From: Methanolobus sp.
GTDB taxonomy: Archaea > Halobacteriota > Methanosarcinia > Methanosarcinales > Methanosarcinaceae
Direction of reading: 5' to 3'
Length of the DNA stretch: 64,000 nt
Assembly: GCA_021767785.1 (NCBI GenBank)
Contig: JAASSR010000002.1
Location: 1 to 64,000 of the forward strand
The notes under the pieces are model-generated. The model searched no databases and was not told the DNA's origin. It saw only the letters and a program-made list of their open reading frames with translations. Below are positions 1-64,000 of the stretch, one piece after another. A program made the translations under genes and the position numbers. The stretch's first letter is position 1, and every line of letters begins with the position of its first letter.

Positions 1-140
1 ATTGAATTAATTATGCCCTTGATTATATCAGGATAAGTAGTAAGCGATTTATTTGAATCTATTATTGATCCGTCCTCAAGATTCATTATCACAGAATCCG
101 TATATGTACCGCCAGTATCTATGCCAAGTCCAAGATTCAT
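1..140 (-). CDS. Hydantoinase/oxoprolinase-like (ASKHA-type) protein, N-terminal fragment, continues off the left edge
   Basis: Reverse-strand ATG at 140 preceded by GGTGATAATA RBS; reads MNLGLGIDTGGTYTDSVIMNLEDGSIIDSNKSLTTYPDIIKGIINS, matching the Hydantoinase_A N-terminal GIDTGGTxTD motif. Confidence 0.7.
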   Translation of the reverse strand, partial: MNLGLGIDTGGTYTDSVIMNLEDGSIIDSNKSLTTYPDIIKGIINS

Positions 141-264
141 TATTATCACCTGTTTGTGTAGAGGTAGGGTGGTTTCCCACCCTGTTGGATGTAGACCTCA
201 TAAAGTGATCTTCAAATCACATATGAGTGAAAAAGGAAAAGCAGGGGGAAGTGATAGTTCCTGC

Positions 265-2172
265 TTATCCGAAAATCTGTTTTTGAAGGTCCGGTCCCAG
301 TTCCTTTACTGTGTCCACCATTGCTTTTACTGTTGTAAGAGGTCCTCCTGGAGGTATCTCACAACCAGAGGACATGACATATTTGGATTGCATGCCGTTA
401 TCCTTGAGTGCAGGAAGCACACCTTCAAGCAGATTCTTAGTGTCATCCTTTATCTTCTGAACACCTGCAGGGGTATTATCCATGAACTCTACAGGATTTA
501 CCTCTCCCATCATACAACACATATCACCATACTTTGGAATAAGGTCTGCATAGTTCTGTGATCCCTTGCTCCTTAGTTTTGGATAGTATGCGTAGCTGTA
601 CAGCTGTGTTCCAAACTTCTTGATCTGTGTGTCAAAGTGCACGGCATCGGCACAGTTGTGTATTATGTAGGGCTGATCGTATTCCTTGAATATTGGCAAA
701 TGCTGGTCATATACGAATTTACCATCGAATTTCCAGTAGTCTTCCTCGCTCATGATGACATTGTTGGACCAGAGATTATCGATACATAGTGCATTACAGG
801 CATCTTCTTCGAAGAAGAGTTCTGATACCTGACAGATATAATCTGTACATTTCTGGACTGCTTCAAGCACCACATCAGGATGTGTCTTCATGTCCATCAG
901 GACACGGTCTGCACCCATGAGCTGAGTAAGTGTGAGAAGAGGACCTTCATGGAATCCGACAAATGGAGTATTAAGCTCCTTGTTGAGTTTCTCAGTGGCC
1001 GCCTTGGAAGCCATTATTAGCTCATAAGCACGGGTACCTTCCTTGACCTCAGGCACTTCTATCTCTTCATATGCTTCAAGGTGTCCTTCGGATGAAGGTG
1101 TGTCGTCTTCAGGGTATTTGATCTTACATCCAAAATCAGCTGATGTTGCAGAAAGATCTATGAGTCCTACAAACATGTCTGTATCCAGATATTTGGATCC
1201 AAGATAAGCACTTTCAACAAACGCATTGATGTCAGTGGCATACTTTTTGTAGTTGACATCGGCGAATTTCCTCAATACTCCACAAGCTAAAGGATATACT
1301 GGTAATCTGTCGACTTTTTTATCAGCCATTGATGCAAGCGTCCTGTCCATATGGGTCATTTCCTCTTTAGTCTTGACACCCACGTTTTCGAAATCTGCAA
1401 TTATCTGCTTTGCAGTTTCCAGACCTATGTCTTTCTTTCCTTTGACTTTCTTCTTGGCCAGGACCTCTCTGTATTTTACCTTACCAAGTGATATTTTCTC
1501 CTCACTCCATCTCTGTTCAACCGGATCAAGTTTGGATACCGCATCCTTTGCCCATTCAGTAGCTTTCATGGAATCAGGGTGTGTAGAGTCTGCACCGATC
1601 TGTTCTGCAAATTCAGGGGAAACAGGTGCTCCTCCTATCATGACTATGAGGGAATCTCTGATACCTTCCTCCTGCATCATTTCTATTACTTTCTCCATAT
1701 TGACCATGGTAGTGGTCATCAAAGCACTCATGGAAACAAGGTCTGCTTTGTTCTCCTTTGCTGTCTCAGCAAATTTCTCTACTGGAACATCGTGTCCAAG
1801 ATCGATCATATCAAAGCCGGATGCCGAGAGCATTGTTTTGACAAGGTTCTTTCCGATGTCATGTACGTCTCCCTCGATAGTTCCTATTACGCCTACAGAA
1901 CGTTTTCCTGTACCTTCGTCCATTTTCATATGCGGAGAAAGTATGTCCATACCTGCATACATTGCACTTGATGCTATGAGCAGGTGTGGCACAAAGGCTT
2001 CACCTTTTTCATAATTATCACTTACAATTATCATTCCTTTTGCAAGTCCGTCCACAATTGCCTCATAAGGATCAACACCTTCTTCAAGAGCTTTTTGTGC
2101 AACTTCTTCCGCCAGGTCGTCGTCACCTTCGACTACAGCTTCCGCTAGTTGATTCAAGATTGCTGTTTTCAT
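265..2172 (-). CDS. Fused corrinoid protein/methylcobamide:CoM methyltransferase (methylsulfide-type, MtsD/F/H family)
   Basis: N-terminal B12-binding domain with GDVHDIGKN; C-terminal MtaA/MtbA/UroD-like domain with IHNCADAVHF and SSGCEIPPGGP zinc-site motifs. Confidence 0.9.
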   Translation of the reverse strand: MKTAILNQLAEAVVEGDDDLAEEVAQKALEEGVDPYEAIVDGLAKGMIIVSDNYEKGEAFVPHLLIASSAMYAGMDILSPHMKMDEGTGKRSVGVIGTIEGDVHDIGKNLVKTMLSASGFDMIDLGHDVPVEKFAETAKENKADLVSMSALMTTTMVNMEKVIEMMQEEGIRDSLIVMIGGAPVSPEFAEQIGADSTHPDSMKATEWAKDAVSKLDPVEQRWSEEKISLGKVKYREVLAKKKVKGKKDIGLETAKQIIADFENVGVKTKEEMTHMDRTLASMADKKVDRLPVYPLACGVLRKFADVNYKKYATDINAFVESAYLGSKYLDTDMFVGLIDLSATSADFGCKIKYPEDDTPSSEGHLEAYEEIEVPEVKEGTRAYELIMASKAATEKLNKELNTPFVGFHEGPLLTLTQLMGADRVLMDMKTHPDVVLEAVQKCTDYICQVSELFFEEDACNALCIDNLWSNNVIMSEEDYWKFDGKFVYDQHLPIFKEYDQPYIIHNCADAVHFDTQIKKFGTQLYSYAYYPKLRSKGSQNYADLIPKYGDMCCMMGEVNPVEFMDNTPAGVQKIKDDTKNLLEGVLPALKDNGMQSKYVMSSGCEIPPGGPLTTVKAMVDTVKELGPDLQKQIFG

Positions 2173-2262
2173 AGTTTACCTCCAAAGTGTGTTTTTGTTC
2201 TAACAGTGAACTACCGATTCTCACTGTTAACAATCAGCAGTATCTTTGTCTCGGTATATATC

Positions 2263-2277
2263 ATAACCGCCGGTTAT
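2263..2277. promoter_or_regulatory. 15-bp palindrome ATAACCG-C-CGGTTAT, candidate operator
   Basis: Perfect 7-bp arms around one central base, in the leader of the methyltransferase gene. Confidence 0.6.
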
Positions 2278-2279
2278 TT

Positions 2280-2294
2280 ATTAACGCTGTTAAT
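2280..2294. promoter_or_regulatory. 15-bp imperfect palindrome ATTAACG-C-TGTTAAT, candidate operator
   Basis: Same architecture as 2263-2277, 6 of 7 arm positions paired; centre 17 bp away. Confidence 0.55.
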
Positions 2295-2352
2295 ATTATG
2301 AATCTACACTATTTGCAGGCAGGATGATAATTCTATGAATGGATATTCTTGA

Positions 2353-2367
2353 GTTAACGGCGTTAAC
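2353..2367. promoter_or_regulatory. 15-bp palindrome GTTAACG-G-CGTTAAC, candidate operator
   Basis: Perfect 7-bp arms around one central base; third copy of the same architecture. Confidence 0.6.
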
Positions 2368-2524
2368 AGAATAAAAGAAGTCCTTTAAAATTAATATCAT
2401 TAATCAAATTAATGCCTTTAATCTGATGAAGGCTAAAATAAATGTATCTAAATAAGACCCTTTAGGTAAAATCAGGTGAAATTATATCTGGCTTAAGGAA
2501 AACTCCGATGAAGATTGCCAGATT

Positions 2525-3310
2525 TCAGATATCGTTTACTTCATGTGCAGTTCTTCTGAAAAAATGGTACATATTCTCTCCCCAAACCAATGCTTCCTTT
2601 TCAAAACTCATCATAGCATGGTTGTGGAACATACCTGTCTTATAGAACAGGGTCAGGGAAAGGAATCTGTCTGTCACTACACTGGACGCAAAACCTATAT
2701 CCTCTTTGCATACAAAAAGTTCAGTGTTTTTCATTTCCAGGTAATCCTGCAATTGTTCTAAATATTCCGTTTCAAATCTTTCAAAGACAGGCTCTGTAAT
2801 TATTAGTGAGATCCTGACTCCTTTTCTGGCAAGTTCAATGTACTTATACGGATATGAAGGACTGAATGAAGATGAAATTTCCATTATATATTTAGACTGT
2901 ACAAGATTGTCAGTGAACTTTTTAGGTAATTCATACATGCGATTAAGTTCCGGCTCAACAAGTTCGCAGGATCCCAGTTCTTCTATTCTTGCAAGAAGAT
3001 GTGCCGGAATTCCTTTCACTCTATGATTTTCCCAATATTGTTTGTTATCTTCAAAGACCATTAAGGTGTTCAAAAGAGGAATCATTTTCTTTACGATTAC
3101 CTCTCCAAAACTTGAAAGCCTGTAATAGTCATCCTCGTAAAGTATTATGCCCTGATCGATTAGAATCTTGATCTGTGTCATCATGGCACTGGAAGTTACA
3201 TTGAGTGTGTTTTTTATCTCATCGATATTCATAGGTCTTTCTATCAGCAGCAGGAGAAGATCTTTTCTTTTGTCGGATAGAAAAAGAGTACCTAACAGAG
3301 CCAATTTCAT
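2525..3310 (-). CDS. Msr/FilR1-like winged-helix transcriptional regulator (DUF1724 type)
   Basis: N-terminal wHTH (LSDKRKDLLLLLIERPMNIDEIKNTLNVTSSAMMTQIKILIDQGII) and C-terminal FilR1-type domain; overlaps the upstream kinase gene by 4 nt. Confidence 0.85.
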   Translation of the reverse strand: MKLALLGTLFLSDKRKDLLLLLIERPMNIDEIKNTLNVTSSAMMTQIKILIDQGIILYEDDYYRLSSFGEVIVKKMIPLLNTLMVFEDNKQYWENHRVKGIPAHLLARIEELGSCELVEPELNRMYELPKKFTDNLVQSKYIMEISSSFSPSYPYKYIELARKGVRISLIITEPVFERFETEYLEQLQDYLEMKNTELFVCKEDIGFASSVVTDRFLSLTLFYKTGMFHNHAMMSFEKEALVWGENMYHFFRRTAHEVNDI

Positions 3311-5859
3311 TTTATCATCTCGCTTCTTGACAGATTGCTGGAATAATCTCCCTCAATAATAATTGGAAGCCTTATATGGAATGTAGTTCCTTTATCCTTT
3401 TCAGTTTCTATCCATATCTCGCCTTTATGAGCAAGGATTATGTCCCTACAGATGTACAGACCTGATTCAAGTCCCTGATACATTCGGCTCATTGAGTCGT
3501 CTAGCTGATAAAATTTCTGGAAAATGTGAGGAATAAGATCTTTCTGTATACCTGGTCCCGTATCAGTTATCCTTATGTGAAGATGCTCGTTCTCTTCACT
3601 TACATCTATGTTTATCTTTCCACCTTCGGGAGTGAATTTGATTGCATTATCTATAAGAATTATAAATGTTTCTGTTAGTTTGTCCTTGTCAGATCTTATT
3701 GCTGGCAAGCTGTCAGGTATATCTGCATCTAAAGTGATTGCTTTCTCATCAATTAGCAATATAAGATTCATCAATGCTTCTGATATAATTTTATTCACAT
3801 ACGTTTGGGAAAAGTTATATTCTATCTTTCCTGCCTGTTCTTGGCTCATATATAGCAGCGAATTGACCATTCTTTTTAATCTTTCTGAGTTGAGCAATAC
3901 AGAATTGATAGCCTTTGACTGTTGATCATCAATGGCCCTGACCATCTCATCATCAAGGAAATTGCACCCTGAATGCTCAGATCCATATATAAGTTCCAGT
4001 CTTTCTGTGATGAATTCAGTTTTCATCTTGTTGATGGACCTGAGTTCCTCATTTGCCATCTTTAGTTCATCGGAATATTGCTTCAAGGCATCTTCTATTT
4101 GTTTTCTCTGAATAAGACTCCACATACCCTGCATTAATAAAGTAAGCTGGCGTACGTCTGATTCATTGTATTCTTCTACTTTATTGCCAACACCGGCAAC
4201 TGCGACTATATGATCACCATCAAAGATCGGGATATTCATATGTCTTGTAAGTTTCACGTGATCCTCAGGGTATCCCTTTTTCATAGTACTTGGAAGAGAG
4301 TATTCATTTGTTATTATGGGTCTTCGCTGCCTTACTGCTTCGCCCCACAAACCGGTAGTTTTGATAGGATATACGAAGCGTTTGTTTTTGATACCACATT
4401 CTTTCATAGCATTTTCCGACCAGGAATGCATGATAAGCGCAGTTTCATCAGCATTCATGAATGCAAGATATCCAAGTTTACTTTCAGTAAGCCTCACAGC
4501 TTCCTCCCTTGCAAAGTCTGTAATCTCGCTAAGTGATGCGCCGGTCATATTGTTAAGTTTGACAAGAGTTTCGAGTCTTTCCTCTTCAAGATGGCGCTTT
4601 CTTTCGGCTCTTTTGCGCTCACTGATGTCTCTGGCAACAGAAAGGATTGTTTTTTTCCCGTCATATATTATGAACCTTGCACTGACTTCCAGTGGTATCT
4701 TTTTCCCGTTCTTATGTATAACTTCAGTCTCATATATCGCCCTTTCATCAGTTTCTATTTTTCTCATGAGTTTTGACACGCGGCGTAGATCTTTTGATGA
4801 AACTATGTCTGAAGGATATGAATTTAACATTTCATCCTTGCTGTAACCAAGTGTATCTACTACAGACTGATTCACAGCGACTGTTTTTCCGCTGAGTTCA
4901 CTGATATATATCTGATCGTTTACATTGTTGAGAATAATCTTGAGCTTTTGTTCAGATTCAAGAGCATTATCCAATATTTTTTTATTGTTTATTGCAATAG
5001 CTGCAAGATTAGCGTTTGCTTTAAGGATATCGATCTCTTTCTCTGAAGGTGTATGTGGCTCGCGGAAATACATTCCGAATGTTCCAAAGACCTCATTATT
5101 CGAACTTATAAGTGGTTCACAACAACTGGCCCTTAAGCCTGCCCGGGCTGCAATTTCCTTAAGGTCTTTCCAGTAAGGATGCACCATAATATCCTCTACA
5201 ATAACTCTTTTTCCTGTGTAAACAGCTGTTGAACAGGATCCAATGCCTTCGCCTATGGGTAGCCCTTCAATAGCTTTTTTGTAGAAATCCGGAAGCTGAG
5301 GAGAAATGGCATGGACCAGATGTTTCTTTTCCTCATCCAGTAGCATGATAAAACTGATCGCTCCCGGTATAATTTTTTTAGTAGATTTCACCAGACGCGT
5401 AAGAACCTCATTCAGAGTTTCACCCGAAGCCAGAGCTTCAAGAACCTGATTGCGGCAATCAATTATTGTTTCAGAGAGCTTTCGCTGACTTATATCCAGA
5501 ATGATGCCTTCATAATACTGTATATTACTATCTTCGTCTCTTCGGATGATGGTCCTGTCGTCAACGCATCTTATTTCACCTGATGCGGTAAATATCCTGT
5601 ACTCCTGAATGAAATTATCAACATGCTTTTCAGAGTACTCTGTAACCTCTCTGTTTACACGCTCAATGTCATCAGGATGGATTATATCTTCATACTTTAA
5701 TTTGCCAGAAAGAAAATCTTCAGCTGAGTATCCAAATTGTCTGACATTCTCAGAGACAAATTCTACCGGCCAGCCTTTTTCTGGTTTCCATATGATAATT
5801 GTTACCTGGCTGTCATTGATTACTTTTGCAAGCTCTGAATTTACATCGAGTTGTATCAT
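3307..5859 (-). CDS. PAS/GAF multidomain sensor kinase, MsmS-like
   Basis: PAS-GAF-PAS-GAF architecture and HATPase_c motifs (IDNAIKFTPEGG, DTGPGI, FQKFYQ, GLESGLYICRDI). Confidence 0.85.
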   Translation of the reverse strand: MIQLDVNSELAKVINDSQVTIIIWKPEKGWPVEFVSENVRQFGYSAEDFLSGKLKYEDIIHPDDIERVNREVTEYSEKHVDNFIQEYRIFTASGEIRCVDDRTIIRRDEDSNIQYYEGIILDISQRKLSETIIDCRNQVLEALASGETLNEVLTRLVKSTKKIIPGAISFIMLLDEEKKHLVHAISPQLPDFYKKAIEGLPIGEGIGSCSTAVYTGKRVIVEDIMVHPYWKDLKEIAARAGLRASCCEPLISSNNEVFGTFGMYFREPHTPSEKEIDILKANANLAAIAINNKKILDNALESEQKLKIILNNVNDQIYISELSGKTVAVNQSVVDTLGYSKDEMLNSYPSDIVSSKDLRRVSKLMRKIETDERAIYETEVIHKNGKKIPLEVSARFIIYDGKKTILSVARDISERKRAERKRHLEEERLETLVKLNNMTGASLSEITDFAREEAVRLTESKLGYLAFMNADETALIMHSWSENAMKECGIKNKRFVYPIKTTGLWGEAVRQRRPIITNEYSLPSTMKKGYPEDHVKLTRHMNIPIFDGDHIVAVAGVGNKVEEYNESDVRQLTLLMQGMWSLIQRKQIEDALKQYSDELKMANEELRSINKMKTEFITERLELIYGSEHSGCNFLDDEMVRAIDDQQSKAINSVLLNSERLKRMVNSLLYMSQEQAGKIEYNFSQTYVNKIISEALMNLILLIDEKAITLDADIPDSLPAIRSDKDKLTETFIILIDNAIKFTPEGGKINIDVSEENEHLHIRITDTGPGIQKDLIPHIFQKFYQLDDSMSRMYQGLESGLYICRDIILAHKGEIWIETEKDKGTTFHIRLPIIIEGDYSSNLSRSEMIK

Positions 5860-6128
5860 TTGTTATCATCACATAATTGTATCAACTAAATGTTCAGGAA
5901 TACATTTAAGAGATATATCAATTACTTAATATTTAATATATTAGATGGTCAAGGGTACTTATACTCAAATCTGAATTATATCAGGTCTGCCTTATTCATA
6001 AATTCTGACAGCTATGATATAGGTGAAATAGTAAATTGGATTTGATCATTTGGAAGTGCCAAAGGCGTTCCAGAAATAGTGGCTCAAAATAATAACATCA
6101 AAATACCTATTTTTTTGTAACTCTTTAG

Positions 6129-6200
6129 TGGACCCGGCGGGATTTGAACCCGCGGCCTTTACGTTGCGAACGTAACGATCTTCCCCTGATCTACGGGCCC
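6129..6200 (-). tRNA. tRNA-Ala (anticodon CGC)
   Basis: Cloverleaf on reverse strand: acceptor GGGCCCG/CGGGTCC with G3:U70, anticodon loop TTCGCAA, T-arm GCGGGTTCAAATCCCGC, discriminator A. Confidence 0.95.
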
Positions 6201-6263
6201 TAAAAAAACAATACAAGTAAAAGATCAAATTAAAAATAAACTAAAAAAGAAAAAGTTAAGTGT

Positions 6264-6533
6264 TCAGACAGGTCTTCCGACTTCTGTTACTGTAACACTT
6301 TCGACACCTTTGACTGCTGCAAAGGCTTCTTCTACCTTTTCCGTGCCGCCTTCTATATCGCCAACGATGACAACCATGACTATTGCTTTAAGTCCGAAAG
6401 CGATAGGTTCTTCCTCATGGGTGCCGTACTCGGCTCCTGCTGGTAAGGCAGCTACGAGTTTATCCTTAAGTTCCTTAAGATCTGTCTCGACACCTTCAGG
6501 CATTATCTTAATAGTTGCTGCTACTTCTCCCAT
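6264..6533 (-). CDS. ef1b: Translation elongation factor aEF-1 beta
   Basis: MGEVAATIKIMPEGVETDLKELKDKL...GTEKVEEAFAAVKGVESVTVTEVGRPV; the supplied ORF starts too far upstream, true ATG at 6533. Confidence 0.9.
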   Translation of the reverse strand: MGEVAATIKIMPEGVETDLKELKDKLVAALPAGAEYGTHEEEPIAFGLKAIVMVVIVGDIEGGTEKVEEAFAAVKGVESVTVTEVGRPV

Positions 6534-6543
6534 TATATTCACC

Positions 6544-6711
6544 TCATGCTCCTTCGAAGCCACATTCAGGGCATGTATATGGATTACTCTGCTGTCTGCA
6601 GCTTGCACATCTTCCAAGTTCGTTGCCGCAAACCGGACATGGGAAACGTACATAGCCGGTTTCCACAAGACTCTTGTTGCATGTGGTACAATTCTCGACT
6701 TTATTTGCCAT
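6544..6711 (-). CDS. Small zinc-ribbon protein (HVO_2753 type, DUF1610-like)
   Basis: 55 aa, below the ORF-track cutoff: [55 protein letters not shown], four CxxC knuckles, directly upstream of aEF-1 beta. Confidence 0.9.
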
Positions 6712-6801
6712 TTAGAATCTCCTTATTATGAATAATATAGATAAATATGAATACTGAAAAATCAGCATGTCGGTGATTTCAGTACATACGCAGTATATAA
6801 T

Positions 6802-7458
6802 TTAAATATTCCCCTTGATATGAGTGCCGACTACATTTTTTCCGGTAACGGCATCAATGACCCTTTCCGGATGCAAGCCATTGACCACGACACAATCCAT
6901 AAAGTTCTTCATCAAAAATTCCGGCAAAGAATTGTCTACGCAGGTAACCTCCATCCTTGAGAGTTCTTTCGCAGTAATCCATTTTAGAATAATGTCATCT
7001 GCCATCACGCCATCAACATCCGTAACTTTTACAAACCTCGATCTTGTCTTTCTGGCTATCCAGGCACCAATGGTGTCTGATGTTACATCCCAGGAATGTG
7101 GAAGTCTGTCACTCTCTTTCAAGAATCTGTAGGGCAGAAGTAAAGAGACACCCGATGGTATTTCATTGATATTCTCAATTACGTTCACATCTGTTTTATC
7201 TATAAGATAGTAAGCGTACTGTTCCATTGAAAGAATTGCCATCCAGTGGGCGGCATCATCACTGATAGAGCACTTTTCACTTATGGATCGGATCGAATCT
7301 GCAAATACGCCTCCTCCAGGCACTATAAGTATCGAATATCCGTTGTTATCCTTGAAATGTTCTTTCATGGACTTTATAATGGAAGCCGAATTTTTCATAA
7401 GACTCCCGCCGAGCTTTACTACTGTTTTCATCCCAACCTTGACCTGTCCGGAACTCAC
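6802..7458 (-). CDS. mfnE: Amino acid kinase family protein, [5-(aminomethyl)furan-3-yl]methyl phosphate kinase (methanofuran biosynthesis)
   Basis: VVKLGGSL, VPGGG, VTDVDGV motifs; clustered with MfnF- and MfnD-like genes. Confidence 0.8.
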   Translation of the reverse strand: MSSGQVKVGMKTVVKLGGSLMKNSASIIKSMKEHFKDNNGYSILIVPGGGVFADSIRSISEKCSISDDAAHWMAILSMEQYAYYLIDKTDVNVIENINEIPSGVSLLLPYRFLKESDRLPHSWDVTSDTIGAWIARKTRSRFVKVTDVDGVMADDIILKWITAKELSRMEVTCVDNSLPEFLMKNFMDCVVVNGLHPERVIDAVTGKNVVGTHIKGNI

Positions 7459-7491
7459 GGACCCTTAATTACATATTTCTTTCTATGTGAC

Positions 7492-8481
7492 TTATTCTTT
7501 TCCGGAAGCACCTATTTCCTCTTCCAGTATCCTGGCTGCAGCATATGCAGGGAAAACTTTTGAGATATCAGGTCCCCATTTATCGGCAACTGAAATGCAT
7601 TCGAATCCCAGTATATCAGATGCTTCTTTTATCAGGAATTCTCCAAGGCCTGCGGAGACTATCCTGTTGAGGTCATTTCTGTTTGCTACAACTGATATGG
7701 TTTCACAGAGAAGATTTATCTGTCTTTCTTTTACCTGCTGTGCTATGTGATAAATCTCATCTGCGGATATTTCTGTAAGATCTGCACATACCACCCTTGC
7801 CAGTCTTCTCATTGCTTCTGTTTTGCTTTTACCTGCTCCATCAGCAGTTTCGCATGTGTAGAGCTCTTCTGTAATATTACCAAGTAGCAAATATGCATCG
7901 GCTGTAGTTGAGAATAGCTCAGATGCTATATTGCAATCACCGTCCGCAACATCTACTTTTTTAAGGAGGTATGCAAGATTTGTCCTTAGTGTACCTGCAT
8001 AGAACAGTTCACTACGCATGAGTCTCGAGAAATCCGTAAGTGCTGCAGCGTGTTCTCCGTTTTTGATAGGAATTATATCACTTGTAGTACTCCCCACATC
8101 AACAAATATACAGTCCCCTATCTCTGATCCTATCAGCCTGCTGGATGCTGCCCAGTTTGCTGCTGCAAGGTCACGCAGATCCCCCGTATCGGAATAAAAA
8201 TGGCCGCTACTATCAATATATCTCACTTCACAATCAAAAGCCTCGTTTACAGAATCTATTATAAACTGGATTCCTTGTACTTTATCTTCAAAACAATCAG
8301 CAAGTTCACCGGTCATCACCACACTGACACTATCAGGTTTTAATTCATCTGCAATATCCTCCAGCGAAGCAGGCAATGTAGTATCTTTCCAGAGGGGTAT
8401 GTAGTGCAGTTCTATGATCTCTTCGTCTGAAGACGCGATCTTAGTGTTCGCACCACCAATATCGATTCCGATTATTCTCAT
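7492..8481 (-). CDS. mfnF: Hydantoinase/H4MPT-linked C1 transfer-type protein, APMF synthase (methanofuran biosynthesis)
   Basis: IIGIDIGGANTKIA N-terminus and VDVGSTTSDIIPI motif; cluster context. Confidence 0.8.
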   Translation of the reverse strand: MRIIGIDIGGANTKIASSDEEIIELHYIPLWKDTTLPASLEDIADELKPDSVSVVMTGELADCFEDKVQGIQFIIDSVNEAFDCEVRYIDSSGHFYSDTGDLRDLAAANWAASSRLIGSEIGDCIFVDVGSTTSDIIPIKNGEHAAALTDFSRLMRSELFYAGTLRTNLAYLLKKVDVADGDCNIASELFSTTADAYLLLGNITEELYTCETADGAGKSKTEAMRRLARVVCADLTEISADEIYHIAQQVKERQINLLCETISVVANRNDLNRIVSAGLGEFLIKEASDILGFECISVADKWGPDISKVFPAYAAARILEEEIGASGKE

Positions 8482-9407
8482 ATGATTTCCTCAATGTCAT
8501 CTTTGGTAAAAGAGCATTCACCTTCAAGATATACTTTATCTGGAAGTTCTCCGAACATGTTCATCAGCAGAAGTTCTCCTATCTCACATTCAAGGTTTTT
8601 CACCAGACCGAATATTGCTGTTGTAGGCCGGGGATTTACATCAATTACGTAAGCTTTATCCCCGTAGATGATATCAATTCCTACAAAACCGTTACATCCA
8701 AGTATTTCTGCAGTTCTTTTTGCGGTCCGGAATATTTCATCTTCATGTTCGGTTCGGTATGGTACCTGGTTTCCTCTATAATCAAAGATTGTTTCATTGT
8801 TATTATTCTTTATATCTATCAATTGCCTGTTCAGGCTCAGAGGAAGTGTCTTTTGTCCGCATATCAGACTCACACTAAGATGCTCTCCTTCGATGTACTC
8901 GGTCATTATGAACTCTTCTTCCACATTCTCATCTATTTCCCCACATGTCATTCTGACTTTTTCAGATGCACATCCGAAACGAGGTTTAATGATGTGGTTT
9001 CCATGGTGCTTTCCCTCTATTATTTTAGGGATTGCTATTGAATTTGATTCCAGGGCCATGCTGCATTTCAGTTTATCGGCACAGAGCCGGACAGATTCAG
9101 GCGAACATCCGATGTTGATGGTATTTCTTTCTATTATATCAGTAAGACCGTCTAGAAGTTCATCGGGTCCTATAACAAGTCCTGCGTCACTTTTCTTTGC
9201 AGCAGTCTCCAGTATTCTCTCAAATGTCTTTTCTTTGGAAATTATTGCATTTCCGCATTTTAACCTGTTTCCTGCAGTAAGGTATGTCACTTCATGTCCA
9301 AGACGGGAGAAACTGTTAGCAAGGGTACTGATCATGGCTCTGCCTTCCAGCAATAACGTACCATCAAGTCCGATTCCCATTGCATATTCTGCAAGCAATA
9401 TTCTCAT
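8478..9407 (-). CDS. mfnD: ATP-grasp protein, tyramine-L-glutamate ligase
   Basis: ATP-grasp motifs (IIKPRFGCASEKV, VIDVNPRPTTAI); overlaps mfnF by 4 nt. Confidence 0.8.
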   Translation of the reverse strand: MRILLAEYAMGIGLDGTLLLEGRAMISTLANSFSRLGHEVTYLTAGNRLKCGNAIISKEKTFERILETAAKKSDAGLVIGPDELLDGLTDIIERNTINIGCSPESVRLCADKLKCSMALESNSIAIPKIIEGKHHGNHIIKPRFGCASEKVRMTCGEIDENVEEEFIMTEYIEGEHLSVSLICGQKTLPLSLNRQLIDIKNNNNETIFDYRGNQVPYRTEHEDEIFRTAKRTAEILGCNGFVGIDIIYGDKAYVIDVNPRPTTAIFGLVKNLECEIGELLLMNMFGELPDKVYLEGECSFTKDDIEEII

Positions 9408-9701
9408 GGTGGATGCAACTGCATTATTTAATATATTATTTGCTATTAGGGTCCTTTATGTTTTAATAAGTGGTCTTTTTCAGTTTCTGTTACAAAGCGT
9501 TTGAAAGTTATAATTACATTATAATTTAAAGTCCCTTACTAATTTTCATAGGATATATGTTAAATATAATAAATGATATCTGAATAACTAACAATTGGGT
9601 AACAGATAAACATATCCTGATTGTAAAAGCGGATTGGGGAGTGGGACCTTCCTTGTTTGATTTCGTCTACAGACAAAAGGCCAGAGTTGGATAAGTGGTA
9701 A

Positions 9702-9798
9702 GAAGGTACGAGACGGGGAGTTAAGACCACATGTTCTATAAAGAGTGGTACTTATAAAAGTGAAAAAGACATGTGGTCTGCTCCTTTTTCGTATCTTC
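9702..9798 (+). ncRNA. Candidate structured RNA: long interrupted hairpin (strand uncertain)
   Basis: GAAGGTACGA (9702-9711) pairs with TCGTATCTTC (9789-9798); GGGGAG (9715-9720) with CTCCTT (9781-9786, two G-U); AGACCACATGT (9724-9734) with ACATGTGGTCT (9769-9779). Confidence 0.45.
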
Positions 9799-9850
9799 AT
9801 CATATTGTGTGTATGACTTTCCCCAGATCCTGCATTAAGAAGGTATTAAC

Positions 9851-9988
9851 ATGGGTTCATTGAAAACATGTCCGGAGTGTCATAATGTTCTGCATACATG
9901 CGAAAACGATCTACAGATTTGTAAGGTATGTGGATACTGGACAAAAATAAATACGGCAAGACTTGATACTATTATGTTATTTGAGTGA
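9851..9988 (+). CDS. 45-aa zinc-ribbon microprotein
   Basis: MGSLKTCPECHNVLHTCENDLQICKVCGYWTKINTARLDTIMLFE; CPEC and CKVC knuckles; below the ORF-track cutoff. Confidence 0.65.
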   Translation: MGSLKTCPECHNVLHTCENDLQICKVCGYWTKINTARLDTIMLFE

Positions 9989-9998
9989 GGGTTAAAAG

Positions 9999-10130
9999 GT
10001 GAAAAGTGAATCACAAAAACACTGTATACATTGCAGCACTGTCTTAAGAAAGCAAAAACTTGGTATGAACATAATCTATTATTGTTCCAGTTGCGGTAGT
10101 ATGACAAGTGCTGATATGATCAGGGTCTAA
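9999..10130 (+). CDS. 43-aa zinc-ribbon microprotein, GTG start
   Basis: VKSESQKHCIHCSTVLRKQKLGMNIIYYCSSCGSMTSADMIRV; CIHC and CSSC knuckles; starts 10 nt after the preceding ORF stops. Confidence 0.6.
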   Translation: MKSESQKHCIHCSTVLRKQKLGMNIIYYCSSCGSMTSADMIRV

Positions 10131-10490
10131 AAATATAACAGGTTTTGGATATTAGAAACACATATATAAACTAAAATAGATTGCAGGTTAACACAGATTT
10201 ATTTCCATATGTATTAATCTGTGTCTACCTTTCATTGTTCTCTGATCAATCTAAATTAACCTCTAAATTGCAGTTCTATCTGACAGGATTCTATTTTCAA
10301 GCATTGGAGTTATGGAAATCTTATTAGATTATCTTTTTGCTTTTAAATTGTCTAATTCTGCAGATCAGGTAAAATACATTTATACTTTTGGAGCATAATT
10401 TATAATAGGAGTGTAGGTTCGGAGAATTCTTGGTTTTAGTACATACTATGATTTTATGGATCTGTCAGAATATAAGGAGTGGTTATTTGT

Positions 10491-11276
10491 ATGAGACGTC
10501 CCCTGCTGGATACTATGTTCATGTCAGAGAAGAGAAAGAATCTTCTATTGTTTCTGAGGGAAGGACCGATGTCAATGGAAGAAATACTCGATTCACTGGA
10601 AGTGACCAGACATGCGATGCTGCCTCAGATCAAGATTCTGGTAGAAAATGATCTTGTAATCAAAGAAAGGGATCAGTGCAGACTTTCTCAAATAGGTGAA
10701 ATTGTAGTTGAGGATATGGTACCTCTAATGGGCACGCTGGAAGTACTCGAGAACAGTTATGATTACTGGAAGAATCATGATCTTAGTCCAATCCCTTCTC
10801 ATCTTCTTAAAAGGATAAGAGAACTTGGATATTGTAAAATTATAGAACCTGACCTTAATGATATGTTCGAACTAAACAAAGACCTTATTGAACAATCGCT
10901 GGGTTCGGAGTTTGTGATGGGGGCAACTGCTTTTCTGCATCCGGCATTTCCTTATTTCCTTCTGGATCTTGTGAAGAAGAATATTGATGTTTCGATCATA
11001 ATGTCTGAAGCAGCTCTGGAAAAGCACAAGGTTGACTACAGTAAAGAGCTTGAATTTTTCCTTGAGAATAACAATGCTAAATTATTCGTATATCCGGAAA
11101 ACATGAACCTGGCATCTCTTTTTATCACTGACAAATTCCTCATGATGTGCCTTTTTGATCGCAATGGAAAATATGATCGCAAGGATCTTGTTTTTTGTAA
11201 CGCTGAGGCTCAACACTGGGGCAGAGAGCTGTTCGAATATTATCTTTCAAGGTCGCATGTTGTAATGGACCTTTGA
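10491..11276 (+). CDS. Second Msr/FilR1-like winged-helix regulator
   Basis: Paralogous to 2525..3310 (MSEKRKNLLLFLREGPMSMEEILDSLEVTRHAMLPQIKILVENDLV); likely start MRRPLLDTMF. Confidence 0.8.
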   Translation: MRRPLLDTMFMSEKRKNLLLFLREGPMSMEEILDSLEVTRHAMLPQIKILVENDLVIKERDQCRLSQIGEIVVEDMVPLMGTLEVLENSYDYWKNHDLSPIPSHLLKRIRELGYCKIIEPDLNDMFELNKDLIEQSLGSEFVMGATAFLHPAFPYFLLDLVKKNIDVSIIMSEAALEKHKVDYSKELEFFLENNNAKLFVYPENMNLASLFITDKFLMMCLFDRNGKYDRKDLVFCNAEAQHWGRELFEYYLSRSHVVMDL

Positions 11277-11398
11277 TGATATCCTGCTTTCTTAAAAAAA
11301 GAGTTTTTCTGCTGATAGCAGATGGATAAATATAAAACAATGGAGTCAATGATGGAATATGTAGAGTTCCATCATTTCTGCACACATTTATAGTTCAT

Positions 11399-11421
11399 AT
11401 ATATAGTTTGAAACTATATAT
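11399..11421. promoter_or_regulatory. 23-bp perfect palindrome over a TATA-like promoter
   Basis: ATATATAGTTT-G-AAACTATATAT, 11-bp arms, 41 bp upstream of the ATG at 11463. Confidence 0.6.
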
Positions 11422-11462
11422 TAAAAATGACTATATAGTATTATTACTGATAAAGGACCGGG

Positions 11463-11873
11463 ATGAATATGGATGTAAATACTGAAAACCCATTCTTGCA
11501 GGCACTTGTAGTTTCGACCACCATGGCAGTTTTCATGGTCGGTGTGGCATTTGGGTTAATGGACATGGCAACAAGAGGGCTGGATGTTCCGATGTATGTG
11601 ATGCTGCTTATCTTTGCAGTTATCTTTATAGCAGGTTCAGTCTATTTCGAGTCACGGGGTGCAGATTATATGGGTTCCCTTGTAGGTGGTGCAATAGTCT
11701 CTTTAGTTGCAACATTCTCTACGACAGCTTTTTTCAGTGGTGTAAAATACGCGGTAGAAGGTGGTGTCACCAAACTCGGTTTCGACAATGTTATCTCGGG
11801 ACTTGCGATTTGCATGGTAGCCAGTATGCTCCTGATCCGTGTGTTGCAGCATAAGTTCAGTAGTTCTTTTTGA
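11463..11873 (+). CDS. Small integral membrane protein of unknown function
   Basis: 136 aa with about four hydrophobic segments; RBS-like AAAGGACCGGG before ATG. Confidence 0.7.
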   Translation: MNMDVNTENPFLQALVVSTTMAVFMVGVAFGLMDMATRGLDVPMYVMLLIFAVIFIAGSVYFESRGADYMGSLVGGAIVSLVATFSTTAFFSGVKYAVEGGVTKLGFDNVISGLAICMVASMLLIRVLQHKFSSSF

Positions 11874-12027
11874 TAGGAACTTCTGCATCTATTGTAGAAT
11901 TATTGTCTTTTTTGTTCAATTCATTTCGCTAAAATAAACTGTTTATACGAAAACTATTTATAGAATATCATACAATCATTAGTTCGGATGCACATTACCG
12001 CGCATAGAATAGGCGGAGATATAGATA

Positions 12028-12585
12028 ATGGCTGATGGACCAGAGAATTGTGAAGATTTAAATTCGAAACCAGTTGAGGAAGACGAAGTGGAGACGACAG
12101 AGGAAACCACTTCTGAAGATGAGATCGCAGAGCTTCGGGATAAACTTCTGCGCCTCTCTGCAGAATTCGACAATTTCCGAAAAAGAAGTATTCGGGAAAA
12201 AGAAGAATATCGGAAATTTGCAGTGGAACAGATTATCATAGAACTTCTTGAGGTTTATGATAATTTTGAACGTGCGCTGGAGTCTGCAAAGCAAACAGAT
12301 GATATCTCATCGGTTATAACCGGCATTGAGATGGTCTTTAAGCAGTTTGCAGGAATACTTGAGAAAGAAGGTCTGCAAAAGATTGAGTGTGAAGGTAATG
12401 AATTTGACCCTCACCTCCATGAAGCGATGATGCATGTGGAACATCCCGAACATGAGGATAATACAGTTGTGGATGTCTGCAAACCGGGATATTACCTGCA
12501 TTCGAAGGTGATAAGGCCTGCAATGGTAACTGTTTCGAAGAAACCGGAGAATGAAGATTCGACGAAATCGGATGACGGAAAGTGA
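12028..12585 (+). CDS. grpE: Nucleotide exchange factor GrpE
   Basis: LRLSAEFDNFRKRSIREKEE...YDNFERALESA...FDPHLHEAMMHVEHPEHEDNTVVDVCKPGYYLHSKVIRPAMVTVSK. Confidence 0.95.
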   Translation: MADGPENCEDLNSKPVEEDEVETTEETTSEDEIAELRDKLLRLSAEFDNFRKRSIREKEEYRKFAVEQIIIELLEVYDNFERALESAKQTDDISSVITGIEMVFKQFAGILEKEGLQKIECEGNEFDPHLHEAMMHVEHPEHEDNTVVDVCKPGYYLHSKVIRPAMVTVSKKPENEDSTKSDDGK

Positions 12586-12686
12586 GATTCGTAAAGACAG
12601 TATTTCTTGAAAAAGACGCGTCTGAAAGAGATAATAATTAATACTTAATAATATACTACAAATAAATTCATGTAAGAGGTAATAAT

Positions 12687-14543
12687 ATGGGAAAAATATT
12701 GGGAATTGACCTGGGAACTACAAACTCCTGTATGGCTGTGATAGAAGGTGGAGAACCTACAATTCTTCCAAATGCAGAGGGAGGCAGAACTACACCTTCC
12801 GTTGTAGGTTTCTCTAAGAAGGGTGAGAAACTGGTAGGTCAGGTTGCCAAGAGACAGCTCATCACCAATGCTGAGAACAGCGTAAGTTCAATTAAAAGAC
12901 ACATTGGTGAAGGAGATTATAAAGTAAATCTTAATGGTAAGGAATATTCACCACAGGAGATCTCTGCAATGATCCTTCGTAAACTGAAGGAGGATGCGGA
13001 ATCTTACCTTGGTGAGACAATTACACAGGCAGTCATCACTGTACCTGCATACTTCAATGATTCACAGAGGCAGGCTACAAAGGATGCAGGTACCATTGCC
13101 GGACTTGAGGTAATGAGGATAATCAACGAGCCTACCGCAGCATCACTTGCATATGGTCTTGATAAGGATGATGAAGATCACAAGATACTTATCTATGACC
13201 TTGGTGGAGGTACCTTCGATGTATCTATCCTTGAGCTTGGAGGTGGAGTATTCGAGGTTCTTTCTACTGCAGGAGATACCCACCTTGGTGGGGATGACTT
13301 CGATCAGAAGATCGTGGACTATCTAATAAATGAATTCAAGAAGGAAGAAGGTATTGATCTTTCAAAGGATAAGGCAGCTCTGCAGCGTTTGAAGGATGCG
13401 GCTGAAAAGGCAAAGATCGAACTTTCAGGTGTCACTACCACCAACATCAACCTTCCGTTCATAACTGCTGACTCTAACGGACAGCCAAAACATATTGACA
13501 TAGACCTTACAAGGGCACAGTTCGAGAAGATGATCTCGGATCTGCTTGATAAGACACTTGTGGCTGTTAACCAGGCAATGAAGGACGCAAAACTTTCATC
13601 CAAGGACATCGACAGGGTGCTTCTTGTAGGAGGTTCCACAAGGATGCCTGCTGTTGCAGAGCTTGTAAAGAAGGCAACCGGAAAGGATGCGTACAAGAAC
13701 ATCAATCCTGATGAAGCTGTAGCAATCGGTGCTGCGATACAGGCCGGTGTACTTGGTGGTGAGGTAGAGGATGTGCTTCTGCTTGATGTAACACCATTGA
13801 CGCTTGGTATCGAGACCCTTGGAGGAGTGTCAACACCTCTTATTGAGAGGAACACAACCATTCCTACCAAGAAGAGCCAGATATTCTCAACGGCAGCTGA
13901 CAATCAGCCATCGGTAGAGATCCATGTACTTCAGGGTGAAAGGGGTGTAGCATCGGGTAACAAGACCCTTGGTAAATTCACACTTGATGGAATACCACCT
14001 GCACCAAGAGGAGTTCCGCAGATCGAGGTTACTTTCGACATAGACGCTAATGGTATCCTTCATGTTACTGCAAAGGACAAGGGTACAGGCAAGGAACAGT
14101 CCATATCCATCCAGAAGCCAGGCGGTCTTTCTGATGAAGAGATCGATCAGATGATCAAAGATGCTGAAGCACATGCTGAAGAGGACAAGAAGCGTAAGGA
14201 AGAGGTTGAGGTCAAGAACACAGCCGAATCCCTTATGAATTCTGCTGAAAAGACCCTCAAGGAAGCAGAAGATGTTGCAACCGATGAACAGAAGTCCAGG
14301 ATAGAGGCGGCAATTGCAGATCTGAAGACAGCTCTTGAGTCGGATGATATAGAGGATATCAAGGCAAAGACAGAAGCACTTCAGACCGCTGTCTACGATG
14401 TATCTTCAGCAATGTATCAGAAAGCTCAGGAAGAAGCTGCAGCCGCAGCCTCTGCTGCAGAAGAATCTGAAGCAACTTCAGGCTCTGATGACGAGAACAT
14501 TGTTGATGCGGACTATGAAGTGGTCGACGACGACAATAAGTAA
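12687..14543 (+). CDS. dnaK: Chaperone DnaK (Hsp70)
   Basis: [42 protein letters not shown] and full-length Hsp70 motifs. Confidence 0.99.
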
Positions 14544-14640
14544 AACATGGATTTCAACCGGTAAGATACTTTAATCTGTAAGTATCTTACTATCTTTAAT
14601 TTTAATTCAATGAACACATATAGGATAACAGGAATCATCC

Positions 14641-15813
14641 ATGTCCACTACACGCGATTATTACGAAATATTAGGTATATCCAAGGATGCTACGGAATCG
14701 GAGATCAAAAAAGCTTACAGAAAGCTTGCGATGCAGTATCATCCGGACAAGAATAAGGGAGAAGAAGCCGAGGCGAAGTTCAAAGAGATATCCGAGGCTT
14801 ATGCTGTACTCTCCGATCCAGAGAAGAGAGAACAGTATGACAGGTTTGGCCATGCTGGAATAGATGGTCGTTACAGCCAGGAAGATATCTTCAGGAATGC
14901 GGACTTTGGTGGATTCGAAGACCTTGGGGATATACTGGGAAGTATATTCGGCGGAGGCTTCGGTGGCTTTGGAGGTTTCGGAGGCTTTGGCGGTGGCCAG
15001 AGAAGACAGGGTCCCAGGCGCGGTTCAGACCTTCGTTATGATCTTGGTATAACTCTCGAGCAGGCAGCAGAGGGTATGGAAACAAAGATCAATGTACCCA
15101 GGGCCGAGAATTGTGAAACTTGTGATGGTAGCGGTGCAAAACCGGGTACCAGCCCAAAGACATGTCCTAACTGCCATGGTTCGGGGCAGATAACACAGGC
15201 GCGTAACACACCATTTGGAAGGTTCATGTCTACAAGTACATGTAACAAATGTCATGGTAGTGGAGAGATCATTGAGGAGCCATGTCCTTCATGTAAGGGC
15301 ACGGGTAAGATGAAGAAGGTCCGCAAGATCTCCGTAAAGGTCCCAAAGGGTGCGGATAACGGACTCCGCCTGAAGGTAAGAGGCGAAGGTGAAGAAGGAA
15401 GTCCTGGTGCACCATCGGGTGATCTCTATGTGGTAATCCACGTGGAACCACATGATAAGTTCCAGCGTGTTGGCGATGATATTGTCTATGAGCAACCAAT
15501 ATCCTTTGCAAAAGCCGCCCTTGGCGGGGATGTGATGGTTCCGACACTTCATGGCAAAGTGAAAATGAACATTAAACCGGGTACCCAGACACATTCCATC
15601 CTGCGGCTGAAGGGTAAGGGAATGCCTCATATTCATGGACACTCGCATGGAGATCAGCTTGTGAAGATCATTGTCAGGACCCCTACAAAACTTTCTGGCG
15701 AGCAGAAGGAATTATTCAAAAAGCTTCAGGAACTTGAAGGAGAGTCTGATATAAAAAATCCTAAAGGCGGAAAAGGCATCTTTGAAAAAGTAAAAGGTGC
15801 CTTTGAAGCCTGA
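14641..15813 (+). CDS. dnaJ: Chaperone DnaJ (Hsp40)
   Basis: J domain with HPD, G/F-rich linker, four CxxCxGxG-type repeats. Confidence 0.99.
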
Positions 15814-15993
15814 ACCTGTTTTTCTGTTTTATTTTGATTTTTGAATTCATTTTTATTTCTTTTTTAGTTTTTTGAGCGAATATCTATACATCCTGGCCAA
15901 TTATGTGGTAAGCTTTAAAAGGCAATAAGCATATTATACCTTTTTGTTTTAGTATCATATAATGTCTTTATTATGACCTTTTGAAGGTATGTT

Positions 15994-17328
15994 ATGAAAA
16001 TAGTAATAATTGGTGCTGGTGAGGTTGGCTATCATATCGCAAAGGCTCTTTACCAGACTAACGATGTTGTGGTAGTAGACCATAATGAAGAAGCCTGTGC
16101 CCGTGCTAATGAACTTGATGTTCATGTGCTGAATGGAAACGGTGCGAATGTTTCGATTCTGCATGATATTCTAAATGAAGCCGGATTACTTGTGGCAGTA
16201 ACCGGATCGGATGAAGTAAATATAGTGGCATGTATGGCCTCAAAACTTATTGTAAAAGATAACAGTAAATTGAAGACCGTAGCCAGAGTTAGCAATCCGG
16301 ATTACATAGATGAACCCGTGGCCAAGAGGCCCCAGATAGGTATTGATATCATGGTTTGTCCGGAACTGTCTCTGGCTTCTGAGGTTGCAAGGATCCTTGC
16401 CATTCCATCAGCAATAGATGCTGATTATTTTGCCGAAGGCAAGGTTGAAATGATGGAATTTGTGGTTCCTGAAGATCATTTCCTTGTAGGAAAACAAATG
16501 CATGAGCTTAATCTTGCAAATTGCTGTATTATAAGTGCTCTTTTCAGGAATTCAGAAGTAATAATTCCTCATGGTGAAGATATTATAAAAGGAAACGACC
16601 ATATTGTTGTAATAGGAAAACCTGCCTCGATGAAAGAAATCCGTGACCTTTTCGGAGAAAAGGTTGGTAAAAGAAGCAGAGTGATGATCATTGGTGGAGG
16701 TATAGTCGGTTTTTATCTTGCCCGGATGATCGCAAAAAGTGAATTTGACCTTAAGATAATAGAGACTGACAGGGAAAGATCCGCTGTTATCGCAGAAGAA
16801 CTTCCAGGAGTACTTGTGCTTAATGGTGACGGAACAGATATCAATCTCCTCAAAGAGGAAGATGTTTCTGAAATGGATGTTGTTATATCTGTGACAAACA
16901 GTGATGAGAAGAACCTTTTATGCTCATTGATCGCCAAACAACTTGGGGTGAAAAAAGTTATTGCAAGAGCAGATAGGTCTGATTATGTTCCTCTTTTCGA
17001 AATGGTCGGTGTTGACAGTGCGGTAAGTCCCAGACAGGCGACTGTTAATGAGGTGCTAAAGCTCACATTCGGGCAGGGTATAGAATCTGTCACCACTATT
17101 GAAGGAGAACAGGCAGAAATTATAGAGTATACAACCTCGAAAAAATCAAAAATTGTGGGCAAACCACTTAAAAATGTAAAATTCCCTCCTGATGCGATTA
17201 TCAGTATGGTAGTCCACAAAGGCAATACAATAGTTCCTCGCGGTGAATATGTAATCGAGGAAGGTGACAGGGTTGTTGTGTTCTCCCTGCAGTCTGCAAA
17301 TGCTGAGGTAGAAAAACTCTTTAAATGA
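15994..17328 (+). CDS. trkA: Trk potassium uptake regulatory protein TrkA
   Basis: Two RCK units: MKIVIIGAGEVGYHIAKAL and VMIIGGGIVGFYLARMI, each with TrkA_C. Confidence 0.95.
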   Translation: MKIVIIGAGEVGYHIAKALYQTNDVVVVDHNEEACARANELDVHVLNGNGANVSILHDILNEAGLLVAVTGSDEVNIVACMASKLIVKDNSKLKTVARVSNPDYIDEPVAKRPQIGIDIMVCPELSLASEVARILAIPSAIDADYFAEGKVEMMEFVVPEDHFLVGKQMHELNLANCCIISALFRNSEVIIPHGEDIIKGNDHIVVIGKPASMKEIRDLFGEKVGKRSRVMIIGGGIVGFYLARMIAKSEFDLKIIETDRERSAVIAEELPGVLVLNGDGTDINLLKEEDVSEMDVVISVTNSDEKNLLCSLIAKQLGVKKVIARADRSDYVPLFEMVGVDSAVSPRQATVNEVLKLTFGQGIESVTTIEGEQAEIIEYTTSKKSKIVGKPLKNVKFPPDAIISMVVHKGNTIVPRGEYVIEEGDRVVVFSLQSANAEVEKLFK

Positions 17329-17340
17329 TATTTTGGCGGT

Positions 17341-18783
17341 GTGCGATTCTTGAATCACGGGGTCATATTGAACGTACTGGGAAGACTTCTCAGATTTCTC
17401 GGTGCCATAATGTTGCTACCTTTGTTAGTAGCTATTTATTATGGAGATTCATTGTATCCCTTCTTAACAGCGGTCATTATTACCGGTTTCACAGGCATTC
17501 TGCTTTCCCATCGTTACAGCTCATCTGATGAATGGAAAACAAGAGAAGGATTTGCAATTGTTGCTTTCGGATGGCTTTCTGTTGCCATCTTTGGTTCCAT
17601 CCCTTTTATGCTGGATGGTATTGCCCCTGTTAATGCAATTTTTGAATCGATGTCCGGCTTTACAACAACCGGAGCAACCGTTCTCCTGGATATAGAATCC
17701 CATACAAGAAGTATACTTTTCTGGCGCAGTATGACCCAATGGCTTGGAGGTATGGGTATCATCATGCTTTTCATTGCCATTCTTCCAAAACTCGGTGTTG
17801 CCGGCAGACAACTTTTCAGAGCTGAAGCTCCCGGACCAACGGAAGATAAGATCAAGCCGCGTATAAGGGAAACTGCAAAGATACTATGGCTGGTCTATTT
17901 CACAATTTCCATTGTAGAGATCATAGCACTAGTTCTTGCTGATCTTTCTCTTTATGATGCAGTTACTCATACTTTCACTACAATGGCTTGTGGTGGTTTT
18001 TCTCCTTATTCTGAAAGTATAGCAGCTTTTGACAGTCCTCTTGTAGAAGGAATAATAACATTTTTTATGCTAGTGGCAGGAGCTAACTTTGCCTTGCATT
18101 ACAGGACATTACGCACGGATCGTTCCAGTCTTTTAAAGGATGATGAATTCAAATTCTATTTGTTTATTGTTAGTTTTGCGACCCTGATACTTACATTCAG
18201 TCTCTGGGATGATATGGGTGAAGAGCTGTTTACAGCTTTTAGATTTGCTGTATTCCAGGTGGTTTCCATAACCACGACAACCGGATTTGCGACAACGGAT
18301 TTTAATCTGTGGGTGGACTCTGCAAAAATAGTACTGCTTGCTGTCATGTTCATAGGTGGGTGCGCTGGTTCGACTTCTGGTGGTGTTAAAGTAGTAAGGT
18401 TCCTTCTTCTGCTCAAGTATGCAAGACGTGCTTTATTCAAATCGATACATCCAAGAGCTGTAAAACCGGTCAAATTCAACAACAAAGCTGTTCCAGATGA
18501 TGTTATGCAGGCTATAGTATCATTCGTGGTCATCTACCTGATGATATTCGCAATATCAACAGCTCTGCTTTCATTGATGGGAATGGATCTTATAAGTTCG
18601 ATCACTGCTTCAATTGCAACACTCGGGAACATTGGTCCTGGTTTCGGGCTGGTGGGTCCTATGTCCAATTTTGATGTCGTGCCTTTTGTTGGTAAGTTGA
18701 TATTGATCACTAATATGTGGATAGGAAGACTTGAAGTTTTCACAGTGATAGTTATTCTGACCCCGGAATTCTGGAAACGGTGA
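17341..18783 (+). CDS. trkH: Trk potassium uptake membrane protein TrkH
   Basis: Membrane protein with TTGATVL and MTQWLGGMGIIML pore/filter-type segments; adjacent to trkA. Confidence 0.93.
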   Translation: MRFLNHGVILNVLGRLLRFLGAIMLLPLLVAIYYGDSLYPFLTAVIITGFTGILLSHRYSSSDEWKTREGFAIVAFGWLSVAIFGSIPFMLDGIAPVNAIFESMSGFTTTGATVLLDIESHTRSILFWRSMTQWLGGMGIIMLFIAILPKLGVAGRQLFRAEAPGPTEDKIKPRIRETAKILWLVYFTISIVEIIALVLADLSLYDAVTHTFTTMACGGFSPYSESIAAFDSPLVEGIITFFMLVAGANFALHYRTLRTDRSSLLKDDEFKFYLFIVSFATLILTFSLWDDMGEELFTAFRFAVFQVVSITTTTGFATTDFNLWVDSAKIVLLAVMFIGGCAGSTSGGVKVVRFLLLLKYARRALFKSIHPRAVKPVKFNNKAVPDDVMQAIVSFVVIYLMIFAISTALLSLMGMDLISSITASIATLGNIGPGFGLVGPMSNFDVVPFVGKLILITNMWIGRLEVFTVIVILTPEFWKR

Positions 18784-18885
18784 TAAAAGCTGATCTATTG
18801 GTCTGAGTTCAGTAAGAAAAAAAGAGGACTTGACTTACATATACTCTATTGTACATTTTAAAAAAAGCTATTGGCCTGTTAAGGC

Positions 18886-20100
18886 CTAGTGCTCAAAGTC
18901 GATTTCGTATTTGACAACATTCTTAAAGAGACTCCTGAGATCCCATAGAAGTTTCTTATTGGCCCTGAACAATGCATATAGAAGGTCAATAAGACTCATA
19001 CTGTTGAAATCAACACCTTTTAGTGAATGTGCCAGGGAGTTCAATTCTTTGTCTGTGAATTTTATAAATGTATCTTTGACGATCAGACTGTTATCTATCT
19101 CATAGCCTACTGTTGAGCGCCATTTGTCTTCATATTCTTTAAGTGTTTTTGTTGAAACGTCACCTTTTGATATTGCATTATATGCAACTTCTCCTGCATA
19201 TTTTCCGGCTTCCATAGCATTGATGATTCCTCCACCGGTGATAGGATCGGAATGTCTGGCCGCATCGCCAACAAGCATAAGTCCGTTTGTAATTGTCTTT
19301 TCAACAGAGCCACTGACAGGTACTCCTCCAACATCTATCTCGAGGATCTTGGCATCAGGATATTTTTCATCTACAAATTCATTGAGATAATCAATTGCAT
19401 GTTTACTGCCTGATTTGCTGCCCAGAATACCAATCCCTACATTGGCAAGATCTCCTCCTTTTGGGAATATCCATATATAACCTGCAGGAGCAATTTCATT
19501 TCCAAGATAGAAATAGCAGTATTCCTGATCAATGCCTGTACCACTCATGAGATATTGAGCACAGGTTTCAATATCAGAGGGTTTGAGGGATGTATCAATG
19601 CCTGCCCATCTGCCAACTTTTGATTCCACTCCATCGGCACCAATTACCAGTTTTGCATGGATGTCATGTTTTTCTCCGAGATGTGAGATCTTAACGCCCT
19701 GAACAAAGCCGTTTTTTATTATAAGACCTGTAGCTCTGGTCTTTACCATTACTTCAGCACCTGCTTTTGCGCTTTCAAAAGCCAGTGCACGGTCGAATAT
19801 CTTACGTTCAAGTACATATCCGACCTCTCCACCTGAGATCTCTTCTGCCATCTCTATCATAGTGCCATCAGGGGAATAAATGCGTGATCCTTTCACGTCT
19901 GCACATATCCAGCGTTCATCCAGATCTATATGCTTTTTCAACCATGCCTTACTAACACCTTCCGCACATCTTACTGGGTCGCCGATTTCCTGTCTTTTTT
20001 CTATCAGAAGTACATCAAGACCTTTCTGAGCTGCGGTTTTTGCAGCTACAGAACCGGCAGGTCCGGCCCCAATGACCACAACATCATATTCGCTCTTCAC
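18886..20100 (-). CDS. Digeranylgeranylglycerophospholipid (geranylgeranyl) reductase, FAD-dependent
   Basis: [36 protein letters not shown]...[31 protein letters not shown] start at 20100 overlapping the ferredoxin stop. Confidence 0.9.
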
Positions 20101-20279
20101 TTTTTCACCTCTATAGCTCCAACAGGGCATATCTTGGCACACATACCACAAGAAGTGCATGTAGCATTGACTTCTATCCAGGTTTCAACCAGTTCAAGTG
20201 CACCAACCGGACATACGCCAACACATGCGCCGCAATATCCGCATTTCAATTTGTTTACGTTGATGGTCACCATTATCAC
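20097..20279 (-). CDS. 2[4Fe-4S] ferredoxin
   Basis: [16 protein letters not shown]...[16 protein letters not shown]. Confidence 0.95.
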
Positions 20280-20389
20280 CTATAATTATATGTTCTGTCT
20301 GTAATAGTTCAAGAGGAAATATATTTTTCTAATATTTTCAGAATAATATTGATTAAGGGGGGCATTATAGTACAAGAGCTATATGTGAC

Positions 20390-21022
20390 TTATGCACCGG
20401 CAGAACTGATTTTCGCTCTTGCTTTACCGGTTTTGATGTCAAATCTTTCCATTACATATTTTTTAGAGTATCCGTGTCCGTGGAGCATTATCTCTACAAG
20501 GTCATGCGGTTCATCTATATCGGTACTTAAAAGGAAAGAATCATAGACATGTAATGAACAATTTCTGCCCTTTGCTATGTTACAATGGTTCAGGAAGCTG
20601 GATCCATAATACTTGACATGGAAATTAGAAGGATCTTTTGTAAAAATAATGTTTGTTCCTCCTCCTTTTCCGGGAATAATGACCACATCTTCGGGTCTTG
20701 AGAGTATTTCTTTTATGTGTTCACTTTTTACAAGAGGAAGGTCAGCCATAATTATTAGTATAGGTTCCTGTTCATATTCAAGGTACTCATTGATGGCTTC
20801 ATTAAGATCATTTTTATTTATCACAACATTTACCTCTACATCTTCAGGGACACCATTATCCGGGGTGGTAAGAATGTCTATCTTTTCAATTCCGGCATTC
20901 TGCAGACTGCTAATCACATCTCTTAGCATAAGTTCTACGAATTCTTCCCGCTCTTTAAGTGTAAGTGCAGGTGAAAGCCTTGATTTGGCGTTTTTCTTCT
21001 TATATGGTATCAGTGCTTTCAT
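20390..21022 (-). CDS. cofC: 2-phospho-L-lactate guanylyltransferase
   Basis: MKALIPYKKKNAKSRLSPALTLKEREEFVELMLRDVI...IIMADLPLV; near cofH and cofG. Confidence 0.92.
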   Translation of the reverse strand: MKALIPYKKKNAKSRLSPALTLKEREEFVELMLRDVISSLQNAGIEKIDILTTPDNGVPEDVEVNVVINKNDLNEAINEYLEYEQEPILIIMADLPLVKSEHIKEILSRPEDVVIIPGKGGGTNIIFTKDPSNFHVKYYGSSFLNHCNIAKGRNCSLHVYDSFLLSTDIDEPHDLVEIMLHGHGYSKKYVMERFDIKTGKARAKISSAGA

Positions 21023-21031
21023 TATATTTCC

Positions 21032-21226
21032 TCATAAAGCGCATTTCTCAGTATAGGTTCTACTTTCCTCCTGGCGAATCATCCATACAAGTCCATCTGC
21101 AGGTGTGTACTTTCGGATGAAAGCATGTATCCCCTCTCATTTTTGAAAGAACAGAATATGAAGAATTCAAAAGGATCTGTCTTCATTAAAGCTGATGCAA
21201 CCTCTCTGCTGACTTTTTCATGTGTA
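21032..21226 (-). pseudogene. Possible frameshifted small ORF remnant upstream of cofC
   Basis: One reverse frame gives ...HEKVSREVASALMKTDPFEFFIFCSFKNERG, then another gives IHAFIRKYTPADGLVWMIRQEESRTYTEKCAL and a stop, suggesting one protein split by a frameshift. Confidence 0.35.
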
Positions 21227-21269
21227 TATTATCAATAATATCATCATTTATATTGTGATTATGTTGTCC

Positions 21270-22388
21270 TCAGGCTATTCTGAGTCCGTTCTGTTCCTGG
21301 TTGATATTGATAATAGGATTATATGTGGTATTTCTCTGAACCGGCTGTCTGCCCGATGACCTGATGAACCATTCCAGTTCCTGAGCTGACATGAATTGCC
21401 CGTTATTGGACCCTGCAGAAGCTGATATCTTTTCTTCCATAAGGGTTCCTCCAAGGTCATTCACACCACAGTAGAGTGCTACCTGTGCCAGTTTCTTTCC
21501 AAGTTTGACCCAGCTGGCCTGAATGTTTTTTATGTGAGTATTGAGTATGATGCGTGCAAGAGCATATAATTGCAGGTCCTCCATTCCAGGGGTTGCATAC
21601 CTTCCCTGTCTGATCATATCATCGCCTATCTTGTTGTTGTAAGGCATGAATGTAAGTGGTACGAACTCCAGGAAACCGCCGGTCTTTTTCTGAATATCTC
21701 TTATTAGCATAATGTGGTCTATACGCTCCTCTATGGTTTCTATATGTCCGTACATGATGGTCGCTGTTGTGTTAATGCCTTTCATGTGGGCCTGTGTAAT
21801 AACATCCACCCATTCATCGGTCTTGAGCTTGCTGGAACATATTATGCTTCTTACTCTGTCAGAAAGGATTTCGGCTGCGGTTCCGGGCATGGTGTCAAGT
21901 CCTGCTTCTTTAAGCATTTTGAGTGCTTTGCTAACTGTTATATCACTCTGTTTTGCAGCATGATATACTTCCATAGGTGAGAAGGCATGTGTATGTATAT
22001 GGGGGAATTCTTTTTTAACAGCCCTTATTATATCAGTATAGAAATCAATATCTACATTAGGAAGTAATCCTCCCTGTATACAAACCTCTGTGGCTCCAAG
22101 GCTTTCTGCTTTCTGTACCTTTTCCAGTATCTCCGGAATATCCATAATATATCCTGAATTATCCCTGAATGCACAGAAACCACAGGTTCCTATACATCTG
22201 TTCGTAAAATTGATGTTGCGATTGACCACATATGTCACAGTGTTCCCCACGGTTTCATATCGCAATCTGTCTGCCAGTTCGAAAAGCCTGAAAGGTGGCA
22301 CTTTCAGAAGGAGAAGAGCATCTTCTTTTGTAATTTTTCCTTCATAGGCACGTTCCATTATTTCATCAGGGATAGTAATAGGGCTCAT
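21270..22388 (-). CDS. cofH: FO synthase subunit 2 (radical SAM)
   Basis: NFTNRCIGTCGFCAF radical SAM motif; IQGGLLPNVDIDFYTDIIRAVK; PGTAAEIL. Confidence 0.95.
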   Translation of the reverse strand: MSPITIPDEIMERAYEGKITKEDALLLLKVPPFRLFELADRLRYETVGNTVTYVVNRNINFTNRCIGTCGFCAFRDNSGYIMDIPEILEKVQKAESLGATEVCIQGGLLPNVDIDFYTDIIRAVKKEFPHIHTHAFSPMEVYHAAKQSDITVSKALKMLKEAGLDTMPGTAAEILSDRVRSIICSSKLKTDEWVDVITQAHMKGINTTATIMYGHIETIEERIDHIMLIRDIQKKTGGFLEFVPLTFMPYNNKIGDDMIRQGRYATPGMEDLQLYALARIILNTHIKNIQASWVKLGKKLAQVALYCGVNDLGGTLMEEKISASAGSNNGQFMSAQELEWFIRSSGRQPVQRNTTYNPIININQEQNGLRIA

Positions 22389-22443
22389 ATTTCTTTTCGA
22401 TACATATCGTTTCTATTTAAAATGTGTGCTTATAGGTGAGAAT

Positions 22444-23430
22444 TTATGTTTTCCGGTATCCTTCATCATCTGCAAGGTTATTAATAAGGTCTGATATTTT
22501 TTCATCATACCATTTCTTCTTAATATATTGGGGATATATAGGGAGCCGTTCTTTTAGTGTAACTTCATGTACCATCATCTTCAATTCTTCTACACTTGGC
22601 CATTCCGATTCGGGATTGATCCAGTCAATGGTTGTTGGTGAAATTCCGCCAAGATCATTGGCACCACACTGTATCAGAACATAGGGGTCTATAAGGTTTG
22701 GTGCTACCTGGATGGCCACATCGTCAGGCAGTATCTCCCTGGCTATGAGGATTGCCTGGATCATCTCTTCCTCTGTAGGTGATGGAACATCTGCCATGGA
22801 TGTGTTCTCTTTTGGTGTGAAATTCTGTATGATCACTTCCTGTATGTGACCGTATTCTTCATGTAGTTCCGCAATTGCCAGAAGAGAATTTATTCTGTCG
22901 TCAAGGGTTTCCCCAATACCGATAAGTATGCCGGTTGTAAATGGGATCTGTAATTCACCTGCGTAACGTATAGTTTTTATCCTTCTGGATGGTGTCTTTC
23001 CGGGAGAATCAACGTGTGCAACAAGCTCTGCGGTAGTTTCAAGCATAAGTCCCATACTTGCATTGAAGGGTTTCAGTTTTTCCAGTTCCGTATAGTTCAA
23101 TATACCTGCATTGGTATGGGGTAAGAGGCCTTTGTCAATGGCTATTCTGCAAAGTTCACAGATATAGTCTACAGTGCTGGAATAACCCAGGTCTTCTAAC
23201 CATTCTTTATAGAGAGGGATCTCTTCAGCATATTCTCCAAAAGTAAAAAGAACTTCAGTACATCCTGCTTTTTTTCCGTCTTCAAGGACTGGAAGTATGT
23301 CCTCGATCTTCATGAGTTGTGCTTCCGGGTCATCAGGATCTCGCCTGAATGTACAGTATCCGCATTTGTTCCTGCAGATATTTGTGACAGGTATGAATAT
23401 ATTGCGACAGAATGTGACAGTTTCAGTCAT
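22444..23430 (-). CDS. cofG: FO synthase subunit 1 (radical SAM)
   Basis: VTNICRNKCGYCTFRRDP; LFTFGEYAEE; NDLGGISP. Confidence 0.95.
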   Translation of the reverse strand: MTETVTFCRNIFIPVTNICRNKCGYCTFRRDPDDPEAQLMKIEDILPVLEDGKKAGCTEVLFTFGEYAEEIPLYKEWLEDLGYSSTVDYICELCRIAIDKGLLPHTNAGILNYTELEKLKPFNASMGLMLETTAELVAHVDSPGKTPSRRIKTIRYAGELQIPFTTGILIGIGETLDDRINSLLAIAELHEEYGHIQEVIIQNFTPKENTSMADVPSPTEEEMIQAILIAREILPDDVAIQVAPNLIDPYVLIQCGANDLGGISPTTIDWINPESEWPSVEELKMMVHEVTLKERLPIYPQYIKKKWYDEKISDLINNLADDEGYRKT

Positions 23431-23501
23431 TGTTAGTTTCCCGATTTAAGATAAAAGATAACAATTACATAAGCTTAATTGTTTATATTCTTTTATAAGA
23501 T

Positions 23502-24785
23502 CTATAGGTTTAAAATATCCTGAATACAGTTTTTCACTCCCAGTGCAATTCCCTCGACTTCTATTCCTCCCTTGCCTTTTGCTCCGTCTCCAACGATATA
23601 GAGATTAGGGACAGGTGTCCTGTTCCTGAGGTCAGCGCCGGATGGCGACCTGTTTACAGGCCATCCGTTTGAATATGATTGTATAAGTAGTACTTCATAT
23701 TCTTTTCCTGCAAAAATATCCTTTAGGTCTTCAAGACCAAGATCTATTTCTTTTTCAATATCATCAATATCGTTCCAGTGTACACATTGATGAGCCATGG
23801 TCAGATGCTTGCCTTCTGGTGCAAGATTCGGATCGATATTTGTCACTTCGTTGATACCGTTCACCCTTTTTGCATAGGGTGTAAGCAGCACTCCTCCATG
23901 TCCTATAAGAGGTTTATCCGATGAGAGACAGATCTTTATTCCTGCCGATGGTTTTATCTTGTCTGTTTTACGGATATAATCATCCATTCCTTCAATATCT
24001 GCTTTTTCGTCTATAAGATCTGCTGTAGCAGGATGCCCTATGTCACTAAGAACGATATCAGCATCATGTTCTTCTTCGTTGACAATAACACCTGATACTT
24101 TTCCGTTATCCATTTTAAGAGCGGTGACTTCGGATGATGTATGTATAGTTCCTCCTCTGGATCTAATTACATCGACAAGAGCATCTGTGATTCCTTTACA
24201 TCCTCCAATGGGTATCCCAGGCCCTCCGAAACGGTAAAGGTTCTCAATTATCTCAAAAGCTTCCTCAACAGGTACATCTGCTGCTTTCAGACTTAGTGAC
24301 CATCCAAAGAAAGCATCTGAAATCCTATATGTCCAGTCCTGAGGAATATGATCTCTGCACCATTGTTCAAAAGATTGGCCCGTTGGAGGTTTTTTGCGGG
24401 TGCTTATCACGTAATACATCAATTTAATCCGGTTCCACAGAGAAAAAGGTACCCTGAAATTTTCAAAAAGCAGATCTTTATGACCGTACTTATAATCAGT
24501 ATCTCCTTTTTTTCTGGGTACTCTTATAACAGCAATAGGTTTTCTGCGTACGATCTCCACATCGGCATCCACATATTCCAGTAATTGTGCAAGTGGTCCT
24601 GCAGGTCCGTGTGGAATCATATGTAATGCTCCGGTGCTTAAATGGAAACCTTTGTAAGGTATATTGGTGAATCTTCCTCCTACTATCGGGAGACGCTCAA
24701 ATATTTCCACCTCATATCCCTCTTTTGAAAGTCTGGCTGCACTTAAAAGACCTCCAAGTCCAGAACCGATTATTATTGCTTTCAT
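23502..24785 (-). CDS. Phytoene desaturase-like (CrtI family) FAD oxidoreductase; candidate hydroxyarchaeol hydratase
   Basis: MKAIIIGSGLGGLLSAARLSKEGYEVEIFERLPIVGGRF and C-terminal NLYIVGDGAKGKGGIEVEGIALG. Confidence 0.8.
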   Translation of the reverse strand: MKAIIIGSGLGGLLSAARLSKEGYEVEIFERLPIVGGRFTNIPYKGFHLSTGALHMIPHGPAGPLAQLLEYVDADVEIVRRKPIAVIRVPRKKGDTDYKYGHKDLLFENFRVPFSLWNRIKLMYYVISTRKKPPTGQSFEQWCRDHIPQDWTYRISDAFFGWSLSLKAADVPVEEAFEIIENLYRFGGPGIPIGGCKGITDALVDVIRSRGGTIHTSSEVTALKMDNGKVSGVIVNEEEHDADIVLSDIGHPATADLIDEKADIEGMDDYIRKTDKIKPSAGIKICLSSDKPLIGHGGVLLTPYAKRVNGINEVTNIDPNLAPEGKHLTMAHQCVHWNDIDDIEKEIDLGLEDLKDIFAGKEYEVLLIQSYSNGWPVNRSPSGADLRNRTPVPNLYIVGDGAKGKGGIEVEGIALGVKNCIQDILNL

Positions 24786-24786
24786 T

Positions 24787-24942
24787 CTATGCCTCTATTG
24801 CTTTGACAGGACAATAAGGTATACATGCTTTACAGGCTATGCAAGCGGAGTTGAATATTGCTTTCCCTCTTACTTCAATGGCCTCGTATTTGCAAAAAGC
24901 AATACATTGACCACATCCTACACATTTCTCGTTCACTTTCAT
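24787..24942 (-). CDS. Small 2[4Fe-4S] ferredoxin
   Basis: 51 aa, below the ORF-track cutoff: MKVNEKCVGCGQCIAFCKYEAIEVRGKAIFNSACIACKACIPYCPVKAIEA; ends 1 nt before the CrtI-like start. Confidence 0.92.
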   Translation of the reverse strand: MKVNEKCVGCGQCIAFCKYEAIEVRGKAIFNSACIACKACIPYCPVKAIEA

Positions 24943-25190
24943 AATATATCCACCGGGTTCTGTTGTATAAGGTTTTCAATAATAAAAAAGCCTTGTTGTT
25001 CTTTGTTTACTTCTATTTTTTAGTGGAATGGAATTGTAATGAATATTATATTTGTACCTTCATTTTCTTATCAACGGAGAATTTTGAATTTGAAATTTAA
25101 TAATAGAATTCAATATTAGCATGACTTTTATAGTTTCTATTATAGAAAAACCTTATATTCATTGTAACATATTGGAAGGTGGTGATCGAC

Positions 25191-25373
25191 TTGAAAAAAG
25201 ACCTTATGGAAATTCTTGCATGTCCCATATGTAAAGGGGATCTTACTCTGAACATAGAAAAAGAGGATGAAAATGAGGTTATATCGGGCACCCTGTATTG
25301 TTCTGTCTGTAATGAATACTATCCCATAGAGGAAAAGATACCAAATATGCTCCCCCCTGATCTAAGGGAATGA
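25191..25373 (+). CDS. Trm112-like zinc-binding protein
   Basis: KKDLMEILACPICKGDLTL...LYCSVCNEYYPIEEKIPNMLPPDLRE; TTG start preceded by GGTGGTGATC SD. Confidence 0.85.
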   Translation: MKKDLMEILACPICKGDLTLNIEKEDENEVISGTLYCSVCNEYYPIEEKIPNMLPPDLRE

Positions 25374-25391
25374 AAATAGTGAGGAAATCAA

Positions 25392-27726
<2,335 letters not shown>

Positions 27727-27804
27727 TTATTCTGCATCCCTTTACTATAAACATCATGCATATTTATTTAGACAGATTATTCACAGGAAGCCTGATTTAA
27801 TTCA

Positions 27805-29118
27805 TCAACTCATTTTTAATGGATCTGTCTTCATATACTCTCTGAGAACTGTTGTCGCATAACTTCCCTTTGGCAGGGAGAAAGTAAGTGTTGCTTTGCT
27901 CTTTCCAGGATTGAGCTCATCTTCATTTATCTCAACTTCAGGATCACAGTGGAGTAATATTTCCTTTCGTAGTCCCTTTGAGGCAAGATCCGACACCCCT
28001 TTAACTTTAAAAGACTCCGGTGTCATCCCTGTCTCTTTAAACATCTCTTTTTCAACATCGCCTGGAAGGCCCGATGCAAAATCTGTCTTATATCCCACAA
28101 GAGGGGCTGTGATAAAAGCTCTTCCTCTTTTCAGAAGATTGTTCATGCCATCAACATTCTCTTCTGTAGCTTTCTGTGTCTTTGAGATATCAGGTAAACC
28201 CTCTTCATTCCTGAAACAGATAATATCTCCAGGCACGGCTTTGTCAAGAGATAGTCCTTTTTCAATTCTCTTACAGATAATACGATTGAAAACATAGGAT
28301 TGATAAGCATGGATGAACATTTTACTGATATTTCTTGACAGTACGCTGAAAGATCCGGCATAGTCCCCGGGATTCTCTACAAGGTAATGCATCATTGCTC
28401 TTTCATATCTGAGCCTTAAAGGATATCTTTTGAGCCCTTCTGAAAAATCCCTGGTCTCCATAACATAATCCCTTGCCTCGATCACATCCTGTGTTTCGTC
28501 GGGGAAGGATCTAGCGATATAAGTAAGTGCGGCTTTTTCACTATCACCTTTTAGCAGTTCCTCCCCTATCATATGAGTAACAGGTCTGACAGCTCCGAAT
28601 CTTTGTACACCGAAAAAGTTAGGAACCCCTCCAAAATAAGCTATTTCTTCTGTAGTTTCTTTAAGGATCTTTTCCAGTTCATGAGTATCAATATCTATAT
28701 CTCTTATTGTTATTCTGAATTCATTTCCGAAAAGATCTCCGAGTCCTAAGGGTCTGTCCGACCTTCCAATGATCTTAAGCTCCACATTCTTCACATAAAG
28801 ATTTTCGATATCTTTTTCAGAAATACCATAAATGCTGATCTTCTGAGTAGTCTTTGCTCTTTTATCCTTGGTTCCGGCAAACCCTATTCTTTTTTTACTG
28901 ATGCCAAGCTTGCGTGACAGGTCCCTTACCAGATGATGGGTATCCCAATTCGTCTTTGTCAGTTCCAGAATCAGGTGTTTGCCGCTTTCACCCTCTTTTC
29001 TATTTGTAATCTCTTTGACAATGAAATCTTCTGGTTCCTGTCTGAGTTTGCCTCCGATCCCTGAACTATGAGTACAGTAAAGTTCGATTCCCATTTTTTT
29101 TTCAATTGCCGGTATCAT
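27805..29118 (-). CDS. truD: tRNA pseudouridine(13) synthase TruD
   Basis: GFAGTKDKRAKTTQ; NFFGVQRFG; start taken at MIPAIEKK with AGGATGATAAAA RBS. Confidence 0.92.
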   Translation of the reverse strand: MIPAIEKKMGIELYCTHSSGIGGKLRQEPEDFIVKEITNRKEGESGKHLILELTKTNWDTHHLVRDLSRKLGISKKRIGFAGTKDKRAKTTQKISIYGISEKDIENLYVKNVELKIIGRSDRPLGLGDLFGNEFRITIRDIDIDTHELEKILKETTEEIAYFGGVPNFFGVQRFGAVRPVTHMIGEELLKGDSEKAALTYIARSFPDETQDVIEARDYVMETRDFSEGLKRYPLRLRYERAMMHYLVENPGDYAGSFSVLSRNISKMFIHAYQSYVFNRIICKRIEKGLSLDKAVPGDIICFRNEEGLPDISKTQKATEENVDGMNNLLKRGRAFITAPLVGYKTDFASGLPGDVEKEMFKETGMTPESFKVKGVSDLASKGLRKEILLHCDPEVEINEDELNPGKSKATLTFSLPKGSYATTVLREYMKTDPLKMS

Positions 29119-29128
29119 TTTTATCATC

Positions 29129-30322
29129 CTAATTCTGGGGAGCAATATCTATGACAGTGACCGTTGTAGTATTGATGAATGTCCATCCGCTGCTTGTTGG
29201 TGCAGTTCCGCCTGGAAGTCCGCCTGCATACATACTGGATGTAGGATCCATCAAAAGCCATGATCCGTATTCATCCGTAGTATAGTAAATTGGTACAGGA
29301 TCGTAGTATTTTCCAATTGCAGTGGCCATCTCTTCTGTGTTGTTGCCAATATATACTGCTGCGAAAGCATGTGTGTCCGTCAGATAGACCCTTGATGTAC
29401 CTCCTATGGATTCCACCAGTGAGGCGAGAAGTATGGCATAGTCATCACAGTCTCCGGCGCCTACTGTAAGTGTTTCGCCTGGCTTCGACCACAGATCTTT
29501 TCCTCTGGGGTCACTTATATACTGGATGTTCTCTTTAGTATCATCGAAAAGGGAACATAACTGGTATATATTGTACTGACCGGGATATTTTTTCGCAGAA
29601 ACTGCAGCCATGGTCCTGACATTGACATCGAAAGGTTTTATTTTACTATTAACCTCATTGAAGACATTCTCGGGATTGATTATGTATTCAGGTTCCTCTG
29701 TATCTGCTTTTTCCGAAACTTCTATGGTTATATCTTCAAATTGCTGTTCTCCATAATCATGCCAGCTGCCGGATTTTGTCTGCGTGAGTAATGATATATG
29801 TGGACGCAGGTAGAGTTCTTCTACCTTTTCAGGAACGTCAATGGATATCAATCCTATCATCGCATCTTCTCCCTTATCTATTGTTATGCCGGTTTCTCTT
29901 GTTATCTTCGGATCTTCAGAAAAAGAAATTGTAATACCGAATTCGTATATGTGCACAGGCCTATCCCCCATGTTATTTACATAGACGCTGATAACTCCCT
30001 CAGATCCCTGGTAAAAGGAATTATAGTAATAGTAACTTGATATTTCAAATCCGGGCTGCTCCTCCGAAATTTCACCCTGTCTGTCGTCGTAATGTTTTAT
30101 TTGTTGAATAGGTATCGAAGGGACAGTTAGTTCCCCGGAGTTTATCTGATAATAGTTTTCATTCTGAAAGAGTTTGACTGATGAGGGTCTGACAATATCT
30201 GCCACTTTGTTCATTGGTTCGGAGAGGCAGCCTGCGGATAGTATGATACCTACCAGTAGCAGGAATAAGGTGGTGTATATCACCAGATTCGTTTTTCTTT
30301 TATTTTTCATACTAACCCCCAA
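29129..30322 (-). CDS. Transglutaminase-like domain lipoprotein
   Basis: Lipobox-like LSAGC; catalytic Cys in GAGDCDDYAILLASLVESIG and His in DTHAFAAVYIG. Confidence 0.8.
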   Translation of the reverse strand: MGVSMKNKRKTNLVIYTTLFLLLVGIILSAGCLSEPMNKVADIVRPSSVKLFQNENYYQINSGELTVPSIPIQQIKHYDDRQGEISEEQPGFEISSYYYYNSFYQGSEGVISVYVNNMGDRPVHIYEFGITISFSEDPKITRETGITIDKGEDAMIGLISIDVPEKVEELYLRPHISLLTQTKSGSWHDYGEQQFEDITIEVSEKADTEEPEYIINPENVFNEVNSKIKPFDVNVRTMAAVSAKKYPGQYNIYQLCSLFDDTKENIQYISDPRGKDLWSKPGETLTVGAGDCDDYAILLASLVESIGGTSRVYLTDTHAFAAVYIGNNTEEMATAIGKYYDPVPIYYTTDEYGSWLLMDPTSSMYAGGLPGGTAPTSSGWTFINTTTVTVIDIAPQN

Positions 30323-30335
30323 TACAGATCAAAGA

Positions 30336-30683
30336 TCACAGAAGTTTAAGGTTTCCTGTGATCTTATCAATATCTTCTATCTTTGCAGGTCCTATACCAA
30401 GTACTGTAACAGTCCCAGGTTCGATCTCAGTCAGGCCTGCATCCTGTATCATTGCTGTGGGAAGTCCCTGTCTTCTTGCTACTTCCTTTAAATGGAAAAG
30501 GTCTTTTATTGTTGCAACCCTCAGGACAACTTTTTTCTGTCCGCCTTCTTTCCATTTATCAAGGGTCCTGCGGTCAGCCCATTCAGAAGCCGAAACCGCT
30601 GCATGTGCAACCTGAACAGCAAGTTTACCTTTAGATAGTTTCAGATCATCCCTGATGACTATGCATTGTTTATATTCATTCAT
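30336..30683 (-). CDS. pth2: Peptidyl-tRNA hydrolase Pth2
   Basis: [24 protein letters not shown]...[22 protein letters not shown]. Confidence 0.95.
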
Positions 30684-31636
30684 TTTTTCTGCCCTGCATT
30701 TTGTATTCTGTACTCAATGGCGTTGAGTATATGTTCTGCAACATTGATATTCAGGGATTTATAGATACCTGCTCCCGAAGGGGTTGCATTCACTTCTAGA
30801 ACAAAACATCCTTTTTCGTTTTCAATTATATCCACTCCTGCAAAGAACGCTCCCACTGCCCTGGCGGCTTCTATGCACATTTCGTGCTGTTCACCACTGA
30901 GTTCACATGCCTGAGGAGTACCACCCTGACTAAGATTATTAAGCCACCACCCATCAGGTGCTTTTCTGTAGATAGCACCTATTACGTTGTCATCAACAAT
31001 AAATGCACGGATATCCTTCCCGGAACTTTCTATGAATTCCTGTATATAAAGAATTCCTTTTTCTTTGATTATATTATTTACGAGGTCAAAAACCGGTGTT
31101 TTTTCTTTTGTTCCGTCGGGAGCTATCACTTTGTTTCCTTTTATACGTACAATCCCGATTCCTTTATAACCGAAAACCGGCTTGATAACAACATCTCCAA
31201 GGTCATCTATCAGTTTCAGAGCCACATTCACTTCCTGTGTAACAAAGGTTTTCGGAGTAGAAATACCTGCGTTTGCAATGAGACAACTTGAGTGAAACTT
31301 GTTTGCTGCATTCTGTATGGCAGCCGGAGAATTTATGATCAGTATTCCATTTCGTTCAAGATCCCTGAGCACATCGAAACGAAATATATGTGCATCATTC
31401 TGTCCGGTACCCATATCTCTTATGATCATGGCATCAAGTTCAGAAAGGTCGATATCAACTGCTCTGTGTTCTACCCTGTCAGTAACAGATGTTCCAATTT
31501 TACCCATATCCGGACAAAAGGTTTCAATGTTCCTTTTTTCGGCCTCTTTGATCAGGGCTTCAGCCGTCCAGTCCTGCGGGTCGGTTATAAAGATCCCGAG
31601 TTTTTTCATTTTCATTCTTTCATTCCTGATGATCAT
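30680..31636 (-). CDS. mptN: RimK-type ATP-grasp ligase, probable tetrahydromethanopterin:glutamate ligase
   Basis: [28 protein letters not shown]-grasp motifs [15 protein letters not shown] and [12 protein letters not shown]. Confidence 0.75.
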
Positions 31637-31665
31637 TATTCGTTAGGATCATTACTTTCATTTCT

Positions 31666-32331
31666 TTAATCATGGTACCGGGCTATGAAGCAAGGTATGT
31701 CGATAACATTTTTTACGGCATCGATTATTATTCCGTCGGCAGTAGCTATTATCTCAGAATTGTCGCAATTCTTCAGGTCATAGTCAACATGTCTCGATGT
31801 TCTTGCATCCCCTTTTATTAAAAGATCTTCCATGCGCTTTCTTATGAAGGCTGCAAGCTCTCCGCTGTTCTTTATTTGAGTGTCCAGTAGCACATGTGTA
31901 TATTTAATTTCTGATCTTAAAATGAAGTCCAGCATCTCCTCAACAGCTCTGAAGGTGCTATCCACATTGGAATGGTTCTTAAAGATACCTTTTATGTCCC
32001 TTAGGAATGAATCATCTGCGACCCATACATTTTCTCCTTCTATCAGACTTTCAAGAGTTATAAGTACGTTGTATCCGTCAATTATTACTCTTCCGTTCTT
32101 CAGTTCATCTATTCCAAGCTTCTTTTCCATACGGGAAATGGTAGTATTTCTTGAAAAGACAGTGCGTGCAAGTATGTATCTCTCATTTTTGTCAAGACGG
32201 TAATGATCTCCTGTAAACCTGATGGAACTATCCCTGCGGTATCCCCTTTCCAGAAGATAGCGGATATCCTTTGCAGCTTCACCGAGTTTTCCCGGGTGGT
32301 TTTTATTAATATGATATTTCTTAGAGGACAT
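31666..32331 (-). CDS. DUF434/DUF5616-type protein (NYN/PIN-like fold suspected)
   Basis: N-terminal KLGEAAKDIRYLLERGYRRDSSIRFTGDHYRL and VIIDGYNVLITLESLIEG motifs. Confidence 0.7.
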   Translation of the reverse strand: MSSKKYHINKNHPGKLGEAAKDIRYLLERGYRRDSSIRFTGDHYRLDKNERYILARTVFSRNTTISRMEKKLGIDELKNGRVIIDGYNVLITLESLIEGENVWVADDSFLRDIKGIFKNHSNVDSTFRAVEEMLDFILRSEIKYTHVLLDTQIKNSGELAAFIRKRMEDLLIKGDARTSRHVDYDLKNCDNSEIIATADGIIIDAVKNVIDIPCFIARYHD

Positions 32332-32538
32332 CAGATATCAATTTTCAATTCCTTGTTCTGTATTCTGTATGTTGGTAAGTTATAGATATCGGAGTTCTAA
32401 AAATGTTATGTACATTTTATTAGTGAACATATATCTTTCTAACCGGGTTTTATTTAAATAGTTTCAATATTATACTATCTAATGGCTTTGGTACATATTT
32501 CTATGATCGGATGTTTGTGTTTACTGGATCTTTTGTGA

Positions 32539-34197
32539 GTGACAGAGATGGATGAGCAAAAAAAAGGAAAGGTGCTGATCGTTGATGATGAGTCAATGAA
32601 TGTCAAACTTTTAGATGCCTATCTAATGCATGATTACGATATAATCCCTGCATACTGTGGTATAGAGGCACTTGAAAAAGTTGAAACACACAACCCTGAC
32701 ATAATTCTTCTGGATCTTATGATGCCTGATATCACAGGTTTTGAGGTATGTAAGATCCTCAAAAGTTCTGAAAAAACACGTTTTATTCCTATAATAATGG
32801 TCACAGCATTATCCAGTCTTGAAGATCGCATCAAGGGCATAGATGCAGGTGCAGATGACTTCCTGACAAAACCTCTTGACAGGCTTGAGATCAAGACACG
32901 GGTTGGTTCTCTTCTCAGAATTAAAAAACTTCATGATGAACTGATAGCTGAACGTGACCAGGCTCAGAATTATCTTGATCTTGCAGGAGTAATGCTTTTT
33001 GTACTTGACGAAAAGGGCATTGTTAAGCTGATTAACAAAAAAGGATCTGAGATACTCGGTTATACTGAGGAAGAGATCATTGGGAATGACTGGTTTGAAA
33101 GTTATGTTCCCACACTTTTCAGAGAGAGTGCAAGGAAAGGTTTCGATAAATTACTCTCAAATGGGAATGATAAGGAAGGATATTTTGAGATACCTTTTCT
33201 GAACAGAAACAGACAAAAAAGAATCATGAGCTGGAATAATATTATTCTTCGGGATACTGATGGTAATATTAACGGTCTTCTGGTTTCAGGTGAGGATATT
33301 ACCGAAAGGATAGAAGCAGAATCAAAGATCAAAAGAGCCAATGAGTATCTTGATAACCTTTTGAAAGCATCTCCTATAGCCATACTCTCCCTTGACAGTA
33401 AAAAAAGAATTGTTACCGCAAACAAGAATGCGGCTGATCTTCTTGGTTATGAAGTGAGTGAAATAATTGCCAGGCCTATAAGAGATTTTTCAGAGGATAT
33501 TGATCTGCTCAAATTTGAAGAAAAGAAGGATTTTGAAATGCTGTTTTTCAAAAAACATGGTGAAAAGGTTCGTATGAATGTTTCAACTTCTCTGCTGGAA
33601 GAAGATGATGGGAAAAAAGGACTTATTGTAACATTACAGGACCGTTCACGTCTAAGAGGTCTGTTCATCACTCCGCTTACTGAAGATATTGAGCATGATA
33701 ATGGAGACCTTGAAGTCGAACTTGAGAGCGGATATATCTATCTTTCAGGATCATCAGAACCGGAACAAAGTTATGAGACTTTCTCTGAACTTGTAAAAAG
33801 CGGAAAACCAGGGCTTTGTATCACAAGAATGAATCCAGATAAGGTAAGGGATATCTATGGTCTGGCAAAAACACCTATAGTCTGGCTTACAAAGAATAAG
33901 ATCGATGGCCAGCAATCTATAGATTCAACTGAACTTTTCAGGATACATCCTACAATTGCTGATTTTGTAAATAAGATCGATGATGGCGTCGTTCTGATGG
34001 ACGGGCTTGAATATCTCATACTTGATAATGATTTTCTATCTGTGGTCAAACTGATAGAACAAACCAATGATACTATTATGGCATCAGGTTCCAGAATGAT
34101 ATTGCAGCTGGATCCTCATATTCTTGAAAAGAAGGAATTCCACTTACTTAAAAGATGGATGAAACATGTCTCCGGAGATTCTTTATGCTACATATAA
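32539..34197 (+). CDS. Response regulator-PAS-PAS-DUF835 signalling protein
   Basis: REC (KVLIVDDESMNVKLLDAYL...DIILLDLMMPD...DDFLTKPLD), two PAS domains, C-terminal DUF835. Confidence 0.85.
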   Translation: MTEMDEQKKGKVLIVDDESMNVKLLDAYLMHDYDIIPAYCGIEALEKVETHNPDIILLDLMMPDITGFEVCKILKSSEKTRFIPIIMVTALSSLEDRIKGIDAGADDFLTKPLDRLEIKTRVGSLLRIKKLHDELIAERDQAQNYLDLAGVMLFVLDEKGIVKLINKKGSEILGYTEEEIIGNDWFESYVPTLFRESARKGFDKLLSNGNDKEGYFEIPFLNRNRQKRIMSWNNIILRDTDGNINGLLVSGEDITERIEAESKIKRANEYLDNLLKASPIAILSLDSKKRIVTANKNAADLLGYEVSEIIARPIRDFSEDIDLLKFEEKKDFEMLFFKKHGEKVRMNVSTSLLEEDDGKKGLIVTLQDRSRLRGLFITPLTEDIEHDNGDLEVELESGYIYLSGSSEPEQSYETFSELVKSGKPGLCITRMNPDKVRDIYGLAKTPIVWLTKNKIDGQQSIDSTELFRIHPTIADFVNKIDDGVVLMDGLEYLILDNDFLSVVKLIEQTNDTIMASGSRMILQLDPHILEKKEFHLLKRWMKHVSGDSLCYI

Positions 34198-34303
34198 AAA
34201 TCTTTTTATACTTTTTTTGTATAACATCTGCATTAAAGATATATATTATTTTTACTTTATCAGAGATACTTACTTTTACCAATAAAATAAAGAGAGGGGT
34301 ATA

Positions 34304-35002
34304 ATGCGATTTGTGGACACTATAGAAGGTTTGAACGAAGTCTTTGATACGGATATACCTAAAAACAGTGTCGTACTTGTAACTGGTGCAGCAGGCACAT
34401 TGAAATCAGGTTTTACCTTTCAGGTAATGTCCAATTATCTTGAACATCAGGATGAATATGGTCTTTATATTACTTTCGAGCAAAGTAAAGAGAATCATTT
34501 GCAGAATATGGACAGTATGGGAATAAGGCTTTCTAAGAAAATGCACATTTCTGATTTCAGCGATTATCGTGTAATGTATGACGATTTTTCGGATGATCTT
34601 TTGAGTATTCTCGAAGAAAACATAATCAGCTTCAAAAAAGATATCGGAGATAAATGTACCTGTGTTGCTATTGATTCTCTGGGAGCTTTATATTCTCTGC
34701 TTAATATTGATCAACGGGATATGAGGAAAAATATGTATAAATTCCTTGAATCCCTTAGGCGTGAAAATCTCACAACATTTCTTATACTTGAAGATGAAAA
34801 ATTGTCTGATATGTCAGATCCTTCTACAGGCATGGAAGGTTATCTTGCAGACGGTATCATCGAACTGGGACTCCATCTCAAAGGTAATGTTGCAAACAGA
34901 TATCTCAGGGTGCGCAAAATGCGTTCGGCTTCCCACAGCATGGCACCATGGATACTTGCGGTTTCAGAAAATGGATTGCAGGTGTATAAAGGCAATTTCT
35001 GA
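34304..35002 (+). CDS. KaiC-like RecA-superfamily ATPase
   Basis: Walker A VTGAAGTLKSGFTF, Walker B CVAIDSLGALYSLL. Confidence 0.85.
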   Translation: MRFVDTIEGLNEVFDTDIPKNSVVLVTGAAGTLKSGFTFQVMSNYLEHQDEYGLYITFEQSKENHLQNMDSMGIRLSKKMHISDFSDYRVMYDDFSDDLLSILEENIISFKKDIGDKCTCVAIDSLGALYSLLNIDQRDMRKNMYKFLESLRRENLTTFLILEDEKLSDMSDPSTGMEGYLADGIIELGLHLKGNVANRYLRVRKMRSASHSMAPWILAVSENGLQVYKGNF

Positions 35003-35118
35003 TATTAAGATGTACTAATAATCAAAAAATCCAGAAAGTATTTTGAAATCAGAATATTCAATGCGAATATTTTTATAATTTCCTGACAAAGCTTATTTTA
35101 TCACAGGGGTTAGAAAAT

Positions 35119-35538
35119 ATGTTCGCAGGATTAAATGATGCAAGTTTAAACTTATTACTGCAGTTCTTGTCAGTTATTATATTGATCATTGCCCTGTTGC
35201 AGGTCTCAAAAGATCCTTCGGGAAAACACTGCAGGTTTGTAGGTATTGCAGTATTATTGCAACTTGTATCGATTCTGTTTTTCATGTTCCCTTCAATGTC
35301 TGCTTTAACTGACCTTGGTTTAAGTTCCTCTCTGCAGACCCAGATGTATCTGCATCATTTTGCAGGTCTGCTGGTTGTCATTTTCTATATATATATCAAA
35401 CTGGCAATTGATGGCAGAGTTAAGATGATCTTCAATCCTTTCAATCTGATGAAGATAACACTTGCATTATGGATCATTGTATTCATCGGTGGTATCGGCC
35501 TTTACCTGTCTATATGGGAAGGTTTTTCCCTTCTCTGA
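35119..35538 (+). CDS. Small membrane protein of unknown function
   Basis: 139 aa, four hydrophobic segments. Confidence 0.65.
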   Translation: MFAGLNDASLNLLLQFLSVIILIIALLQVSKDPSGKHCRFVGIAVLLQLVSILFFMFPSMSALTDLGLSSSLQTQMYLHHFAGLLVVIFYIYIKLAIDGRVKMIFNPFNLMKITLALWIIVFIGGIGLYLSIWEGFSLL

Positions 35539-36894
35539 TCATCTTCTGTCAACGATGCGTTTTGGTCTTCCTTTAATGCGATAGAACTCAAGTTCTCCGG
35601 GTCTTAAGTAATTGAAAATTATGTTCAGGCTGCCATCTATATATGCATTTTCCAGCTTTTTCTTGTAGGCGAAAAAGGATCTGAGGAAATTTTCTTTTAT
35701 AAGCTCCTCATTGCATCTCTGCATATCATTGCACTCCATACTGACTCTGAGTGTTGTCTCACCTTCGTCATCTCCTCCATAAAGAAAAGCTTCATATTCT
35801 CCGGTCAGGTACTCCATATTTTCTCTCTGGAATACACCTTTTTCAATATCAACACGATTGAAAGGTGTATCTGCCGTCCAGAATGTTTCTGCTTCTCTTT
35901 GAGGTGTCATTATCTTCATATGTGTTCGTCCACAGGCACATTTATCCCGGCTGAGAACCACTGTTGTATCTTCGGTGTCATAATTCAGAAGAACGTTGCC
36001 GCTTTTTGCTCCCACCGGTAATAGGGTGGTGAGCACAAGTCTGCCACATTCTCCGTCCTTTACGAATTTATCCATATGAGGGTCATAAACATCCAGATGT
36101 ACCATATCTTCGGGTACGTGCAACCCGTTTACTTCGGTACACTCTCCGCACATGGTCCCTTCGGTGCTGCCGTAATTATTGTAAACTTCGCAGTCCCATA
36201 TCTCAGAAACGTAATTCCTTGATTCTTCTGCGAAACTTTCACCTCCGATCACAAGACGTTCAATGCTTGATTCTGAAGGTTCCATTCCCTGATCTTTCAT
36301 TCTCTTTGCCAGACGCAGAAGTTTGAATATACTGGCAACTATGGAAGTAGGTCTGTATGATTCCATAACCCTGACGGGAAATGTACATTTTCCTTCAGGG
36401 ATCATTGTCATGCCTATATGTCTGGCTGCAAGGGTCATCGTATTTGCTCCAACGTTCATCCCGTATGAAGCACATACGACTACACGGTCTTCAGGTCCGA
36501 ATCCCTGTGACAAAAAGCATCTGGCATATTTTTCGGCATATCTCTCCCAGTCTTTCCATGTAAGGAAAAATGATTTTGGTGTTCCGCTGGTTCCGCTGGT
36601 CTCATGAACTGTGAACACATCATTCCAGTCAACCATCCTGAATCCAAAATCATCCTGAACAGGTGGCTGGTTCTCACGGATCGTTTTTCCTGATATAATA
36701 GGAAGTTCCAGCAGATCCTCATGTGACCTGATATCAGAAGGATTGATATTATTTTCTCTGAACCATTTTTTATAAAAAAGTGAATTATCTGCAGCGTAGT
36801 TCACTGTGTACCTGACCCTCTCTTCAATAAGAGCATCAAGTTCACTCCTGTCCATGGTCTCAATTTCCGGATTATAGTATTGTCTGGGTCCCAT
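35539..36894 (-). CDS. Coenzyme F390 synthetase/phenylacetate-CoA ligase-like adenylate-forming enzyme
   Basis: TSGTSGTPKSFFLTWKDWERYAEKYAR; YNNYGSTEGTMCGECTE. Confidence 0.82.
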   Translation of the reverse strand: MGPRQYYNPEIETMDRSELDALIEERVRYTVNYAADNSLFYKKWFRENNINPSDIRSHEDLLELPIISGKTIRENQPPVQDDFGFRMVDWNDVFTVHETSGTSGTPKSFFLTWKDWERYAEKYARCFLSQGFGPEDRVVVCASYGMNVGANTMTLAARHIGMTMIPEGKCTFPVRVMESYRPTSIVASIFKLLRLAKRMKDQGMEPSESSIERLVIGGESFAEESRNYVSEIWDCEVYNNYGSTEGTMCGECTEVNGLHVPEDMVHLDVYDPHMDKFVKDGECGRLVLTTLLPVGAKSGNVLLNYDTEDTTVVLSRDKCACGRTHMKIMTPQREAETFWTADTPFNRVDIEKGVFQRENMEYLTGEYEAFLYGGDDEGETTLRVSMECNDMQRCNEELIKENFLRSFFAYKKKLENAYIDGSLNIIFNYLRPGELEFYRIKGRPKRIVDRR

Positions 36895-36908
36895 TATATC
36901 ATTTCCTT

Positions 36909-39062
36909 TTAAAGTTGTGCGATCTTTTCTATTTGCTCTTTTATCTTTTCCATGTCAATAGAAGGAAGTTTACAGTTGTGATCCTGGCATATGTGTACTG
37001 TTGTTTTTCCACTTTCAGCTTTCATATCTCTGGTATAAGTGGCAATTTCGGATATTCTCTCATCTTCGCTGGTTGATTTTAAAAGTATGATTTTCTCGGG
37101 AATAAATCTTTCATTAATGAAACGGATGATATTTTTTGTGTCAGCAGTCTCTTTCTCGCCAACAATGACAATCTCTGCAGATTCGTTCAAAGCAATATAT
37201 ATGGCTGACATGAACTGTGTATAACCTATTGGTGCGTCGCTAACCTTTGAGGCAAAAGACTGCAGGGTCTTATGTGCAAGCTCTTCTGCATGAGTATCTC
37301 CTGTGATCTTTGCAAGATTCAGCAGGTTCATGATACATATGGAATTGCCTGAGGGAATTGCCCCGTCATAAACTTCCTTGCTTCGGAATATAAGCTCTTC
37401 TGCTTCATCGGAAGTATGGAAGAATCCTCCATTTTCATGATCATAGAAATGAGAAATAACATAGCTGTTCAGTTTCAGTGCCTGCTCAAGGTACTTTGTT
37501 TTGAATGTGGTCTGATACAGTTCCATTAGTCCGTATATAAAGAATGCATAATCTTCAAGGAAAGCATCTATTGCCGCCTCTCCTTCGCGGTACCGATGTT
37601 TCATTTTCCCGTTCCCGTCTGTCATTTCATTGATAAAGAAATCTGCTGTTTTTGTTGCCATCTCTGCATATTCGTTATCAACGAATGCCTGTGAAGCTTT
37701 ACAAAGTGCTGCAATCGTAAGTCCGTTCCAGTCCGTTAATATCTTATCATCCTTTGATGGATGTACGCGCTTATCACGAATCCTGAACAGTTCTTTTCTT
37801 GCATTTTCGATAATATCCTCTACATCTTTTCCATCTTCAGTTTTGCCGTCAAAGGAAATTTTCCTATTTTCAGTTAAATGCGGTATGTTCTTTCCTGTAA
37901 GAGCTTTAGTATGTTCTTCAGCAAAATTCCCTTCATTTTTGATATTGAATATTTTTTCGACCAGAGGTGCATCTTCTCCAAGTATATTTTCTATCTCTGC
38001 TGCTGTCCAAAGATAGAATTTTCCTTCTTCTCCTTCACTGTCCGCGTCTTCTGCGGAGTAGAACACACCTTCAGGTGAAAGCATATCTCTTTTCAGGTAG
38101 GTCAGTATCTCTTTTGCAGTGTTCCTGTATTCCACGTTTCCTGTTGACTGGTATGTCTCAGCCAGAACTATTACCATCATGGCCTGATCGTAAAGCATCT
38201 TTTCAAAGTGAGGAACAAGCCATTTTCTGTCTGTAGAATATCTGTGGAATCCGAATCCTATCTGGTCGTAAATACCTCCCATGCGCATTGAATCCAGTGT
38301 TCTTTCGACCATTTCCAGGGCGTTTGGGTTCCTGGTTCTTTTCCAGTATCTGAGGAGAAATGCAAGATGGTGAGGCGTAGGAAACTTCGGGGCCCTTCCA
38401 AAACCTGCATATTGGTCATCAAAGTTTCTATAAAGTTGATCAAAAGTATCTTCAAGCATCTTTTCACTGATCTCTGTATGATCTACTTTATTCTCTTCAT
38501 CTTTTTTTTCGAAAGATGAGACTGCGGAAATTATAGATTCCGCACTATTGATGAGCTCCTGTCTTTTATTGTTCCAGAGATTGCTGACAGCCGGTATTAT
38601 TTCAAGCATTCCCGGGATTCCATATCTGCTTTCCCTGGGGATGTATGTAGCTGCATAGAATGGTTTTTTTTCAGGTGTCATCAGAATTGTCAGAGGCCAT
38701 CCGCCTCTGCCTGTTAGTGCCTGGCAGACTGACATGTAAATATTATCAATGTCAGGTCGTTCTTCTCTGTCAACCTTTATTGAAATGAACGATTTGTTCA
38801 GAAGTTGAGCCACTCTTTCATTTTCAAAGGATTCCTTTTCCATCACATGACACCAGTGGCATGTGGAATAACCGATCGAAAGGAATATTGGTTTGTCTTC
38901 ATCCTTTGCCTTTTCAAATGCTTCTTCTCCCCATGGATACCAGTTCACCGGGTTAGATGCATGCTGGAGAAGATAAGGACTTTTTTCTCTGATAAGTTTA
39001 TTATTACTATCATTGTTATTATTAATTTTATTTTTAGAATTCTTATCCAGTTTTTCTTTCAT
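36909..39062 (-). CDS. Thioredoxin-domain protein of YyaL/DUF255 (spermatogenesis-associated protein 20) family
   Basis: [52 protein letters not shown]. Confidence 0.93.
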
Positions 39063-39317
39063 TAATTCACTCCCAATAAATTATCTGTTTTCAAGGTTTA
39101 TTACTTTTAGTTAAAAGTCTCCCTTTTTTATAATCAGATATCTGAGATTAAAGACCATTATTTTACTTTGATCTTTCATTGCTATTAACTTTCAGAATCA
39201 TATATCTCATAATGAGGATGATATTTTTTGAATGTGGAAATACTTATATAGTACTCGCTCTTAATTTTAGTTAAGTAAGATAACTTAGAAACATAATTAT
39301 AAACAGGTGGTACGACA

Positions 39318-40061
39318 ATGGATAGAAGGTTATTTCTTCCTATTTTCATTTTGCTTGCATCAGTCCTTTTACTGAGCGGTTTTATGAATTTTCAGGAAAG
39401 TTCGGCACAGCAATCCCCTGATTCTGCGCCGGATCCAGTTATAGAGGATAAGGAGACAGTAGCTCAGAATACTCCTAAAGCAGATACTGAACCTCAAACA
39501 GAAGTATCTGCAAATAAATCAAAAAGTACAGAAGCTCCGGAATCAGAACCAACAATGATGTCATTCGGTGGTGGAGGCGGTGGAATCGATTCACAAAGCA
39601 CTGAAAGTGAGAATACCGGAGAAGACGAAAAAGATTTGGAAACATCAAGTGAAACAGACGATGAGGTTGATGAAGTTAAAGCTGCTTTCTCAGTAGAGAC
39701 TGAATGTCTGAATGCTACTTTCACTGATATGTCTGAGAATGCCAGTTCTTTGTACTGGGATTTCGGAGACGGGACATATTCTGAACTTGCAAATCCTGAA
39801 CATAAATATATGGAAGAGGGTCAATATACTGTAAACCTTACAGCATACGGTGATGATTCACAGCAGGATTCAATTGAACAGGTAGTTACGGTGGAAGAAT
39901 GTTCTACAGCTCCTGAAGAAGGTGATGAAGAAGATGGGCAAGATGACCCAAAAGATACTCCTTCTGATCCTGTAACTCAGGAAGTTCCGGAGTTCCCAAC
40001 CATTGCAATTCCAATGGTGGCCATAATCGGTATGGCTTTCTTCTTCAGCAGAAGGCAGTAA
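39318..40061 (+). CDS. PKD-domain surface protein with PEF-CTERM sorting signal
   Basis: Signal peptide; PKD motif SSLYWDFGDGTYSELANPEHKYMEEGQYTVNLTA; C-terminal VPEFPTIAIPMVAIIGMAFFFSRRQ. Confidence 0.85.
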   Translation: MDRRLFLPIFILLASVLLLSGFMNFQESSAQQSPDSAPDPVIEDKETVAQNTPKADTEPQTEVSANKSKSTEAPESEPTMMSFGGGGGGIDSQSTESENTGEDEKDLETSSETDDEVDEVKAAFSVETECLNATFTDMSENASSLYWDFGDGTYSELANPEHKYMEEGQYTVNLTAYGDDSQQDSIEQVVTVEECSTAPEEGDEEDGQDDPKDTPSDPVTQEVPEFPTIAIPMVAIIGMAFFFSRRQ

Positions 40062-40075
40062 TTTAATAATAAAGT

Positions 40076-40097
40076 AAAACCGCTTTTCAGCGGTTTT
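40076..40097. terminator. Bidirectional hairpin terminator between convergent genes
   Basis: AAAACCGC-TTTTCA-GCGGTTTT, 8-bp stem with A/T flanks on both sides. Confidence 0.75.
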
Positions 40098-40581
40098 AAT
40101 ACATTATTTTTGCAAATCCTCCGATCTGTTTCTTGCAGATATTCGCGTGCTTTTCTTCATCTTTGATCAATTTGTCCATATCTTTTATGAAATCCATGGA
40201 ATCATTTTCATCAGGAAACAATTCTGTGATAATTTCCATATCCGTTTTTTTCATATCCTTATATACGTTCATTGCGAGAATTTCATATTTCATGATAGTA
40301 TTGAATATCTCTTCATTTGCAAGTCCATTAAAATCAAATATATGTTTAGGAAGCCCGGAGGGAGCTTGTTCAGGTACTCTGATATTTCCTTTGATCAACC
40401 ACTTTTTAACAATCTCTCCATGTTTGTCAGAGTCATGAGATAGTATTTCCAGTGCTTCAATATTCTCATTCATCAATTCGATACGTCCTTCCCATGTAAC
40501 AAGTTGCTCCATTTCCGATTCTATCCAGTACATTTTCTGGAGCAGTTTTTCAAGCGTTATTTTATTGTTTATAATTGGCAA
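40096..40581 (-). CDS. Ferritin-like/rubrerythrin-like helical bundle protein
   Basis: 161 aa, helical, with ESEMEQL, KYEILAMNVYK and KDEEKHANIC segments. Confidence 0.5.
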   Translation of the reverse strand: MPIINNKITLEKLLQKMYWIESEMEQLVTWEGRIELMNENIEALEILSHDSDKHGEIVKKWLIKGNIRVPEQAPSGLPKHIFDFNGLANEEIFNTIMKYEILAMNVYKDMKKTDMEIITELFPDENDSMDFIKDMDKLIKDEEKHANICKKQIGGFAKIMY

Positions 40582-40742
40582 AGTGATTCCCTCTTCTTAA
40601 AATGTAATTATGCTATTATTTATTCTTGTTATTATTATATTTATCTGTATTTTTTATTCAGCGATGAATATTTATATAGTTATAAGTTTTAAAGTACTCC
40701 TTAAGTATTACTCAGGTATTATCTATTTCAGGAGGATCAGTT

Positions 40743-41441
40743 ATCAGTTCAATTGCTTTGTTAAGTAGTGGTCTTGATTCTGTTACTGCTATTGCAGCAG
40801 TTCAGAATGATATCGGTGTCAAAATGGCCCTTATATTTGATTACGGACAACGCTCTGTTAAACGTGAGATCGAAAATTCGGTGAAGGTCTGTGAACATTT
40901 TGGAATAAAATATCGTATTCTGGACATAAAATGGATGAAGGAAATTACAAACACATCTCTTGTAAACAAGGATAATGATGTCCCTTTACTGAGCATGAAC
41001 GAAATTGCAGATGATGCTGACCCCTCACTTACCATGGAGTCTGCAAAAGCCGTATGGGTTCCCAACAGAAATGGTATTCTTATAAACATTGCAGCAGCAT
41101 TTGCCGAAAGTATGGATTGCGATTATATTATCACAGGTTTCAATAAAGAAGAAGCGGTCACTTTTCCGGACAATTCTCCTGAATTCATTTCTGCGATAGA
41201 TAATTCTCTTTCGTATTCAACGCAAAACGGAGTGAAAGTACTTGCCCCGCTGATGGGTCTTGATAAAAAAGAAATAGTTATCAGAGCAACAGAGCTCCAC
41301 GCTCCTCTTCAGTATAGCTGGAGTTGCTACCACGGCGATGATATTCCATGTGGTGAATGTGAAAGCTGTATCAGAAGAAAAAGGGCTTTTGAGATGGCAG
41401 GGGTAAATGATCCTTTACTTGAAAGGTTTGCAAATGAATAA
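40743..41441 (+). CDS. queC: 7-cyano-7-deazaguanine synthase QueC, apparent non-canonical ATC start
   Basis: [22 protein letters not shown]-loop; C-terminal [25 protein letters not shown] zinc site; GGAGG at 40731-40735; no ATG/GTG/TTG upstream of 40758 before the in-frame stop at 40683. Confidence 0.92.
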
Positions 41442-41469
41442 ACTTTCATTTAAACCGGTTGTGTAACTC

Positions 41470-42027
41470 ATGGAATGTATTATCCTCGATAAAAGAACAG
41501 ATTACGATGGCAGTCAAATATCATCTCTCTGGGCGTATAATCTCGCAGATATACAGTCGGATTCTATTATCGCATTCAGAGGTGCTTGTGATGTTAGTAT
41601 CGAACATATGATCGATCTTGAAGATAAAAAACAGGGTGATATGATATATTCCACTGACATGCTCCATTTTATCATAGAACATTTTGATTCCATCGATCTG
41701 AAACTCATATATGCAAGACAGCGTCTTTTCACTTCAATTGTAAAGGAAGTACTCTTGCAATTCTGTACTAATATAATAAGAAAAGGTGACGATCTCTTTG
41801 TGAATGGAAAGAAGCTCACAGTATCTATTGCCAGCACATCATCAGTTTCGCAGAAGATACATTTCGGGATCAATGTGGTACATGATCATTATGGAAGTCT
41901 AGAGGAACTGGGAATTGGAAGCGATGATGCCGTGAATCTTATGGAAAAAATAGCAAGACTTTATTATAATGATTTTATCGATATTGAAAAAGACCTTAGA
42001 AAATCCAGACCACTGGATGTGGTATAA
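41470..42027 (+). CDS. DUF366 family protein in preQ0 operon
   Basis: MECIILDKRTDYDGSQISSLWAYNLADIQSDSIIAFRGACDV; between queC and queE. Confidence 0.7.
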   Translation: MECIILDKRTDYDGSQISSLWAYNLADIQSDSIIAFRGACDVSIEHMIDLEDKKQGDMIYSTDMLHFIIEHFDSIDLKLIYARQRLFTSIVKEVLLQFCTNIIRKGDDLFVNGKKLTVSIASTSSVSQKIHFGINVVHDHYGSLEELGIGSDDAVNLMEKIARLYYNDFIDIEKDLRKSRPLDVV

Positions 42028-42743
42028 TACAGGCTTCAATCAGTGAGATATTCTGCTCTGTACAGGGAGAAGGTCCTTATGTAGGATGCAGACAGGCTTT
42101 CATTCGTTTTACGGGATGTAATCTGAATTGTAATTATTGCGATACTCCTTTGGAACATACAAATTACTGCAGGTTTGAGGAACTCCCGGGATCCGGTATA
42201 TTCATAGATCTTGAGAATCCTCTTTCCCCTTCCTATGTGAGTGAGATGGCAAACTCGTATTCAGCTTTACACTCAATATCACTTACCGGTGGTGAGCCAC
42301 TTATGTGTGCGGATTTTATTTCCGAACTGGATACTGAGGCCCCTCTGTATCTGGAATCGAACATGACGTTGCCACATATGGCTAAAAAGATCAGGGATCA
42401 CCTTTCCTATGTTTCCGGAGATGTAAAGCTTCTTCCTCGTTATTTACTTGAGGACCCTGACCTGCATCTTGAAAATACTATAGAGTGCTTCAGGATGCTG
42501 AGGACTACAAAAGAAAGGGATTGTTTCTGTAAGATAATTGTAACAGAGAATACACCTGCTGATGATATTGAAGGAGTTATCGGTGCAATATCAGGCTATA
42601 TATCATGCCTCATATTACAACCGGTAACACAAAAAGATCTACAGCCGGATCCTGCTTATCTCCTGAAATTGCAGGAATCATTTATTGATGATATTGATAC
42701 CCGAATAATACCACAGACCCACAAAATGTGGGGGTGCCTATAA
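42027..42743 (+). CDS. queE: 7-carboxy-7-deazaguanine synthase QueE (radical SAM), apparent non-canonical ATA start
   Basis: IQASISEIFCSVQGEGPYVGCRQAFIRFTGCNLNCNYCDTPLEHTNY; the supplied ORF (42150) begins after the CxxxCxxC motif; frame opens at 42000 with no ATG/GTG/TTG before the motif. Confidence 0.92.
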   Translation: MQASISEIFCSVQGEGPYVGCRQAFIRFTGCNLNCNYCDTPLEHTNYCRFEELPGSGIFIDLENPLSPSYVSEMANSYSALHSISLTGGEPLMCADFISELDTEAPLYLESNMTLPHMAKKIRDHLSYVSGDVKLLPRYLLEDPDLHLENTIECFRMLRTTKERDCFCKIIVTENTPADDIEGVIGAISGYISCLILQPVTQKDLQPDPAYLLKLQESFIDDIDTRIIPQTHKMWGCL

Positions 42744-43087
42744 TGAAAATGAGACTTGGAATAATCGATCATATTGACAGTGCCCACTATCTTCCGGGGC
42801 ATGAAACATGCGGAATAGTTCACGGTCATACTTATAAAACAGAGGTCGTGATAGAAGGTGAAAAGGAAGAAACAGGTATGGTTATGGATTTCTATGAGAT
42901 CAAGAAGATCATAAAGGAAGTCCTCAAAGAGTATGACCATGTTCTGCTGAATGACATACTTGAATTTCCAAGTGTTGAGAATCTCTGTGAGCATGTCCAT
43001 GCTAATTTATCATCAAGACTTGTTTTCCCAATGTCAGTGAAGATGTGGGAAGGTGCAGGTAAGTGGTGTGAAGTAAGTACACTTTGA
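42743..43087 (+). CDS. queD: 6-carboxy-tetrahydropterin synthase QueD
   Basis: DHIDSAHYLPGHETCGIVHGHTYKTEVVIEG; start overlaps queE stop (TAATG). Confidence 0.93.
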   Translation: MKMRLGIIDHIDSAHYLPGHETCGIVHGHTYKTEVVIEGEKEETGMVMDFYEIKKIIKEVLKEYDHVLLNDILEFPSVENLCEHVHANLSSRLVFPMSVKMWEGAGKWCEVSTL

Positions 43088-43170
43088 TCTGCTGCTTTAT
43101 GTGTTACTTCCATACAAAACTATATCTATTAGTCTCCCTTAAATTGAGCCGTGTTTATTGGAGCTGCCAA

Positions 43171-43188
43171 GGAGCTATAGGAGCTATA
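43171..43188 (+). repeat. Tandem GGAGCTATA x2 overlapping the Shine-Dalgarno region of nifB
   Basis: GGAGCTATAGGAGCTATA directly before TTTATG; a further GGAGCT at 43160. Confidence 0.8.
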
Positions 43189-43191
43189 TTT

Positions 43192-44127
43192 ATGGAAAAT
43201 GAAGAAGACGTTTGCGACATAGAAATCTCCCGGGATGAAGAGATCAAAAGGATCATAGCACAGCATCCTTGTTATTCTAAGGAGGCCCAGCACAAATTTG
43301 GTAGGATTCACCTTGCAGTAGCTCCGAGATGCAATATTCAGTGTAATTATTGTGATCGAAAGTTTGACTGCGTAAATGAAAGCAGACCCGGTGTAACCAG
43401 TGAAGTACTGAGTCCCGGGAAAGCCCTTGAAAAGACAAAACAGGTACTTGAAGCCTATCCATTCATTAAGGTGGTTGGTGTTGCAGGTCCCGGTGATCCT
43501 CTGGCAAACGACGAGACCTTTGAAACACTGGAGCTTATCAAGAAAGAGTTCCCTGATGTAACTCTTTGCCTCAGTACCAACGGGTTGGCGCTGCCGGAAA
43601 AGATACCTGATCTTTTGAGAGTTGGTGTAAGCACACTTACAGTGACATTGAACGCTATAGATCCTGAGGTTGAAGCTCAGCTCATAAGTCATATAACTTA
43701 TAAGGGAAAAGTCTACAGGGGTATTGAAGCTGCCGAGATAATGATAAAGAATCAGCTTGAAGGTATTAAAGCAGCTGTTGAATCAGGTCTTGTTATTAAG
43801 ATCAATACAGTTCTTGTTCCCGGTATAAACGATGAACATATTGTCGAGGTTGCCAGGAAGGTCAATGAGCTTGGTGTGTTCATAATGAATGTAATGCCAC
43901 TTATTTGTCAGGCAAAGTTCGCAGACAGAACGCCACCTTCACCGGCAGAGTGCAGGGAGGTGCAGAACAAGTGTGAACCCTATGTTCAGCAGATGAGACA
44001 CTGTCGCCAGTGTCGCTCAGATGCTTATGGTCTTATAGGAAAGGACCTTTCACAGATGAGTGAAGAACGCAGGAACCTCATTAAACTTGATATGGAAAAG
44101 AAGAAGCATCCTGATGAAAAGAATTAG
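43192..44127 (+). CDS. nifB: Nitrogenase cofactor biosynthesis protein NifB (core type)
   Basis: HPCYSKEAQHKFGRIHLAVAPRCNIQCNYCDRKFDCVNESRPGVTSEVLSP; VVGVAGPGDPLAN; RQCRSDAYGLIG. Confidence 0.93.
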   Translation: MENEEDVCDIEISRDEEIKRIIAQHPCYSKEAQHKFGRIHLAVAPRCNIQCNYCDRKFDCVNESRPGVTSEVLSPGKALEKTKQVLEAYPFIKVVGVAGPGDPLANDETFETLELIKKEFPDVTLCLSTNGLALPEKIPDLLRVGVSTLTVTLNAIDPEVEAQLISHITYKGKVYRGIEAAEIMIKNQLEGIKAAVESGLVIKINTVLVPGINDEHIVEVARKVNELGVFIMNVMPLICQAKFADRTPPSPAECREVQNKCEPYVQQMRHCRQCRSDAYGLIGKDLSQMSEERRNLIKLDMEKKKHPDEKN

Positions 44128-44216
44128 ACCTTTCACAGATGTTTATTCTAATTAATTTATCTTCGTAATCTTGATAGTAATTCATTTGTCAATTTAAATA
44201 ACCAGCAGGTGTTATA

Positions 44217-45188
44217 TTGAATATCGAAGAGCTTGCGGCAAACCTGAGGAACTTTGAAGGAGTTACCCGGAAAAAACCAATTGCGGATATAGTTAGTATT
44301 TTTGAGACTGTTCGTTCCGAATATGGTGAGGTAATAGATGATTTCGGTGACGATGCCGCAGTTATAGATATTGGCACAGATGAGGTTATTCTTTTTGCAG
44401 CCGATGCTATATGGGGCAGAATTGTTAATAAAAGTCCCTGGTGGACAGGTTACACATCAGTTGTTGTAAATGTGAATGATATTTCGGCAATGGGGGGAAG
44501 ACCTCTGGCAATGGTAAATGTAATGGCCTCAAGTGATCTGGAATCAACCGAAGAGATTATGAGGGGTATAAGGGACGGCATAAAAAAGTTCGGTGTCCCT
44601 ATGGTAGGTGGCCACATGCATCCGGACACTCCTTATAATTCACTGGCTGTTTCCATCATCGGTATCGCAAAGAAAGATTGTGTTATCAGGAGCGATAGTG
44701 CAAAACCCGGGGATGTTGTAATAGTTGCTTATGACATGGATGGGCGTGTTGGCAGGAATTCCCCATATAGCTGGGATACGACGTCATTCAAAGATGCTGA
44801 TATTGTGCGTGAGCGTTTTATGGTGATGCAGAAGATAGGTGAAAAAAAACTCGTTACCTCCGGAAAGGATATCAGCAATCCTGGAACAATAGGAACTCTC
44901 GGAATGCTCTGTGAAGTAAGTGAAGTGGGTGCTTCTGTGGATCTTCGTAAGATCCCGCGTCCTGATAATGTTGATTTTGAGCAGTGGTTGGAGATCTATC
45001 CGGCTACAGGATATATTGTCACTGCAAAAACAGAGAATGCTGCTGAATGCATTGAGATATTCGAAAGTAAAGGTATCAAAGCAGCTGTAATTGGTGAGAT
45101 CAATGACAGCCGTCTCATTGATATATATGATGAAAATGGCAAAGCTATCGTTTTTGACTTCAAAAATGATACTATAACAGGAATTTAA
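44217..45188 (+). CDS. AIR synthase-related protein (methanogenesis marker protein 2 type)
   Basis: TTG start; DDFGDDAAVIDIG, VVNVNDISAMGGRPLAMVNVMA, GGHMHPDTPYNSLAVSIIG. Confidence 0.85.
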   Translation: MNIEELAANLRNFEGVTRKKPIADIVSIFETVRSEYGEVIDDFGDDAAVIDIGTDEVILFAADAIWGRIVNKSPWWTGYTSVVVNVNDISAMGGRPLAMVNVMASSDLESTEEIMRGIRDGIKKFGVPMVGGHMHPDTPYNSLAVSIIGIAKKDCVIRSDSAKPGDVVIVAYDMDGRVGRNSPYSWDTTSFKDADIVRERFMVMQKIGEKKLVTSGKDISNPGTIGTLGMLCEVSEVGASVDLRKIPRPDNVDFEQWLEIYPATGYIVTAKTENAAECIEIFESKGIKAAVIGEINDSRLIDIYDENGKAIVFDFKNDTITGI

Positions 45189-45277
45189 ACAGAAATTCAG
45201 AGCTTATGATATAAAAAAGAAGAATCAAAATCGAATGTCCGGTCTGTAATTCTATCCGGCGTTCTGCTGCTCTGTTA

Positions 45278-45586
45278 TCAATCGCTGTTTACCCAGGCAT
45301 TAAGCTCTTCATGAAGATATTTTTCAGCTGCCTGAACTTCTTCAAGAACACCTCTGAGAGCGATTACATCTCTTTCGTCGGTTTCAACGATATGTACATT
45401 CAATTTCCTTTCTACGGGTTCAAGGTCAAATTCCTCCACAAGATCGTAGATGATGTATGAAGGAGTTCCTGGTGGAATGATAAGGTCGTAAAGATCTTCC
45501 AGATCCTGCTCATCTGATTTTAATTCCTTTTTACTTTTTGATCTTTCAAGATCCTCAAGCTGAAGTTTTCTTGCCAATGTGATCAC
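45278..45586 (-). CDS. Conserved hypothetical protein
   Basis: 102 aa ORF with a coding-like, acidic composition. Confidence 0.6.
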   Translation of the reverse strand: MITLARKLQLEDLERSKSKKELKSDEQDLEDLYDLIIPPGTPSYIIYDLVEEFDLEPVERKLNVHIVETDERDVIALRGVLEEVQAAEKYLHEELNAWVNSD

Positions 45587-45746
45587 CGTCTATTCTGCTT
45601 TGATGGAATATACACATAAATAGTAATCGCTAAGTTTAAACTGGCCGGGATTTGAAGGCTTTAATTATTAATATTGTTAGTTATTAAAAGTGGGTATGGT
45701 TAAGGTGTATTTTAGTCACATATAAATATAAAGTTCGGGTGTATGA

Positions 45747-46442
45747 ATGAAATTGGTCAGTTTATCAGATTCAAAGGGTCAGATCAGGGTTGAGTTCGCA
45801 GGATGTAATATGAAATGTCCATACTGTGTGCATATACATCAGCCTAAAAAAGAGTGGAGTGTAGAGGATATACTGGAATATGCAGGTAAATCCACTACAG
45901 AGGATGTTTATCTTGGTGGTGCCGAACCCACCCTGCAAAAAGATCTCATGCCTCTTATCGAAGGGTTAAATGATCTTGGCAAGAAAACAATACTGAAATC
46001 CAATGGAATGAAACCGGATGTTCTTGAAGCGGCTCTTCCTTATGTTCATGGCTTTGTACTTGAGATAAAGGCTCCGAAGGATGATATTGAAGGTATAATG
46101 GAACTTACTGGTATGTCGGAAAAACGGACAAGAAAATATAGTGATCTGCTTGATAAGTCTCTTAAAATAGCAAAGAAAAGATGGCTTCGTATATGGATAA
46201 GAGTAATACCTGAATATGTAAATACAGAAACAATATCCCATATTCTTCCGGACCTTGAAGGAGCATCAGAAGTAATGCTATACCAGTTCATGAGCAATCC
46301 TGATTTTGATCTGCCTTTCATGGGTCATAACGAAGCAACTCCTTCATGGAGGGAAATGAAGGATCTTGGTAAGACCGTACTCACAAAGGTTCCACAGGTA
46401 CGTCTTGTTGGTGAAAGAGGAAAAATGGTTCTCAGTAAATGA
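45747..46442 (+). CDS. Radical SAM protein
   Basis: EFAGCNMKCPYCVHIHQP (CxxxCxxC), LGGAEPTLQKDLMPLIE. Confidence 0.85.
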   Translation: MKLVSLSDSKGQIRVEFAGCNMKCPYCVHIHQPKKEWSVEDILEYAGKSTTEDVYLGGAEPTLQKDLMPLIEGLNDLGKKTILKSNGMKPDVLEAALPYVHGFVLEIKAPKDDIEGIMELTGMSEKRTRKYSDLLDKSLKIAKKRWLRIWIRVIPEYVNTETISHILPDLEGASEVMLYQFMSNPDFDLPFMGHNEATPSWREMKDLGKTVLTKVPQVRLVGERGKMVLSK

Positions 46443-46520
46443 AAGATTCTGTTATGGTGTTAATCAATCTTCAAATTCATCTTTTCAGTATCCGTTTGTT
46501 GATCTCACTTCTCAAGTAAT

Positions 46521-48068
46521 ATGGCACGTATATATAATCTGGATCCCGGTAAATATGCCAGACTTGCCATCATTCCTGGCAATTCTCTTTTTTATGATCT
46601 GAAAGCGCTGGGTCCTGATGAAAAGACACTTTTTTTTATGGCAGAGGACAAGGGTCTGAGTACTCGCTTCAATTATCATAAACATAAGCTGATATTACTG
46701 TTTTCTGCAATGCGTTCATACAGGGACTGGCTGGCAGAGAAGTTTGATATTATATACTTTGAGATTGAAAATGAGGAGGATTCCGGAAACATTAACAGTG
46801 AAATTATTGATATTCCGGGGGCCTATGAAGAAAAATTGTTGTCGGTCTTGGACAAATATGGTATAGGAAAAGTGGTTACATACACTTTCGAGGACAGGGA
46901 CTTTGCTGACAGTATATCCGATGTCTGTAGTCAAAAAAGTATTGAACTTGAAACAGTAGATACCCCTGGATTTCTTACAACCATCGAAGAATTCCATTCT
47001 TATCGTAATGTTAAAGAAAGGCTTTTGATGAACAATTTTTATATTTTTCAGAGGAAAAGGCTGGGTTTTCTTGTGGATGAATATGGAGAACCTTCAGGTG
47101 GCAAATGGAATCTTGATGCTGAAAACAGAAAATCTCTGCCTTCATCAATTGAAATTCCTGCTGTTCCTTCGGTGAATTTCACTTCTCACACCAGAGATGT
47201 TATTTTGCTTGTGGATAAACTCTTTTCTTCCAACCCTGGTAAAGTTTCTGGTTTTTATTTACCGACAACAAGAAAGAATGCACTTGAATGGTTTGATGAT
47301 TTTCTTGAAGATCGCCTGCGGCATTTCGGACCTTATGAGGATGCTATTAAAAAAGATGAATCCTTTCTGTTCCATTCAGTAATATCTCCTCTTATGAACA
47401 TCGGCCTGCTGACACCTATGGAAGTGGTCAACAAGGCGATAGCATATTACAACGATAACAAAGATTCGATTCCTCTTTCCAGTATTGAAGGCTTTATAAG
47501 ACAGATTATCGGCTGGAGGGAATTTATGAGGGGTATGTATCACGGCCCTGATCTGAGGGGTAATTTCTTTGATCATCAAAGGAAACTGAATGAAAAATGG
47601 TATGATGGAACTCTTGGGATAGAGCCTGTGGACTGTGTTATCCGTAAAGTCGTGGATAAAGGATATTGCCATCATATAGAGAGACTGATGGTGCTTGGAA
47701 ACTTCATGCTTTTATGTGAGATCGATCCGGATGAAGTATACAGGTGGTTCATGGAAATGTTTGTGGATTCATATAGATGGGTGATGGAACCAAATATTTA
47801 TGGTATGAGTCAGTTCGCCGATGGAGGAACTTTGTCTACGAAGCCATATGTCTCGGGTTCTGCCTATATTCTCAGGATGAGTGATTTTAAGAAAAGTTCC
47901 TGGTGTGATGTATGGGATGCTCTGTACTGGCGTTTCATCGACAAAAACAGAGATGTATTAAGAAAGAATTTTCGTATGGGTATGATGGTTTCTGTCTATG
48001 ACAGGATGGATGAGCATAAAAAAAATAGATTATCTGTGCTGGCAGATGATTTCCTTGATAGCTTGTAA
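46521..48068 (+). CDS. Deoxyribodipyrimidine photolyase-related protein (PhrB/FeS-BCP family)
   Basis: YCHHIERLMVLGNFMLLCEIDPDEVYRWFMEMFVDSYRWVMEPNIYGMSQFADGG...TKPYVSGSAYILRMSD. Confidence 0.93.
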   Translation: MARIYNLDPGKYARLAIIPGNSLFYDLKALGPDEKTLFFMAEDKGLSTRFNYHKHKLILLFSAMRSYRDWLAEKFDIIYFEIENEEDSGNINSEIIDIPGAYEEKLLSVLDKYGIGKVVTYTFEDRDFADSISDVCSQKSIELETVDTPGFLTTIEEFHSYRNVKERLLMNNFYIFQRKRLGFLVDEYGEPSGGKWNLDAENRKSLPSSIEIPAVPSVNFTSHTRDVILLVDKLFSSNPGKVSGFYLPTTRKNALEWFDDFLEDRLRHFGPYEDAIKKDESFLFHSVISPLMNIGLLTPMEVVNKAIAYYNDNKDSIPLSSIEGFIRQIIGWREFMRGMYHGPDLRGNFFDHQRKLNEKWYDGTLGIEPVDCVIRKVVDKGYCHHIERLMVLGNFMLLCEIDPDEVYRWFMEMFVDSYRWVMEPNIYGMSQFADGGTLSTKPYVSGSAYILRMSDFKKSSWCDVWDALYWRFIDKNRDVLRKNFRMGMMVSVYDRMDEHKKNRLSVLADDFLDSL

Positions 48069-48181
48069 GTTTTAGTTTTATGTTGAGTACCTATATGAAG
48101 TTCAGTTCCTGAGTTAGTCTTTTTTTAAATGTGTACCGGTAAATTTATTCGTTTTAAGCCTGTTATGTAGGATTGATAAAA

Positions 48182-48493
48182 ATGCAGGAATACAAATTAA
48201 AACGTGGTTATAAACCCGAAATGGATAGGATATACGAATGTCTGACAGAATCTTTCCCAAGTGAGATCAAGGAAGAAGATGGAAAGTTCGTTACTTCTTA
48301 TGGTATTCTTTCAAAGATGGTTGTCTGGATAGAAGGAAAGAAACTGGTTGTCGATACGGAATCAGATACTTCTGTAATTGATGATGAGATGATCCTTGAT
48401 TCTAACAGGCGTTTCAGGAATTTCCTTCAGGCAGCTACGGGATATACTGCAAAAGAACGTCTTAAGCAGGCAAAGAAGGAAGTTTCCAAGTAA
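48182..48493 (+). CDS. DUF5611-like small archaeal protein
   Basis: MQEYKLKRGYKPEMDRIYECLTESFPSEIKEEDGKFVTSYGILSKMVVWIEGKKLVVDTES. Confidence 0.65.
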   Translation: MQEYKLKRGYKPEMDRIYECLTESFPSEIKEEDGKFVTSYGILSKMVVWIEGKKLVVDTESDTSVIDDEMILDSNRRFRNFLQAATGYTAKERLKQAKKEVSK

Positions 48494-48536
48494 TATTGCT
48501 TATTATTTTCTTTCTTTAGTTCCGGGATCTGTTAGT

Positions 48537-49043
48537 ATGGACTTTCTTGAAAAACTGAAAAGTTTTGATATCCCCACTTGTTTAAGGATCTGTGCAGGGA
48601 CCGATGGTTCTGTCACTTTTCTGCTTGAGATAATGACCAAACATCCGACAGCAGTTGTGACCGAGTATCAACATATCGTCCCTGCGGATGAGCAGATGGC
48701 TGATATATTCGATGTAGATGCAGGTGCTGATATCAACGAGCGCGTTGTTACTCTTACGGCAGGAGATGTTCCCTATGTTTATGCACGGTCCCTTTCAGCT
48801 ATTGAGAAGATGCCTGAGGGTGTACGCAGTGATATGATGAAAGCAGACATCCCGATCGGCAGAATATTGCGTGATCATGATATCGAGACCAGGAGGGATT
48901 TTGAGAACATAGAGATAATCCGGGATGAACCTCTTTTCGGAACCGTAAATGTACTTTCCCGCTCATATCGCATAGTTCATCATAGTGGTGTTCTTATGTG
49001 GATCAATGAGAAGTTCCCTGTAGATGACCGCTGGTGCCTATAA
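48537..49043 (+). CDS. DUF98 chorismate pyruvate-lyase-like protein
   Basis: MDFLEKLKSFDIPTCLRICAGTDGSVTFLLEIMT...LFGTVNVLSRSYRIVHHSGVLMWINEKFPVD; start corrected from the track. Confidence 0.75.
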   Translation: MDFLEKLKSFDIPTCLRICAGTDGSVTFLLEIMTKHPTAVVTEYQHIVPADEQMADIFDVDAGADINERVVTLTAGDVPYVYARSLSAIEKMPEGVRSDMMKADIPIGRILRDHDIETRRDFENIEIIRDEPLFGTVNVLSRSYRIVHHSGVLMWINEKFPVDDRWCL

Positions 49044-49118
49044 ACTCCCACTCTTCCGACCGAAAGCTTATTAATTGATTCTGTGTATTAGGGGAGCGCA
49101 CCCCACTACTCATTCTGT

Positions 49119-49190
49119 GCCTCGGTGGCTTAGGGGTATAGCGCGTCCTTGGTAAGGACGAGGTCGCGGGTTCAAATCCCGCCCGAGGCT
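49119..49190 (+). tRNA. tRNA-Thr (anticodon GGT)
   Basis: Acceptor GCCTCGG/CCGAGGC, anticodon loop TTGGTAA in stem CGTCC/GGACG, T-arm GCGGGTTCAAATCCCGC. Confidence 0.95.
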
Positions 49191-49359
49191 TATCTTATCG
49201 AAATACGAACTATAATAGCTTAATGTAGCTTTGTAATTTTCTAATTTATCTGATAAAGAGATTTTCAGTTTTTGAATCAGCTCTGTAAAACTCCTCTAAA
49301 TGGGCTGAAGTATAAATGCTAATATGTAGATATAAATATCCGTAAATGGAGGTAAAACA

Positions 49360-49473
49360 GTGCCGATAAAAGGTAGAGGTGCAACCCAGAAGGAAATGTT
49401 CAGGGATGTTATGGTTATTGTACTATTAATAATTGCTATTTTCGTGCTTGCAAGATTTTTGGGCTTTTTATGA
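49360..49473 (+). CDS. 37-aa single-TM microprotein, possibly Sec61-beta/SecG-like
   Basis: GTG start after AATGGAGGTAAAACA SD: MPIKGRGATQKEMFRDVMVIVLLIIAIFVLARFLGFL; below the ORF-track cutoff. Confidence 0.7.
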   Translation: MPIKGRGATQKEMFRDVMVIVLLIIAIFVLARFLGFL

Positions 49474-49829
49474 CAGTGAAATTTAAAAACAGAGATTAAC
49501 AAAGCTATTTAGCTTTCCGTATTTTCCTTGAAATAAATTATAATGATTATTGTTCCCTTTTTTATTACGTTATATTTTTTATTGTAGCATACTGTAATAG
49601 TTTATATAGGTGCATTGTAACTTTGGCTATAATCACAATTATAACAGCTATTTTATCTTTCTAACATCATGAAATACTACAGAAAGACTTAAAAGTTTCT
49701 TCAGCCATATATTCTTTTGTCAAAAAGAGGTTTATCGGTGGTTAAATGAAATGCGACATATATGATTTGATATACTTGAAGTTACATCTGCAGAACTCCT
49801 ATCGACCCGCCCAAAAAGGTTGATTTGGG

Positions 49830-50126
49830 ATGTCTTTTCTTAAGGATATTAAACCTGTGATACTCCTGTATGTCCTGGGGGACACAGTTACAACCCTATA
49901 TGCACTTGGAACCGGTAACTTTTACGAAGGAAATCCTGTTCTGTCATGGATCTTCAGTATTTACGGATATATATCTCTGATCCCTCTGAAAATAGGTTTT
50001 ATGTTCCTTTTATATCATGTTTACAAAAATGCGGACAGATACTACTGGAACATTACCAGATATACGGTATCAGGCATAGGTCTGTTTGCTACAGTGAGCA
50101 ACACAATGGTTGTTTTTCATGGTTAG
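49830..50126 (+). CDS. Small DUF5658-like membrane protein
   Basis: 98 aa, hydrophobic: LLYVLGDTVTTLYALGTGNFYEGNPVLSWI. Confidence 0.6.
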   Translation: MSFLKDIKPVILLYVLGDTVTTLYALGTGNFYEGNPVLSWIFSIYGYISLIPLKIGFMFLLYHVYKNADRYYWNITRYTVSGIGLFATVSNTMVVFHG

Positions 50127-50186
50127 AGATATGAATTTTTCGTCGATTTGTAGAGTATGATCGGTGGACATAGAAATGATAATTAT

Positions 50187-50960
50187 TCATTTCTTCCCCC
50201 TGCTTCTCTTATCCCTCACATATATCAGCACACTCTTTCCTGAGCCGCTATGTGGTCTCCTGTCGATATCAAAAAGGTTTGTGGCCTCAACCAGTTCTCC
50301 TAGTTTCTTATAGCCGTAATTCCTTGGATCGAAATCAGGGCTTCTTTTTATAAGGTTACCGCCGACTTCTGCAAGAAAAGCCCATCCTTCTTCATCTGCT
50401 GAATCTTCCACAGCATTTCTCAGGTGGTTCACAAGTTTTGAGTCTCCTTTAAGTTCATTTGTGCTCCACTTTTCCGATTTGGATGATTCTGAAACTTCAG
50501 AGGTTGATTCTTCTTCTTTTCTCAGGTTCTCGGTATAGATGAACTTGTCACAGGCTGAAATGAAAGCCATAGGTGTTTTCTTCTCACCGAAACCGTAGAC
50601 TTTCAGACCTGCTTCTCTTATCCTCTGTGACAACCGTGTAAAATCACTGTCACTTGACACAATACAGAAACCATCAAGTTTTTCAGTATAAAGCAGATCC
50701 ATTGCATCGATTATAAGCGAACTGTCTGTTGCATTTTTCCCGATGGTATAGGCGAACTGTTGTATCGGCTGTATGGAATGGTCAAGCAGTGACTCTTTCC
50801 ATGAGACCAGACTCGGGGATGTCCAGTCCCCGTATATTCTCTTTACACTGGCAACACCGTAGATGGCGATCTCATCCATCAGCCCTTCTATGATCGAGGG
50901 TTGTGCATTATCAGCATCTATTAGCACAGCCAGTTTATCCTGAGTTCCATTTTCTTCCAT
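50187..50960 (-). CDS. NYN-domain (LabA-like PIN) putative RNase with C-terminal LOTUS/OST-HTH domain
   Basis: LAVLIDADNAQPSIIEGLMDEIAIYG...FCIVSSDSDFTRLSQRIREAGLKVYGFGEKKTP; C-terminal GWAFLAEVGGNLIKRSPDFDPRNYGYKKLGELVEATNLFDI. Confidence 0.9.
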   Translation of the reverse strand: MEENGTQDKLAVLIDADNAQPSIIEGLMDEIAIYGVASVKRIYGDWTSPSLVSWKESLLDHSIQPIQQFAYTIGKNATDSSLIIDAMDLLYTEKLDGFCIVSSDSDFTRLSQRIREAGLKVYGFGEKKTPMAFISACDKFIYTENLRKEEESTSEVSESSKSEKWSTNELKGDSKLVNHLRNAVEDSADEEGWAFLAEVGGNLIKRSPDFDPRNYGYKKLGELVEATNLFDIDRRPHSGSGKSVLIYVRDKRSRGKK

Positions 50961-51129
50961 TCGACAGCACCATCATAAAGCAATATGTATATTTTCTTAA
51001 AAGAAAATTTTAGTCATGGATTTATTCATATATTCGATTTTATAAAAAATCTGCTAACCTGGCAAAAAAGTAGTCCAGTTAGGTATCAGCTTTTTGTGAT
51101 CTTGTTTTTATTATTAAAAAGAAAAAAGA

Positions 51130-51471
51130 TTATTTGTTAGCTTTCCTCAGCTCTTTCATTCTTTCAAGTTCAGCTTCAAGTTCCTGAATTTTCATTTCGT
51201 CTATATTATCGGCAAGTTCTTCAAGTTCCTGATCAGCCATTTTTATTGAGTTCTGAAGCTTTTCAATTACATTTTTCTCAAGACTGAGCCTTTGTTTTTT
51301 TGTTTCGCTTATAAGATCATCTACAAGAACCTTTCCTTCTTCTTTGCTTATGACCCCGGATTCTATTCTCTCCTTTACGAATTCTCTGATCCTTTCTTCA
51401 GATAATGCTGCAAGTCCGGCACCGATAAGTGCTGCTGCTCCTAAAAGTCCCGCTTTCTTCATTTTACTCAT
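51130..51471 (-). CDS. Phasin-like coiled-coil protein
   Basis: GLLGAAALIGAGLAALSEERIREFVKERIESGVISKEEGKVLVDDLISETKKQRLSLEK. Confidence 0.6.
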   Translation of the reverse strand: MSKMKKAGLLGAAALIGAGLAALSEERIREFVKERIESGVISKEEGKVLVDDLISETKKQRLSLEKNVIEKLQNSIKMADQELEELADNIDEMKIQELEAELERMKELRKANK

Positions 51472-51781
51472 ATTTTAACTCCCACATTTTGTATTTTTCT
51501 TTATATTACCCATGCTATTTTCATTTAACGTTGCGACCATTCTTCTACAAATGGGATATTTATCCACTGTAACAAACAGGATACTAACCCCCTCTGTTCC
51601 TGAGGTCAATCTACGTACTGATATAGAATTATTGGAAGTTTCAGATATATTAATCCAATGGGACACCAAACTCATATAAAAACCTTAAGATTCTTTGTAC
51701 ATCTCAATCTTCTGAGGATAATCTTCGATGTATATTGCCAATCTATTTAATAATGAATATCAATAGTTATTCCTGGAAAAC

Positions 51782-52321
51782 ATGAAGATCAATGATCTTA
51801 AAGCAATTCTCAAATTCAGTGCAAGGGAGGAGGCTATCTTTGGAAAGTTCGATCTGCCCAGGGATGCATTCTATCCCATGGTGATGTCGCTGAAAGTCGG
51901 TGGTGCCTGGAGTTATTCTACTGATGATCTGAAAAGTATCTCGGTTATGAAAGTATTTACAAGATATGATGAAGAAAAAAAAGTCGGCCACACAGTTGAA
52001 GAAGTATATCTATTCCTGAATCCCGAATACATATCAAAGGAAGGTATTGTACACAGGCTGGAAAGATGCGGTAACAGGGACGAGCGCTCTCTGGTCACAA
52101 GACCATATTCAGTGACACTGAAAGCTGAAAGAGTGATCGTTGCATCCATAAGCACTGAGAAACGCAAGATCTTCATCAAAGAACTGGATGAAAAGGTTTT
52201 TTCATTTTCAGGTCCTTCTGCCTTTTACGCGGCGCATGAGATGGAACATCTGGAGCATATTGAAATAGATGGGCTTCCAATGTGGTCTTTTGAGTATGTG
52301 GCAGTTGATGATTTTATTTAG
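51782..52321 (+). CDS. Conserved hypothetical protein
   Basis: 179 aa ORF, no recognised motif. Confidence 0.6.
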   Translation: MKINDLKAILKFSAREEAIFGKFDLPRDAFYPMVMSLKVGGAWSYSTDDLKSISVMKVFTRYDEEKKVGHTVEEVYLFLNPEYISKEGIVHRLERCGNRDERSLVTRPYSVTLKAERVIVASISTEKRKIFIKELDEKVFSFSGPSAFYAAHEMEHLEHIEIDGLPMWSFEYVAVDDFI

Positions 52322-52514
52322 GTATCTGGTACATATTCTGAAAATATAATATGGTCCTTACATGTTCTATACAAACATTTTTATATACTCGATTATGCTT
52401 AAATTTGAACAAAAAGTTATTCTATAAAAGCATAATAATTGAAATTGGAAGGTAAAGACCATTATACTTTTAGTATTCAATTAATGTTGTTCAATATATC
52501 TGTCAGGTGTTTAC

Positions 52515-53630
52515 ATGGGAATGCTAGATGACGTTAAAGCAAAGAAAAAGCAGAAAGCTGCTGAAAACTGGATGAAAATGGCCGACACGGCCAAAACAAT
52601 TGATAAACAGATAGAATATTATACCAAATCTTTAGACATCGATCCTTATAATGCCGAAGCATGGTTTAAGAAAGGCAGAGCTCTTGAAAAAATGGAACGT
52701 TTTGAAGAAGCCAAGAAAAGCTTTGATCTTGCAATAGAGATAGATCCTGATTATCAGGGTCTGATAAACAAAAAATATAAACCATCATCTTCTTCCATTC
52801 TCTCTTTTGATGAAGATCCTGGTTTTACGTCCGATGTCCCGGTTAAGTCGATATCAGATGAAACCGACGATGAAGAAGAATGGATTATAGAAACTCCGGG
52901 AGCTGTATCCACAGAAAAAGAAGAACTCCAGAGAGAAGGTGGAACTTCACTGGAGCAGGAAAATGCACCTTCTTTTAAACCACCAGTTGGTGATGAATCT
53001 ATATTCAGCAGTTCGATATCCGGTGAAAGTGAAGATTATGGCGCATTTTCAAAGGTTAACGAAGATATTGAAGAAAGGGAGGGTAAAGGATCAGAAGAGC
53101 CTGAGGGAGAAGTGGAAGAAAAAGAAGATGTTTTTGGTAGTGAAGTTTCGTCTTTCAGCTCAGAACCTGAGAATTTGTCCGGTTCATCTCAAACAGGTGA
53201 AGATAAAGATAATTATCCAACATTTACTTCTCCGGATGAATCCGGATTAGTAGATGAGACTGTGGATAAATCCGATTTTGAAGAGGGGGTTGCAGACAAA
53301 AGAGAAGATACTTTCTCCGCAACACCAACATCAGTTGCAGAAAAAACTGACTCTTTCAGTTCGGATGAGAATGTTATCGGAAACAATTCACATTTAAGCT
53401 CAGAGGCGCCAGAGTTCCTCCCTCAGGCCAGTCCATCTAAGTTTCAGAGTAAATCCACACAGGAACAGGGATACAACGAATCATCAGATGCAATTGTTGG
53501 TCAAGGTGATGTTACAAGTTCAGGAGCTGAGATAGTGGATATCAGGATACCTTTAAATGAAACAATAAAGTTCTGGGCGATAGGCATCGTTGCAATGCTT
53601 ATTGTTCTTATTCTTTCAAAAGTTCTTTGA
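52515..53630 (+). CDS. TPR protein with acidic/Ser-rich middle region and C-terminal TM anchor
   Basis: TPR motif AEAWFKKGRALEKMERFEEAKKSFDLAIEIDPDY; C-terminal FWAIGIVAMLIVLILSKVL. Confidence 0.8.
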   Translation: MGMLDDVKAKKKQKAAENWMKMADTAKTIDKQIEYYTKSLDIDPYNAEAWFKKGRALEKMERFEEAKKSFDLAIEIDPDYQGLINKKYKPSSSSILSFDEDPGFTSDVPVKSISDETDDEEEWIIETPGAVSTEKEELQREGGTSLEQENAPSFKPPVGDESIFSSSISGESEDYGAFSKVNEDIEEREGKGSEEPEGEVEEKEDVFGSEVSSFSSEPENLSGSSQTGEDKDNYPTFTSPDESGLVDETVDKSDFEEGVADKREDTFSATPTSVAEKTDSFSSDENVIGNNSHLSSEAPEFLPQASPSKFQSKSTQEQGYNESSDAIVGQGDVTSSGAEIVDIRIPLNETIKFWAIGIVAMLIVLILSKVL

Positions 53631-53839
53631 AGATATAAAGTTAAGATTTCGCGTAATTAATTGAAGATGAATATCTGAGAATAAAGATATCATCTTTTTT
53701 TATGATCTGTTTTTCAAAGTTTTCATTATTGAGAACTGTAAATTATCCATAGGTCAGGTCTTTATTACAGAGGTCAAATTCTTTTTTAGTGAATTTCAAC
53801 ACTTATCCTTATCTAGAATGAGAGCAAACAGTTCCACTA

Positions 53840-54571
53840 ATGTTTGGACGATTCAAGTACAATGATAATGTATTTTACGGAGAGGTCAATGGCGATATTG
53901 TAATCTCTAAGGAAGGTCCATTTGCAGAATATGAACTTTCTGAGCTGGAAGTATTGCCTCCTTCAACTCCTTCTAAAGTTGTTTGTGTGGGTCTCAACTA
54001 TCATGACCACGCAGCTGAGCTTGGATTGTCTGTCCCTGAAGAACCGATACTCTTCATCAAACCACCGTCTGCGGTTATCGGGCATCATGGGAAAATAATG
54101 TATCCCAGAATTAGTAAAAGAGTCGATTTTGAAGCTGAACTGGCTATAATAATAGGTAAAAAATGTAAAAATATAGCTTATGAAAGAGCATATGATGTTA
54201 TTGCCGGTTTTACCTGTTTTAATGATATTACCGCCCGTGACCTGCAAAGAAAGGATGGACAGTGGACAAGATCCAAAAGTTTTGATACCTTTGCTCCGGT
54301 AGGTCCTTTCATAGCCCCACTTGAAGATTTTGATCCTGAAGATGCGTCTATTATAAGCCGTGTAAATGGGAAGGTTATGCAGGATTCCAACATTTCCAAC
54401 TTGATATTCGATGTACCCTACCTTATTGAATTCATTTCGAATGTAATGACACTGGAAGCAGGTGACATAATTGCGACAGGGACGCCTCCTGGGGTTGGCG
54501 AGCTTCATGTGGAAGATATTGTGGAGATCAAGATCGAGGGAATAGGGACTTTGGTCAACGAGGTTGCATAA
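53840..54571 (+). CDS. Fumarylacetoacetate hydrolase family protein
   Basis: VVCVGLNYHDHAAELGLSVPEEPILFIKPPSAVIG...GDIIATGTPPGVGELHVEDIVEIKIEGIGTLVN. Confidence 0.93.
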   Translation: MFGRFKYNDNVFYGEVNGDIVISKEGPFAEYELSELEVLPPSTPSKVVCVGLNYHDHAAELGLSVPEEPILFIKPPSAVIGHHGKIMYPRISKRVDFEAELAIIIGKKCKNIAYERAYDVIAGFTCFNDITARDLQRKDGQWTRSKSFDTFAPVGPFIAPLEDFDPEDASIISRVNGKVMQDSNISNLIFDVPYLIEFISNVMTLEAGDIIATGTPPGVGELHVEDIVEIKIEGIGTLVNEVA

Positions 54572-54879
54572 TGTTATTTGATCAGGTTAATAGAGAACTG
54601 GAACTTACTCAGCGTCATCTTGAGGTTTTGGAGGTTGTCATCGAAAGAGGGCCCATAGGTATACTCAAGCTGGCAGAAGAGACAGGCATGCCTACGCATA
54701 AAGTACGTTATTCTTTACGTGTACTGGAACAGGAACAACTTATAAAGCCATCGTCTCATGGTGCTGTTGCAGGTGATGCGGTAAAACAATTCGTTTCTGA
54801 TTTTGAAAAGAACATTGATGAACTGATCAGCAGGGCAGAAAATATTAAAGAACTGGGCAGATCATTCAGAAAGGAATGA
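54571..54879 (+). CDS. Winged-helix transcriptional regulator
   Basis: 102 aa; RGPIGILKLAEETGMPTHKVRYSLRVLEQEQLI. Confidence 0.75.
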   Translation: MLFDQVNRELELTQRHLEVLEVVIERGPIGILKLAEETGMPTHKVRYSLRVLEQEQLIKPSSHGAVAGDAVKQFVSDFEKNIDELISRAENIKELGRSFRKE

Positions 54880-55042
54880 CAGGTCTGACCATATCTTTTA
54901 AATTCAGTTCTTATAATTCAACTTACTATGTTTATCATTTCAGGGTTTCATAAAATACCGACCCTTTTATGTGTTATCTGACAGGATTCCATTGTGATCC
55001 TTCTGGATAGCTCTATTGAATTTGATTTTTCGGAGATCTATA

Positions 55043-56752
55043 ATGACTTTGACTGATGATGATAAGAAAACAATCGAGAAATATGCACTCCAGAATGCTG
55101 TAAAGTACGGACAGGCACCGCAGATAGGTGCTGTTATGGGGCGTGTAATGGGTGAGTGTCCCCATCTTCGGCCCATGGCAAAGGAAGTCACTCCGCTTAT
55201 ACAGGAGATCCTTGCAGAAGTTTCAAAGGAAACACCTGAACAGTGGCAGAGTCGCTTGGAGTCACTTGCTCCTGAGCTCATCGATGAACTAAATACTAAA
55301 AAGGATCCTGATAAAGGTCTGAAAGAACTCGAAGTTGAAGAAGGTCAAAAGGTAATAATGCGTTTCGCACCGAACCCTAACGGACCGGCTACTCTTGGAA
55401 GTACCAGAGGTATAGTTATAAATTCCGAATATGTCAAAAAATATGGTGGTAAGTTCATAATTCGTTTTGATGACACGGATCCTCAGACAAAACGCCCGAT
55501 GCTTGAAGCTTATGAATGGTATGTGGACGATTGTAAATGGCTCGGTGCCGAACCGGATGAAGTGGTTATTGCTTCTGACAGGATGCCGGTATATTATGAT
55601 TATGCACGCAAGCTTATAGAAATGGGCAAAGCATACATCTGTTTCTGTGATGGGGCGGATTTCAAGAAATTCAAGGATGCAAAAAAGGCGTGCCCTCACA
55701 GAGATGTAAGCCCTGAAGAAAATATGGAGCACTGGGAAAAGATGGTCGCAGGTGATTATGAGGAAAAATCCGCTGTTCTGCGTATAAAAACTGATATTAC
55801 TCACAAGGATCCTGCATTGCGTGATTTCGGTGCTTTCAGGATCGTTAAGGCACCTCATCCCCGTCCGGAAATCGCAGATAAATACTGCGTGTGGCCATTG
55901 CTTGATTTTGAAGGGGCAATAGAGGATCATGAGCTAGGTATGACCCATATCATCAGAGGTAAGGACCTCATGGACAGTGAAAAACGCCAGGGTTACATTT
56001 ACGAGTATCTGGGGTGGAAGTATCCTAAAACAACTCACTGGGGCCGTATAAAGATGCACGAGTTCGGTAAGTTCAGTACCAGCGGTTTGCGTAAGGCTAT
56101 AGAAGAAGGGAAATATTCAGGCTGGGACGATCCGCGACTTCCGACATTGCAGGCACTGCGCAGAAGAGGTATCCTTCCTGAGGCCATTCGCAAATTCATG
56201 ATCGAAATGGGTGTCGGTGAGACAGATATCAGTATCAGTATGAACACTCTCTATGCAGAGAACCGCAAACTTGTGGATCCCACGGCAAACAGGTATTTCT
56301 TTGTATGGGATCCTGTTGAGATGGAGATAACAGAAGCAGAACCATGCACAGTAAATCCAGCACTTCATCCGACTGAAGACAGAGGATGTCGTGAGATCAA
56401 AATTAAGAACCAGGTAGTCATTTGCAAGGAGGACGCTGAAAAACTCCAGTCAGGCTCAAAGATCAGACTCAAAGATCTGTATAATGTGGAAGTTACTTCC
56501 ACTGAACCCCTGCAGGCAAAGTATCTCAATGATTCCATAGAATCTGTGAAAAAGGATAAGATGAGGATCATCCACTGGGCTCCTGTGGATGGGGTTCCAG
56601 TAAAGGTCCTCTCACCTGATGGTGAGTTTACAGGTGTAGGAGAAAAGCAGGTAACCACTGAACTGGATAAGATCGTTCAGTTTGAAAGATTTGGTTTCTG
56701 TCGAATTGATTCTGTGGACGGGCAGGTAGTGGCTTATTATACTCACAAATAA
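55043..56752 (+). CDS. gltX: Glutamyl-tRNA synthetase (archaeal type)
   Basis: MRFAPNPNGPATLGSTRG, FIIRFDDTDP, KFSTSGLRKAIEEGKYSGWDDPRLPTLQALRRRGI. Confidence 0.97.
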   Translation: MTLTDDDKKTIEKYALQNAVKYGQAPQIGAVMGRVMGECPHLRPMAKEVTPLIQEILAEVSKETPEQWQSRLESLAPELIDELNTKKDPDKGLKELEVEEGQKVIMRFAPNPNGPATLGSTRGIVINSEYVKKYGGKFIIRFDDTDPQTKRPMLEAYEWYVDDCKWLGAEPDEVVIASDRMPVYYDYARKLIEMGKAYICFCDGADFKKFKDAKKACPHRDVSPEENMEHWEKMVAGDYEEKSAVLRIKTDITHKDPALRDFGAFRIVKAPHPRPEIADKYCVWPLLDFEGAIEDHELGMTHIIRGKDLMDSEKRQGYIYEYLGWKYPKTTHWGRIKMHEFGKFSTSGLRKAIEEGKYSGWDDPRLPTLQALRRRGILPEAIRKFMIEMGVGETDISISMNTLYAENRKLVDPTANRYFFVWDPVEMEITEAEPCTVNPALHPTEDRGCREIKIKNQVVICKEDAEKLQSGSKIRLKDLYNVEVTSTEPLQAKYLNDSIESVKKDKMRIIHWAPVDGVPVKVLSPDGEFTGVGEKQVTTELDKIVQFERFGFCRIDSVDGQVVAYYTHK

Positions 56753-56804
56753 AGGAACTTGTTTTTCTTCTTTCCTTTTTATTTTTTGTTATTGTTTTTC
56801 TTCG

Positions 56805-57821
56805 ATGAGTTTGTCCAAAAACTCTTTTTTGTTGTTCATTGTTTTATTTCACATGCAATATTCTGAGAATCCCAATTTTTCCCGTCCGATTATTGTGGTA
56901 AGCAGATGTCTCGGGTTTGCCAACTGTAGATATGATGGCAAGATCATTCCTTCACCTTTTATTGAACATATGAAGCCTTTTGTCGAATTCATTGATGTAT
57001 GTCCTGAATGTGATATCGGGCTGGGTGTTCCCAGAGAACCTATATTTATTATTGATAATGGTGACAGGAAGCTGATCCAACAGGCAACAGATCTGAATAT
57101 TACTGAGAATATGCAGAAGTTCTCACGATCTTATCTTGATAAGCTTGAAGATTTTGATGCTTTCATTCTCAAGTCAAAGTCTCCTTCATGTGGCCTGGGA
57201 ACCACTAAAGTATTCAAAAATCCTGATGATGATAAGCCTCTGCATAACAAAGGAAATGGTCTGTTTGCCGAAGCAGTGCTCAGTAACTACTCTGATATTC
57301 CGGTTATCGATGAAAAAGATATTCTGGATCCTCTTCTCAGGGATCATTTTCTGATCCGGACCTTCTCTCTTGCTTCATTCAGGGAAGTATCACTTTCAGG
57401 AAAGATACATTCGCTGATTGAATATCATACAAAGAACAAACTCCTGTTCATGGCATATAATAAGCAAATAATGGCTGCAATGGGAGATATTATTGCAAAC
57501 AGAGACATCCTGCCTGTAGAGGATGTATATGAGAATTATCTGTCCCTTTTGTTGCATATACTGTCATCTCCTGCAGGAACAGGTTCTACTGTCAATGCTC
57601 TGATGCATGCATTCGGGTATTTTTCCCGACATCTGACAGCAGCAGAGAAATTCAGCTTCATACGAAAACTGCAACAATATCGTGAGGATAGTTCTTTTAT
57701 CTTTGAACTGAGAAAATGGTTCCTTTCCTGTGCGCATAAATTCAATGTGCAATATCTCTCTGAACAAACATTTTTCTATCCGTATCCGGAGGAACTATCT
57801 GGTAGCTTTCAGATAGTTTGA
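56805..57821 (+). CDS. DUF523/DUF1722 (YbgA) protein
   Basis: VVSRCLGFANCRYDGKIIP...LKSKSPSCGLG, then DUF1722-like C-terminus. Confidence 0.85.
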   Translation: MSLSKNSFLLFIVLFHMQYSENPNFSRPIIVVSRCLGFANCRYDGKIIPSPFIEHMKPFVEFIDVCPECDIGLGVPREPIFIIDNGDRKLIQQATDLNITENMQKFSRSYLDKLEDFDAFILKSKSPSCGLGTTKVFKNPDDDKPLHNKGNGLFAEAVLSNYSDIPVIDEKDILDPLLRDHFLIRTFSLASFREVSLSGKIHSLIEYHTKNKLLFMAYNKQIMAAMGDIIANRDILPVEDVYENYLSLLLHILSSPAGTGSTVNALMHAFGYFSRHLTAAEKFSFIRKLQQYREDSSFIFELRKWFLSCAHKFNVQYLSEQTFFYPYPEELSGSFQIV

Positions 57822-57885
57822 TATGATTTGAATTTCCATATTTCATTACCTTTATAATACTGTGTATTTCAAAAGGAGGGTAATA

Positions 57886-58122
57886 ATGGAAGATAATGAT
57901 GTCGAAGCGGTGAATGATCCGGACCTGGACGAGGATGAAGAACTTACCGAGGTCTGTCCTGTATGTGGCAGTTCTGATCTATATTACGAGGCAGGTGGCA
58001 CCGAAGGTCTTTATCACTGCAAGTACTGCGGTTACATAGGTGCTTTTGTTATTGATGCAAACCAAAAAATGATGAAACTCATCCGCGATGAATATGAGAG
58101 TAAGGAGAGAGTTTCGGAATAA
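57886..58122 (+). CDS. Small zinc-ribbon protein
   Basis: MEDNDVEAVNDPDLDEDEELTEVCPVCGSSDLYYEAGGTEGLYHCKYCGYIGAFV; RBS AGGAGGGTAATA. Confidence 0.85.
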   Translation: MEDNDVEAVNDPDLDEDEELTEVCPVCGSSDLYYEAGGTEGLYHCKYCGYIGAFVIDANQKMMKLIRDEYESKERVSE

Positions 58123-58177
58123 ATAGTAAAGAAGGTGGAGATCCACCTGCTGTTTGCTCTACAATGTAAAAATGAGT

Positions 58178-58768
58178 TTAAGCCTTTGCAGGAACAGACA
58201 GAACTTCTGTCTTTCTGATCTCCACTCTTCTGAGTGGATAAATAGTCTTTGCATTCCTGTAAATATTTGCGGAAAGTTTGCCCATGATGGCCTCTTCAAT
58301 GAACTGCTCGAAGTTGAGTTCTGCTGCACGTTCCATGGTGATCTTACTCATAACTTCCCTGATGCTTTTAATCTGGCTTGATCTTGCCCTCTTTACAGTG
58401 AAGCAAATTGGTTTTACCCTTATGACATATCCGTCCTTTGTTGTAACGTCAAGATTTGAGTCGATCCTTGAGGTCTGACGTCTTACAATAGAGCGCAGAT
58501 AATCTGTGGTGATCTCGTGACCAAGGAACCTGGTGTTTGCAATGTCACCGGTTACATCACTGATCTCGAGTCTGATCTTTGTGTTATGCTTTGTGAAATC
58601 GTTAGCAATTTCGCCGACTGTGGTCTCAACGACACGTCCCATAAGTTGTTCAGGTTCTTCTGCAGGTGTGACACCGATATTCGATCTGCTGATAAATTCC
58701 GGTGTTTCAACGTTGTACCATGTCTTTGACTTCCATTTGTCTAACTTTCTCTGCACTTTCCTTGCCAA
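58178..58768 (-). CDS. rps3ae: 30S ribosomal protein S3Ae
   Basis: [23 protein letters not shown]...[29 protein letters not shown]. Confidence 0.95.
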
Positions 58769-59057
58769 GTAATAATTCCTCCGAATGATTATGATTTAAT
58801 TATGGGTGATAATATTGTGATCTGTAACTATGTTCAACGAGCTGTCTTTTGTAATTCTGAAATAAGGTATGCATTGATAAATTGGCTCTCTATACTAGGC
58901 ATGTCTATATATAAAGAAATCGGTTAAGATATTTTGTATCTGATTTTGTGACACTGATTAGCACAAACTATATTAGTAAATATTCCTCTAGGTTTGTTCT
59001 CAATTGTTAATCATGATATATACATATAGTCTAACTTAAATGAGGAGTATATTTGAC

Positions 59058-59843
59058 ATGAATCTTCCACTGGGAAAAACAAGAGAAACAAAACCACTGG
59101 TACACCATATAACCAACTGGGTAACCATCTACGACTGCGCAAACATTACAAGAGCATTCGGTGCTCTGCCTGTTATGGCCCATGCACCTGAAGAAGCTGC
59201 AGATATGACAGGCATCGCATCCTCACTTGTTCTTAACATCGGCACTCTTACAACAGAACTAATTGATTCAATAATCATAGCAGCCACTGCTGCAAACAAA
59301 AAGAACATACCCGTAGTGCTTGATGCTGTAGGTGTTGGTGCTACGACTTTTCGTGATGATATGGCAGCTAAAATACTCAACTCTGTTCGCATCGATATAA
59401 TCAAAGGTAATTATTCCGAGATTGCTAAACTTGCAGGTGAGGACGAACAGACCAGAGGTGTTGAGGCAACATCCATCGATGCAGATCCGAAGCAGGTTGC
59501 AATGAAGTTCGCAGAATCAAGGTCATGCGTTGTTGCAATGACAGGAAAAGAGGATATCATCAGTGACGGTCGAAAGACGTACGTTGTTAAGAATGGGCAT
59601 GAGTCCATGGGTATGATAGTAGGCACGGGTTGTATGGCTGCTTCTGTAATTGGTTCTTTTGCAGCTGTCAATGAAAACTATTGTGATGCTGCAAAAGATG
59701 CCCTTTGCTATTTCGGAATTGCCGGTGAGCTGGCATCGGTGAGATCAGAGGGTCCCGGAACTTTCAAGTTGCATTTCTATGATGAAGTTTTCAACCTTTC
59801 AGATGAAAAAGCACAATCCATGATGAACTTCGAAGAGTGCTGA
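59058..59843 (+). CDS. thiM: Hydroxyethylthiazole kinase
   Basis: [36 protein letters not shown]...[22 protein letters not shown] before ATG at 59058. Confidence 0.95.
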
Positions 59844-60499
59844 GGTCAATGAGCAACAAAAGAAAATTGCTGGATGAAATTGATTTTTATCTTGTAACCG
59901 ACTCCGGACTTTCTAAAAATGGCACACTTTCAGATGTGGAAAAGGCTGTTGCTGCCGGATGCATAATTATCCAGTACCGGGAAAAATCCGTGAGCACGAA
60001 GGATATGATCTTCGAAGCCCGACAGATCAAAGAAATATGTGGTGACACAACAATATTCCTTGTAAACGACCGCGTGGATGTTGCCCGGGCCGTGGATGCT
60101 GATGGAGTTCACATCGGTCAGGATGACATGCCGATAGATATTGCAAGAGAACTTCTGGGTCAGGATAGGATAATAGGTCTGACAGTCCACAATGTGGAGG
60201 AGGCGCAGGAAGCGGAAAGAAGCGGTGCTGATTATGTCGGACTGAGCCCTATCTTTAATACTTCTACTAAGAAGGACGCCGGTGATGGAATTGGTACGCA
60301 GAGCATTAGAGATGTGAAGGATGCCATAAAGATTCCTGTCGTTGCCATCGGTGGCATCAATAAGCAGAACGCTGAAAGTGTTGTTCTTGGTGGTGCTGAC
60401 AGTCTGGTGGCTATCTCTGCTATTGTTTGCAGTGATGATGTGCAAAAGGAAACAACGGACTTCATTGATCTGATACGTAAGGCCAGATCACAAAGTTGA
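59837..60499 (+). CDS. thiE: Thiamine-phosphate synthase
   Basis: YLVTDSGLS...[13 protein letters not shown]...[25 protein letters not shown]...[13 protein letters not shown]. Confidence 0.95.
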
Positions 60500-60532
60500 A
60501 TACAATTTTTTAAAATAAAAAAAAGAGATGTT

Positions 60533-62041
60533 TCAGAGGAAACTGATCCCTCTGGGTATTTTTCCTGCTCTTTTCCTGAATTCCTCAGGCCAGTTCTCAG
60601 GTTCCAGTCCTTTCTGTGCAAAGAAGGCGGAAGCCCACCTTTCAAGTCCCACGCCTGAACATCCGGACCAGAGTTCTTCGCCGGACTGGCATTTGACATT
60701 GAATCCTGAAGGATATTTATTACCATTTACACTGACATTCTGGAACTCCAGCCATTCTCCGTCCTCTCCGCGGTATGGCAGGACTGCTTCATAATCAGTT
60801 GTACCGGTCTCTGTCTGCTCGGAAACTCCGGTAAGTCCTTCCTGTGCCATGAACCATGGTGTTACCCATGCTTTTCTCCATTCAAGGTCAAGAATTTCGT
60901 TGAAGATATGCATATATCTATCATGGAGTTCATTTGCTGTTTTTATTACCTGTTCCTTTGTTCCCAGCCAGAGTATCTCGATCCTGTGGAACTCATCAAC
61001 ACGTTCCATACCGTGAATGCCACCGCTTTCATATCTGTGAGAGGTTCCTGATCTGTCGAACACTTTTATCGGGAACTCATCTGTCGGTATTGTCTCACCC
61101 TGCAGGTATGTCCAGAAAGGGGGACACTGTGCATAGCAAAGTCCACCAATTGGTTCTCCTATCTTTTCCTTGATAAGTTCGGTTGGAACTTCATGTGTCA
61201 CCTTATAGTGATCAATGACTTCCTCCCAGAACTCAGGGTCTCTGGTCTTCGGAGGACATACGTAATAGATCTCAGGATATACACCCTTTGCATGTCCTGA
61301 TTTTTGCCATACTTCCCATGGTACGAGTTTCGGGAAGATCATTTCCCTGTATCCCAGTGGCTCCAGCAGTTCCTCAAGAACTATTCTTTCAAAGGTCCTG
61401 AACATCCGTGTGGACTGCGGGCCATGGATCCACTGTCCCCTGCTGGCACCTCTTTTAAGCCAGCCGGCTTCCATCATCGCCTTTGTAGGATCTTCAGTGA
61501 ACTTATGTTCTTTCTTCTCGCTTTGCCAGAGGACATTCCAGTGCTCTGTCTTTCCACCATAGGACTGCTGCTCTATCTTATCCTCCATAAGCGAAAGGAT
61601 CCTGTCAGGAACACGGTTTGACATTGCAGATTCATCAACATCAAGAGTCAGTTTGAGAATTCCTTTTTCGTATGTAATCTCTGAAACATATGGGATCTTC
61701 ATTGGAGGAAGTTCATTTTCAGAAGGTACTTCGATGGTATATGATTCAACCTCTATGCCGCGGATACCTATTTTGAATCCTTTGCCAAGCCTACCGGCAA
61801 GTGGCTTTCTCATACGAAGCAGTGCATCATGTACACGCACATGCCTGCCGGATTCGATGATGAGCTTTATCCTGTCGCCTTCTACTTTCCATCCTGTGAC
61901 CTTTGCACCCTGTCCTTCTGGTGCTCCTCTGGTAAGGATACTATGATTTGCTTCATGGATGTATTCTCCGATAAAATCTGAAGCCTTTGTTGCATCGGAA
62001 CTTGTTTTAAGTGAACATTCAAGCCTGAATCTGAAATTCAT
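60533..62041 (-). CDS. serS: Methanogen-type (type 2) seryl-tRNA synthetase
   Basis: [32 protein letters not shown]...[42 protein letters not shown]...CYAQCPPFW; start inferred at 62041. Confidence 0.92.
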
Positions 62042-62318
62042 TTTACTTCCGACACCTTCCGGTTTGTCTGCAGGACAGCATTCATCTCTTTTCTTTGCTT
62101 CCATAGATTTCCATTCCTCTTTGTGATTATGATATGAGATAAGCAAGCAGCAGTAAATGCTTTTATAATTACTTTTATTATTAATTATTATTTCCAGCTC
62201 TCTGGTTACGCTATGCATGATGTATCTTTTGCTAATTAAGAGCTTCTCTTAACTGGCTGGTACCTGGGAGTTATTCTTTTAATGGAAAAAACTCATCTAA
62301 AACAAAAAGAGGTGCTAT

Positions 62319-62725
62319 ATGAAAGTCCTTATATTAGGTGCAGGAGGTACCATTATCACTGGATTTGAGTGGTGTGGCGATGCACGGGTAAATGTCTCTG
62401 TGGAAAACTTGAGAACACACACTCATGGAATATTATTATGAATATTGTGAAAGAGGCTTTTATGGTTGCGAGAGCTGAGGGTGTTGTTCTTCCCTGGAAT
62501 ACAGCAGATGAATATCTGGTTTTCCTGTATGATTTCCAGTTGCCGAATACTGCAGAGCACCATTCATCCATGTACCAGGATATCATTTCCGGCAGAACAA
62601 CAGAGATCGATTTCCTCAATGGTGCAATAGTTTTAAGAGCAAAGAAACTGGGAATTGATGCTTCGTATAATACATTCATTTCAGAACAGATACATTTCAT
62701 GGAAGAATTGAAGACAGAAAACTGA
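62319..62725 (+). pseudogene. Decayed ketopantoate reductase remnant
   Basis: N-terminal fragment MKVLILGAGGTIITGFEWCGDARVNVSVENLRTHTHGILL (62319-62441) joined by ATGA overlap, in another frame, to MNIVKEAFMVARAEGVVLPWNTADEYLVFLYDFQLPNTAEHHSSMYQDIISGRTTEIDFLNGAIVLRAKKLGIDASYNTFISEQIHFME (62438-62725); central region missing. Confidence 0.75.
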
Positions 62726-62776
62726 AGTAAGTATGGTTTAATAATTCTTAAATAAAAATCAAAGTGAGGTTATTAT

Positions 62777-63346
62777 ATGGCAGTCAGGTCAGTTAACGAA
62801 CTTGTAAAAATGGGATTTGAAGGTATCGAAAAAGAAATATTGGAATGTACCGACTGCCAGCTTCATGAAACGGTCACCAACAAGGTTATCAGCAAAGGTT
62901 CCAGAAACCCTCAGGTTGTTTTTATCGGCGAGGCACCCGGCAGGAAAGAAGATGAAACAGGGGTCCCTTTTTGTGGAAGGGCCGGAAAGAACCTTGATGA
63001 CATAATAGAGTACATGGGACTTTCAGATTATGGCTATGCAGTAATTAACGCGGTCAAATGTCGTCCTCCTGATAACCGCAATCCCCTTAAAAGTGAGATC
63101 AAGGCCTGTAAACCATTTCTTGAAGCACAGATAGAACTACTTGACCCTGAAGTGATAATACTGCTTGGAAATACCGCAGAAAAAGCCTTCTGCGATGGGA
63201 AAAAACTTGAATGGGGGGTTCCGGAATATGTGGATGGCAAATACACCCTTTTGAAAATATACCACCCGGCAGCACTTATTTACCAACGTTCAAGGATCGG
63301 GGAACAGAAAGATCTGATCGATAGTAACCGGCATCTCTGGAAATGA
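62777..63346 (+). CDS. Uracil-DNA glycosylase family 4
   Basis: VFIGEAPGRKEDETGVPFCGRAGKNLDDIIEYMGL...AVINAVKCRPPDNRNP; IYHPAAL. Confidence 0.95.
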   Translation: MAVRSVNELVKMGFEGIEKEILECTDCQLHETVTNKVISKGSRNPQVVFIGEAPGRKEDETGVPFCGRAGKNLDDIIEYMGLSDYGYAVINAVKCRPPDNRNPLKSEIKACKPFLEAQIELLDPEVIILLGNTAEKAFCDGKKLEWGVPEYVDGKYTLLKIYHPAALIYQRSRIGEQKDLIDSNRHLWK

Positions 63347-63384
63347 TATCAGAAGGATTAAAATCGAAAATCAGGATATCTGGT

Positions 63385-63618
63385 TCATTCTTCCAGATCT
63401 TCTGCTATTTCTTCTGCCAGTTTTGCATTCATCAGCAGATCATCCACAGTAGCTATGAGAGAAGTCATCTTTTCGGTTGAAATATGGATGCAGACATTAT
63501 CATCTTTTACCTCTGTATGCATATTGATCAGATTATCAGGAGCCAGCGAATTTGCAATTCTCTTTGCTACCTGAATGGCACCTTCATCCTTAAATTCAAT
63601 AGTAGTCTCTATCTTCAT
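63385..63618 (-). CDS. KEOPS complex Pcc1-like subunit
   Basis: MKIETTIEFKDEGAIQVAKRIANSLAPDNLINMHTEVKDDNVCIHISTEKMTSLIATVDDLLMNAKLAEEI. Confidence 0.8.
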   Translation of the reverse strand: MKIETTIEFKDEGAIQVAKRIANSLAPDNLINMHTEVKDDNVCIHISTEKMTSLIATVDDLLMNAKLAEEIAEDLEE

Positions 63619-64000
63619 TCACTCTGCTCCTGCTTCGGAAGTTGTTCTGCAACTATTTCATCAACTTTAGCAATGAACTGCTCGGCAGTTCCCGGTGGAA
63701 TGGAAGCACCTGAGGCTACATTATGTCCACCGCCTTCACCGCCAACAGACTTTGCAGCTTCACGAAGAGCAAAAGAGAGATCAAGTCCCTTCTCCACCAA
63801 TGCGCGGGTACCTCTTGCTGAAACCTTAACAAGCTCGTCCACCTGATTAACCGCGACAAAAGGCATATCAGGATTTACATATCTGACAAAGGTACTGGCA
63901 ATCATACCTGTTGATTCCATATTCTCACCTATCAGGTAACTGATACTATTGCCCTGTTTAGCAATTTCCATGCTCTTTTTGATATTCTCAACTATGGTCT
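63615..64000 (-). CDS. DHH/DHHA1 family phosphoesterase, C-terminal part, continues off the right edge
   Basis: VNQVDELVKVSARGTRALVEKGLDLSFALREAAKSVGGEGGGHNVASGASIPPG; GGGH motif; frame stays open to the window edge. Confidence 0.85.
   Translation of the reverse strand, partial: TIVENIKKSMEIAKQGNSISYLIGENMESTGMIASTFVRYVNPDMPFVAVNQVDELVKVSARGTRALVEKGLDLSFALREAAKSVGGEGGGHNVASGASIPPGTAEQFIAKVDEIVAEQLPKQEQSE

Follow-up and report, generated by a model that had tools for sequence, protein, structure and literature searches.

The start codon of queE was analysed in a 64,000-nucleotide stretch of Methanolobus DNA (the window), which comes from a metagenome-like assembly (G000; 154 contigs, 2.33 Mb). 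The comparison with relatives indicates that queE is probably intact and translated, its start codon having decayed from AUG to AUA, with re-initiation at UAAUA in a lineage which already tolerates AUH (AUA, AUC or AUU) starts. The gene belongs to a queC-DUF366-queE-queD operon (Table 1), and the same genes with the same type of overlapping junction are present in Methanolobus and Methanococcoides.

The queE frame opens at 42000, directly after the TAG at 41997, and reads AAA ATC CAG ACC ACT GGA TGT GGT ATA ATA CAG GCT TCA ATC AGT GAG ATA TTC. The DUF366 stop TAA (42025-42027) overlaps the second of the adjacent ATA codons as TAATA, and queE overlaps queD as TAATG (42741-42745); both overlaps are as the sequence-only reading had described them. 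That reading had also stated that no ATG, GTG or TTG precedes the QueE motifs in this frame, and this is correct. The first such codon is TTG 42150, which is codon 42 counted from ATA 42027 and sits 3' of CNLNCNYCD, so that a start there would give a product without the cluster-binding cysteines. The ATA at 42027-42029 is the only start which agrees with the orthologues. Among 135 gene pairs compared between G000 and G004, queE and queC were the only G000 genes clearly without a canonical start. As the relatives place ATG at exactly these codons and only two such genes occur in the 135 pairs, the missing starts are more than chance, and queE in this genome most likely initiates at AUA.

The identity of the genes was examined by profile search and by motifs. 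QueE carries SVQGEGPYVG and CNLNCNYC in frame, which hold the QGEGP and CxxxCxxC patterns, and it matched the radical SAM family PF04055 with 38.1 bits, above the 29.5 threshold. The cut-offs of the NCBIfam QueE equivalogs were not reached, the best being TIGR03963 with 56.1 bits vs 260.1; these models cover other QueE subfamilies, and the name is assigned from the motifs and the operon context. One orthologue of queE, 65-79% identical, was present in each relative of the same genus, and a second copy was not found in the G000 genome. QueC scored 191.5 bits against the TIGR00364 equivalog (cut-off 150.3), which places it in the QueC family, and PF06508 matched its product at 8e-59. The archaeosine tRNA-guanine transglycosylase is also encoded in the genome (G000:C106).

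Table 1. Positions of the features in the window and of two further genes from the survey (G24 denotes the G24 concatenation)
Feature	Position	Strand	Details
GGAGG Shine-Dalgarno (SD) of queC	40731..40735	+	6-nt match to anti-SD
queC start ATC	40743..40745	+	column ATC/ATT/ATA throughout clade
queC, 7-cyano-7-deazaguanine synthase	40743..41441	+	232 aa + stop; TIGR00364, PF06508
DUF366 gene	41470..42027	+	ATG start; TAA stop overlapping queE; PF04017 1.3e-72
ATA, relic of upstream ATG in ancestral ATGATG pair	42024..42026	+	alignment with relatives
ATA, probable queE start codon	42027..42029	+	ATG in nearly all relatives (alignment)
queE, 7-carboxy-7-deazaguanine synthase, radical SAM	42027..42743	+	238 aa + stop TAA
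queD, 6-carboxytetrahydropterin synthase	42743..43087	+	ATG start; TIGR03367 94.3 bits, cut-off 89.25
RNA polymerase B''	G000:C62:3659-3688; L211, G24 9057-10727	minus (G24)	ATA/ATC/ATT start
aIF1A	G000:C113:4053-4103; L250, G24 796505-796873	minus (G24)	CTG start

The DUF366-queE junction was aligned to 29 relatives, and its pattern was printed out for 81 genomes of the family. The ancestral junction reads ...GATATGATG, with a TGA stop and two in-frame ATGs. Most other Methanolobus have GATGTGATATGATG, in which the TGA stop of DUF366 overlaps the first of the two ATGs. The junction reads ATA ATG in G010, G008 and G014 and CTA GTG in G002, and a subclade of G006, G011, G016, G021, G023 and G026 has the queE ATG some codons upstream. 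Among Methanolobus, only G000 (ATA ATA) and G019 (ATA ATT) are left without any canonical start at the junction. The overlap had been likened earlier to the TAATG of queE/queD, with a difference of one G-to-A change; the overlap itself stands, but the alignment gives G-to-A at both ATGs of the ancestral sequence and not a single change. G019 is a single-contig genome, so a non-AUG start of queE is not limited to a single, fragmented assembly. The dN/dS of queE between G000 and seven relatives was 0.07-0.14, and its nonsynonymous distance to the outgroups fell among the values of the other species. By these values queE in G000 is evidently under purifying selection, a working gene and not a decaying one. 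That a functional queE probably initiates at AUA, as first suggested, is in accordance with these ratios and with the ATG which the relatives have in the same codon. The states ATGATG, ATAATG and ATAATA or ATAATT look like a stepwise loss in which the redundant ATG went first. Since G000 and G019 alone show the loss and ATA ATG intermediates occur elsewhere, it looks like recent, local drift that is tolerated at a start under translational coupling, and conserved control was not seen at this junction. A 75% complete genome of group g7 has ACGTCAGCTTCG at the queE start (G122:C126:5789) against ATGTCAGCTTC in its relatives; this is a possible further non-AUG queE, or the start may lie upstream.

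The claim that queC is likewise without a canonical start was confirmed, with ATC following the GGAGG at 40731. ATA or ATC starts in orthologues had been proposed as a check on both genes, and the alignment supported it for queC, where the start column is ATC, ATT or ATA in 27/27 Methanolobus, but not for queE, which is mostly ATG. The queC start was also ATC, ATT or ATA in all Methanomethylovorans seen (four loci and five genomes of group g25, the species being partly shared). Methanosarcina, Methanococcoides and the remaining genera have ATG, with one TTG in a Methanohalophilus. In the QueC tree of 67 rows, a single change from AUG to AUH suffices; it falls at the root of a clade of 31 rows (SH-aLRT support 96%), and within this clade at least 8 changes among ATA, ATC and ATT were counted and none to ATG. 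Active avoidance of ATG was rejected as a reading of this count, as 0/8 changes to G is too weak alone and the changes are mostly C/T transitions.

ATH also codes for isoleucine, so the conservation of the queC column alone would not separate a start from a sense codon. The AUH was taken as the start because upstream alternatives are missing: G012, G014, G008 and G013 have no ATG, GTG or TTG between the opening of the queC frame and the SSGLDS core, and the queC frame of G019 and G022 begins no earlier than the SD. In 7/27 Methanolobus an in-frame ATG, TTG or GTG lies 4-5 codons 5' of the AUH, overlapping the SD, and in those seven species this codon may serve as the queC start. The TTG at codon 6 was rejected as a general start; it is missing in 11/27 Methanolobus, its distance from the SD is about 22 nt, and a start there would truncate the conserved N-terminus. 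The queC SD is at least 5 nt long in 26/27 Methanolobus, compared to 35% of 572 surveyed genes, and only 3-4 nt in three outgroup queC genes which start with ATG. This suggests that a strong SD compensates for the poor start codon. queC is the stronger case of a non-AUG start than queE, and it points to a lineage which truly uses start codons that gene finders ignore. Repeated GTATTA/AGTATT units (AAGTACTCCTTAAGTATTACTCAGGTATTATC) were observed 5' of queC at 40686-40730 of the window, with similar units in other Methanolobus, and are possibly an operator.

Further non-canonical starts were surveyed by comparing 1.6 Mb of G004 with two other genomes, of which 0.28 Mb (G000) and 0.8 Mb (G024) were covered. 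The survey comprised 651 gene pairs, roughly a quarter of the genes, after removal of antisense open frames, and the names of the further genes were given from reading the sequences and not from profile search. Four genes besides queC and queE stood out clearly: RNA polymerase B'', aIF1A, a CheR-like gene and an isopropylmalate/homocitrate synthase-like gene. The start region of B'' is GAAGGTGCT ATC ATA GCG TTA in an open frame having no canonical codon before the conserved region. A DNA pattern search showed B'' without NTG in the matched Methanolobus and in the other genera of the family that were read (G027-G029, G031-G036). The ATH is always one codon before a leucine codon, which is TTA, but TTG in G033; in the other readable families of the order the leucine codon is immediately preceded by ATG or GTG. 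In 17 Methanolobus, G000 among them, aIF1A starts with CTG after GAGGTATTAAT, and CTG was also present in G028, G031 and G032 and in two G036 copies, while one aIF1A paralogue of G027 has ATG in this column.

The CheR-like gene (G24 concatenation, L211-L250, 117105-117767, plus strand) reads GAGGATAAT ATA with no canonical start. The ATA is found in G024 only and G004 has ATG two codons upstream, so this gene is apparently another species-specific AUA start. The isopropylmalate/homocitrate synthase-like gene (same concatenation, 339691-341169, minus strand) reads GAGGGATTATATTATTYGAA in Methanolobus without a canonical start, and a related leader, GGGATCGTTTTATTT, was seen in another family of the order; it is a candidate whose exact start codon is not fixed. 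A helicase (G24 141920), a DsrE-like gene (G24 674019), a CidA-like gene (G24 593567) and the gene at L130 12638 were dropped as each has an ATG upstream. Initiation at AUH or CUG looks real and recurrent in Methanosarcinaceae, at roughly 1% of the surveyed genes, and the queE of Methanolobus would be one recent addition to these genes.

The ATA codons of queE could be explained by sequencing or consensus error at 42026 and 42029, considering that the contig was assembled from metagenome-like data in 154 pieces. This is unlikely, because two separate G-to-A errors would be needed in adjacent codons with the remaining frame intact, the single-contig G019 independently has ATA ATT, and the AUH of queC recurs in dozens of independent assemblies. 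The earlier view that the starts are not random error is supported, the AUH of queC extending across the whole clade and AUU appearing at queE in a second species. It is still less probable that queE is an incipient pseudogene, its start having gone only recently and its translation having ceased. Both ATGs are indeed gone in a terminal lineage, but the frame is intact, the dN/dS ratios show no acceleration, queC, queD and the transglycosylase gene are intact, and the genome search gave no second queE. The least credible explanation is that QueE synthesis depends entirely on a frameshift out of DUF366 or on the TTG at 42150; the open frames of DUF366 and queE do overlap by 28 bases (42000-42027), but at the junction the relatives have an ATG in frame with queE and the TTG lies beyond the three cluster-binding cysteines. 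Nor was a frameshift site noticed, short of a dedicated search.

Deliberate control is the likeliest of the alternatives. In this explanation the AUH starts hold QueC, and in G000 also QueE, at a low or fidelity-dependent level, which would tune the supply of preQ0 and archaeosine in the manner of infC. It is possible, though on balance doubtful. The AUH of queC has been kept without reversion over 31 species of two genera, the Sulfolobus solfataricus factor aIF1 is reported to discriminate against non-canonical starts (PMC8211752), infC and sigR provide precedents in bacteria (PMC5472188), and the CUG start of aIF1A is itself conserved. Against this, queE has ATG in nearly all relatives, the SD of queC is stronger than usual and not weaker, RNA polymerase B'' has a like start with no obvious regulatory reason, and QueC is not an initiation factor. 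The sequence-only reading had proposed a deliberately weak start common to both genes, which fails for queE as its loss is restricted to two genomes with stepwise intermediates elsewhere; for queC the conservation of AUH was upheld and the weakness is unproven, given the strong SD. A link of these starts to archaeosine demand is without evidence here, since the same type of start occurs in B'' and aIF1A.

For the preferred explanation, loss of AUG at a coupled junction, the following steps are proposed. A ribosome finishing DUF366 at UAA would sit on the overlapping AUA and re-initiate on queE, where the initiator Met-tRNA would tolerate the third-position mismatch. At queC the strong SD would place the 30S subunit and the initiator anticodon would pair with the leading AU of AUH. 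Since AUH would already serve as a start in queC and B'' of this lineage, AUA could be used at queE. We infer that ribosomes initiate at the AUA and AUC codons themselves, that the first residue is methionine and that queE is coupled to DUF366. The tolerance of AUH is not due to a missing aIF1, the factor with the reported discriminating role, as its gene is present in G000 (G000:C114).

The bacterial infC gene for IF3 has a near-cognate AUU or AUC start, long kept and usually missed by annotation (PMC5472188). infC and queC are alike in keeping AUH over evolution, and conservation of AUH across species is found for queC but not for queE. The infC product, however, discriminates start codons and controls itself, whereas QueC and QueE are biosynthetic enzymes. 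The CUG of aIF1A would be a nearer archaeal parallel to infC, yet aIF1 is the factor reported to discriminate. In Streptomyces, sigR has a GTC start under IF3 repression, the regulation being shown by experiment (PMC5472188). Both sigR and queC are non-initiation-factor genes with a conserved non-canonical start, but the codons differ and a regulatory role at queC is hypothetical. The cases of infC and sigR show that a start of this kind can be regulatory; the strong SD and the like start in B'' argue that the AUH of queC need not be. A report of AUH starts in archaea was not found in the open-access literature, subscription journals being mostly outside the scope of the search.

Within the family, Methanosarcina, Methanococcoides and others have ATG at queC, the Methanolobus-Methanomethylovorans clade has AUH, and queE has AUA or AUU in two species. 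It may tentatively be supposed that queC, B'' and aIF1A form a conserved class of Methanosarcinaceae genes with non-canonical starts whose translation is governed by initiation fidelity, an archaeal counterpart of IF3 control, with queE representing the spread of this tolerance. As gene finders accept hardly any start but ATG, GTG and TTG, the N-termini of such genes are likely to be mis-called, or the genes missed. AUH in queC and in an RNA polymerase subunit, together with CUG in an initiation factor, would make archaeal start-codon fidelity directly testable, and the Methanosarcinaceae include the genetically tractable Methanosarcina.
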